Shown: positions 1-46,256 of the stretch, piece after piece
How positions within the stretch are numbered: position 1 is the first letter of the stretch
Layout: every line of letters starts with the position of its first letter
Assembly (NCBI GenBank): GCA_021813555.1
Contig: JAKAKG010000116.1
Location: forward strand, 1-46,256
Length of the DNA: 46,256 bases
Source of the DNA: Acidobacteriota bacterium
GTDB lineage: Bacteria; Acidobacteriota; UBA4820; DSQY01
Reading direction: 5' to 3'
Notes under the pieces: generated by a model
Databases searched by the model: none
What the model saw: the letters and a program-made list of their open reading frames with translations, nothing else
What the model was told of the DNA's origin: nothing
Translations under genes and position numbers: made by a program

Positions 1-188
1 TGGCTCCCCGCAATGGGGAAACGGCGGGAGAACCAAAGGCGCCAAAGGAGGGCCAAAGGCGCCTGGAGGGCGCGCCGATTTGGCGCACGCTGGAAAGGCG
101 CCACGCGCGCTGGCCTTGAGAATCAAGAGGTTGGCGGCGCCCTGGCGTGGCATCGCTATTGCTTATATTTTCTTGGGGGTTAGGGTCC

Positions 189-998
189 ATGCCCATCATC
201 ACCATATCCCGGGGCTCATACTCTGGCGGGAAGGCGCTGGCCGAGTGCTTGGCCGGGCGCCTCGGGTACCGGCTGATCGACCGGGAAACGGTCATCGCCA
301 ACGCGGCGCTGTGCGGCGCTTCGGAGGAGAAGCTCCGCGGCGCCATCGTGGACCCGCCCGGGTTCTGGGACCATTTCAAAGAAGAAAAACGGCGCTACAT
401 GGTGCTGTTCCAGGCGTGCCTCGCCGAGGAGGCCCGCAAGGACGGCCTCATCTACCTGGGCAACGCGGGGCACCTTCTTCTGGGAGGCATAGCCCACGTG
501 CTTCGGGTGCGGGCCATCGCCCCCATGGCCAGCCGCCTGCGCATCGTTCAGGATGACCTTCACCTAAACCGCGAGGACGCGCTGGCGTACATCGAAAAGA
601 GAGACCAGGACAGGGCCAGGTGGACGCACTACCTCTACGGCGTGGATTGGAGCGACCCGGCCCTGTACGACCTCGTCATCAACCTGGAGCGGGCCACCGT
701 GGAGGAGGCGTGCGCGACGGTGACGGCCATGGCCAAGGAGCCCAGCTTCCAGGCCACCGCCGAGTCCTCGGACGCGATGGACAACCTGGCGCTTTGCAGC
801 CGCATCCACGCCATGCTCCTGAAGCACCCTGAAACGAAAGAGCTGCTGCTGGACGTGGAAGCCCATAAGGGATCCGTCGTGCTTCACGGCAAAGTCCGCA
901 ACCGCAAGCAATGGGACGAGGTGGAGGCGGTCGTCCGGCAGACGCCGGGCGTGGACCATCTCGCCATGGATGATCTCGTGCAGGTGCTGGATAGCTGA
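189..998 (+). CDS. Cytidylate kinase-like family protein (Cytidylate_kin2-type) with BON-like C-terminal segment
   Basis: MPIITISRGSYSGGKALAECLAGRLGYRLIDRETV N-terminus; GNAGHLLL, DQDRARW, YGVDWSDPALYDLVINLE motifs; C-terminal BON-like LLLDVEAHKGSVVLHGKVRNRKQWDEVEAVVRQTPGV. Start chosen at internal Met of ORF 147..998. Confidence 0.75.
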   Translation: MPIITISRGSYSGGKALAECLAGRLGYRLIDRETVIANAALCGASEEKLRGAIVDPPGFWDHFKEEKRRYMVLFQACLAEEARKDGLIYLGNAGHLLLGGIAHVLRVRAIAPMASRLRIVQDDLHLNREDALAYIEKRDQDRARWTHYLYGVDWSDPALYDLVINLERATVEEACATVTAMAKEPSFQATAESSDAMDNLALCSRIHAMLLKHPETKELLLDVEAHKGSVVLHGKVRNRKQWDEVEAVVRQTPGVDHLAMDDLVQVLDS

Positions 999-1051
999 CC
1001 GGGGCAACGCAAGGCGGCTTCACGTGTGATTGGCGACCGGGGGGTTGAGCC

Positions 1052-2527
1052 ATGGAAACGCCGCTGGGCATCGTTTCAAGCTCCACGCACTATCGCTGGT
1101 ACGTGCTCGGGACGGTGCTCATCGGGGCCTTCATGTCGGCCCTCGACGCGAGCATCGTCAACATCGCCCTGCCCGCCATCAACGTCAGCTATAACTCCCG
1201 GCTCGGCGTGGTGGAGTGGGTGTCCCTCTCCTACCTGCTCGCGCTCACCCTCATGCTGCCCGCCATGGGCCGTCTGGCCGACATGTTCGGGCGCAAGCCG
1301 CTCTACAACCTCGGCTTCGTGGTCTTCACCGTGGGATCCTACTTCTGCGGCTCCGCGCCCGGCATCGTGTCCCTCATCTTGTGGCGGGTGGTCCAGGCCA
1401 TGGGCGCGGCGCTCCTCCAGTCTAACAGCCTCGCGCTGATTACCCAGGTCTTCCCCGAGCGGGAGCGGGGGCGCGCCATAGGGATTCAGGGCGCGGTCCA
1501 GGCCGCCGCCATGTCCTTGGGGCCCTACCTGGGAGGCATGCTCGTCAAACACATCTCCTGCCAGGCCATCTTCTACGTGAACGTGCCCATCGGGATCGCG
1601 GGGACGATCGTGGCCCTGCTGGTGCTGCCCAAACCCGCGCCGCGCAAGGGCCCCGTGTCCATGGACTACGCCGGAGGCCTGGCCTTTTCGGTGGCCCTCG
1701 CCTCGCTCATGCTCGTGCTCACGCAGCTCACGGCCCACAACTGGGTTTCGGCCCACGCGGGCCTGCTCCTTTTCGTGGCCGCGGCCAGCTTCGTGGCCTT
1801 CTTCCTCATCGAACGGCGCACCGCCGAGCCATTCATCAAGCTGAGCCTCTTCAAGGAGCGGAACTTCACCATCGGCAACGTCTCGGGCATGCTCTCCTAC
1901 ATGGCCCTCTTCGCGCCCATGTTCCTGCTGCCCTTTTACCTTGAGAAGATTCTGAAGCTCGACCCGGAGAAGGCGGGCGTCCTCCTGACGCCCGTTCCCA
2001 TCGCCCTCTCCGTGGTCGCCCTTTTGAGCGGGTACTTCTCGGACAAGCTCGGCGTGCGGCTCTTCACCGTGGGCGGCATGGCGCTCACGGCGGTGAGCCT
2101 CTTCGCCTTGAGCACCCTCCACCACGATTCCACTCTTTTTGACGTGGTGTGGCGGCTCGCCCTCCTCGGCGTGAGCCTGGGGCTCTTCACGCCGCCCAAC
2201 AACCGCTCCGTCATGTGCGCCGCGCCGGAGGAGGATCTCAGCGTGGCCGGCGGGCTCCTCAACATGATGCGGAGCCTGGGCATGATGTGCGGCGTGGCCT
2301 TCGCCCAGATCATCTACAGCGTGGAGCTGCACGACCTTCTGGAGGTGGCGGCCCAGGATGCCGAGCCGGTCACCAAGCGGCTGCGCCACCACGACATGAT
2401 GATGAGCTTCGACAAGGTCTACTTCACCATGATCTTCGTGGCCCTCGTGGCGGCGGTCCTTTCCCTCGTGAAGGAGCGGGAAGAGCTGGCGGGCCGCAAG
2501 CACACCGACCTGCCCATGGAGTTCTAG
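1052..2527 (+). CDS. MFS transporter, DHA2 (EmrB/QacA-like) family
   Basis: 491 aa with many TM segments; LDASIVNIALPAI, GRLADMFGRKPLY and the RVVQAMGAALLQSNSLALI/ERGRAIGIQGAVQAAAMSLGPYLGG region typical of DHA2 exporters. Confidence 0.9.
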   Translation: METPLGIVSSSTHYRWYVLGTVLIGAFMSALDASIVNIALPAINVSYNSRLGVVEWVSLSYLLALTLMLPAMGRLADMFGRKPLYNLGFVVFTVGSYFCGSAPGIVSLILWRVVQAMGAALLQSNSLALITQVFPERERGRAIGIQGAVQAAAMSLGPYLGGMLVKHISCQAIFYVNVPIGIAGTIVALLVLPKPAPRKGPVSMDYAGGLAFSVALASLMLVLTQLTAHNWVSAHAGLLLFVAAASFVAFFLIERRTAEPFIKLSLFKERNFTIGNVSGMLSYMALFAPMFLLPFYLEKILKLDPEKAGVLLTPVPIALSVVALLSGYFSDKLGVRLFTVGGMALTAVSLFALSTLHHDSTLFDVVWRLALLGVSLGLFTPPNNRSVMCAAPEEDLSVAGGLLNMMRSLGMMCGVAFAQIIYSVELHDLLEVAAQDAEPVTKRLRHHDMMMSFDKVYFTMIFVALVAAVLSLVKEREELAGRKHTDLPMEF

Positions 2528-4050
2528 CAGGGGCGTTCGCCGAGGCCGGGGACCATGGCGGCGGGGAGGAGGACGGTGAAGGTGGTCCCCTCCTGGGGAG
2601 AGCTTTGGACGCGGATGTCGCCGCCGTGCTGGCGGACGATGCCGAGGCTGACAGAGAGGCCGAGGCCCGTGCCCTTGCCCTTGGATTTGGTGGTGAAGAA
2701 GGGGTCGAAGATGTAGGGCAGTACGTGGGGGGGGATGCCGTGGCCGTCGTCCGACACCCGCACGCTCACGTAGCCGGGATCTTCCTTGCCGCCGCCGGCG
2801 GAGATCCGCACGCTTCCGCCCTTCTGCACGGCGTCGAGGGCGTTGAGCAGGAGGTTCAGGAAGACCTGGCTGAGGGACTGCTTGTCTCCGTACACGGGGG
2901 GCAGGTTCTCGGGGATGTCCATGAGGATCTTGGCCCCCGTGAGCTTGATCTGGTTGGCGGCGAGCCCCGCCGTCCGGCGGAGGAGCTCGGCCATGTCCAG
3001 GCTCTCCGTCTCCATCTCGCCTTCGCGGGCGAAATCGAGGAGGTTCCTCACGATCTTCTGGGAGCGGCCCGCCTCGCCCACGAGGTCGTCCACCATCTCC
3101 AGGCGCTCCGCGTCGCTGAGGGTGGTGTAATCCTCCTTCAACATCTCGGCCGTGAGCATGATGTTGTTGATAGGATTGTTGAGTTCGTGCGCCACACCGG
3201 CGGTGAGGGTGCCCACGGCGCGGAGTTTGTGGGATTGAACCAGGATCTCCTGCCGGTGGGCCACCTCCCTCATCATGGTGTTGAGGGCCACGGCCAGATC
3301 TGAAAACTCATCCCTGTACTTTCTCGCGGGCGTGATGGGCGTGAAGTCGCCCGTGGCGATGCGCTGGGCCGTGGCCATGAGGCGGCTGAGGGGGCCGAGC
3401 ATCTGCCGCGCCAGAAAGTTCACGATGAAGGCCACCAGAAGCAGGAGGACGATGAGGAAGGCCACGGGCAGCCGCTTGAAAAGGGCGAGGGTCTGGTTGA
3501 CGCTGTTGCGCTCCTTCTGCGACAGCTCCATGGCGAAGGAGACCATCTGCGAGCCGTGGGCCCTCACCTCCACCTCCACGGCGGCCTGTTTGGCGGCCCG
3601 GTCCGCGGGGGCGTTCTTCTCCATCTCCACGAGGCTCTGGATCAGCGCCTCGTAGCGGTCCAGGTGGTCGCGCATGCGCCGCAGATCGGCGGCGGAGAGC
3701 ACCTTGAAGACCTCCGCCTCGGAGGAGCCCAGCAGTTTCCGCGCGTTGGCCACGTGCTCCTGCACGTCCTGAAGGTTCGTGCCGTAGAGAAAGTAGTTCT
3801 TCTCAAAGCGCCGTGCCTGCTGAATCTCAAGGGTGTAGCGGTCCGCCACCTCCAGGAACTTGAGGCGGACTTCGAGGCGGGAGAGCATGATCCAGGCGGC
3901 GGCGGTGACGGCGGCGGCGAGGAGGAAGAACGCCAAAAAACCCAGGGCGAGCCTCGCCCTGATGCCGAAGCTCGGCCGCTGCAAAAGGGCCTTTTCGGCG
4001 CTGCTCACCTCGCCCGGCTCGGGCGCACCCGTCAAGGATGGCTCCGCCAT
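2524..4050 (-). CDS. Membrane sensor histidine kinase (two TM, HAMP, HisKA, HATPase_c)
   Basis: HELNNPINNIMLTAEML H-box, NLLLNALDAV N-box, VSDDGHGIPP and GKGTGLGLSVSLGIV G-boxes; start trimmed to the M(M)AEPS site after AAGGAG. Confidence 0.9.
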   Translation of the reverse strand: MAEPSLTGAPEPGEVSSAEKALLQRPSFGIRARLALGFLAFFLLAAAVTAAAWIMLSRLEVRLKFLEVADRYTLEIQQARRFEKNYFLYGTNLQDVQEHVANARKLLGSSEAEVFKVLSAADLRRMRDHLDRYEALIQSLVEMEKNAPADRAAKQAAVEVEVRAHGSQMVSFAMELSQKERNSVNQTLALFKRLPVAFLIVLLLLVAFIVNFLARQMLGPLSRLMATAQRIATGDFTPITPARKYRDEFSDLAVALNTMMREVAHRQEILVQSHKLRAVGTLTAGVAHELNNPINNIMLTAEMLKEDYTTLSDAERLEMVDDLVGEAGRSQKIVRNLLDFAREGEMETESLDMAELLRRTAGLAANQIKLTGAKILMDIPENLPPVYGDKQSLSQVFLNLLLNALDAVQKGGSVRISAGGGKEDPGYVSVRVSDDGHGIPPHVLPYIFDPFFTTKSKGKGTGLGLSVSLGIVRQHGGDIRVQSSPQEGTTFTVLLPAAMVPGLGERPC

Positions 4051-4060
4051 CATGAGCTCC

Positions 4061-4948
4061 TTACGGGCCGATGTCCGCGAAGCCGGAGTCTTTCTCCAGG
4101 ACCGCCGCGCGCTGCTTGAGGCGCGTGCTGGCCTTGCGGTAGCCCGCACCGCCGTAGATGACGAGCCAGACGCTCGCCAGGATGAGGGCGCCGTCGAAGA
4201 GGCTCCACCAGGAAAGGCCGAAGTACCTGAAGAGGCTGATGCCCAATGTCAGGAAGGCGAGGCCCGTGCGGACGAAGGCGAGGTAGGTCCGCCCCCACGC
4301 AAGGTCCGTCCGGTGCAGCGACAGCCGGGTACGCGTCTTGGCCCTGAGAGTGCGGTTCTCGGCCAGGTCGTTTCGTACTTGGGCCAGGTCCGTCCGCCGG
4401 ATGGAGAAGTCCGTTCGCTGCTCGGCCAGCTCGTTGCGCTTGGCGGCCATGTCCGTGCGGGCGGAGGACAAGCGCGTCCTGTTGTCGGCCATCTCCGTGC
4501 GCCGCTGGGCCTGGGCGGTGCGGTCCTCGGCGAGCCGGGTGCGCATCTGCGCCAGGTCCGTCCGCCCCTCCGCGAGGTGGGTGCGCCGCCGGGCCATGTC
4601 GGTCCGTCCCACGGCCAGGTCGGTCCGCTGGTTCGCCAGGGCCGTGCGCTCGCGGCCCAGCTCCGTCCGGATGTTGGCGAGTTCCGTGCTGCGCGTGGAC
4701 AGGCGCGTCTGCTCCCGCGTGAGGGCGGTCCGCTCCTGGGCCATGGCCGTCTGCTTTTCGGTGTGTTTGGCGGTGGACGAGGAAAAGGTCAGCAGGTTGC
4801 CGACCCCGTCGTCCATGTGCCGCGAGATCTCGTTGCCGGACTTGGCGAGATCGACCTGCGACTGCTCCGCGTCCACGGCCCTGGCGAGCAGGGATTCGAT
4901 CCGCTCGAGGGCCTCGCCCGGTTCTGCTCCGCTGCCTTCCCTGGCCAT
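4061..4948 (-). CDS. DUF202-like membrane protein with long heptad-repeat (LAxxRTD) N-terminal region
   Basis: 295 aa; GGAGG upstream of start; about 23 consecutive 7-residue repeats running into RTDLAWGRTYLAFVRTGLAFLTLGISLFRYFG, which resembles the DUF202 signature, followed by a second TM segment. Confidence 0.75.
   Translation of the reverse strand: MAREGSGAEPGEALERIESLLARAVDAEQSQVDLAKSGNEISRHMDDGVGNLLTFSSSTAKHTEKQTAMAQERTALTREQTRLSTRSTELANIRTELGRERTALANQRTDLAVGRTDMARRRTHLAEGRTDLAQMRTRLAEDRTAQAQRRTEMADNRTRLSSARTDMAAKRNELAEQRTDFSIRRTDLAQVRNDLAENRTLRAKTRTRLSLHRTDLAWGRTYLAFVRTGLAFLTLGISLFRYFGLSWWSLFDGALILASVWLVIYGGAGYRKASTRLKQRAAVLEKDSGFADIGP
4262..4744 (-). repeat. Coding tandem repeat, 21-bp/7-aa period, about 23 units, consensus [L/M]-A-x-x-R-T-[D/E]
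   Basis: Residues 69-229 of the 4061..4948 product: L/M/F recurs at 69,76,83,90,97,104,111... with R-T at fixed offset and no insertion or deletion. Confidence 0.9.
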
Positions 4949-4978
4949 GTGGGGCCTCCTACCCTTGGTTTCGATTCA

Positions 4979-5800
4979 TCAGGTGGTAAATTCCATGCTC
5001 GAAGGGCAGCCCGGCTCGTACTCCACGGCCGTCACCCCGGGCACAGCACTCACGATTTCCATGACCTCGGCGAGGGGGGCGTCCTCCAAATAGGGTCCCT
5101 CCAGCACCACGGCTCCTCCCCTGGCGCGGGCCCCCACTTCCAGCTCGTGGGTCCGGGGATCGCTCACCAGGGCCGCCTCCACGCGGGTGGCCAGGAACAG
5201 GTTCGCCATGGCCTCCATGGACTGGGGCGTGTGCTGGAACTCTTTCTCGCGCAGCGCGCCCACGATCATGTTGCAGATGGCGGGAACGGTGAGCCGGTCC
5301 AGGGAGAACCACGCGTCGTAGAGGTGCGGGTCCCTGATGTCGCACCCGTAGACGAACCGGGCCCAGCGGACCCGCTCCTCGTCCTCCTGGAGCACGGCCT
5401 CGCTCGCCTCCTCCTTGGACAGGTTGAGGCGCTTCATGGCGTTCTCCACCCGCCGCGCCTTGGTGGTCGTGATGCGGACCCTGAGGCAGCAGGAGAGGTT
5501 GGGCAGGAGCAGGTGGCCCGCGTGGCCGTGGTAGACCACGTTGCCCTCGCGCACGAACTCCAGCAGGGCCGACCGCATGAGGATCAGGTAAGACCGGCGC
5601 AGCCGGCTGAACTGCTCGTAGGCGCGGGTGGCGTGGTTCAGGCCGTCCACAACCTTCTTGGCCAGCTCCCCGCCCTGGGCATCAACCACCGCCACCAGGT
5701 CTTCACGGGAGACGGGGCGGAGGCTGAGCTGCTCGGAGAGGCACGCGGCCAGGTCGCGCCCTCCCGACATGGTTCCGCGTGAGATCAAGACGACTGCCAT
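4979..5800 (-). CDS. Cytidylate kinase-like family protein with BON-like C-terminus
   Basis: MAVVLISRGTMSGGRDLAACLSEQL; YHGHAGHLLL; VYGCDIRDPHLYD; paralogous to 189..998 and 13584..14393. Confidence 0.75.
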   Translation of the reverse strand: MAVVLISRGTMSGGRDLAACLSEQLSLRPVSREDLVAVVDAQGGELAKKVVDGLNHATRAYEQFSRLRRSYLILMRSALLEFVREGNVVYHGHAGHLLLPNLSCCLRVRITTTKARRVENAMKRLNLSKEEASEAVLQEDEERVRWARFVYGCDIRDPHLYDAWFSLDRLTVPAICNMIVGALREKEFQHTPQSMEAMANLFLATRVEAALVSDPRTHELEVGARARGGAVVLEGPYLEDAPLAEVMEIVSAVPGVTAVEYEPGCPSSMEFTT

Positions 5801-5856
5801 GGGTCACCTGATGCCCGAAGGGGCCGGGGGCGGCGCCGCGCCGCGCGGTTCGCTCT

Positions 5857-6270
5857 TCAAGGGACGTCGGGCACCGCCGCGTGGGCGACGCCGTGGAAGC
5901 CCAGGGAGTCGGCGGCCTTGGCGATGACGTCCCGAAGCTCCTGGGGTTTGAAGGGCTTGGCGATGAAATCGAAGGCGCCCTTGGCCTCCGCCTCCCGGGC
6001 CATTTCCACGGTGGCGTAGCCGGTGATCATGATGACCCGGGTCTCCGGGTTGCGCTCCATGACCCGCTCCAGGACCTCGATGCCGTCCATGTCGTCCATG
6101 CGGATGTCCGTCACGACGATGTGGAAGGCCTTCTCCTTGAGGCGCTCCAGCGCGGGCCCGGGGGCCTCGAAAATCTCCACGTCGCATCCGATCTTGGCGA
6201 GGGCGGGCTGCAAGCGCCTGCCCACGATGGGCTCGTCGTCGAGCACCAGTACGCTCAGTCTCTCGTCCAT
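5857..6270 (-). CDS. Single-domain response regulator (receiver)
   Basis: VLVLDDEPIVGRRL, VVTDIRMDDMDGIEVL, VIMITGYATVEMA, FIAKPFKP: acidic pair, phospho-Asp, T and K of the CheY fold. Confidence 0.9.
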   Translation of the reverse strand: MDERLSVLVLDDEPIVGRRLQPALAKIGCDVEIFEAPGPALERLKEKAFHIVVTDIRMDDMDGIEVLERVMERNPETRVIMITGYATVEMAREAEAKGAFDFIAKPFKPQELRDVIAKAADSLGFHGVAHAAVPDVP

Positions 6271-6306
6271 GTGCGCTCTCCTTGGGAGGCGCCCTTTCGG
6301 GGCCTC

Positions 6307-7419
6307 CTACGGCTCTCCGGCGGTGGTCCTGACGAGCAGCGTGGCGTGGACCCTCCGCCGCTCCAGGGTGGCCTTCACCACGTGATAAAGCACCAGCGCC
6401 GCGCCTCCGATGCCCGCCGCGAACAAGATGGCGGTGCTTCCCCCCTTGAGCCAGGGGACCCACGCCTCGCTGAAATTCAGTTTGCCCATCTCCCGCAGGT
6501 ACACGGGCACGGCCACGGCCCGGCTCAGCACGGCCAGGAGGATGATGCTGCTCGACACCATCCTCACCAGGACCTCCTTGACCACCTTCGTGCCGTAGGC
6601 CCCGATGTAGACCCCCAGGAGGGAGCCGATGAGGAGGAGGCAGGAGAGGCGCAGGTCCACGAAGCCCTGGTAGGCGTAGCTGATGGCGCCCCAGGCGCCG
6701 CCGAACATGGCCATGAAGAGCTCGCTCCCCGTGGCCACGGTCGTGGGAACCCCGAAGAGGTAGATCATGGCCGGAACGCCCACGAAGCCTCCGATGGCCA
6801 CGGTGCCGTCCAGGTAGCCCACCAGGAGCCCCAGGCCCAGGACGAGCCAGAGGGACACCCGCACGTCCGCCACGGGGAAGTGCACGTAGGGAGGGAGGGG
6901 CAGCTTGGAGAAGAAGTTGGCCAGCTTCATGGAAGGCCCCGCGCCTTCCTTGGAATCGGGGCTGCGGAAGGCGTCCCGCAGCATGAAGGCGCCCACCAGG
7001 GTGAGGACGCCGATGAACACGACGCTGATGTACAGGTTGGACACGGCCCCGCTTCCCGAGCCTTCGCCGTGCCCCTCTCCTCCGCCGCCGAGATTGAAGA
7101 GCTTGCTGTTGATCCAGACGGCGAGCTGGACGCCCGCCAGCGCCGTCACGAGGAGGAAGATGGAGAGTTTCTTGTCCACGTTGCCCAGGCCCGCGTGCCG
7201 CTTGGCGCCCATCATGTTGTTGCCAAAGCGGTGCGCCATGTTGCTGCCCACGGCCACGACGCCGGGGACGCGGAGGTTCATCATGCCGGGCGTCATGATG
7301 AAGGCCGCCCCGCTTCCCGTGAACCCGCTGAGGATGCCTCCCACGAGGCCCAGCAGGACCAGGGCCAGGGCGTTGCCCCAGGTGAGCTGGATGAAGATGC
7401 CGCCGATCAAATGAGACAT
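6307..7419 (-). CDS. TauE/SafE-family permease (sulfite/sulfonate exporter family)
   Basis: GLVGGILSGFTGSGAAFIMTPGMMNLRVPGVVAVGSNMAHR and GYLDGTVAIGGFVGVPAMIYLFGVPTTVATGSELF duplicated TauE half-repeats. Confidence 0.85.
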   Translation of the reverse strand: MSHLIGGIFIQLTWGNALALVLLGLVGGILSGFTGSGAAFIMTPGMMNLRVPGVVAVGSNMAHRFGNNMMGAKRHAGLGNVDKKLSIFLLVTALAGVQLAVWINSKLFNLGGGGEGHGEGSGSGAVSNLYISVVFIGVLTLVGAFMLRDAFRSPDSKEGAGPSMKLANFFSKLPLPPYVHFPVADVRVSLWLVLGLGLLVGYLDGTVAIGGFVGVPAMIYLFGVPTTVATGSELFMAMFGGAWGAISYAYQGFVDLRLSCLLLIGSLLGVYIGAYGTKVVKEVLVRMVSSSIILLAVLSRAVAVPVYLREMGKLNFSEAWVPWLKGGSTAILFAAGIGGAALVLYHVVKATLERRRVHATLLVRTTAGEP

Positions 7420-7440
7420 GGTTCTCTCCCCCCCATCCCG

Positions 7441-8946
7441 TCAATCCATCTTGAGCCATTTCATCATGGACGCTAACACCGATCCGTACAGGAACGCGAT
7501 GACCGGAGCCATGAGGGCCACGAGGACCGCGGCGAACCAGGGAGCGGCCTTGTGGGCCGGCCCCCCGAGCAGATCGATGAGCTTGTCCTGCCACAGGAAG
7601 ACCCCGCAGTAGATGAGCACCACGAGCACGCCCGCCACGGCCCCTCTGGCCACTTCTCGGCCGCCGAGGTGCAGCTTGGCGGCCAGGTCGGCGGTGGAGA
7701 GCACGGGCGCCTTCACGTGGTCGCCCAGGAACATGCTCAGCTCCCGGACCAGGCGGGTGCGGGTGGCGGGGGGCTTGTCGAGGAAGAGGTCGCCCAGCAC
7801 CACGAGGCTGTAGGGGATGCTCGGGCTGATCACGGCGGAGAGCCGGTCGCGGCTGCCCGAGACGCGCTGGCCGCCGCCGGAGCGGCCCTCGTGGACGAGC
7901 GCCTCCAGGGTCTCCTGGAAGGACTTTTCCTCGGAGGAGGGCCGGGCCTCCGGCACGTCGTCCTCCACGCCGCCCGTGCGCGCCTCCATGGCGGCGGACC
8001 GCCCTACGGCCACGGCCACGGCGTCCGAGGGCGCGTCGCCGGGCTTGTACTGGAGGAGCTCCACGGCGGCCCCCCAGCGGCGGGCCAGCTCGTTCACCTC
8101 CCGGAAAGTCTCCGAATCGGGCTTGAACGCCTCCTGGATCCAGAGCACGTTGGTGCTGGCCATGGTGCAGCGGATCTCCCGGCAGCCGGGAAGGTCCCCC
8201 ACCGCGTCCGAGATGAGGGACGCGGCCCTGGCCTGAAGGGGCACGTAGGTGATGGTCAGCACCCCGTCGTTGGCCCGCACCGTGAGATCCACGTCGGCCG
8301 TGCGGTCGTCCAGGGAGAGCTTGATGCGCGCCTGGGCCTGGAGGAACCGGTCCTGCATGGCCCGCTGGCTCGCCGGAGTGGGCCTGAAATCGGGGAGCTC
8401 GGCGACGCCGCAGAGGGCCGTGGCGGCGTTCTCCAGGTTCAGGTTCTCCAGGTTGGCCACGAAGTCGTACATGCGCGAGTCGTCCATGTCGATGCCGTGG
8501 ACGAAGCGGACCCAGGCGAGGATGTCGCCGTCGATGTCCCTGAGAAACTTCTCCGCCTTCTCGCGGCTCAGCTTGAGGCGGGTCATGACGGTTTCCACCC
8601 GCTGGCCGTGCTCGGGCAAGACGTGGAGCCTGAGCACGTGGCTCACGCCGGGCAGCAGGCGGTGTCCCGCCCTGCCGTAGTAGACCAGGTTGCCGTCCTG
8701 CGCCTTCTCGCAGATGGTGGCCGTGGCCACGGCCAGGTAGCGGTCTTTCAGCCGGGCCATGCGCTCCTGGACCGAGGGCCGCTTCACCATGGCCACTTCC
8801 AGCTTGCCCACCGGAATGCCGGCCTCGTTCGCCCGGGCCACCACGTCTTCCCGGCTCATGTAGCCATAGCCCAGCTTCTGCGCAAGGCTCTTGGCCACCC
8901 TTTCCCCACCGCTGAACGGAACGCTGCAGATAAAGATGATTGGCAT
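7441..8946 (-). CDS. Membrane-anchored cytidylate kinase-like protein with long C-terminal extension and two C-terminal TM segments
   Basis: MPIIFICSVPFSGGERVAKSLAQKLGYGYMSREDVV; YYGRAGHRLLPGVSHVLRL; C-terminal GAVAGVLVVLIYCGVFLW and WFAAVLVALMAPVIAFLYGSVL. Start at internal Met of ORF 7441..9120. Confidence 0.7.
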   Translation of the reverse strand: MPIIFICSVPFSGGERVAKSLAQKLGYGYMSREDVVARANEAGIPVGKLEVAMVKRPSVQERMARLKDRYLAVATATICEKAQDGNLVYYGRAGHRLLPGVSHVLRLHVLPEHGQRVETVMTRLKLSREKAEKFLRDIDGDILAWVRFVHGIDMDDSRMYDFVANLENLNLENAATALCGVAELPDFRPTPASQRAMQDRFLQAQARIKLSLDDRTADVDLTVRANDGVLTITYVPLQARAASLISDAVGDLPGCREIRCTMASTNVLWIQEAFKPDSETFREVNELARRWGAAVELLQYKPGDAPSDAVAVAVGRSAAMEARTGGVEDDVPEARPSSEEKSFQETLEALVHEGRSGGGQRVSGSRDRLSAVISPSIPYSLVVLGDLFLDKPPATRTRLVRELSMFLGDHVKAPVLSTADLAAKLHLGGREVARGAVAGVLVVLIYCGVFLWQDKLIDLLGGPAHKAAPWFAAVLVALMAPVIAFLYGSVLASMMKWLKMD

Positions 8947-9064
8947 AAGGTCCCCCAGACTCCCCGACCCCTCCGCCCGTTTCGGCCCGCCCCCAGGCGT
9001 GCCCCCCGGTTCCGCGGCGGCCTTCCGAAGCACCGCTCGCGTACCAACGCGCCCTACAAACCCG

Positions 9065-11644
9065 TCACGTGCGGCGCGGCGCCGGCCGCGGCTGCGTGGT
9101 GACGGCCGCCCCCTCCGCACCCTCCGCCAGAAACCCGTAGTTGCCTTCCACGAACTGCTTCACGTACCACTTCATGGCGTGTTCGCCCCCCATGTACATG
9201 TCGAGCTGGCCCGCCGACGCCAGGAGGCGGCCCACGATGTCGAGCTTGGCCTCCGTTTCCTGCGCCGATCCTTTCTTGAACCAGGCGTTCACGATGTCGC
9301 CCCGGCGTTCGGCCTGAAATCCGTAGTGGCAGAGACATGCCTCGATGAAGCAGGCCCGCAGGATCCTTCGCGACCGGCTGGCCCCGCCTCCCGCGAAACG
9401 GAAGGAGATGTAGTTGTTGTTGGGCACGGCCGAGACGCAGGCATCCACGAGCGAGTAGTGGTAGGCGAGGCGGGAGTTGAGGTTCATGTATTCGTCCGCC
9501 ACGAGAAGGTAGCTCTTGTCGCCGAGGGGCCGCTGGGCCGAGTGGGACGAGAAGGAGCTGGCCATGACGGAGGCGATCCCCGCGAGGCTGGCGGCCATGT
9601 CCCGGTTCCAGCTCACGCCGGGATGGCTCGCGCCCCTCCAGAGGGCTTGAAAGGGCCGCGAGACGATGTGTTCGGGGCGAACGTCCGTGGATGAGGGATC
9701 GTCCATCACCAGCCCTCCGCCCAGGTCGAGGACGTGAAGGTTGACGGGAATCGGGGCCACCAGGCGCTTGGCACATCGCGGCCCCCGCTCCAGCTCCACG
9801 TCGTTCACCGCGAACATGGCCTCGATGGCCTTTTCGTGGCAGTAGCGCAGCACGTCGTGGGCCGATTTGCACCCCGAGGGGCGGAAGCTGAAGGCCGCCG
9901 GGTCCACGAGGTGCAGGGTGAGGAAGCGCCCGCTGATGGGGTCGGCGTCCCTCCGCGCATACCGATCGGGCAAGGCCACCTCCCCCTCCTTCCGGGGCCA
10001 GCGCAGTCCTTCGTACAGTCTGGGTTGGACCGCGTCCAGGCTCACGGCGTCATCGGGCTTGATCGTATCAAAGACGTCCTTCATCTGGAAGACGGAGGGG
10101 ACCTTGAACTCCCTCAGCAGGGCAGCGCCGTGTCCCGTCACGTTTCCCCCCTCGGCCACGAGGCCCACGATGCGGGGGAAGACCTTCACGATCTCGGGCG
10201 AAGGGCGGCGCATGACCAGCAGCGCCCCTTGGGGCGTTTTGCTTAGATCCTGCACGTCTTCCACGAGGAAGGCACGCCCCGAGGCCCGTCCCGGATAGAC
10301 GGTCTGGCCGCCGGCGAGAAGCGGTGCCCCCCGGGTCCGCACCTTCTGGCGCGCCTTGGGGTCGGCCAGGGACAGGGGCCGGGTCTGGACGATCCAGAGG
10401 TTGCCCTCCTCGTCCAGGAGCCACTCCACGTCCTGGGGCGCGTTGAAGTGGGCCTCCAGGTGCACGGCCCACTCGGCGAGAACTTGGAGGTCCTCGGTCT
10501 GAAGGCTGGGGGCCGAGGCTTCGTCCGGGCTCGCCTGCTCCCGGGTCAGCCCCCCGCCGGGCATGGGGAGGAGGCGCCCTTCCTTGCGCGCGATCCGCCG
10601 TTCCATGACCGTGTGGCCGCCCCGCCTGGAAACCACGAAAAGGTCCGCCGCGGTCTGTCCGCTGGCTACGTCTAAGGCCAGCCCCCTGGTGGCCGCGATC
10701 CACGCCGAATCCTTCCCCGGATCGCCCGGGTCGCGGGTGTACATGATGCCTGAAGCCCGTGCCCGGAGGGTGGGCATGAAGAGGACGGCCATGGGGCTGT
10801 CCACTTCCATCCGCCCCGTGCTGACCCGGTACGACAGGGCGCGCGCGCTGAAGCGGCTGGCCACCACGCGCTTATACGCTTCCGTGACTCCCGCCGGGGC
10901 CACGTTGATGAGGCTCAGGAACTGGCCCGCGAAGGTGCCCGTCCCCCCTTCGCCCACGGCGCTCGAACGGACGGCCAGCCCCAGCCCCCCCGTCTCCAGC
11001 GCCGCGGCCCGCTCGCTCACGGCCACTTCCACCGCCCTGGGCAGGTCCGCCGCCATGACGAGGGCCGACAGCCGGGCCGAGGCCTCCTGGAAGCCCTGAA
11101 GCTCGTCCAAATCCAGGCCTTCCACGGTGTCCCTGATGTGCTTCCACAGGGGGACGCCGCAGAAGCGCCAGTAGGATTCCGTGGTGATGACGAACCCTTC
11201 GGGAACGGGGAGCCCGAGCCTGTTCTTGACCTCCCCCAAAGCCGCCGCCTTGCCTCCCGCCTCTGGCGCGGCTTCCGCGCCGATCTCGTGGAGCCAGACG
11301 GAGAGGCGCGGCGAGACCAGCGCCTGCCGCGCGGCGACGGAACCTTCCACGTCCCGGCGCTGGGAGGCGAGAGCCTTCCAGAGGACCGGCTGGCGCTCCC
11401 CCTCCAGCCGTTCCAGGGCGGCCACGGCCCCCTCGGCCTTGTCAAAGACGGCGGGCACGCGGTCCCCCAGCACGTCCGCCCTCGGAGGGGCATAGCGAAG
11501 ATCTTCCTGAAGCCCCGCCAGGAGTTCCAGGCAGTCGTTGTTGAGGGTGAGCAGCTCTTTGAAGCTGCCGTACTTCTCCCGGACTCTCGTTTCGGCGGGA
11601 GCCGCCGCGGCAGGCTCCTTCCCTTTGCGCCACCATGCACTCAT
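9065..11644 (-). CDS. PEP-synthase-like phosphotransferase: PPDK_N ATP-grasp + phospho-His swivel + unassigned C-terminal domain
   Basis: GGKAAALGEVKNRLGLPVPEGFVITTESYWRF, AVRSSAVGEGGTGTFAGQFLS, FNAPQDVEWLLDEEGNLWIVQTRPL, GGNVTGHGAALLREFKVPSV; no recognisable PEP/pyruvate TIM barrel. Confidence 0.8.
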   Translation of the reverse strand: MSAWWRKGKEPAAAAPAETRVREKYGSFKELLTLNNDCLELLAGLQEDLRYAPPRADVLGDRVPAVFDKAEGAVAALERLEGERQPVLWKALASQRRDVEGSVAARQALVSPRLSVWLHEIGAEAAPEAGGKAAALGEVKNRLGLPVPEGFVITTESYWRFCGVPLWKHIRDTVEGLDLDELQGFQEASARLSALVMAADLPRAVEVAVSERAAALETGGLGLAVRSSAVGEGGTGTFAGQFLSLINVAPAGVTEAYKRVVASRFSARALSYRVSTGRMEVDSPMAVLFMPTLRARASGIMYTRDPGDPGKDSAWIAATRGLALDVASGQTAADLFVVSRRGGHTVMERRIARKEGRLLPMPGGGLTREQASPDEASAPSLQTEDLQVLAEWAVHLEAHFNAPQDVEWLLDEEGNLWIVQTRPLSLADPKARQKVRTRGAPLLAGGQTVYPGRASGRAFLVEDVQDLSKTPQGALLVMRRPSPEIVKVFPRIVGLVAEGGNVTGHGAALLREFKVPSVFQMKDVFDTIKPDDAVSLDAVQPRLYEGLRWPRKEGEVALPDRYARRDADPISGRFLTLHLVDPAAFSFRPSGCKSAHDVLRYCHEKAIEAMFAVNDVELERGPRCAKRLVAPIPVNLHVLDLGGGLVMDDPSSTDVRPEHIVSRPFQALWRGASHPGVSWNRDMAASLAGIASVMASSFSSHSAQRPLGDKSYLLVADEYMNLNSRLAYHYSLVDACVSAVPNNNYISFRFAGGGASRSRRILRACFIEACLCHYGFQAERRGDIVNAWFKKGSAQETEAKLDIVGRLLASAGQLDMYMGGEHAMKWYVKQFVEGNYGFLAEGAEGAAVTTQPRPAPRRT

Positions 11645-11772
11645 GGCCTAACTGTCCCACGTCCCGGTCCTGAGCGCCAGCGCGCGGGCGTGGTGGACCC
11701 AGGGCCCGTTCCGCGGACGTGCGCGGGAGACCGAGGGGCGGAGCGGAGGGCGGAGGACACGGCGGCCCGTCA

Positions 11773-12570
11773 TCAGTGGCCCGCCAGATTCCTCTTGCCG
11801 AACCTGGCCATGATGAAGTCGATGCCGAAGCCGGCCACCATGGCGATGAGAACGCACAGCATCCCGTAAAGGTAGACCCGGTTCTTGGCAAGGGCGGCGA
11901 TTTTTTCGGGGAGGCCCGTCTCCCGCACCTCCAGCCGGGCCGTCGTTTTCGTGGCCACGAGGCCGTCCCGGCACTCGTAGGCGGTGACGTCGTAGAGGGC
12001 CGGGGGCGCCTTCCTGGACCAGGGGAGGTCCAGGACGAAGGGGACGCCGCCGGGGCCGGGAGTTCCGAGCTTCACGGCACCCTCCACCTCTTTGTAGAAC
12101 CCTTGCTGGCTTTTGAGGGAGAGGTAGTTGTCGCGGATCGTCTCCTGATCCATGGCCTTGGGCTCCACGAGCATCTGGGCCTTGATGGCGGCGTCGTCGA
12201 GCTGGTCCTGGCTGAGGGATTCGCGGGTGAGCATGTCCTTCACGGGGCCGCTCGAGTAGCGCAGGAAGAGGGAGGGAACGCCCGAGATCGAGACGTGCCC
12301 CACGTTGACCCAGACGGGACCGAAGCGCCCCTTCTTGTTGAAGGCCTCCGCCGCCTCGGGCCCGCGGACCACCACCAGGACCTGGGCCCCCGGGGCCACG
12401 GTCCCTTCCACCTTCAGGCTCGCCCCGCCGTAGAGTGCCCCCATGTCCACCACGGCCGGTGTCACGCTGAGGCCCGGCGAGCCGCCCTGGACCGAAGCCA
12501 CCGCCAGGGGAACCATGGCCGAGGAGATCAACAGGCCCGCCACCATCAGTATCCACGTTCGGCGTCGCAT
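11773..12570 (-). CDS. TIGR02186-like transmembrane protein (TauE-associated)
   Basis: MRRRTWILMVAGLLISS signal/TM, SLFLRYSSGPVKDMLTRE, LPEKIAALAKNRVYLYGMLCVLIAMVAGFGIDFIMARFG C-terminal TM. Start set at 12570; the longer 854-aa track ORF is an out-of-frame extension. Confidence 0.6.
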   Translation of the reverse strand: MRRRTWILMVAGLLISSAMVPLAVASVQGGSPGLSVTPAVVDMGALYGGASLKVEGTVAPGAQVLVVVRGPEAAEAFNKKGRFGPVWVNVGHVSISGVPSLFLRYSSGPVKDMLTRESLSQDQLDDAAIKAQMLVEPKAMDQETIRDNYLSLKSQQGFYKEVEGAVKLGTPGPGGVPFVLDLPWSRKAPPALYDVTAYECRDGLVATKTTARLEVRETGLPEKIAALAKNRVYLYGMLCVLIAMVAGFGIDFIMARFGKRNLAGH

Positions 12571-12572
12571 GG

Positions 12573-13487
12573 TCAGTGCCCCTTCGCGTAAGAGAGCAGG
12601 CTGGAGGGCGTGAGCACCAGCCCGACGGCCATTTTCACCATCACCAGCAGCACGATGGAGGCCAGGAGGATCTTGAGCTGGTCGCCCCGCAGGCGCTTGC
12701 CCGCCCGGGCCCCGATCTGGGCGCCGATGGTGGAGCCCACCATGAGCAGGATGGCCAGAACGATGTCCACCGTGTGGTTGGTGACGGCCTGCATAAAGGT
12801 CACCCCGGCGCAGGTGAAGAGGATCTGGAAGAGGTCCGTGCCCACCGCCACGTGCATGGGCATCCTCAGGAGGTAGACCATCATGGGCACCATGATGAAC
12901 CCGCCGCCCACGCCCATGATGGCGGCCAGGATACCCACGAGGGTGCACAGCAGGAAGGGCACGAAGACCGAGTGCTGGACGCCCGACCGGGGGAAGCTCA
13001 TCTGGAGGGGCAGCTTGGCCAGAAGGCTCCCCCTTTTGGCCGAAGAATGGGGCTTCCCCGTCATGGTGCCTCGCCGAAGGCTCTGGAGGCTCTCCACGAA
13101 CATGTAGCTGCCGATGCTGCCCAGCACCACGATGTAGGTCACCACGATGACGAAGTCGGCGTTCCCCAGGCTGCGGAGGATCTTGATGATCTGGACGCCG
13201 ATGGCGGCGCCCACGAGTCCGCCCACGAGGAGGATGCTGCCGAGCTTGAGATCCACGTTCCCGAGCCGGAAGTGGGCCGCGGCCCCGGAGGCGGAGGCCC
13301 CCACGATCTGGCAGGAATCGGAGGCGGCGGCCACGGTGGGCGGGATGCCCACCATCATGAGGATGGGCGTGAGGAGAAACCCTCCGCCTACGCCGAAGAG
13401 GCCCGAAAGAAACCCCACGAGGGCCCCCACGCCCACGAGGAGAAAGAGGTCGATACTTACACCCGCGACTGGAAGAAAGATCGTCAT
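12573..13487 (-). CDS. TauE/SafE-family permease
   Basis: VGVGALVGFLSGLFGVGGGFLLTPILMMVGIPPTVAAASDSCQIVG and IMGVGGGFIMVPMMVYLLRMPMHVAVGTDLFQ repeats. Confidence 0.9.
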   Translation of the reverse strand: MTIFLPVAGVSIDLFLLVGVGALVGFLSGLFGVGGGFLLTPILMMVGIPPTVAAASDSCQIVGASASGAAAHFRLGNVDLKLGSILLVGGLVGAAIGVQIIKILRSLGNADFVIVVTYIVVLGSIGSYMFVESLQSLRRGTMTGKPHSSAKRGSLLAKLPLQMSFPRSGVQHSVFVPFLLCTLVGILAAIMGVGGGFIMVPMMVYLLRMPMHVAVGTDLFQILFTCAGVTFMQAVTNHTVDIVLAILLMVGSTIGAQIGARAGKRLRGDQLKILLASIVLLVMVKMAVGLVLTPSSLLSYAKGH

Positions 13488-13583
13488 GCCCCCCCCGAGA
13501 TCCTCTTAAAGAATCCACCCCTGGCCCTAGTCCCCCGCCGCCCGACGGCGGCGCGCCACCCGCCACGACGGTTGTATCTCCTC

Positions 13584-14393
13584 CTACAGGTCCGGCACCT
13601 GGACGAGCCCGTCCAAATCCACGGTCCGCCCCGCCGCGGCCTTTTCGGCGACGGTCCGCACGTCGTTCAACTGCGCCGCGCCCCGCACCTTCCCCTGGAT
13701 GGCCACGGTGCCGCCCTGGGCCGAGACGTCCAGCTCCAGGTCCGCGGTGGACGGACTGCACACGAGATTGGCCCTCACCTTGCTGGCAACCGCCAGGTCC
13801 TCCATGGCGGCCATGGACTGGGGCGTCTCCTGGAAGCAGGTCTGCCCGGCCATGGCCACGATCGTTTCGCACGCGTCCCGGATGTCCATGGACTCCAGGT
13901 TGAGCACCACGTCGTACAGGGTCGGATCGCCCCAGTTGACACCGTAGAGGTACTGGCTCCACTTGGCCCGGTCCTGGTCCACCCTCGCGATGTAGGCGAA
14001 CGCTTCGCTGCGGCTCACCTTGAGCGTGTCCTGGATGGCCCTCGCCCGCAGGTCCACGGGGGCGATGATGCGCGCCCGCAGAACGTGGCTGACCCCCCGA
14101 AGGAGCAGGTGGCCCGCGTTGCCGTGGTAGACCGCCTTGCCCGCCCGCACTTCTTCGGTGAGGGCGGCTTGGATCAGGGTCAGGTAGATGTACTTGCTGT
14201 GCCTGAACCGGTCCCAGAAGGAGGGAGGCTTTTCGAGCGCGTTGCGGAGCTTCTCCTGGGAGGCGCCGTACACGGCGCCCCGCTCCACGATCACGTCCCG
14301 GTCGATGCAGCGGTAGCCCAGCCGCTCGGCGAGGCACTCCGCCAGGCGCTTGCCCCCCGTGAAGGAACCCCTCGAGATGGTGACGACGGCCAT
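13584..14393 (-). CDS. Cytidylate kinase-like family protein with BON-like C-terminus
   Basis: MAVVTISRGSFTGGKRLAECLAERLGYRCIDRDVI; YHGNAGHLLLRGVSHVLRAR; YLYGVNWGDPTLYDVVLNLES. Start at internal Met of ORF 13584..14681. Confidence 0.75.
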   Translation of the reverse strand: MAVVTISRGSFTGGKRLAECLAERLGYRCIDRDVIVERGAVYGASQEKLRNALEKPPSFWDRFRHSKYIYLTLIQAALTEEVRAGKAVYHGNAGHLLLRGVSHVLRARIIAPVDLRARAIQDTLKVSRSEAFAYIARVDQDRAKWSQYLYGVNWGDPTLYDVVLNLESMDIRDACETIVAMAGQTCFQETPQSMAAMEDLAVASKVRANLVCSPSTADLELDVSAQGGTVAIQGKVRGAAQLNDVRTVAEKAAAGRTVDLDGLVQVPDL

Positions 14394-14475
14394 CGGATTT
14401 CCCCCTCGCTCTGGTACAATCCCCGTGTCAGGCGCGGACGGCCGCCGCGCGTGCCCACTGAGGGAGGCTGCCCGC

Positions 14476-15882
14476 ATGGAGAACGATACCCCCGTCGCCG
14501 TCCCCCGGCTCGTCATCGCCGGCATCTCGGGGGACTCCGGCAAGACCCTCGTGTCCCTGGGCCTGGCCGCCCTCGCGCGCCGCGAAGGACGGGCCGTGGC
14601 GGCCTTCAAGAAGGGCCCGGATTTCATCGACGCGGCGTGGCTCTCGTGGGCCAGCGGCCGGCCCGCGAGGCACCTGGACACCTATCTCATGGGCGTTTCG
14701 GGGGCCCGCGACGCTTTCCTGATGCACGCCCTGCCGGGCGGCTTCAACCTCGTGGAGGGCAACCGGGGCCTCTACGACGGCATGGACGCCTCGGGAACCC
14801 ACAGCACGGCCGTTCTCGCCAAAACGCTGGGCGCGCCCGTGGTCCTCGTCCTCAACGCCACCAAAATGACCCGCACCGCCGCGGCCCTGGTTCTGGGGTG
14901 CCAGCACCTCGACCCCGAGGTGCCGCTTCGCGGCGTGATCCTCAACCGCGTGGCCGGCAAGCGGCACGAGAAGGTTCTGAGGGAGTCCATCGAGGGAACC
15001 TGCAAAATCCCCGTGCTGGGGGCCATCCCCAAGCTCCCCGGCGACACCCTCCTTCCGGGCCGCCACCTGGGCCTCTTCACGCCCCAGGAGCACCCGCAGA
15101 TGGAGGGCCTGAGCGATTCCCTGGCACGGATCAGCGCCAGCTACCTCGATGTGCAGGGCCTGATGGATCTGGCCGCGTCGGCCCCGACCCTCCTCCAACC
15201 GCGTCCTCAGGCTCGAATCGAAACGGGCTTCGGTCCTACCATCGGGGTCCTTCGGGATTCGGCCTTCACCTTCTACTACCCAGACAACCTGGAGGCCTTG
15301 GAACGCGAGGGCGCTCGCCTCGTCCCCGTTTCGCCCCTCTCCGGCGAACCTTTCCCGCGGAACTTGGACGCCGTCTACGCCGGCGGCGGGTTCCCGGAAA
15401 CGCACGGCGCCCGGCTCGCTGAAAACCGTCCGTGGCTGGACGCGCTCGCCGCCGCGGCCCGCGACGGTATGCCCGTGTACGCCGAGTGCGGCGGCCTCAT
15501 GCTGCTTTGCAGGGCCATCGTTTGGAAGGGTGAGCGGTTTCCCCTGGCGGGGCTCCTGCCGCTGGAGGTGGAGGTCCTGCCCGCCCCCCAAGGCCACGGG
15601 TACACGGAGCTCGAGGTGGACGAAGGGAACCCCTTCTTCCCCGTGGGGACGCGCCTGCGCGGCCACGAATTCCACTATTCGAGGATCGTGGATGGTCCCG
15701 GGCGGCCGGCCACGGCCTGCCGCGTCACGAGGGGCGCCGGCTGTTTCTCCGGCCGGGATGCCATCGTCCAAGACCGAACCTGGGCCAGCTACACCCATCT
15801 GCACGCCCTCGCGTCTCCGGAGTGGGCTCCCTCGTTGGCCGCGCTGGCCAGGCTCTACCGGGGAGAGAAAGGCGGGAGGTAG
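14476..15882 (+). CDS. dsrN: CbiA/CobB-family glutamine amidotransferase; candidate DsrN siroheme amidase
   Basis: RLVIAGISGDSGKTLVSLGLAAL P-loop, FKKGPDFIDAAWLSWASGRPARHLDTYLM, GGGFPETHGARLAENRPWLDAL, YAECGGLMLL triad Cys, GHEFHYSRI. No other cobalamin genes in the window; adjacent to the dsr/sat island. Confidence 0.75.
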   Translation: MENDTPVAVPRLVIAGISGDSGKTLVSLGLAALARREGRAVAAFKKGPDFIDAAWLSWASGRPARHLDTYLMGVSGARDAFLMHALPGGFNLVEGNRGLYDGMDASGTHSTAVLAKTLGAPVVLVLNATKMTRTAAALVLGCQHLDPEVPLRGVILNRVAGKRHEKVLRESIEGTCKIPVLGAIPKLPGDTLLPGRHLGLFTPQEHPQMEGLSDSLARISASYLDVQGLMDLAASAPTLLQPRPQARIETGFGPTIGVLRDSAFTFYYPDNLEALEREGARLVPVSPLSGEPFPRNLDAVYAGGGFPETHGARLAENRPWLDALAAAARDGMPVYAECGGLMLLCRAIVWKGERFPLAGLLPLEVEVLPAPQGHGYTELEVDEGNPFFPVGTRLRGHEFHYSRIVDGPGRPATACRVTRGAGCFSGRDAIVQDRTWASYTHLHALASPEWAPSLAALARLYRGEKGGR

Positions 15883-15914
15883 GCGGCCCGGGAACCCGAG
15901 GTCCCGAACCGCCT
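15881..15914. terminator. Putative bidirectional hairpin between convergent dsrN-like and sat genes
   Basis: AGGCGG-cc-CGGGA-acccgagg-TCCCG-aa-CCGCCT: two nested perfect stems with a symmetric 2/2 internal loop in the convergent intergenic gap. Confidence 0.5.
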
Positions 15915-15938
15915 TGCCGTCCCGCCCGTTCATGCGCC

Positions 15939-17207
15939 TTACTTCTTCTTGACGTCGCCCGTGGCCGCGCCGTGGAGCTTCACTTCCACCTTGTTTTCGA
16001 GGTGGTCGTAGTACTCCTTGAGGACGGCGATGACCTCAGGCTTGGAGAACTCCTTCGGGACGGGCTTGCCTTCGCTCATGAGCTTGCGCAGCAGGGTGCC
16101 GGAGAGGAGCAGCCTGGCGCCGCCCTTGTAGTTGCCCTCGTCGTCGATGACGGCCTTGCTCTCGTGCGGGCAGGTCTTCATGGAGGCCATGGTGCCGCAC
16201 TCGTAGCAGTAGAAGGTCCAGTCCATGCAGAGGGGCTTGAGCTGAAGGGCGTCGGGGGGGATTTCCAGGAAGATCTTCTGGGCGTCGAAGGGGCCGTAGT
16301 AATCGCCCACGCCGGCGTGGTCGCGGCCCACGATGAGGTGCGAGCAGCCGTAGTTCTGGCGGAAGACGGCGTGGAGCAGAGCCTCGCGGGGCCCGGCGTA
16401 CCGCATGTCGAGGGGGTACCCGGCCATGGCCACGCGCTCCTTGCGGAAGTACTTGTTGACCAGGGCGTCGATGGCCTTCACGCGCACGTCGGCCGGTATG
16501 TCGCCGGGCTTGAGCTTGCCCACGAGCTGGTGGATGTAGACGCCGTCGCAGACCTCGATGGCGATCCAGGCCAGGTAGGCGTGGGAGCCGTGCATGGGGT
16601 TGCGGAGCTGGAGGGCGGCCACCGTGTTCCAGCCGCGCTCCTCGAACATCTTGCGGGACTCGGCGGGGCGCTGGTAGAGGCCCTTGAACTGCTCGGGGAA
16701 GTAAGACTCGGAGAGTACCTTGACGGGGCCCGCCAGGTTCACGTCGGCCTGCTCCATGACCATCTTCACGCCCGGGTGAGCCATGTCGGTGGTCTTGAAG
16801 ACCTGCTGGCACTCGTGGGCCTTGTCGATGGCGTACTTCTCGGTCACCTTCATGGTGGCCATGAGCGTGTTGGTCTCCGTGTCCCAAAGCGCCACTTCCT
16901 CGTTGAGCTTGATGGAGTCGGCGAGGGCCTTCTCGGCGGAGAGGGTGATGGGGATGGGCCAGAAGAGCCCGTTCTTGGAGGGCATCTTGTACTCCTCGCA
17001 GACGCCTTTCCAATCGGCGTAGCCCATGAATCCGTCCAGGGGCGTGAATCCGCCGATGCCCATCATGATGAGGTCGCCGGTTTCGCGGCTGGTGATGGGG
17101 ACCTTCTTCAGGCCTTGGGCCTTCTTGATCTCTTCCTCGAGTGCCTTGCCTTCAAGCAAGAGGCACTTGAGTTCTTTGCTGCCATGCGGGGGGACCAGCT
17201 TGCTCAT
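15939..17207 (-). CDS. sat: Sulfate adenylyltransferase (ATP sulfurylase)
   Basis: [67 protein letters not shown]. Confidence 0.95.
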
Positions 17208-17277
17208 GGACGACCTCCTTAAATTGGGTTTCCGAAAACCACGCTTCCGATGTGCTTCTTCGTCAAGGTTAGGTACC

Positions 17278-18450
17278 CTACTCGGCCAGGCGCTCCCGAA
17301 CCGATAACGCGATCTTGTAAAACACCGTGATCATGAGGAGGCCGATGGCCCAGATGGCCACCACGATGGCCAGCTCCGGCGCCGTGGGCACGTACCTCGT
17401 GACCACGTTCAGGGGCGACGGCGTGAAGCCGCCGATGATCAGCCCGAGCCCCTTGTCGATCCAGAGCGACGCGAAGACCATGACGCACGTCACCGCGAGC
17501 ACCTTCTCGTTGCGCCGGTAGCGCGGCACCAGCAGGAGGAAAATGGATGCCGCCGCGAGGATCATGGACGTCCACATCCAGGGCACGAGGGGCGCCTGTC
17601 CCTGCAGGCCCACGAAGAGGAACTTGAAGTGCTCCATGTGCTCGGGGATCTGGCTGTAGAAGACCGTGAAGATCTCCATCAGGACGAAGAAGATGTTCAC
17701 GATCATGGCGTAGGTCACGATGACCGCGAGCTTCTGGATGGGCTCGGAGCCCACGTCGAACTTGGTGAGCTTGCGGATGATCATGCACAGCAGGATCAGG
17801 AGGGCGGGGCCCGCCGCGAAGGCCGAAGCCAGGAAGCGGGGCGCCAGGATGGCCGTGAGCCAGAAGGACCTGCCCGGAAGGCCGTTGTACAAGAACGCCG
17901 TGACGGTGTGGATGGACACGGCCCACGGTATGGACAGGATGATGATGGGCTTGATCCAGTGCGGCGGAGGCACTTCCTTCCGCTCCGAGCTCAGCGTCAC
18001 GTAGGCGATGAGGGCGTTGAGGACCAGGTAGCCCGAGAGGGAGATCATGTCCCAGAACATCATGGAACCGGGCGTGGGATGGAGCATCACGTTGAGGATG
18101 CGCATGGGCTGCCCCATGTCCACGAAGATGAAGAGCATGCACATGGTGACCGCTGAGATGGCCAGGAACTCGCCCAGGATGGTGAGCTTCCCGAAGGCCT
18201 TGTAGTTGTGCAGGTAGTAGGGAAGCACCACCATGACCGCCGAAGCCGCCACCCCCACGAAGAAGGTGAACTGGGCGATGTACATGCCCCAGGTCACGTT
18301 CCGGCTCAGGCCCGTGATGCCCAACCCTTCGGTGAGCTGGAGGAGGTAGCAGAGGAACCCCACCAGGATGACCGCGGAGAGGGCGCCGATCCAGGCCCAA
18401 TATCGCTTGCCCCCGACGACCGCTTTCTCGAACATGAACATGGGCCGCAC
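17278..18450 (-). CDS. dsrP: DsrP, NrfD-family integral membrane subunit of DsrMKJOP
   Basis: 390 aa polytopic NrfD-like ([58 protein letters not shown]); next to DsrO. Confidence 0.92.
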
Positions 18451-18451
18451 C

Positions 18452-19216
18452 TCACACTATGTAATAGATCTCGGGTTGGGTGCCCAGTTCGGGCTTGCGC
18501 CGGATGGTGAAGTGCTCCCTCAGGAGGGACCGCACCTCCGACGCCGGGTCGTCCAGATTGCCGAAGACGAGGGCCTTCTCGGGGCAGGCCTCCACGCACG
18601 CGGGCTGCTCGCCCTTGGCCAGGCGCTCCTCGCAGAAGGTGCACTTCTCCACCACGCCCTTGGTGCGCGTGGGGAACTCGGGATCCAGGGCCGGAATCCG
18701 CGGGCGCGGGTCGAGCCAGTTGAAGCTCCTGGACCCGTAGGGGCAGGCCGCCATGCAGTACCGGCATCCGATGCACCGGTGCCAGTCCATCATGACGATG
18801 CCGTCCTCCCGCTTCCACGTGGCCTTGGTGGGGCAGACGCGCACGCACGGCGGATTGTCGCAGTGGTTGCAGAAGACCAGCACGGGCTTGTCCTTGAGGG
18901 CCTCGGCCGTGTAGGGATTCTCCTCGCCCGTGAAGGCGTTCTCGAAGGGCTCCTTCCAGATCCACTTCACCTCGTGGTCCTTGTCCTTGAACAGGGGCAC
19001 GTTGTGGACCTTGTCGCAGGCGCCGATGCAATCCTTGCAGCCCTCTTTCCTCAGACAGCGCTGCGGATCAATCACCATGGCCCAGCGGGTGGCGGCGCCC
19101 GCCGCGGGGGCGGCCTCCTCCCCGGCCTTCGCGAGGGCGCCGATGGTGGACTTCCCCGCGAGTGCCACCGCCGAGAGTCCGGCGACGCCAAGGAATGTTC
19201 GTCTGTGGATGGTCAT
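18452..19216 (-). CDS. dsrO: DsrO, Tat-exported periplasmic ferredoxin-like subunit
   Basis: HRRTFLGVAGLSAVALAG Tat signal; CxxC Fe-S motifs (CRYCMAACPYG, CTFCEERLAKGEQPACVEACPEKAL). Confidence 0.93.
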   Translation of the reverse strand: MTIHRRTFLGVAGLSAVALAGKSTIGALAKAGEEAAPAAGAATRWAMVIDPQRCLRKEGCKDCIGACDKVHNVPLFKDKDHEVKWIWKEPFENAFTGEENPYTAEALKDKPVLVFCNHCDNPPCVRVCPTKATWKREDGIVMMDWHRCIGCRYCMAACPYGSRSFNWLDPRPRIPALDPEFPTRTKGVVEKCTFCEERLAKGEQPACVEACPEKALVFGNLDDPASEVRSLLREHFTIRRKPELGTQPEIYYIV

Positions 19217-19608
19217 CCCTTGCTCCTCTGGACCAGTTTGGGGTCAATGTGGCAGTCCCAGCAGTAGGGTTTGACGCCCGCGTAGTCGTGGCATTTGTCG
19301 CAGAACTCGGCCTTGTTGTCGTGGCATTTGAGGCACGTGTTGGTGAGGCTCATGTCGTAGCGCTTGCCGTCGGCGGCCACGTAGGTCCGGTCGTTCTGGC
19401 GCACCACCTGGTCTCTCCAGGTGATGAGCATCTCCATGTGGGACATGCGCATGGTCTCGGTGGGAGCCACGCACTGCTTCTCCGTGGTGGGAAGCTTGAG
19501 CTCCGGGGGTTTGGAGGAGGTTCCCGATGCGAGGTTGTACCAGACGGGGAACGTGATGAGTCCCAGGAAGAGCACCAGGCCGGTGAAGATCAGCCCTCGG
19601 TCACGCAT
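19213..19608 (-). CDS. dsrJ: DsrJ, periplasmic triheme cytochrome c
   Basis: N-terminal TM/signal; three CxxCH motifs CLKCH, CDKCH, CWDCH; additional conserved-position Cys in EKQCV. Confidence 0.93.
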   Translation of the reverse strand: MRDRGLIFTGLVLFLGLITFPVWYNLASGTSSKPPELKLPTTEKQCVAPTETMRMSHMEMLITWRDQVVRQNDRTYVAADGKRYDMSLTNTCLKCHDNKAEFCDKCHDYAGVKPYCWDCHIDPKLVQRSKG

Positions 19609-21217
19609 GGGCCGCCTCCTTTCCCCGTAGCGGCGTGCCGCGAAGGTCCGTGGTCCGCTCCTTCTCGCCCTTCATCACCAGGGCGTTGCCCACGAACTCG
19701 TGAATGCCCGCCACCTCCACGCCTGGCACCCAGTACTCCATGAGGGTCGAGAGGTTGGCCTTGTCGATGGCGCAGATGCAGGAGAGGACGTTGACGCCCT
19801 TGGTCTCGTGCACGTGCTTCACGGCGTTGGCCCTGGGCAGGCCGCCCCGCATGCGCATCTCGAAGTTCTCGTCCGTGCCCAGGCCCGCGCCGCTCCCGCA
19901 GCAGAAGGTCTGTTCGCGGATGGTGTTCTCGGGCATCTCGTGGAAGTTCCGGCACGTGTTCTTGATGACGTAGCGCGGTTCCTCGAAGAGGCCCATGGCG
20001 CGGGCCGGGTTGCACGAGTCGTGGAAGGTCACGTTCCAGTGGTCGTTCCGGGTGGGATCGAGCTTGAGCTTTCCGTTCCTGATGAGGTCCGAGGTGAACT
20101 CCGTGATGTGCACCATCTTCGTGGATTTGGCGTTCTCGAAGACGGTTCCCGTGATGGGCGACTTGGGCACTTCCAGGAAATTCGCGGGGCCGTTCATGGT
20201 GTCCATATATTGGTGGATCACCCGCCACATGTGGCCGCATTCCCCGCCGATGATCCATTTCACGCCCAGGCGCTTGGCCTCGGCGTAGATCTTGTTGTTC
20301 AAGCGCTTGATCATCTCGTGGCTGGTGAAGAGCCCGAAGTTTCCGCCCTCGCCCGCGAAGGCGCTCCACGTGTAATCCAGCCCGATCTCGTGGAAGAGCT
20401 GGAGGTAGCCCAGGAGGGTGTAGTAGTGGGGCGTGCCGAAGTAGTCGGCGGAGGGGGTCACGAACAGGACCTCCGCCCCCTTGCGGTTGATGGGAGCCTC
20501 CACCCGGACGCCCGTGATCTCCTCCAGCTCGTCCACGGCGAAGCCGATGGAGTCCGCGAAGCCGTGGGGCTGGATGCCCAGGTGGTTGCCCGTGCGGAAG
20601 CAGTTGGCAGCGGGCTCGATGACCCAGTTGATGTTGAGCCCCAGGAGGTTGAGCAGCTCGCGGCCGATCATGGTGATCTCCGCCTGGTCGATGCCGTAGG
20701 GGCAGAAGACCGAGCAGCGGCGGCACTCGGTGCACTGGTAGAAGTAGTAGAACCACTCCTTGATCACGTCCTCCGTGAGCTCGCGGCCGCCCGCCAGGGC
20801 GCCGAAGGCCTTCCCCGCAGGCGTAAAATAGCGGCGGTAGACCGAGCGGATCAGCTCGGCCCGGAGAACGGGCATGTTCTTGGGGTCACCCGAGCCCACG
20901 TAGAAGTGGCACTTGTCGGCGCAGGCCCCGCACCTCACGCAGATGTCCATGAAGAGGCGGAAGGATCGGTACTTCTCCAGCCGGTCCTTCATGCCGTCCA
21001 GGATGATCTGCTTCCAGTTGGGCGGCAGCTTCCAGTCCGCGTCGAAGGGCTGCCAATCCCTGGGATTGGGCATGCCCAGGTACTCGATGTTCTTGGCCAG
21101 GGCGCTGTAGCAGTAGGTCCCCTTGCGGAAGTCCACGTGGGGGTCCATCCAGCCCTTCTTGGGGGGCCGGTAGTCGACCTGCGCCAGGTCCTCGGGTTTG
21201 GGTTGCTTCTCCGCCAT
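19601..21217 (-). CDS. dsrK: DsrK, HdrD-like Fe-S subunit
   Basis: CVRCGACADKCHFYVGSGDPKNMPVLRAELIRSVYRRYFTP; CTECRRCSVFCPYGIDQAEI; cysteine-rich CCxnC-type segments (GGECGHMWRV, CNPARAMG, FCCGSGAGL). Confidence 0.95.
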   Translation of the reverse strand: MAEKQPKPEDLAQVDYRPPKKGWMDPHVDFRKGTYCYSALAKNIEYLGMPNPRDWQPFDADWKLPPNWKQIILDGMKDRLEKYRSFRLFMDICVRCGACADKCHFYVGSGDPKNMPVLRAELIRSVYRRYFTPAGKAFGALAGGRELTEDVIKEWFYYFYQCTECRRCSVFCPYGIDQAEITMIGRELLNLLGLNINWVIEPAANCFRTGNHLGIQPHGFADSIGFAVDELEEITGVRVEAPINRKGAEVLFVTPSADYFGTPHYYTLLGYLQLFHEIGLDYTWSAFAGEGGNFGLFTSHEMIKRLNNKIYAEAKRLGVKWIIGGECGHMWRVIHQYMDTMNGPANFLEVPKSPITGTVFENAKSTKMVHITEFTSDLIRNGKLKLDPTRNDHWNVTFHDSCNPARAMGLFEEPRYVIKNTCRNFHEMPENTIREQTFCCGSGAGLGTDENFEMRMRGGLPRANAVKHVHETKGVNVLSCICAIDKANLSTLMEYWVPGVEVAGIHEFVGNALVMKGEKERTTDLRGTPLRGKEAAHA

Positions 21218-21219
21218 GG

Positions 21220-22212
21220 CTACTCCCTATCCAAAGGCAGGCCAGCCGCCTTGATCTTGTCGTGAAACTCCTCTTCCCACTCGGCGTAGGTGTGCACCTT
21301 CACGGGGTAGTCCCACGGATTCACGTGGCGTTTCATCCTGTTGTTGTTGGCCAGGTTGCGCGTGGGGCTGAGGAAGACCCCGGGGGCGTGCATGAGCTTG
21401 CTGAAGGGGAAGTAGGCCAGGAGCACGCAGAGGAGGAAAAGGTGCACGAAGAACAGGGGCCCCACCTCCTTGGGAATGACGGGAGAGAAGGTCACGAGCC
21501 CGATGGCCAGCTCCTTGATCGCCACGATGTCAGCGCGGGTGAAGTAGCGCATGAGGACGCCCGACCCGGCCAGCCCCAGAAGAAGGAACAGCGCGAAGTA
21601 GTCCGTGAAGAGAGAGAGATACCGGATCTGCGGGTCCCGCAGCCGCCTGAACAGGAGGTAGAGGAGGGCCGCCAGGATCACCAGGTCCGTCACGTACAGG
21701 ACCGGAGCGCCCACCTGGAAGAAGCCGTCCACGTCCGCCAGCAAATTCACCAGGCGGGGCACGGGCTCCATGAAGAACCGCAGGTGGCGCAGGAAGATCA
21801 CGAGGAACGTCCAGTGAAACGCCAGGGCGCCCAGCCAGAGCCACTTGTTCTCGCCGTAGACGAGCCTGGGGCCGTCTCTGAGTTCGGCTTTGGTGTTGCG
21901 GAAGAGCGACCGGAACAGCAGCACTTCAAGGGCCATCCTGCCCATGACGCCGAGGGTCGAGGAGGGGCTCTCCAGGCGGCCCTGCTTGATCCAGGGCAGG
22001 GACTTCTGCTGGCCGCACGTGCTGGGGATGCGGAAGGGCACGGGCGTGTTGGCCCACTTCACGACGCGGTACGCCAGGCCGGCCAGGAATACGGCGATGG
22101 CCGCGAACGGAATGACCGTCCCGAACAGGACCCCGAGGTGCGCCGCCGCCACGCCGAAGTAGGCCAGGAGGATCAAGACAAGAACGGTCAATAGGGAATA
22201 CAAGGCACTCAT
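21220..22212 (-). CDS. dsrM: DsrM, NarI-like cytochrome b membrane subunit
   Basis: 330 aa with TM helices; HWTFLVIFLRHLRFF and FFVHLFLLCVLLAYFPFSKLMHAPG heme-b-type His helices; precedes dsrK. Confidence 0.93.
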   Translation of the reverse strand: MSALYSLLTVLVLILLAYFGVAAAHLGVLFGTVIPFAAIAVFLAGLAYRVVKWANTPVPFRIPSTCGQQKSLPWIKQGRLESPSSTLGVMGRMALEVLLFRSLFRNTKAELRDGPRLVYGENKWLWLGALAFHWTFLVIFLRHLRFFMEPVPRLVNLLADVDGFFQVGAPVLYVTDLVILAALLYLLFRRLRDPQIRYLSLFTDYFALFLLLGLAGSGVLMRYFTRADIVAIKELAIGLVTFSPVIPKEVGPLFFVHLFLLCVLLAYFPFSKLMHAPGVFLSPTRNLANNNRMKRHVNPWDYPVKVHTYAEWEEEFHDKIKAAGLPLDRE

Positions 22213-22297
22213 GAACCGCTGCCTCCCTTCTTAAGGCCCATTCGCACAGAGCACCGCCCCGGACATGCCGACTGCCGGCGGCCCCTGGCCTTCAGGA

Positions 22298-22822
22298 TCA
22301 AGAGCCGCCGGGCTCGGGATCTTCGTCGAAGAGGCGGCTCGCCTTCTCCAACATGAAGATCTTTCTCCTCATCTCGCCCAGCCGGATGTCGCAGATCTTT
22401 TCTCTGTTGGCGGAGTAGATGTCGAACGCGCCCAGGGCCAGATCGTCCACCCTCGCGTCGAAGGCCGCCCATTCGGCGGCCATGGGCGCGGCCCGAAGGG
22501 CCTCCCCCGCCTGCTCCCTGGCGATCTGCTTCAGGAAGAAGATGAAGGAGACCACCTGGGAGGCCGTGAAGTCCTGGACGCTTCGCAGTTTGATGAGGGA
22601 TTCAAGGGCCGGTGCGACCTCGGCCGGTTTGGCCAGCCCGAGGACGCCGTCGCACAGGACGGCAAGTTCCCTGGAGAGGGTGGCTCCCACAGGGTTGGCG
22701 AAGGGATCCTTCACCTGCGTGAAGAAGCGTCCCGTCTCCGCGGGATACGTCTCCATCACCCCTTGGAGCCACCTCTCCAGGATGGCGGCTCTCCTTCCGT
22801 GCAATGACTCCATCAGGGCCAT
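22298..22822 (-). CDS. RsbRD N-terminal domain-type protein, linked to dsrMKJOP
   Basis: RRAAILERWLQGVMETYPAETGRFFTQVKDPFANPVGATLSREL typical of the small protein found upstream of dsrM in sulfate reducers. Start trimmed to the Met following GGAGGGGGCCG. Confidence 0.75.
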   Translation of the reverse strand: MALMESLHGRRAAILERWLQGVMETYPAETGRFFTQVKDPFANPVGATLSRELAVLCDGVLGLAKPAEVAPALESLIKLRSVQDFTASQVVSFIFFLKQIAREQAGEALRAAPMAAEWAAFDARVDDLALGAFDIYSANREKICDIRLGEMRRKIFMLEKASRLFDEDPEPGGS

Positions 22823-22883
22823 CGGCCCCCTCCCCCCCTCACGCACCGGCGTACGCCGGCATGCGCGCCGGGAACCGGAGGCC

Positions 22884-22920
22884 GGGAGCCGGTGCGGCAC
22901 CGTTGGGCCGCCCGGCTCCC
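22884..22920 (-). terminator. Strong hairpin immediately downstream of dsrC (terminator, attenuator or mRNA-stabilising stem)
   Basis: GGGAGCCGG-t-GCGGC-accgttgg-GCCGC-CCGGCTCCC: 14-bp stem with one bulge and 8-nt loop, about 26 nt past the dsrC stop; no U-run follows. Confidence 0.55.
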
Positions 22921-22945
22921 CGCCGCCGATCCCTGCCGCCTCGTC

Positions 22946-23263
22946 TTACACGCAGCCCGTGGGCTTGGGCAGGCCGGCGAGCTTGCAGGCCCCCTTGGCC
23001 GGGCCAGAGGGAAACAGCTCGTACACCTTGTTCAGCGGGAACCCTGTCTCCTTGCACAGCTTGCGGATCATGGGGGCGATCCCGAACTGCAGATAATAGT
23101 TCCGCAGGTAGTTGATCATCTTCCAGTGCTCTTCGGTGAGGTCGGTGATGCCCTCAATGCCGGCGAAATCCTTGGCCACGTCCTCGTTCCAGACAGTGGG
23201 ATCTTCCAAGAATCCGTCCTCGTCCACCACGTAAGCTTTTCCGTTCAGTTCGAGTGTCGGCAC
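22946..23263 (-). CDS. dsrC: DsrC sulfur carrier protein
   Basis: 105 aa; C-terminal swinging arm GACKLAGLPKPTGCV with both conserved cysteines and penultimate Cys. Confidence 0.96.
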   Translation of the reverse strand: MPTLELNGKAYVVDEDGFLEDPTVWNEDVAKDFAGIEGITDLTEEHWKMINYLRNYYLQFGIAPMIRKLCKETGFPLNKVYELFPSGPAKGACKLAGLPKPTGCV

Positions 23264-23371
23264 GGTCTCTACCTCCTGCCGGATTTGGCCCTGTTCCGGC
23301 GTCCAGTGGATCTGCCCCCGAGGGGGCCGCTCGCCAGGTTTCTCCCGCCGGGTTTCCCCGCCGCGGCACCT

Positions 23372-25033
23372 CTAGATCAAATCGATATACCCGCAGGGGC
23401 ACTCTTCCGCGCACTTCTTGCAGCCGTTGCATACCTCGAGCTTGATGCGGTAGTGCTCGCCCTTGGGGAGCTTCACGAAGCAGCTGTTGGTGCAGTACAT
23501 CCAGCAGGTCTCGCAGTCCATGCACATGCCGCAGGACATGCACCGCTTGGCCTCATCCACGGCCTGCTCCGGCGTGAGCCCGAGCTCGATCTCCGTGTCC
23601 TTGCCGCGCTGGTCGGCGGGCACGTGCGGCCGCTCGTGGCGGGCCGCTTCCTTGTACCATCCGATCTTCATGTGGTCTGTTTTGACGAGGGTGGGCTTGG
23701 CCCGCTTCTCCAGCTCCAAACCCCGGAACCGGGCATCGATGGCCTCCGCGGCGAAGCGGCCCTGGGAGATGGCGATGGTGGCCAGCCCCAGCTCCACGTC
23801 GTCGCCGCCCGAGTAAACGCCGTCTTCTTTGGTGACGCCCCACTCGTCCACGGCGATCCAGTTCTTGCCGTCGCGGAGCGATTCGAACCCGTCGAAGGCC
23901 GGTTCCTGGCTGATGGCGGCCACGATGGCCGTGGCGTCCATGTCGAACTCCGACCCCGCCTTGGGCACGGGCCTCCGGCGGCCCGAGGCGTCGGGCTCGC
24001 CCAGTTCCATGCGGATGCACTTGAGGCCCACGGCCGTCCCGTCCTTCACGAGGACTTCCACGGGCGCCACCAGGTAGTCGATGGCCACGCCCTCTTCCAG
24101 GGCCCCCTCGATCTCCGGGGCAATGGCGGGCATCTCGGCCCTGGTGCGGCGGTACAGGAGGGTCACGTCCGCGCCCAGGCGCTTGCTCACCCTCGCCGCG
24201 TCGATGGCCGTGTCGCCGCCGCCGATGACGAGGACCTTGGTACCCACCTGAACCTCTTCCCCGCTGTTGACCTTGTTCAAGAACTCCGTACCCGAGAACA
24301 CGTTGGGAGTCTCTTCTCCGGGCACCCTGAGCTTGATGCCCTTGTGGGCTCCGAGCCCCACGAAGATGGCTTTGTACTCGCTGCGCAGGTCGTCGAGGGA
24401 CTTGTCCTTCCCGATGACGAAGTTGCACTGGAGGTTCACGCCGAGGTCCAAGATCCGCTGGATCTCCGCGTCCAGGACCTGCCGCGGGAGCCGGTACGCC
24501 GGAATGCCGTAGCGGAGCATGCCGCCGGGCTTGCTGAAGGCCTCGAACACGGTCACGGAGTACCCGCGCCGGGCGAGCTGGTACGCGCAGGAGAGCCCCG
24601 CGGGGCCGGCACCTACCACGGCCACTTTTTCCGGCCGCGTTTCTTCCGTGAGCTTTGCGGGCTTCAGGCCTTTGCCGAGGGCGAAATCGCCGATGAAGCG
24701 CTCGATGGCGTTCACCGCCACCGGCCCTTCCTTCTCGTTGCGGTTGCAGCCCGCCTCGCAGGGGTGCGGGCAGACCCGGCCGCAGGTGGCCGGAAAGGGA
24801 TTCTTCTCGGTGACCAGGCGCCAGGCCAGTTCAAAGGCTTGGTCGTTGGTGCGCCCGTAGGCTTCCGCCTGCGCGATGGTCGTGAGGAGGCCTCGGATAT
24901 CCGTGCCGCTGGGGCAATTGCCTACGCAGGGCGGCGTCTTTTCCGCGTACTTCGGCCGCATCGGGCTGATTTCTCCGCCCGTGCTCCCGCCCGCCTTGAT
25001 GATCGGTTTCTTCACTTCCTTGAAGAGGCCCAT
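23372..25033 (-). CDS. dsrL: DsrL-like / GltD-family NAD(P)H-dependent Fe-S flavoprotein with C-terminal ferredoxin domain
   Basis: CVGNCPSGTDIRG, CGRVCPHPCEAGCNR, GAGPAGLSCAYQLARRG, VIGGGDTAIDAARVSKRLGADVTLLYRR; C-terminal CMSCGMCMDCETCWMYC and CNGCKKCAEECPCGYI; located between dsrD and dsrC. Confidence 0.75.
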   Translation of the reverse strand: MGLFKEVKKPIIKAGGSTGGEISPMRPKYAEKTPPCVGNCPSGTDIRGLLTTIAQAEAYGRTNDQAFELAWRLVTEKNPFPATCGRVCPHPCEAGCNRNEKEGPVAVNAIERFIGDFALGKGLKPAKLTEETRPEKVAVVGAGPAGLSCAYQLARRGYSVTVFEAFSKPGGMLRYGIPAYRLPRQVLDAEIQRILDLGVNLQCNFVIGKDKSLDDLRSEYKAIFVGLGAHKGIKLRVPGEETPNVFSGTEFLNKVNSGEEVQVGTKVLVIGGGDTAIDAARVSKRLGADVTLLYRRTRAEMPAIAPEIEGALEEGVAIDYLVAPVEVLVKDGTAVGLKCIRMELGEPDASGRRRPVPKAGSEFDMDATAIVAAISQEPAFDGFESLRDGKNWIAVDEWGVTKEDGVYSGGDDVELGLATIAISQGRFAAEAIDARFRGLELEKRAKPTLVKTDHMKIGWYKEAARHERPHVPADQRGKDTEIELGLTPEQAVDEAKRCMSCGMCMDCETCWMYCTNSCFVKLPKGEHYRIKLEVCNGCKKCAEECPCGYIDLI

Positions 25034-25057
25034 TTTTCCATCCTTTCGAAGTGAGTA

Positions 25058-25159
25058 GTGAGGTGTAAGGAGTGAGGAGGCCAACAGACATCGACCGACC
25101 TCGCTCCCTGGATCGCTCCCCCGCTCTTTCTCCTCACTCGCTCACTCTTTGCTCCTCAC
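25058..25159. repeat. Imperfect intergenic inverted repeat (GTGAGGAG family), dsrL-like/ferritin-like junction
   Basis: Arms 25058-25076 GTGAGGTGTAAGGAGTGAG and 25141-25159 CTCACTCTTTGCTCCTCAC pair at 16 of 19 positions. Confidence 0.6.
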
Positions 25160-25164
25160 CGTCT

Positions 25165-25599
25165 TTACGCGTACGGGTAGAGATTTCGCTTGAAGTCCTC
25201 GAGCTGCCCAAGGAGCCTGTCGTGCTTCTTCTCGTCCTCGATGAGGTAGGTCAGCAGGTGCCGCTGGGCGAAGAGCCGGCAGTTCTTGCGGGCCTTCTCG
25301 GCGAGGGCGATGGTTTCCTTCTCCATCTCGGCGTGCTTCTCGATCATGTCCCATACGTCGCCGAGTTCCTCGGGCGTGAGCGAGATGGCCTGCTTCTCCA
25401 GGCTGTCCAGAATCACCTGCTGGACTCGCTTGTGCATGGCCGAGTCCTGCCGGATGATTTCCATCACGAGCCGGATCAGGGGATTCCCCGTCTTCTCCAT
25501 GACGGCGGTGGTCTGCGCGACGGTCTGGACTTCGATGTCCTGCCAGCGCTTGAGGAGGGCCACCAGCTCTTCCAGATTTTCAGCCGCTTTCTGTGCCAT
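25165..25599 (-). CDS. Predicted ferritin-like (rubrerythrin-type) all-helical protein
   Basis: 144 aa; helical pattern with spaced E/H residues (MEIIRQDSAMHKR, EKHAEMEKETIALAEKA, YLIEDEKKHDRLLGQLEDF); lies between dsrD and dsrL-like genes. Confidence 0.5.
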   Translation of the reverse strand: MAQKAAENLEELVALLKRWQDIEVQTVAQTTAVMEKTGNPLIRLVMEIIRQDSAMHKRVQQVILDSLEKQAISLTPEELGDVWDMIEKHAEMEKETIALAEKARKNCRLFAQRHLLTYLIEDEKKHDRLLGQLEDFKRNLYPYA

Positions 25600-25681
25600 G
25601 GTTTCGTCCTCCGCTCAAACCCTATCTCCAACCATTGAGGGCGGCGGGCCGGGTGGTCCCCGTCGCCCGCCCGGCTCGCCG

Positions 25682-25930
25682 TCAATCGGGCGCGGCGCCT
25701 TCCTTGTGGGGCAGCGTGATGAAGCTTCCCCCGAAGTAGCTGTACACGCAGCGGCCCGAATCCATGAGGATGCGGATGGCGGCCTTGCAGTCGTCCTTCG
25801 TGCACTCGGCCTCGCCGTATTTCGCGATCATGGCCTTGGTCAGGTCACCCGCCTTCAGGTTTTTCTTGCCATAGTATTCGGACACCATATGGAACATCTC
25901 GTCGGCCAGCGCTTCATGGGTCACGGCCAT
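25682..25930 (-). CDS. dsrD: DsrD, small winged-helix allosteric activator of DsrAB
   Basis: 82 aa; MVSEYYGKKNLKAGDLTKAMIAKYGEAECTKDDCKAAIRILMDSGRCVYSYFGGSFITL; directly after dsrB. Confidence 0.93.
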   Translation of the reverse strand: MAVTHEALADEMFHMVSEYYGKKNLKAGDLTKAMIAKYGEAECTKDDCKAAIRILMDSGRCVYSYFGGSFITLPHKEGAAPD

Positions 25931-25958
25931 GGTCCTCTCCTATCAGCGAGCCGGAGGG

Positions 25959-26036
25959 GAGGAGCAAGGAGCGAGGGAACCGCGGAGCACGCCGGTCACG
26001 GCGCCTTCGTCGTTCGTCCCGCCCGCCTTGCTCCTC
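25959..26036. repeat. Intergenic inverted repeat (GTGAGGAG family), dsrB/dsrD junction
   Basis: Arms GAGGAGCAAGG (25959-25969) and CCTTGCTCCTC (26026-26036), perfect 11 bp; flanked by further CTCACTCCTCACT motifs. Confidence 0.6.
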
Positions 26037-26051
26037 ACACCTCACTCCTCA

Positions 26052-27134
26052 CTAGAACTTGATGTGGGTCGACCTGGCGTAGGTCAGGCCCGCGTTCTTG
26101 AAGTCGTCGATGTGGTAGCGCGTGAACTCGATGCCCGTCAGCTCGAAGAATTTCGGCCAGCCGATGCGCTCGATCCACTCGCCCATGCGCTCGTATTTCT
26201 TGGCGTTCTTGGCGTAGACCTCAACGATGTTCACCACCGCCTCCACCACCTCGGGCCAGCGCGGGGGGTTGTTGGGGATGAAGGGGATGGCCAGCTTGGA
26301 GAACTTGGGCGTCGTGCGGGCGTTGCTCACCTTGCCGCCGACCCAGATGGAGATGCCGTCGTTGTCGGGGTCGTTCAGCGGCATGGACGGGCAAACCGTG
26401 TAGCAGTTGCCGCAGTACATGCACTGGTCCTCCACCACTTCCACGGACTGCTTTTCGTTGACCGTGGCGGGGCGGATGGCGCCCGTGGGGCACGAGGCGA
26501 TGAGGGTGGGCACTTCGCAGGTCTTGGGCAGGGTGTCGTGGTTGACCTTCGGGGGCTTGCGGTGGACGCCCAGGATGGCGATGTCCGAGCAGTGCACGGC
26601 GCCGCACATGTTCAGGCAGCAGGCCAGCGCGATGCGGAGCTTGGCGGGGAGGTTCTCGTGGGTGAAGCGGTCGTACAGGGCGTCCATGACGGCCTTGACG
26701 ATGCCCGACGCGTCCGTGGCGGAGGAGTGGCAGTGGACCCAACCCTGCGTGTGGACGATGTTGCTGACGGCGTTGTTGGTGCCGCCCACGGGGAAACCGT
26801 TGGCCAGAAGGTCCTTCTTCAGCGCCTCGATGTTGTCCTTGTTGTCCATGAGAAATTCGACGTTGTTCCGGCTCGTGAAGCGCAGGTAGCCGCCGCAGTA
26901 CTTGTCCGCCAGATCCGCGAAGAGCCGGATGGACTGGACACTGAGCAGGCGCGGCGAACCGGCGCGAACCGTGAACAGCTTGTCGCCCGATTCGGCGACG
27001 TGGCACAGCACGCCAGGGGCCAGGGTTTCATGGTACTTCCACAGCCCGTAGTTCTTTTTGATGACGGGATGCAGGAACTTCTCGTAGCTCGGCGGTCCGA
27101 TATCGGTGATCCTCTTGACGGGTTCTGCTGCCAT
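26052..27134 (-). CDS. dsrB: Dissimilatory sulfite reductase beta subunit
   Basis: [67 protein letters not shown]. Confidence 0.97.
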
Positions 27135-27199
27135 CGTTCATCTCCTCAATCTCGAAGGGCCGCGCCTTACGGCGGCCCGAATTCCCTGCGAAGCCTCCC

Positions 27200-28381
27200 C
27201 TATTCCTCGCCCTTGAAGAAGATGTAGGGATTGTCGCGCGGCGCCGTGACCATCTGCGGGATCGGGTCCAGGCCGATGGCGTCGAGGAAGTTGGACATGC
27301 CCACGCGCTGGATCAGCTCGCCGATGCGCTCGCGGTTCTTGCCGTACTCATCCCAGAACTCCCAGACCCTGGAGACGAGTTCCTTGAGGGTGTCCATGAG
27401 CTCGTCCGCGGGGACGAAGGGAACCAGGACCGAGGCGAGCAGGGCGCCCTGGACGATGGGGGCCTTGGCGCCGATGAGGATGGTGGCGCCCCTCTCCTTG
27501 CCGGGCCTCAAGGCCTTGGGCATCACGTTGATGCAGTGCATGCAGCGCACGCATTCGTGATTGTCGATGCTGAGCTTCTTTCCGTCCCACTTCATGCACT
27601 TGCTGGGGCAGTTGGCGCAGACGTCGTTCTGGATGTCCATGCCGGCGGCGGCGTAGGCGGCGACCTCGGCGTCGTCCTGCTGGATCTCGTCCTTCCACGT
27701 GCCGATGACGGACATGTCGGAACGGGCGATGGAGGCCACGCAGTCGTTGGGGCAGCCGGAAAATTTGAACTTGAACTTGTACGGGAACGGGGGCCGGTGC
27801 AGCTCGTCCTGGTACTGGTGGGTGACGTCGTTGCACATCTTAAGGGTGTCGTAGCAAGCCCACTCGCAACGCGCCATGCCCGCGCAGGCCGAGGGCGTGC
27901 GCATGCAGGATCCCGAGCCGCCGAGGTCGAACCCGGCTTCGCCCAGCTCCTTGAAGCAGGGCTCCAGTTCGTCGGTCTTGGTGCCCAGGAAGACGATGTC
28001 GCCCGTGGAGCCGTGCATGTTCGTGAGGCCGGAGCCGTGGCGCTCCCAGATGTCACAAAGCGTCCGCAGGGAGCCGCTCGTGTAGAACCAACCCGAGGGC
28101 TGGTTCACGCGCATGGTGTGGAAGTGGGCCACCTGGGGGAACTGCTCGGGCACGTCGCTGTAGCGCCCGATGACGCCGCCGCCGTATCCCATGACGCCGA
28201 CGATGCCGCCGTGCTTCCAGTGGCCCTTCTTCTCTTCGTACGACAGCTCGAGCTGTCCCAGAAGGTCGTCGCACACCGGGCTCGTCTTGGAAGCGTTCTT
28301 GATTTCCTTGACGAAGCTCGGCCACGGGCCCTTCTCAAGCTCGTCCAGCAGTTTCGTGTCCCTCTTCTGATCCGCCATCAC
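27200..28381 (-). CDS. dsrA: Dissimilatory sulfite reductase alpha subunit
   Basis: [90 protein letters not shown]. Confidence 0.97.
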
Positions 28382-28492
28382 TAGTCCTCCTAAAATCCAC
28401 GCCTAGGATCATCTGGTCGCGGCTGCCTGACCTACGTGCCGAACATCCTCCTCCGATGATGGTGCTCCACCGTTCCTTGGCTCATCGCCGGC

Positions 28493-29581
28493 TCACGTCC
28501 TCTTTCTTGTGGCCGCCATGGCCACGGTTCGGTACGCCATGTGGGCGAACTTGGTGTACGGTGCGAATAAGAACAATGCGAAGATCAAGACCAAGTGAAC
28601 GAAGTAGACGGTGTACATGGCGGTCACCAGTTGCCCCGTGCGCAGGAGCTCGGCGGCGATGCCCGTGCTCACGATGCCCACGAGGATCAAGAGGAACGAC
28701 CAATCGAAGTACGTCGTGGCCTTCCTCTTTTCAGAGTCCGCCAAGCGGTCCACCAGGAGGATCAAGCCGCCCACGAGGACCACCGCCGCGCAAACGTTGG
28801 CGAAGATCTTCCACGGATTGGTCCAGGCCAGCGGCGTGTGCATGAACCCCGCCATGGTGCCGATGCCCACCACCGTGCCCATGAGGGCCAGCCCCGCGAA
28901 GCCCCAGAGGGTCAGCAGGTGGCCCCAGAAGCGGTTCTTCTCCTTGCCGCATTCCTTGAAACGCTTGTGGGTCATGATCTCCACGGCGGCCGGGATGATG
29001 CCCGCCAGGATGGAGCCGTCCGCCCCCGAGGATCTCAGTCCCTTGATGAATTTGAAGAGCCCCATGGCGAAGGCCAGGAGCACGAGGCCCGACACGGCGA
29101 AGAAGATGGGTTCGAGCACGTGGAGGGGGAAGATGTTGGCGAACTCCCTCGGCTCCGTGATTTCCTTGGGCCCCCAAAGGGCCAGGGCGCCGAACACCAC
29201 GATGCCCGGAACGAAGAGGAGGGGCCACGCCTTGGGGCTCGTGGCCATGCGGCTCAGGCACGAGGGCGCGGCGAAGTGCTGTATGGCCTGGTTCCGCAAG
29301 GCTCCCAGCACGTTGCCGGGCTTGGCGCCACGGGGGCAGAGGGTAGTGCAGTCCCCACAGTTGTGGCAGAGCCAGAGGGCCGGGTCCGCCAGGAGCTTGT
29401 CCTTGAGCCCCCACTGGGCCAGGATCATCTGCTTCCTCGGGAAGGGCGAGTCTTCGGGCGAGAGGGTGCAGGCGACAGAACACGTGGCGCACTGGAAGCA
29501 CTTCTTGAGGTCGCCGCCTCCGGAAGCCAGAACATTCTTGATGAACTCGGTGTCGGGCGTGAGAAGAATGGGTTCGGCCAT
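28493..29581 (-). CDS. qmoC: QmoC, quinone-interacting membrane-bound oxidoreductase subunit C
   Basis: HdrC-like Fe-S N-terminus (CFQCATCSVACTLSPEDSPFPRKQMILAQWG; CHNCGDCTTLCPRGAKPGNVLGALR) fused to NarI-like TM domain. Confidence 0.94.
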   Translation of the reverse strand: MAEPILLTPDTEFIKNVLASGGGDLKKCFQCATCSVACTLSPEDSPFPRKQMILAQWGLKDKLLADPALWLCHNCGDCTTLCPRGAKPGNVLGALRNQAIQHFAAPSCLSRMATSPKAWPLLFVPGIVVFGALALWGPKEITEPREFANIFPLHVLEPIFFAVSGLVLLAFAMGLFKFIKGLRSSGADGSILAGIIPAAVEIMTHKRFKECGKEKNRFWGHLLTLWGFAGLALMGTVVGIGTMAGFMHTPLAWTNPWKIFANVCAAVVLVGGLILLVDRLADSEKRKATTYFDWSFLLILVGIVSTGIAAELLRTGQLVTAMYTVYFVHLVLIFALFLFAPYTKFAHMAYRTVAMAATRKRT

Positions 29582-29603
29582 GTCGTCCTCTTCAGAGAGG
29601 TGA

Positions 29604-29706
29604 GGAAGTGAGGAGGTGAGGAAGCGAGGAAGGACGAACCGCCGGTCTTGCCTTCATCGCCGCTTCCATCTTCCCGCCTCCCCTTCTTCCTGACTTCCTA
29701 ACTTCC
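29604..29706. repeat. Intergenic inverted repeat (GAGGAAGTGAGG family), qmoB/qmoC junction
   Basis: Arms 29604-29624 GGAAGTGAGGAGGTGAGGAAG and 29686-29706 CTTCCTGACTTCCTAACTTCC pair at 18 of 21 positions; further ACTTCCTA units follow to about 29730. Confidence 0.6.
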
Positions 29707-29736
29707 TATCTTCACTACTTCCTAACTTCCCGACGC

Positions 29737-31992
29737 CTAGAACCCCTTGTAAGGATTGGGGCCAATCTCACGGATCTTGTCCATGAATTCGTTGATGAGC
29801 ACCGGCAGTTTGCCGTATTCATTGATGGCGAGCTGGGTGACCTGGATCCGCTCCGACTCGAGCTGAAGCCGCTGCAGCGTCTCCTTCACGTTTTCGAGGC
29901 GGCGGTTGGCGAGCTCGCTGCCTTTGGCGAAGTGGCACTGGTAGTCGTCGCCGTATTTGCAGCCCACGAGCATGACGCCGTCGATGCCGCCGGAGAGCGC
30001 GTCGGCGATCCAGACGATGTTCATGGAGCCCAGGCAGCGCAGGGGGATGATCCGCACGCTCGGGTCGTACTGAATCCGGTTCATGCCCGCGATGTCCAGG
30101 GCCGGGTAAGCGTCGTTCTCGCACATGAAGACCAGGACGCGCGGCTTCTCCTCGTCTTCCTCGGGGACCTCGATGGCCTTGATCTGAGAGGCGATCATGT
30201 CCACGGAGTAGTTCTTGAAGGAGATGATCCGCTCGGGGCAGGCTCCCATGCAGATGCCGCACCGCCGGCAGCGGTACGGGTTCGGTTTAGGCGTGCCCTT
30301 CTCGTCCTCATCCAGCGTGCCGAAGGGGCACTCTTCCGTGCAGCGCTTGCACTGGGTGCAGCGCTGGAGGAAGAAGCTCGGGAAGGACATGTCCCTGGAC
30401 CGGGGATGGACCGCCTGTCCCTGGGCCGCCAGCTCCGTGGACTGGATGGCCTTCATGGCCGCGCCCAGCGCGTCCTCCTGCGCGTGGCCCGAATCCATGG
30501 GCGCCCGCACGGTCCCCGCCGCGTAGATGCCCGTGCGGCGCGTCTCGTAGGGGAAGCACACGAAGTGAGAATCGGGGAAGCCGTAGCGCAGGAGAGGAAG
30601 ATCGGGGCCCTGCCGGTAGGTCAGGTGGAGGATCTCCGTGCCCTCGTGGGCCTTGAGCTCCTCAGCCTTCTTTTCGGCCTCCTGGCGCTGGGTGTCGGAC
30701 TCGTTCCGCAGTACCTTGGCCTGGGCGTCGTGGAGCTGCCGGATGGCCTCGCCGTCCGCCGAATTGGGAACCATGCCCGTGGCCAGAACCACCAGGTCGA
30801 CCACGACTTGGATGGACTCGCCCAGCAGGGTGTCTTTCACCCGCACCGCGAGCTTGCCGCCCGCGGCCTTGTCCACACCGTCCACCTCGCCCTTGGTGAG
30901 GAAGGTCCCGGGATGGTTCTGCACCTTGGCGTAGTACTTCTCGTACTGGCCGGGGGTCCGCATGTCCTTGTAAATGATGTAGACCTTGGCGTCGGCGTTC
31001 TGCTGGTGCACGTACTCCGAGTGCTTCAGCGTGGCCATGCAGCACACGGAGGAGCAGTAGGGCAGATGGGCCTGATCGCGTGATCCCGCGCACTGGACGA
31101 AGAGGACGCTCTCCACGGCCTTCCCGTCTGAGGGCCGCTTGAGGGGCCCCGCGGCGGCCATGTTCTCGAACTCCACGTTGGTGACCACGTCGGGCGTCAG
31201 GCCGTAGCCCAGGTGCCCGAGCTTGGAGGCGTCGTAGGGTTTCCAGCCCGTGGCCATGACGATGGCGCCCACCCGGTGAACGATGGTGTCGCCGTCTTTC
31301 AAAAGGGTCACGTCGAACTGGCCGGGCTGGCCGGAGGTCTGGGTGATGGCCGTGGAAGTGTAGACCTTGATTTTGGGGTGGTAGGTGGCGGCCTGAATCT
31401 GATCCGCCAGGTCCGCGGGTTCCATCTCCGTATACGGGGCCTGCCGGGGGAAACGGCTCTTGAGCGTTCCCACGAAGCCGCCCAGTTGCGCCTGCTTCTC
31501 CACCAGCACCACTTCGTAGCCCGCCGCCGCCGCTTCCAGGGCCGCGGTCAGGCCGGTGACGCCGCCGCCCACCACGAGGATGGCCTTGCTCACTTCATCG
31601 GACACGGGCTCAAGGGGCTCCATTTTCTGGGCCTTGACGATCCCCATGCGGAGGTAGTCCTCCGCCATCATCTGGGTGTCCTCATCCTTGGGCTTCTGGC
31701 ACCACGCCACGTGCTCGCGCAGGTTGACGCGTTCCTGCACCATGCACGGGTCCAAGGCGAAGGCCTCCGCCTTCACGCGGGGAGAGCAGGCGGCGATGAC
31801 CACCGAGTCCACGGAGCCTTCCTGGAGATCCTTGTGGATCAGCTCGACCCCCTCCTTGCCGCAGAGAAAGGAGTGCACGCGGCAGACGGGAGCCTTGTAT
31901 TCTTTCTGGGCCACCTGGGCCAGCTTGTCCGTGTCGAGGGCGTCGCCGATGGAACACCCGCTGCAGATGTAGACGCCAAGCTTCTTATCCAT
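29737..31992 (-). CDS. qmoB: QmoB, HdrA/MvhD-like flavoprotein
   Basis: 751 aa; VVGGGVTGLTAALEAAAAGYEVVLVEK, CTQCKRCTEECPFGTLDED, CRRCGICMGACPERIISF, MvhD-like C-terminus. Confidence 0.94.
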   Translation of the reverse strand: MDKKLGVYICSGCSIGDALDTDKLAQVAQKEYKAPVCRVHSFLCGKEGVELIHKDLQEGSVDSVVIAACSPRVKAEAFALDPCMVQERVNLREHVAWCQKPKDEDTQMMAEDYLRMGIVKAQKMEPLEPVSDEVSKAILVVGGGVTGLTAALEAAAAGYEVVLVEKQAQLGGFVGTLKSRFPRQAPYTEMEPADLADQIQAATYHPKIKVYTSTAITQTSGQPGQFDVTLLKDGDTIVHRVGAIVMATGWKPYDASKLGHLGYGLTPDVVTNVEFENMAAAGPLKRPSDGKAVESVLFVQCAGSRDQAHLPYCSSVCCMATLKHSEYVHQQNADAKVYIIYKDMRTPGQYEKYYAKVQNHPGTFLTKGEVDGVDKAAGGKLAVRVKDTLLGESIQVVVDLVVLATGMVPNSADGEAIRQLHDAQAKVLRNESDTQRQEAEKKAEELKAHEGTEILHLTYRQGPDLPLLRYGFPDSHFVCFPYETRRTGIYAAGTVRAPMDSGHAQEDALGAAMKAIQSTELAAQGQAVHPRSRDMSFPSFFLQRCTQCKRCTEECPFGTLDEDEKGTPKPNPYRCRRCGICMGACPERIISFKNYSVDMIASQIKAIEVPEEDEEKPRVLVFMCENDAYPALDIAGMNRIQYDPSVRIIPLRCLGSMNIVWIADALSGGIDGVMLVGCKYGDDYQCHFAKGSELANRRLENVKETLQRLQLESERIQVTQLAINEYGKLPVLINEFMDKIREIGPNPYKGF

Positions 31993-33265
31993 GGTGAGCG
32001 CTCCTTACAGCGCACTGGAGGGCCTTCAAGGCCGCACCCGTCGCGTCCTGCACCGTGGCCGAGACCTCCTCGGGCCGTCTCACGCACCCCGCGCCGTAGA
32101 ACCCCGTCTTGCCCGGCCGGTTGTCCACGAAACCGAACTCGTCCAGCGTGGCGGCGGCGGGCAAGCCCTGGGTCTGGGGCACGATGCCCGCGGCCAGCAC
32201 CAGAAGGTCCACCCGCTCCGTGATCTTCTTGCCATGGAGCACGTCTTCCACTTCGAGGATCACGTCTTTGGTGGCGGGATCTTCCTCCACCTTGGCCACT
32301 TTTCCCTTGATGAGTTCCACCAGGGGGTCCGCGCCCACCTTGGCGTAGAAATCCTCCAGGCGTCCTGGCGTGCGTATGTCGATGTAGAAGATCTTCACCT
32401 TCGCTTCGGGATAGGCGCTCCGGACGTAGGTGGCCTGCTTGAGCGAGGCCGAGCAGCACACCGCCGAGCAGTAGGGCAGATGGTTCTCGTCGCGGGAACC
32501 GGCGCACTGCACGAAGGCCACCGTCTTGGGCTCCTTGCCGTCGGATGGACGGAGGATCTTGCCTTGCGTGGGTCCGCTGACGGAGGCCAGCCGCTCCATG
32601 AGGACGTTGGTGACCACGTTGGCGCAGCGGCCGTAGCCGAGGTTCGTGATCTTGGAGGCGTCGTAGGGAACCCACCCCGTGGCGGCGATGACGGCCGACG
32701 CGCTGAAGGTTTGGGTTTCGGCCTTTTGGTTCAAATCGATGGCGCCGTAAGCGCATGCCTTGACGCACAGGTCGCAGCCTGCGGGGCACGCCTCCCGCTC
32801 CAGGGCGTAGAGGGCTGGGAAGGCATTGGCCTGGGGAAGATACACGGCTTTCGTCTTGCCCATTCCGTAATCGAACTCGCTGGACCGCTCGGCGGGGCAA
32901 ACCTTGACGCATTCCCCGCACTGGGTGCAGGCGTCCGTCACGTACCTGGGCGAGACCTTGACGGTGGCGGTGTAATCTCCCGGCGAACCCGCAAGATCCT
33001 GGACCTCGGCCTGGGTGAGCACCTGGATACCTGGATTGGACTTCATTCGCTTGAAGTTGATTTCCAGGCCGCAGGCGGGCGGGCACAGCTTGGGGAAGTA
33101 CTGGTTCATCCGGGCCACCCGTCCCCCGAGGGATGGCGCCTTCTCCACCAGGACCACCTGGCATCCCGCCTCGGCCGCTTCGATGGCCGCCGTGATGCCG
33201 GCCACGCCGCCGCCGATGACGAGGACCTTCTTCGCGTCGGGCTTTCCAGAAGCTTCTTGCGTCAT
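31985..33265 (-). CDS. qmoA: QmoA, HdrA-like flavoprotein
   Basis: VIGGGVAGITAAIEAAEAGCQVVLVEKAPSLGGRVARMNQYFPKLCPPACGLEINFKRMK; CTQCGECVKVCPAERSSEFDYGM. Confidence 0.95.
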   Translation of the reverse strand: MTQEASGKPDAKKVLVIGGGVAGITAAIEAAEAGCQVVLVEKAPSLGGRVARMNQYFPKLCPPACGLEINFKRMKSNPGIQVLTQAEVQDLAGSPGDYTATVKVSPRYVTDACTQCGECVKVCPAERSSEFDYGMGKTKAVYLPQANAFPALYALEREACPAGCDLCVKACAYGAIDLNQKAETQTFSASAVIAATGWVPYDASKITNLGYGRCANVVTNVLMERLASVSGPTQGKILRPSDGKEPKTVAFVQCAGSRDENHLPYCSAVCCSASLKQATYVRSAYPEAKVKIFYIDIRTPGRLEDFYAKVGADPLVELIKGKVAKVEEDPATKDVILEVEDVLHGKKITERVDLLVLAAGIVPQTQGLPAAATLDEFGFVDNRPGKTGFYGAGCVRRPEEVSATVQDATGAALKALQCAVRSAHHG

Positions 33266-33289
33266 GCTATTCCCTGCCTCTTAGGACGT

Positions 33290-34123
33290 CTATGGGGCTG
33301 AAGGGGCCGAAGGCGCCGCTGACTCGGCGGCCTTCCGCCTGGCCTCGATGACCGACTTGCGAACCTTCATGGTCCGGTCCCCGAAGAGGCTGAACCGGAG
33401 CCACTGCATGGCGAAGTCCAGGAGTTCCTCGTCGTCCATGGCGATGGCCTCCGCGAGGGCTTCGTCCACCTCGAAGTACTCCATGAACTTGGTCTCGAAC
33501 ACGAACCGGCGGAAGCGGTCCAGGTCGTAGCAGGCCATGTAGACCATGTCGAGCTTGCCGGCCGGAATCCCTTCGGATTTGCTCCAGCCGGGGTGAAGCA
33601 TGAGCGATTTAAAGGAGGCGCCCATCATGTCGTACTCTTCCACGCCCTGGTTGGCGATCCACTCCCGGACCGTCCATGTTCGGCCCTCGCCGTGCCCCTT
33701 GCAGAGGTCCTCCTTGAGGAGGAAGTGGAAGGCGTGGTCCGTGGGGTTCGGGTTCTCGGGTTCCGCCGCCCCCAGCGGATACATGCGGCACGCCCAGGGC
33801 CGGTCGCCATACACCGAACAGCCCTGTTCGCCCACGAAGGGGCAGCGCTTGGCCTCGCCCTCCATCTTGAGCAGAACCACGGGAAAATTGGGCTCGCTGG
33901 TGACACCCGTGATGGTGTGCTTCTCCAGAAAGTCTGAGGAATCCATGTTCAGGACGCGGGTCAGTCTCAGGACGTCGTAGGGCGTGAGCACGATGGAGAC
34001 GTCCTGGCAGCAGCACGTGAAGCACGAAACGCCGGGGCGGCACTCGAAGACGAAACGCTCGTCCGGCTTCATCCGCGGATAGTCTTTGAGGATGCTCTCT
34101 CGGGTAATGGGCTTGTCAGTCAT
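33290..34123 (-). CDS. YkgJ-family Cys-cluster (Fe/Zn-chelating) protein
   Basis: [29 protein letters not shown] ... [25 protein letters not shown] cysteine pattern. Confidence 0.8.
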
Positions 34124-34403
34124 GGAGGGGTTCCTTCTCGGCGAGAATGCCGTTTTTCAAGGCGTCCCGGGACCAAACGGGCAGCGGGCCCTTGTCCCCG
34201 GTGGCAGGATCCATTCGGTGGCGGTAGGACGCGGACACGTTGAACTGGCTCTGCATCCACTCCCAGCCGCGCACGAAGTAGGGGCAGTCGTCATTGAAAC
34301 ACACGAACTGGAACTCGCCGCTCCAACTTCCCATTTCGGGATTGGCCCAGCGGGCCATGGGCTGGCTGCAGTGCGGGCAGAGGACCGGCTCTTCCAGAGT
34401 CAT
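34116..34403 (-). CDS. Ogr/Delta-like zinc-finger protein
   Basis: [42 protein letters not shown]: paired CxxC/CxxxxC zinc ligands; 8-bp overlap with downstream YkgJ gene. Confidence 0.7.
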
Positions 34404-34423
34404 TCGGGCGCCTTAAAAGAAGT

Positions 34424-34453
34424 GGAGGCCCCCGCCCCCCCGCGGGGGCCTCC
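34424..34453 (-). terminator. Intrinsic terminator candidate downstream of aprA
   Basis: Perfect 12-bp stem GGAGGCCCCCGC-cccccc-GCGGGGGCCTCC; on the minus strand followed by ACTTCTTTT. Confidence 0.75.
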
Positions 34454-34493
34454 GTCAATTAGGAACTGATCAACGGGCGAGGAGTTCGTCCTC

Positions 34494-36398
34494 CTACGCC
34501 TGCGGGAAGATGTGCTTGATGGGACGTTTGATCATCTCCCAGTTGCCCGTCTTGGGATCGCACTTGCAGTTCGCGAAGACGAGCCAATCTTTGTCATTGA
34601 TCTTGGGCGTATCGGCGCGGAAGTAGTAGCCGGGCCAACGCGTCTCTTCACGGAACAGCATGGTGCGGACGTGCGCTTCGGCCTGCCACATACGGTGCTG
34701 GTTCTCCCAGCAGCGCATGAGCTCGTGCAGGTTGGAGGCGGCCAGGTTCGCCGCGTCTTCCTTCAGCAAGCCAAGGAGTTCCAGCGCCCGCTCGAGCTGA
34801 GCCTTGTTGACCATGAACTGGGAGGACACGCCGCCCGCGTACTCGTCCATGATCTTCTGGAGGCGGAACATGAACATTCTGGGCTTGATGTAGTTGGGGT
34901 TGATGTCGGGATCGGTGGTGGCGTTCTTGTGGGCCTCGAAGGTCTCCATGGGCTTGAGGATCGCGGCCTTGAGGGCGTCGATCTCGGCCTGGTCAACCTT
35001 GGGCTGCGTGTTGTTCTCCACGATGAACTTGATCGCCGCCTTGGCCGTGATGCGCCCTTCGGCGTGGGAGCCCGAGGAGAACTTGTGGCTGGAGGCGCCC
35101 GAGGCGTCGCCGGCGCAGAAGAGGCCCTTCACGGTGGACATGTTGTCGTAGCCCCAGAAGTACTCGCTCTTGGTCTCGGCGGTCTGGAGATCGGCGGGGC
35201 CGGAAACCCAGGCGCCTGACGCGCCGGAGTGGGAGCCGATGAAGTAGGGCTCGCAGGCGGCGATCTCGGAGCTCCGGGTCTCGGGCTCCACGTTGCTGGC
35301 GGCCCAGAGAATGGCCTGGGAGATGGTCATGTCGAGGAAATCTTCCCACGCCTCGGACTCGAGTTCCTTCATCTTTTTCTTGTAGGCCTTCGGATCGTCC
35401 TTGTACTGCTCGGCGATCTTCTGGATGGCTTCCTCGGTCCGCATGAAGATCGGGCCCTTGCCTTCGATCAGATCGAGCATGCCGAGGTAGTTGCGGAGGT
35501 TGGCCGGGATGGGCTTCACGCGGCCGTAGGGGCCCCAGTTGTCCAGCTCGGGCCTGCGCTCGACCATGTACTCGCCGCCCATGGCGTTGGTGGCGCGGGA
35601 CTTGAAGAGCAGGAACCACGCACCCACCGGTCCGTACGCATCCTTGAAGCGGACGGGGATGAAGCGCACTTCCTGGCAGGTCATCTCGGCGCCGGCCTTC
35701 AGGGTGAAGTAGGCCGAAGAGCCGGAGTTCCACGGCGGATACCAGGCGCGGCCGAGGCCTTCGCCCATGCTCCGCGGCTTGAAGACGTGCACGGCGCCGC
35801 CCATGGTGGCCATGGTGGCTTTCGCCTTGAAGATGTAGAACTTGTTCTCGCGCACCGAGAAGCCCACGGCGCCGGCGACGCGGTCGCCGTCCATGAGGGG
35901 CCCGACGATGAACACGCGCTCGAAGATCTGGCCCACGCCGCTCTGCAGCAGGGCGTTCTTGGCGGCTTCCGCCACGATCACCTTGTAGGATTCGCCGTTG
36001 ATCATGAGCTGCCAGCGGCCCTCATGAACGTAGGCGCCCTTCTCGTCCTTCCAGATGGGAAGGCCCCACTTCTCGAAAAGGTGCACGGTGGAGTCCACGT
36101 GGCGGGCGATGTTCGCCACCAGGTCCTCGCGGGTCACGCCCATGAGGTCGTTGCGGACGTAGTCCACGTAATCCTTGACGCTGTTGGCCCCATCCTTCAG
36201 GCCCACGTACTGGTTGATGGCGGAAAGGCCCATGGCCACGGCGCCGGAGCGGTCCATGGCGGCCTTGTCGACCAGGGTAACCTTCAGGCCGTTCTGCTTG
36301 GCCCAGTACGCTGCTTCCACCGCTGCTCCGCAGGCAGCCATGCCTCCCCCGAGGATCAGGAGGTCGGTCTCTACGACGACGGTCTCAAAGTTGGCCAT
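34494..36398 (-). CDS. aprA: Adenylylsulfate (APS) reductase alpha subunit
   Basis: 634 aa FAD protein: LLILGGGMAACGAAVEAAYWAKQNGLKVTLVDKAAMDRSGAVAMGLSAINQY; DASGASSHKFSSGSHAEGRITAKAA. Confidence 0.97.
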   Translation of the reverse strand: MANFETVVVETDLLILGGGMAACGAAVEAAYWAKQNGLKVTLVDKAAMDRSGAVAMGLSAINQYVGLKDGANSVKDYVDYVRNDLMGVTREDLVANIARHVDSTVHLFEKWGLPIWKDEKGAYVHEGRWQLMINGESYKVIVAEAAKNALLQSGVGQIFERVFIVGPLMDGDRVAGAVGFSVRENKFYIFKAKATMATMGGAVHVFKPRSMGEGLGRAWYPPWNSGSSAYFTLKAGAEMTCQEVRFIPVRFKDAYGPVGAWFLLFKSRATNAMGGEYMVERRPELDNWGPYGRVKPIPANLRNYLGMLDLIEGKGPIFMRTEEAIQKIAEQYKDDPKAYKKKMKELESEAWEDFLDMTISQAILWAASNVEPETRSSEIAACEPYFIGSHSGASGAWVSGPADLQTAETKSEYFWGYDNMSTVKGLFCAGDASGASSHKFSSGSHAEGRITAKAAIKFIVENNTQPKVDQAEIDALKAAILKPMETFEAHKNATTDPDINPNYIKPRMFMFRLQKIMDEYAGGVSSQFMVNKAQLERALELLGLLKEDAANLAASNLHELMRCWENQHRMWQAEAHVRTMLFREETRWPGYYFRADTPKINDKDWLVFANCKCDPKTGNWEMIKRPIKHIFPQA

Positions 36399-36412
36399 CT
36401 TTTTCCTCCCTC

Positions 36413-36853
36413 CTAACCTTTCAGGGTGAAGATCGCGTTAAGGCCCGAGGATTCGGGCTCGGTGAACAGCGCATTGCTTCCCAGATCGGCCTTGGTGGCG
36501 AACCCGCCGTCAGGAACCGCCGCCCCTTCGGGGGTCGTACGGATGGGGAACTTGAAGCGTTTGACCATGCCGTTGCGGAACTTCACCGTCCACATGATGG
36601 AGTCGGTGGAACGCAGCGGGGTGACCGCGGCGCCCATGGGGACGAAGTCCGCGTAGCCGCGGATCTCGATGGCCTGCGTCGGGCAGATCTTGACGCAGTT
36701 GTAGCACTCCCAGCACATGGAAACGTCCTGGTTGTAGGCCTTCATTTTGTCCTTGTCCAGGACCATGAGGTCATTGGGGCAAATGTGCTGGCAGGCTGTC
36801 TTGTCCAGCGCCTTGCACCCATCGCATTTTTCAGGATTCACATAGCTTGGCAT
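36413..36853 (-). CDS. aprB: APS reductase beta subunit
   Basis: MPSYVNPEKCDGCKALDKTACQHICPNDLMVLD ... CWECYNCVKICPTQAIEIRGYADFVPMGA. Confidence 0.97.
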   Translation of the reverse strand: MPSYVNPEKCDGCKALDKTACQHICPNDLMVLDKDKMKAYNQDVSMCWECYNCVKICPTQAIEIRGYADFVPMGAAVTPLRSTDSIMWTVKFRNGMVKRFKFPIRTTPEGAAVPDGGFATKADLGSNALFTEPESSGLNAIFTLKG

Positions 36854-37047
36854 CCGCTAACCTCCACTCGGATCAGAACCAGTGCCAGCACTTGGTCGTC
36901 ACGAAGAAGACCAGTCCTTTCCGTCTTGTACCCTCGATTAAGCCCCCGGGGCGGATCGCACCTCCTTTCGTTCTGGTCTTACGCGGCCCGCAGGAAAATC
37001 GGGGGGGATTCATGGGTGACATCCCTTCTCGTCCTCAGGGGCCGCTA

Positions 37048-37065
37048 AATTAATAACTATTAATT
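37048..37065. promoter_or_regulatory. AT-rich perfect inverted repeat, candidate operator upstream of aprBA
   Basis: AATTAATA-AC-TATTAATT, 8-bp arms with a 2-bp spacer, in an AT-rich gap within otherwise high-GC DNA, about 195 bp upstream of aprB. Confidence 0.4.
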
Positions 37066-37529
37066 CAGAGTCCCCCGCGATCTTCCCTAGTGAGTATTGG
37101 GCTGGGGCTTCCGTCAATTCAATCCATTGCAAATAAAGACAAAAGGCGTGGGCGAAAAGACCCATTACGAGGTGTGAGCGGACCCCTTCCCTTTGGTTTC
37201 AAGCAATTATGCAAATAATAACATGGTGCCATATATGCACTTCGGTATCCTTACTTTTCGATATTTTGGGTGATCTGAACACCTGCTCGGTCGAAGCGTA
37301 GATAGGCCAACAGCTTGATTATAAAGGTTATATTCAATTGTAAAGGGCTGGCAAGCGGTTCCATTCTAAGTGACGAGATGGACCTGCATACCAGCCAGAT
37401 CCATCCTGGTTATGCATGAGGCTCTCCCCATTTCCGTGGTATAGTGCGCCCTTTCCGGGCCCCCGTGCCCCAGATGGGCACCTGGGAACCCCGTCGGAGC
37501 GGATGTCTTTAAGCGGCTGGAGTCTCGCC

Positions 37530-38507
37530 ATGGCCAAGGCTTTTGAGGAGCTTTTCCCTTCTGAGGAAACCTGCCACGAGCACCTGTTCCGCCTGCGGTG
37601 GCCGGAAGGGTTTCGCTGTCCCCGCTGCCAGGGCCAGAAAGCCTGGCGGGTCCACGGGGACCTCTACCGTTGTCAGCAGTGCGATCATCAAGCCTCCGTG
37701 ACCGCGGGGACCATTTTCCACGGCAGCAGGCGCCCCCTCCTCATGTGGTTCCGCGCCATGTGGTACGTGACGAACCAGCGCTTCGGGGTGAGCGCCCTTG
37801 GGCTCATGAAGGAGCTGGACCTGGGGAGCTACCACACGGCCTGGGCGTGGATGCAAAAGCTGCGGACCGCCATGGTCCGCCCAGGCCGGGACCGCCTGGC
37901 GGGGACCATCGAGGTGGGCCTCACTTACCTTGGGGCCCACAAGCCAGGCAAGCGGGGACGGGGGGCGAGCGGCAAGGTCCTGGTGGTCGTCGTGGTTCAG
38001 GACCTGGGGAACCGCATCGGGCGGATCCGCCTCCGGAGGATCCGCAACGCTTCGGCCGATAGTCTGGCCACGGTCATCTGCGAAGAGGTGGAACCGGGCA
38101 GCCGCGTGTTTACGGACGGCTGGAGGGCTTTCGGCGGATTGGCCGAGCTGGGATACAGGCACGTCGTCGTCCCCAAGGAGGGCGGACCGGGGGAAACGGC
38201 CCTCCCCCTCGTGAACCGGGTCGCCCACCTCATCGACCAGTGGCTGTTGAAATCTCACCAGGTGGCCGTTCGGCCGTCGTACCTGGACTATTACCTGGAC
38301 GAGTTCACGTTCCGCTTCAACCGAAGAACGTGGCGCTCCCGCGAATGGCTGTTCTTCGCCCTGATCCAACAGGCCGTGGCCGTTGCCCCTCTGCCCGCCA
38401 GCATGATGAACACGCCCAGGCCCCTGGCTCCCCCTCCGGACAAGGGCGCGGGACCGCCGAAACCGCCGCGGGCCCTCACGCCCGCGGGCGGGAAGAGGGG
38501 CGCCTAG
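37530..38507 (+). mobile_element. IS1595/ISXO2-type transposase ORF (likely catalytically degenerate)
   Basis: FRLRWPEGFRCPRCQGQKAWRVHGDLYRCQQCDHQASVTAGTIFHGSRRPLLMWFRAMWYV zinc-ribbon/ISXO2 N-terminus; FTDGWRAFGGLAELGYRHVVV; YLDEFTFRFNRR. First motif reads EVGLTYLGA. Alternative upstream start at 37503. Confidence 0.85.
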
Positions 38508-38640
38508 CCGACGGAGCCGGGCGCTCCATCGAAGAGCTCTCCCCGCGCGGCTCGGGATGCCGGGTTGCGCGCCCGCCCGAAGTTGCGGGACGCATACAGG
38601 GTGTATCAACCCACCTTTGCCTCCTTCCCTCTTGACAGCG

Positions 38641-38669
38641 TTGCAGTACCCCGAAGGCGGCCCTAAAGT
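38641..38669 (+). promoter_or_regulatory. Possible sigma70-type promoter for the rightward TauE module
   Basis: TTGCAG - 17 bp - TAAAGT, about 75 bp upstream of the ORF at 38743. Confidence 0.3.
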
Positions 38670-38742
38670 CACCTCAACGAAGGAGGGACGTGACAGGGGT
38701 CGTTCGGTGGCGGTTCGGCAGCCAATTTGGGGGGGAGGAGAC

Positions 38743-39297
38743 ATGCGCAGACCGAGGCTGAGGGCGGCTGTAAAGTTCTTTTTCTGGGCCGCGGCGACGT
38801 TGGTGGTATTCACCTACGCCATCCATTTTTACAGGTCCGGAAAGATGGTGCACTGGTACTACTACAAGGCCAAGGCCGACGGGTTCGCCGTCAACACCAA
38901 GACATTCGCGGACGCCTCGCCGGAGAAGCCCGCCTCGCTCGCGGTGGGCGACTTCAAAATCCTGGACGGCCTCAAAGCCACACCCGTCAAAGCGGGCGAC
39001 ATACTGCCCGCGGAGACCACGGGGGTCATCGACCTCCGAACCGTGGAGGACGGGAAGCGCGTTCGGCTCAGGGGCGACCGCCTCGACATTCTGGTCCCCT
39101 GGCAATTCAAGGAGGCCAAGGGCTTCAAATACAAGGATTCGTTCACGCACAAAAACATCAAGACGAACCCCGTCTCGGGGGTCTGGAACCTCGTGATGGT
39201 GGGCCTTATCGGCCTGTGCCTGGGCTACCTCGCGGAGGGCTTCACGGACTTCATCGGCCTGAAATTCAAGAAGATCGACCATACGGTCGGCCACTGA
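38743..39297 (+). CDS. Membrane protein of unknown function (N- and C-terminal TM segments), upstream of TauE
   Basis: 184 aa from ATG after GGGGGAGGAGAC; FFFWAAATLVVFTYAIHFY TM and VWNLVMVGLIGLCLGYLAEGFTDF TM; intervening soluble region. Confidence 0.7.
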   Translation: MRRPRLRAAVKFFFWAAATLVVFTYAIHFYRSGKMVHWYYYKAKADGFAVNTKTFADASPEKPASLAVGDFKILDGLKATPVKAGDILPAETTGVIDLRTVEDGKRVRLRGDRLDILVPWQFKEAKGFKYKDSFTHKNIKTNPVSGVWNLVMVGLIGLCLGYLAEGFTDFIGLKFKKIDHTVGH

Positions 39298-39312
39298 AGA
39301 GGGGGGGGCAAC

Positions 39313-40389
39313 ATGTTTGACTTTCTCATCGCTGGCATCCAAGCCCCGGCCTTCCTGCTCATCTTCACGGGCTTCACGGTGGGCGTCGTGGGCGGGTTCA
39401 TCGGCGTGGGCGGCGGTTACATGGTGACTCCCGCCCTGATCGTGTTCGGGTTCCCGGGGTACATGGCCTCGGGCATTGACATGACGCACATCGCGGGGAA
39501 GGGCATCGTCTCCACGGTGAGGCACAAGCAGCTCGGGAACATCGACTGGGTCCTGGCCCTGAGCATGGTGGCCGGAACCATGTTCGGCGTGGAGGAGGGA
39601 ATCCGCCTCCTGGGCTACTTCAAGCACCGCGGGCTCTCCACCGTGGCCCTCCTCACCGCCTCGGTCTTGCTCATGTTCACCCTCTTTCTCTACACCCTCT
39701 ACGAGACCCTGAAGTCGCACCGGCGCATGGAGCAAATGGCTCGGGACGGCCAGAGCATCGCCCGGGAGGTCATGACCTCCAAACTGCCCCAGATCTTCCA
39801 GGGGTTCGCCCTCGCGCCCATCGTCCGGTGCCGGACGGCCCGCGTCGTGGTGTCCATGTGGGTCATCGTCCTGGTCGGGGTCATCACCGGCGTCCTCGCG
39901 GGATTCCTGGGCGTGGGCGGCGGCTTTATCCGCGTCCCGGCCCTCGTGTACATCGTGGGTGCGTCCACCCACATCGCCGTGGGCACGGACCTGGTAGAGA
40001 TCGTCTTCTCCGGAGCCTACGGCTGCCTCCGCCATTCCATCGAGGGCAATGTGGACTTCATCGCCGTGATGTTCATGATCTGCGGCGCCATGTTCGGAGC
40101 GCAGGTGGGATCCATCGCCACGGCCTTCGTCCGGGGACCGGCCATCCGTTACATGCTCTCCTTCTCGCTGGCGCTGGCCACGCTGGGCGCCGGACTCCCG
40201 CTCGCGAACCTTCTCCTGGGCGGCAAGTTCAAGGTTCTCGTGGCCCTGTCGGTGATCATCACATTGGGCCAGATGTTCTTCCTGTGCCTGTTCATTTTCT
40301 CCTTGGTTTACTTCGCCTACCGCAACCGGCGCAACCGCTGGGTGCCCGAATGGGTGGCGCCGCTCCTGGTTCAGAACGTCACCGAGTGA
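39313..40389 (+). CDS. TauE/SafE-family permease
   Basis: FTVGVVGGFIGVGGGYMVTPALIVFGFPGYMASGIDMTHIAGKGIV and GVLAGFLGVGGGFIRVPALVYIVGASTHIAVGTDLVEI. Confidence 0.9.
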   Translation: MFDFLIAGIQAPAFLLIFTGFTVGVVGGFIGVGGGYMVTPALIVFGFPGYMASGIDMTHIAGKGIVSTVRHKQLGNIDWVLALSMVAGTMFGVEEGIRLLGYFKHRGLSTVALLTASVLLMFTLFLYTLYETLKSHRRMEQMARDGQSIAREVMTSKLPQIFQGFALAPIVRCRTARVVVSMWVIVLVGVITGVLAGFLGVGGGFIRVPALVYIVGASTHIAVGTDLVEIVFSGAYGCLRHSIEGNVDFIAVMFMICGAMFGAQVGSIATAFVRGPAIRYMLSFSLALATLGAGLPLANLLLGGKFKVLVALSVIITLGQMFFLCLFIFSLVYFAYRNRRNRWVPEWVAPLLVQNVTE

Positions 40390-40401
40390 GGGAGGACTGC
40401 C

Positions 40402-40509
40402 ATGAAAAAAGTGCTGGACAACATGTGGTCCTTCGTCTTCATCCTGCTCGCGATCTCCATGGGACTGTCCACCCTGGTGTTTTTCCTGTACATGCGCACC
40501 CTGGTGTAG
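40402..40509 (+). CDS. 35-aa single-pass membrane miniprotein (not in supplied ORF track)
   Basis: GGAGGAC-TGCC-ATG; MKKVLDNMWSFVFILLAISMGLSTLVFFLYMRTLV*; tightly spaced between TauE and the 67-aa ORF. Confidence 0.65.
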   Translation: MKKVLDNMWSFVFILLAISMGLSTLVFFLYMRTLV

Positions 40510-40518
40510 GAGGAGGCC

Positions 40519-40722
40519 GTGAAGAAACTATTCCAGGTATTCGCCAACTTGCTCCTCTACGGCTTTCTCTTGTTTTACGCCGTGGAATCGACGTTTTTGA
40601 AGCCGGACCCGTGGTTCGCCTTCGTCGTCTGGTTCCTCTTGTCCGTCGCGCTCCTCATTACGGTCACCCCAGGCCTCCACGCCCGCGGGATATCCCCGGG
40701 CGAATATCCTTATGAGGATTGA
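40519..40722 (+). CDS. 67-aa two-TM small membrane protein
   Basis: GTG start after AGGAGGAGG; KKLFQVFANLLLYGFLLFYAVESTFLKPDPWFAFVVWFLLSVALLITVTPGLHARGIS. Confidence 0.65.
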   Translation: MKKLFQVFANLLLYGFLLFYAVESTFLKPDPWFAFVVWFLLSVALLITVTPGLHARGISPGEYPYED

Positions 40723-41383
40723 GCTTCCGGAGACTCAGCCGGAGGTCGAAGCCCTGAGGGAAAAGCTGGCGAGCCTTGCGCGCCGGTTCGAGCTGGGCGA
40801 CGTGACGCCCAAGCGTTACGCCCGAGGCAGGCAAGACCTCCTGGCCTGCCTCGGGCGAGCCAAGATCGCCACGGTGAGGGAAGCCGGGGAGACGGTCCTC
40901 GCGGAACACCATTGGGTCGAGGGACACGCGCGGATTCCGGACTCCGTCTTGCGGGAGACCGCCCAGGTGGCGGAAAGCCTGTACGCCACGGACCGCCGCC
41001 TCTTCCGCTGGCGGTTCCAGGATCAGAGCGCCCCCAGCGCGGCCCTGGTGGACGGCGTGGAGGAAACCTTCGAAGACCGATGGTACAAAGATGTGGCATC
41101 CATGGACGTCCGGCGCCTTTACCGCTGGGGCGAAGCCCTGGCGGGGGCCGGCATCGGGGCGGCCGCCCTCCTGCTGGGCCGCCACCACGGCCTGACGGCC
41201 TACGTTCTCGCCGGAGTGGGCCTCTTCGGCATCCTGCACGCCCTCCTCATGCCCACCCGCTGGATCGCCGTCACGAGCCGAAGGGAGGGCGACGAGCCCT
41301 GGGCCGTCTACGCCGCCCGTACGAAAAGCGGGCGCGCCCTTCTGGAGGAGGTTGAGCGCAGAACCCGTTCCGAGCGAGGATGA
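40712..41383 (+). CDS. Membrane protein of unknown function
   Basis: 223 aa, start overlaps the preceding stop; hydrophobic GAGIGAAALLLGRHHGLTAYVLAGVGLFGILHALLM near the C-terminus. Confidence 0.55.
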   Translation: MRIELPETQPEVEALREKLASLARRFELGDVTPKRYARGRQDLLACLGRAKIATVREAGETVLAEHHWVEGHARIPDSVLRETAQVAESLYATDRRLFRWRFQDQSAPSAALVDGVEETFEDRWYKDVASMDVRRLYRWGEALAGAGIGAAALLLGRHHGLTAYVLAGVGLFGILHALLMPTRWIAVTSRREGDEPWAVYAARTKSGRALLEEVERRTRSERG

Positions 41384-41396
41384 ACCCGGAGAGCCC

Positions 41397-41801
41397 ATGC
41401 AGAAGCGCCGATCGGTCCTGCTGGTGGATGACGAAGCTCTTTTCCTGGCCGCCATGGCCAAGGTGCTGGGACGCCACGGCCTGGAGGTTCTCACGGCCCC
41501 CGGCGGCGGGGAAGCGCTGGCCCTCCTGGAGAGCGCGGATCCCGACGTCGTCGTACTGGACGTGAAGATGCCCGGCCTAGACGGGCTGGCCACGCTGAAG
41601 GAAATCAAACGGCGGCGCCCCCATGCTCCGGTCATCCTCCTGACGGGGCACGGCACGGTGGAGTCGGGGCAGGAGGCCTTGCGGCAGGGGGCCTTTGATA
41701 TGCAGACCAAACCCGTCAACGTGGCCAAGCTCCTGGACCTCATCGAGGAGGCCATCCGGTCCCGAGGGCTCGCCGAAGAAGCCGCCCGGAGGGAGGGTTA
41801 G
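41397..41801 (+). CDS. Single-domain response regulator (receiver)
   Basis: VLLVDDEALFLAAMAKVL, VVVLDVKMPGLDGLATLKEI, VILLTGHGTVESG, MQTKPVN. Confidence 0.9.
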   Translation: MQKRRSVLLVDDEALFLAAMAKVLGRHGLEVLTAPGGGEALALLESADPDVVVLDVKMPGLDGLATLKEIKRRRPHAPVILLTGHGTVESGQEALRQGAFDMQTKPVNVAKLLDLIEEAIRSRGLAEEAARREG

Positions 41802-41802
41802 G

Positions 41803-43473
41803 ATGATCGCCGCCGCCAAGCGCCGGCGCGCCACCCTCTACCGGCGGCTCCTGGAGAGCATGCTCCTCATGTGCCTGGTTCCCCTTTTCCTCGTGGGGGG
41901 AGCGGCCTACGTGCAGTTCCAGCGCTATGCCAGCAGGATGGTTCTGGATCAGCAGGAGCGCCTGGTCCTGAACCACAGGAACTTCATCGAGTCCTATCTG
42001 CGCGGGCGGAGCGCCGAGCTGGCGGCCATCGCCAACCAGTACACGCTGGAACAGCTCAGAAACGGGGAGCTGGAGCGAGCTTTCGCCGTGATCCAGCAGG
42101 GGGCTGGGATCTACACCGACATCGGCATGATCGATGACCGGGGAAACCACCTCAGGTACGTGGGCCCCTACAATCTTGAAGGCCGCAACTACAGCAGCGC
42201 CGAATGGTTCCTGAAACTCAGAACGCAGGACATGGTCATCAGCGACCTCTTCACGGGTTACCGGGCGGTCCCCCATTTTATCATCGCGGTGAAGCGCACC
42301 ACGCCCACGGGGTACTGGATCCTGCGCGCCAGCCTGAGCACCGACTACTTCAGCCAGCTCGTGGAGCGGATCCACGTGGGCAGCACGGGGGAGGCGTTCC
42401 TCCTGGACCGGCACGGGCTCTACCAGACCAAGACCCTCTTCGATAGCGCCCCCCTCCAGCCCTCTCATTTCCCTTTCCTTTCGCCCCATGAGGGAGTGCG
42501 CACGGTGGACCTGAACTTCAGAGGCCGGACGTTCTTGTGCTCGCACGTCTGGATCATGGGGGACCAATGGCTTCTTGTGTTTCGCCAGGAGCGGGCGGAG
42601 GCCTTCGCCCCGCTTCACCGCGCCCTCTGGACCTGGGCCCTCATCACCCTCGCCGCCCTGATCGTCGTCTCCCTGGCCACCTTCGCCATCGCCAGGAACC
42701 TCGTGGGCTTCGTGGCCCGGGCGGACGCCGAAAAAGAGAACCTTCACGCCCAGCTTCTGGCCAGCTCCAAGATGGCGGCCATCGGAGAGATGGCGGCGGG
42801 GGTCGCCCACGAGCTGAACAACCCTTTGGGCATCATCGAAACTCTCAGAACCTGGATCTTGGACCTGATGCCCGAGAAGGGCCCGGCCGAGGCGGATGTC
42901 CCCGAGGTCATCGATTCGGCCCGCAAGATCGGGGACCAGGTGGAGCGCTGCCGGCGCATCACCCACGACCTCCTGAAGTTTTCCAGGAGGGTCGAATCGG
43001 AGCGCACCCTCACGGACATCAACGCCCTCCTCGTGGAGATGCTTCAGATGGTGGAGCACCGGGCCAAAGCGGATAACGTGGCGTTTCATCTGGAGGCCGG
43101 GGCTCTCCCATCCATCGTCACCTCGCCGTCGAGGCTCCAGCAGATCATCCTGAACATCCTGAACAATGCCGTGGACGCCATGGAGGGCAGGGGCGGCACG
43201 GTTACGGTGCGCACGGGCATGAGGGGCGGCGCCGTGGAGATGGTTTTCAAGGACACGGGCTGCGGCATTCCGGAGGAAAACCTTCAGCGGATCTTCGAGC
43301 CTTTTTTTACGACCAAGCCCGTGGGAAAGGGGACGGGCCTGGGTCTCGCCGTCTGCTACGGGCTCGTCCAGCAGATGGGAGGTACCCTTGAGGTTCAGAG
43401 CCGGGTCGGTGCCGGCACCACCTTCACGCTGACCCTGCCCGCCACATCCGCCGAGCCCGGTGAGGCTCACTGA
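41803..43473 (+). CDS. dCache-type membrane sensor histidine kinase
   Basis: Two TM segments flanking a Cache-like sensor; HELNNPLGIIETLRTWILDL H-box; NILNNAVDAMEGRGG, DTGCGIPEENLQRIFEPFFTTKPVGKGTGLGLAVCYGLV. Confidence 0.92.
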   Translation: MIAAAKRRRATLYRRLLESMLLMCLVPLFLVGGAAYVQFQRYASRMVLDQQERLVLNHRNFIESYLRGRSAELAAIANQYTLEQLRNGELERAFAVIQQGAGIYTDIGMIDDRGNHLRYVGPYNLEGRNYSSAEWFLKLRTQDMVISDLFTGYRAVPHFIIAVKRTTPTGYWILRASLSTDYFSQLVERIHVGSTGEAFLLDRHGLYQTKTLFDSAPLQPSHFPFLSPHEGVRTVDLNFRGRTFLCSHVWIMGDQWLLVFRQERAEAFAPLHRALWTWALITLAALIVVSLATFAIARNLVGFVARADAEKENLHAQLLASSKMAAIGEMAAGVAHELNNPLGIIETLRTWILDLMPEKGPAEADVPEVIDSARKIGDQVERCRRITHDLLKFSRRVESERTLTDINALLVEMLQMVEHRAKADNVAFHLEAGALPSIVTSPSRLQQIILNILNNAVDAMEGRGGTVTVRTGMRGGAVEMVFKDTGCGIPEENLQRIFEPFFTTKPVGKGTGLGLAVCYGLVQQMGGTLEVQSRVGAGTTFTLTLPATSAEPGEAH

Positions 43474-43480
43474 GGGCGCC

Positions 43481-43885
43481 ATGGCCGAGGCCAGGATTCT
43501 CATCGTGGACGACGAGAAGGAGTTCCGGGATACCCTGGTGAAGCTCCTGGGCCGGAGGGGCTACGACGTCTCAACGGCCCAGGACGGGGCACAAGGTCTC
43601 CGCGTGGTGCTGCGAGGAGGCATCGACGTGGTCCTGCTCGACCTCAAGATGCCCGGCCTGAGCGGCATAGACACCCTCAGAGAATTCAAGCGAATTTCCC
43701 CTGGACTCGAGGTCATCATTCTCACGGGACACCTCCTCAAATCCACCGAGCAGGAGGGCATGACGCTGGGAGCCTTCGCCTACCTGACCAAACCTTGCAC
43801 CGTCGCGGAGCTGGTGCAGACCATCGAGGCGGCCCGCGCGGCGCGCGCCGCGGGTGAGCCCTCCGGCGAGGAGGGCCTATCTTGA
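43481..43885 (+). CDS. Single-domain response regulator (receiver)
   Basis: ILIVDDEKEFRDTLVKLL, VVLLDLKMPGLSGIDTLREF, VIILTGHLLKS, YLTKPCTV. Confidence 0.9.
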   Translation: MAEARILIVDDEKEFRDTLVKLLGRRGYDVSTAQDGAQGLRVVLRGGIDVVLLDLKMPGLSGIDTLREFKRISPGLEVIILTGHLLKSTEQEGMTLGAFAYLTKPCTVAELVQTIEAARAARAAGEPSGEEGLS

Positions 43886-46256
43886 GCGGGGGCGATCCGG
43901 GCGGCCGCGCCTCAGGCATCCCCGAGTCGCTCCGGCGTCTGGGTCGAGCCTTCCTCACGTTCCTGGAAATCATCGGGCTGAGACAGGAGCGGACGGCCGG
44001 CTTCGAATCCCGCCTGAGCCGGCTCAAGCTCAGATATTTTCACTTTCGGACGTTGCTCTCCGCCAACAACGACCTGCTCGAAGCCATCTCCGAGATGGAA
44101 GTGCGGCTCGCCTCCGACGCGCCCCTCACCCTCGACGAAGTCCGGCCCAGGGCCCTGGCAGCGCAGACCAGCGCCCACAGGATGGCCGCGAGCTTCTCCA
44201 CCCTGTCGGAGGGGGCGTATCCCGCCGTGGACACGGTCCTGGCGAACCTCCATCAGCGCATCGCGGGGTGCCTCCGGGGAGACGAAGCCGGCGAAAAGGC
44301 GCCCCTGGTGCTGCCTCTGGACCGGCTCGACCTGACTCACGCCTCGATCGTGGGGCACAAGATGGCGGCCCTGGGCGAGATCAAGAACAGACTCGGCCTT
44401 CCGGTGCCCGACGGATTCGCCATCACGACTTCAGCTTTCGAGCGGTCCATGGGCGCCGCGTGGCTCGGCGGCCCGAAGGGAGCCTCCCTCGAATCGGGAC
44501 CCGGGCACGCCGCGGCGCGGGACCACCTGCGGGACTCTCCTCTCCCGGAGGAGGTAGGCGCGGCGATCCACGAGGCATACGAAACCCTTGCGGGCGGACG
44601 GAAGCCTCGCGTGGCCATGCGCTCCAGCGCCCTCGACGAAGACCGGAGCGCCTCCTTCGCGGGGCAGTACCTCACCATCCTCAACGTGGGCGAAGAGGGC
44701 CTGGTCCCCGCCTACGGACGGATTCTGGAGAGCGCCTTCGAACCTGACGTCCTCTTTTACCGCCACATCCTCGGGTTCGACGATGACGACCCAGCCGTGG
44801 CCGTGGGCTGCATGGTCATGGTGGACGCGCTCGCCTCGGGCGTCGCCTTCTCCAAGGACCCGCAGAGTGATGCCACCGGCAGGGTCCTCATCCATGCGGC
44901 TTGGGGGCTCGGCCCCTCGGTGGCAGACGGCACGGTGAACCCTGACGTGTACTGGGTCGGACGGGAAGGAAGCCCCCCCTCGGTGGAGGTCCGGACCTCG
45001 CGCAAGACATGCCGCACCGTGGGTCTGGCGGGCGGCGGCGTGCAGGAGGAAGGGGTCCCTGAGGACCTCCAGTTCTCCACGCCCCTTTCCCGAAAGGAAA
45101 TCCTGACCCTCGCCGAGTGGACCCTGAAGCTGGAGGAACACTTCGGTTCCCCTCAAGACGTGGAATGGGCCATGGACCGCGACCGCCGCCTGTACCTTCT
45201 CCAAAGCCGGCCCAGCACCTCGGCGGCCCCTGGGGACACACAGGCGCCCCCCGTTGAAGGGGCCCCCATTCTCCTGGAAGGGGGGGATACGGCGGCCCCC
45301 GGCGCGGGCGCGGGCCCCGTGTTTATCCCCGATGCGGACGACGGGCTGGAGAACTTTCCGGCGGGGGGCGTCTTGGTGGTTCGGCATTCAAGCCCCAGAT
45401 ACGTTCGCGTCATGAAAACGGCCTCCGCCATAGTGGCCGACGTGGGGAGCGCCATCGGCCACATGGCGTCTCTGTCACGAGAACTGGGCATCCCCACGAT
45501 CGTGGGCGCGGAAGGAGCCACGTCCCTCCTGAAGCCGGGCGAGACGGTCACTGTCGATGCCACGAGGCGCCGCGTCTATGGGGGCCGGCTGGAGGCGCTC
45601 CTTGCCGTGGCCCGCCCCTCCCCGCCGCGCAGGCCCAGAAGCCGAACCCATCAGGCCATGGCGGAAGTAGCGCGGTACATCGTTCCCCTCACGCTCACGG
45701 ACCCGGCGGATCCGGGATTCACCCTGCGCAACTGCCGCTCCCTCCACGACCTGGCGCGCTACCTGCACGAAAAATCGTTCCAGGAGATGTTCGGCATCGG
45801 CCAGCTCGTGGGAGACGTGCGCCGCGAGACGCCCCTCCTCGACGTCTTTCTCCCCGTGGACCTCTACGTCATCGATCTCGGCGGAGGCCTTCAGGCAGAG
45901 CCGGGCGCACGCAAGGTGAAGCGGGGCCAGATCCGCTCCCTGCCCTTCGCGGCCCTGGTGGCGGGCATGCTCCACAAGGACATCCCCCGCTTCGGGCCTC
46001 GCGCCATGGACGCCAGGGGTTTTATGAGCGTGATGTTCCGCCAGGCCTTCGCGGGTCCGGACCGGGACGGAACGCTGCGCGATCCCAGCTATGCCATCGT
46101 CTCGGACAAGTACGTGAACCTCGCCACCCGCGTGGGGTTCCACTTCAGCGTCGTGGACGCCTACTGCACGGAAGCCCTCAACCAGAATTACATCACCTTC
46201 CGCTTCAAGGGGGGCGCGGCGGACAAGGTTCGCCGGATCCGCAGGGTGGCGGCCAT
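43882..46256 (+). CDS. PEP-synthase-like phosphotransferase (partial, runs off the window), paralog of 9065..11644
   Basis: Manual translation from TTG at 43882 (overlapping the preceding TGA): VGHKMAALGEIKNRLGLPVPDGFAITTSAFERS, AMRSSALDEDRSASFAGQYLTILNVG, FGSPQDVEWAMDRDRRLYLLQSRPS, VGSAIGHMASLSRELGIPTIVG; open to window end. Absent from the supplied track, which shows only competing frames. Confidence 0.85.
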   Translation, partial: MSGGDPGGRASGIPESLRRLGRAFLTFLEIIGLRQERTAGFESRLSRLKLRYFHFRTLLSANNDLLEAISEMEVRLASDAPLTLDEVRPRALAAQTSAHRMAASFSTLSEGAYPAVDTVLANLHQRIAGCLRGDEAGEKAPLVLPLDRLDLTHASIVGHKMAALGEIKNRLGLPVPDGFAITTSAFERSMGAAWLGGPKGASLESGPGHAAARDHLRDSPLPEEVGAAIHEAYETLAGGRKPRVAMRSSALDEDRSASFAGQYLTILNVGEEGLVPAYGRILESAFEPDVLFYRHILGFDDDDPAVAVGCMVMVDALASGVAFSKDPQSDATGRVLIHAAWGLGPSVADGTVNPDVYWVGREGSPPSVEVRTSRKTCRTVGLAGGGVQEEGVPEDLQFSTPLSRKEILTLAEWTLKLEEHFGSPQDVEWAMDRDRRLYLLQSRPSTSAAPGDTQAPPVEGAPILLEGGDTAAPGAGAGPVFIPDADDGLENFPAGGVLVVRHSSPRYVRVMKTASAIVADVGSAIGHMASLSRELGIPTIVGAEGATSLLKPGETVTVDATRRRVYGGRLEALLAVARPSPPRRPRSRTHQAMAEVARYIVPLTLTDPADPGFTLRNCRSLHDLARYLHEKSFQEMFGIGQLVGDVRRETPLLDVFLPVDLYVIDLGGGLQAEPGARKVKRGQIRSLPFAALVAGMLHKDIPRFGPRAMDARGFMSVMFRQAFAGPDRDGTLRDPSYAIVSDKYVNLATRVGFHFSVVDAYCTEALNQNYITFRFKGGAADKVRRIRRVAA

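Follow-up and report, generated by a model that had tools for sequence, protein, structure and literature searches.

We describe a putative two-gene module in Acidobacteriota, in which a DUF202-type membrane protein carrying a long N-terminal rod of exact heptads is encoded next to a kinase-like protein of one particular clade. The gene lies near the start of a stretch of DNA of 46,256 nucleotides, hereafter called the window. With moderate confidence, the best reading of our data is that the rod protein would be a membrane-anchored cytoplasmic helical stalk on which the kinase-like partner docks. No description of the pair was found in the literature searched, a search thin on subscription papers. 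The whole-heptad series of rod lengths, the conservation of an Arg-Thr pair, the pairing with a single kinase-like clade and the sulfate-reduction setting are new with respect to the preliminary description of this locus. All features discussed below are located in Table 1.

Table 1. Location of the rod gene, its parts and its neighbours in the window
Feature	Position	Strand	Extent or remark	Basis or conservation
Rod-DUF202 gene	4061..4948	-	295 aa	ORF and translation; 20 orthologs
N-terminal tail	4763..4948	-	residues 1-62	poorly conserved
Distal tip	4577..4762	-	residues 63-124: HTEKQTAMAQERTALTREQTRLSTRSTELANIRTELGRERT...	most conserved stretch
23 exact heptads (L/M)AxxRTx	4262..4744	-	residues 69-229	sequence reading
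Approximate place of the 14 residues (two heptads) by which the window protein exceeds 21-heptad orthologs	4472..4513	-	exact position among repeats ambiguous	alignment
DUF202 domain	4130..4312	-	residues 213-273	Pfam PF02656
Predicted TM1	4220..4285	-	residues ~222-243, unbroken with rod helix	hydropathy; AlphaFold helix 10-243
Predicted TM2	4139..4204	-	residues ~249-270	hydropathy; AlphaFold helix 249-286
Cytidylate_kin2 partner gene	4979..5800	-	273 aa, weak C-terminal BON-like region; 30-nt gap to rod gene	Pfam, neighbourhood, clade, fold
Altered partner P-loop SRGTMSGGR	5756..5782	-	residues 7-15	no Lys at Walker-A Lys position, 20 rod-linked copies
HAMP histidine kinase gene	2524..4053	-	likely start 4053 (MMAEPSL...), 7 nt past rod stop	adjacent in some relatives only
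Response regulator receiver-domain gene	5857..6270	-	upstream of partner gene	not conserved in all loci

The preliminary description had read about 23 exact heptads over about 161 residues, free of insertions and deletions and passing in register into the C-terminal part of the protein. Both points are borne out: 23 units follow one another without a gap over 161 residues, and the next seven residues, LAFLTLG, keep the register up to the membrane domain. Among the 24 listed units of the window protein, position 5 is Arg in 21 and position 6 is Thr in 21. Using the strict pattern [LM][AS]xxRT in one register, 15 of the 23 window units match, the maximum being 2 in 2000 composition shuffles. Over 425 ortholog units, Arg and Thr each reach 90% at their own heptad positions. 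A degenerate stretch, still in register, lies N-terminal to residue 69, with units such as LAKKRTE and HTEQQTA in orthologs. At 1.5 Å per residue, the 161-residue heptad stretch would be about 24 nm long, and the rods of the family would range from about 16 to 27 nm.

Orthologs were searched using one genome per species. Twenty were found, of which 19 are intact and one is truncated by a contig end. Most are labelled Acidobacteria, together with single Gemmatimonadetes, Myxococcales and Candidatus Aminicenantes records and two simply labelled 'bacterium'. A viral origin of the rod was ruled out, none of 20 pattern matches in viral contigs being a relative. The number of heptads was counted between the anchors MAxERTALTRE and RTGLA(F/L), in the 19 intact orthologs as well as in the window gene. 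It is a whole number in all 20 members: 15, 16 (three members), 17 (two), 21 (eight), 22, 23 (four) and 26. The periodicity is a property of all intact orthologs and not of the window protein alone. Heptad number was also mapped on a tree of the repeat-free partner gene, which requires it to have changed at least eight times. If lengths varied independently of the heptad, the probability that eight changes are all multiples of seven would be roughly (1/7)^8, an arithmetic that ignores the whole-unit bias of repeat slippage.

The rod had been proposed to result from the tandem amplification of DUF202's own signature. In ordinary acidobacterial DUF202 proteins, 2 to 6 units of this heptad directly precede TM1 and keep the register of the rod. 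One ortholog, L024, has a run of five heptads that hardly differ in their DNA sequence and form a 42-bp (two-heptad) tandem (L024:9195-9369), which appears to be a repeat-number change in progress. Because rod lengths are whole heptads, because of this 42-bp tandem and because ordinary DUF202 proteins already hold 2 to 6 heptads, the rod can be regarded as an amplified DUF202 signature, an origin well supported by these sequence comparisons. Within the window gene itself the proposal has to be restricted to an ancient event. The similarity among its units is flat with distance, adjacent units being no more alike than far ones, and Tandem Repeats Finder only returned weak arrays with at most 73% matches; these two observations rule out a recent duplication in this gene. 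Amplification would thus be an old event in the window gene, and at least one relative still shows it at work.

Conservation along the rod was quantified by the mean entropy of the alignment columns. It is 2.3 bits for residues 1-40 and 1.8 bits for residues 41-62. Within the rod, it is lowest in the distal tip, remote from the membrane (0.6 bits), followed by the juxtamembrane part (0.75 bits) and the middle region of variable length (1.15 bits). Sorted by heptad position, the entropy in the middle region is 0.00 for Arg, 0.25 for Ala, 0.43 for Thr and 0.96 for Leu, the other three positions being at about 2.1 bits. In heptads 2 and 3 of the tip, the position-5 Arg is replaced by Gln and Ser (LTREQTR LSTRSTE), and these replacements are nearly invariant in all orthologs. 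Plotted at 102.9 degrees per residue, the conserved positions form one continuous arc in the order L-R-A-T, with the three free positions opposite. As judged from the sequences, this arc would fit the g-a-d-e face of a coiled coil, yet with an Arg inside it.

These values bear on the simplest alternative, according to which the rod merely holds something away from the membrane and its repeat number drifts by slippage, selection acting on helix and register alone. The variation from 15 to 26 repeats within the family, the simple 42-bp amplification in L024 and the three nearly free heptad positions are what a length-neutral spacer would be expected to display. However, such a spacer needs neither an invariant mid-rod Arg nor Thr and Ala positions that are nearly invariant and more constrained than Leu, and it does not account for a nearly invariant tip of 62 residues. 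Since Arg is held more strongly than Leu even in the length-variable middle, the rod is not likely to be a neutral spacer, and we consider this explanation rather unlikely. The suggestion of a 'scaffold or spacer' made in the preliminary description is accordingly too weak in its second term, in view of the zero-entropy mid-rod Arg and of the distal block.

The C-terminal part of the protein, suspected to be a DUF202 domain, proves to be related to this family. A DUF202 match was obtained in 20 of the 21 family members, with a best E-value of 6.5e-10. The window protein scores 20.7 bits against PF02656 by hmmscan alone, below the cut-off of 23.4, and 24.1 bits in the genome search, above it. 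On these profile scores, the assignment is borderline for the window gene taken singly and not for the family. An ERTxLAWxRT-type signature is present at the entrance of TM1, reading LAWGRTYLAFVRTGLAF in the window protein, where it aligns with ordinary DUF202 members. Other Pfam and NCBIfam matches on the rod (SMC, HMMR_N, ATG14 and similar) were far below their cut-offs and were discarded as generic coiled-coil similarity.

Hydropathy indicates two transmembrane segments. AlphaFold2, run on a single chain with a 21-sequence alignment, predicts one continuous helix from residue 10 to residue 243, which includes TM1, and a second helix from residue 249 to residue 286, which includes TM2; pLDDT values averaged by block are 91-94 across residues 61-190, and the single-chain pTM is 0.34. 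Foldseek comparison of the rod model with the PDB gave nothing below an E-value of 0.001, generic long helices only. Similarly, a PDB sequence search with the whole window protein gave two chance matches only and no VTC chain. The N-terminus of the rod would lie in the cytoplasm: the protein has no signal sequence, its C-terminal tail is basic, and the topology established for VTC points the same way. The earlier picture of a membrane-tethered cytoplasmic coiled coil is thus supported as regards the tether, through the predicted continuity of rod and TM1, while its cytoplasmic side is our inference.

The hydrophobic moment at 102.9 degrees per residue is modest: each heptad offers one Leu or Met and one Ala, and Arg is found within the conserved face. 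With such a modest hydrophobicity at the classical heptad angle, the rod appears to be no textbook leucine-zipper coil. This feature and the many charged residues would suit a monomeric, salt-bridged single helix forming no oligomer and having no dedicated partner, its operon linkage being historical. We regard this as very improbable, the conserved four-position L-A-R-T face, the near-invariant tip and the strict one-to-one linkage with one kinase-like clade all speaking against it.

This linkage was established from the genomic neighbourhoods. A Cytidylate_kin2 gene is located directly upstream of the rod gene and on the same strand in the window and in 19 of the 19 orthologs with upstream DNA; in these orthologs the tblastn hit ends 18 to 146 nt before the rod gene begins. 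L033, whose contig starts at the rod gene, was left out of this count. The rod-linked partners form one clade (support 100/99), apart from the unlinked paralogs of the same loci, including two in the window. Among 149 acidobacterial genomes, seven have a full-length rod, and these are also the seven with a rod-type partner (at least 48% identity); paralogs of the partner do not exceed 40% identity over their full length. Six of the seven come from a single family, and the co-occurrence counts and p-values, here and below, ignore shared ancestry. An additional partial partner match in G007 (59% identity) ends at a contig edge and falls outside the judged set.

All 20 rod-linked partners match PF13189 (Cytidylate_kin2). 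The predicted fold of the partner is that of a small-molecule kinase, and the closest structures found by Foldseek are the putative kinases 3hdt (E-value 7e-9) and 3fdi and CMP kinases. The P-loop pattern GxxxxGK[ST] is absent from the 20 rod-linked copies, in which the Lys position is occupied by R, E, Q, A, T or similar, while Lys is kept in some unlinked paralogs. The window partner has a weak BON match at its C-terminus (19.4 bits), and a Pfam match to this domain was obtained in 8 of the 20 rod-linked copies. In comparison with Cytidylate_kin2 proteins such as 3hdt and 3fdi, the rod-linked partners are alike in their Pfam match and predicted fold, and they differ by the loss of the P-loop Lys and by the extra C-terminal BON-like region. 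Three divergent Cytidylate_kin2 genes are found in one 9-kb stretch of the window (147-998, 4979-5800 and 7441-9120). The first keeps the P-loop Lys and has a clear BON domain; the third has a C-terminal extension with apparent membrane segments.

The rod gene had also been placed between a kinase-like gene and a histidine kinase. Both neighbours are indeed present in the window, but only the former belongs to the conserved unit, the comparison of ortholog neighbourhoods having ruled out the histidine kinase as a conserved partner. This comparison makes it very unlikely that the rod is a scaffold or accessory of the adjacent two-component system, linking its two components to the membrane. In the window about 7 nt separate the end of the rod gene from the start of the histidine kinase, and kinase and regulator genes are also close to the rod in L016-L020 and L023. 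However, no histidine kinase match was detected in L021, L022, L025, L026, L030-L032 and L034, and L024, L028 and L035 only have weaker matches located 1 to 8 kb away.

Genes of unknown function travel with dsr and apr in acidobacterial sulfate-reduction islands. Positions 15939-36853 of the window correspond to a dissimilatory sulfate-reduction island comprising sat, dsrM/K/O/P-type genes, dsrAB, qmoABC-type genes and aprAB; a cobB-like gene and a second TauE transporter are found close by. DsrK, DsrA, DsrB, QmoC, AprA and AprB pass their NCBIfam equivalog cut-offs, and the sulfate adenylyltransferase passes one subfamily model and one equivalog-domain model; the other Dsr and Qmo names rest on position and Pfam matches. 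The rod also has apr and/or qmo genes as neighbours in L019, L029, L031, L032, L034 and L035. No apr, qmo, dsr or sat match was found within the fetched flanks of L021, L022, L024-L026 and L028. At the genome level, dsrA is present in six of the seven rod genomes, the seventh being 64% complete (Fisher p = 6e-6, genomes taken as independent).

For the Cytidylate_kin2 family as a whole, dsrA was found in 13 of the 14 genomes carrying it among the 149 acidobacterial genomes (p = 2e-14, genomes again taken as independent), which suggests a general role of these proteins in acidobacterial dissimilatory sulfur metabolism. No paper joining 'cytidylate kinase' with dissimilatory sulfite reductase was found in the literature. 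The window also encodes a PEP-synthase-like protein of 859 aa (9065-11644), with PPDK_N and mobile domains, which scores far below every PEP-synthase equivalog cut-off and has relatives in several copies near the rod loci L017 and L018.

Because they are always adjacent and mainly found in sulfate-reducing Acidobacteria, rod and partner look like a two-protein machine. In the stalk model that we favour, a DUF202 pore-type TM1 would run on beyond the membrane, forming a single uninterrupted helix, phased in heptads, on the cytoplasmic side. Amplification of the (L/M)AxxRTx heptad native to the domain would have produced this rod and would still be altering its length. Several rods probably assemble in parallel, with their conserved L-A-R-T faces in contact. 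Docking of the co-encoded kinase-like protein, with its altered P-loop, would take place at the invariant distal tip and perhaps also along the repeated Arg-Thr face; the latter may bind either the partner or an anion. The two proteins would then constitute a stalk-and-effector module, found mainly in Acidobacteria with dissimilatory sulfur metabolism, in which it might play a role. Sulfate respiration makes AMP and PPi, and one may speculate that an NMP-kinase-like protein lacking the P-loop Lys could sense a nucleotide rather than convert it.

The acidobacterial dissimilatory sulfate-reduction islands thus gain a two-gene module that had gone unrecognised. DUF202 proteins are widespread, and no function was assigned to them outside VTC in the papers found. 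The family offers a natural length-graded series, from 15 to 26 units, for testing the role of the DUF202 signature. Its lineage amplified the very heptad that supplies a channel-lining basic residue in VTC, settled on Arg at that position and paired the rod with a single kinase-like clade.

One of the closest known systems is VTC. Its polyphosphate channel is built from five TM1 helices and is lined in the cytoplasmic half by K24, R31 and the basic residues equivalent to them; two phosphates sit in this half (PMC9911596). Mutating these basic residues abolishes the vacuolar polyphosphate store (PMC9911596). A profile built from five ordinary acidobacterial DUF202 proteins and the window domain matched the Vtc1 chains of the PDB (7ytj, 8i6v and 9umg) by hmmsearch with E-values of 0.0014-0.002, and the heptad Args are aligned opposite K24 and R31 of Vtc1. 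The two proteins are thus alike in this profile match and in having Arg or Lys at heptad spacing on TM1. They differ in the number of TMs, three in each Vtc1 subunit and two predicted in the rod protein, and in the long rod, which Vtc1 lacks. Moreover, VTC comprises a TTM polymerase (PF09359), and neither this domain nor PPK1 was detected in the six rod genomes searched. PPK2 is present in five of these six genomes, G084 lacking PPK2 as well as PPK1 and the VTC polymerase domain. Proteins with two tandem PPK2 domains were observed in G000, G001 and G008, genomes in which no PPK1 was found. No paper joining YidH with polyphosphate was found in the literature. By membership tests, the rod protein is a member of DUF202 and not a VTC subunit.

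The alignment with pore-lining residues raises the alternative of an arginine-lined conduit, in which a VTC-like ring of TM1 helices would continue its Arg pore position over 15-26 heptads into the cytoplasm. A polyanion would then follow a positively charged tube or track, and the kinase-like protein would sit at the opening. Besides the Vtc1 match, this is consistent with the rod being an in-register cytoplasmic extension of TM1 and with Arg being its most constrained residue. On the other hand, the absence of the VTC polymerase domain and of PPK1 from the six genomes, and of PPK2 from G084, weakens a specific polyphosphate function of the rod. In addition, the partner resembles a nucleotide kinase and not a polymerase, two TMs are seen instead of the three of each VTC subunit, and rings of Arg would require counter-ions. 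We therefore hold the conduit to be improbable. Slightly more doubtful still is its fullest form: a parallel helical barrel, with an Arg ring in nearly every heptad, that would extend a VTC/DUF202-type anion channel by about 24 nm as a polyanion track of variable length, with the catalytically altered kinase-like protein feeding or gating it at the invariant tip, in sulfate-reducing Acidobacteria.

Two further comparisons are relevant. With DUF202 proteins of the YidH type (PF02656), the rod family has in common the C-terminal domain, the ERTxLAWxRT signature, the TM hairpin and the in-register heptads, but it is distinguished by a repeat number of 15-26 instead of 2-6, by a near-invariant distal tip and by an obligate kinase-like operon partner. 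Some coiled-coil proteins, bacterial chemoreceptors for instance, change length by whole heptads. The rod is similar to such coiled coils in its register-preserving insertions and deletions; unlike them, it is most conserved at the Arg-Thr pair and not in the hydrophobic core, and its units are near-copies of one motif.
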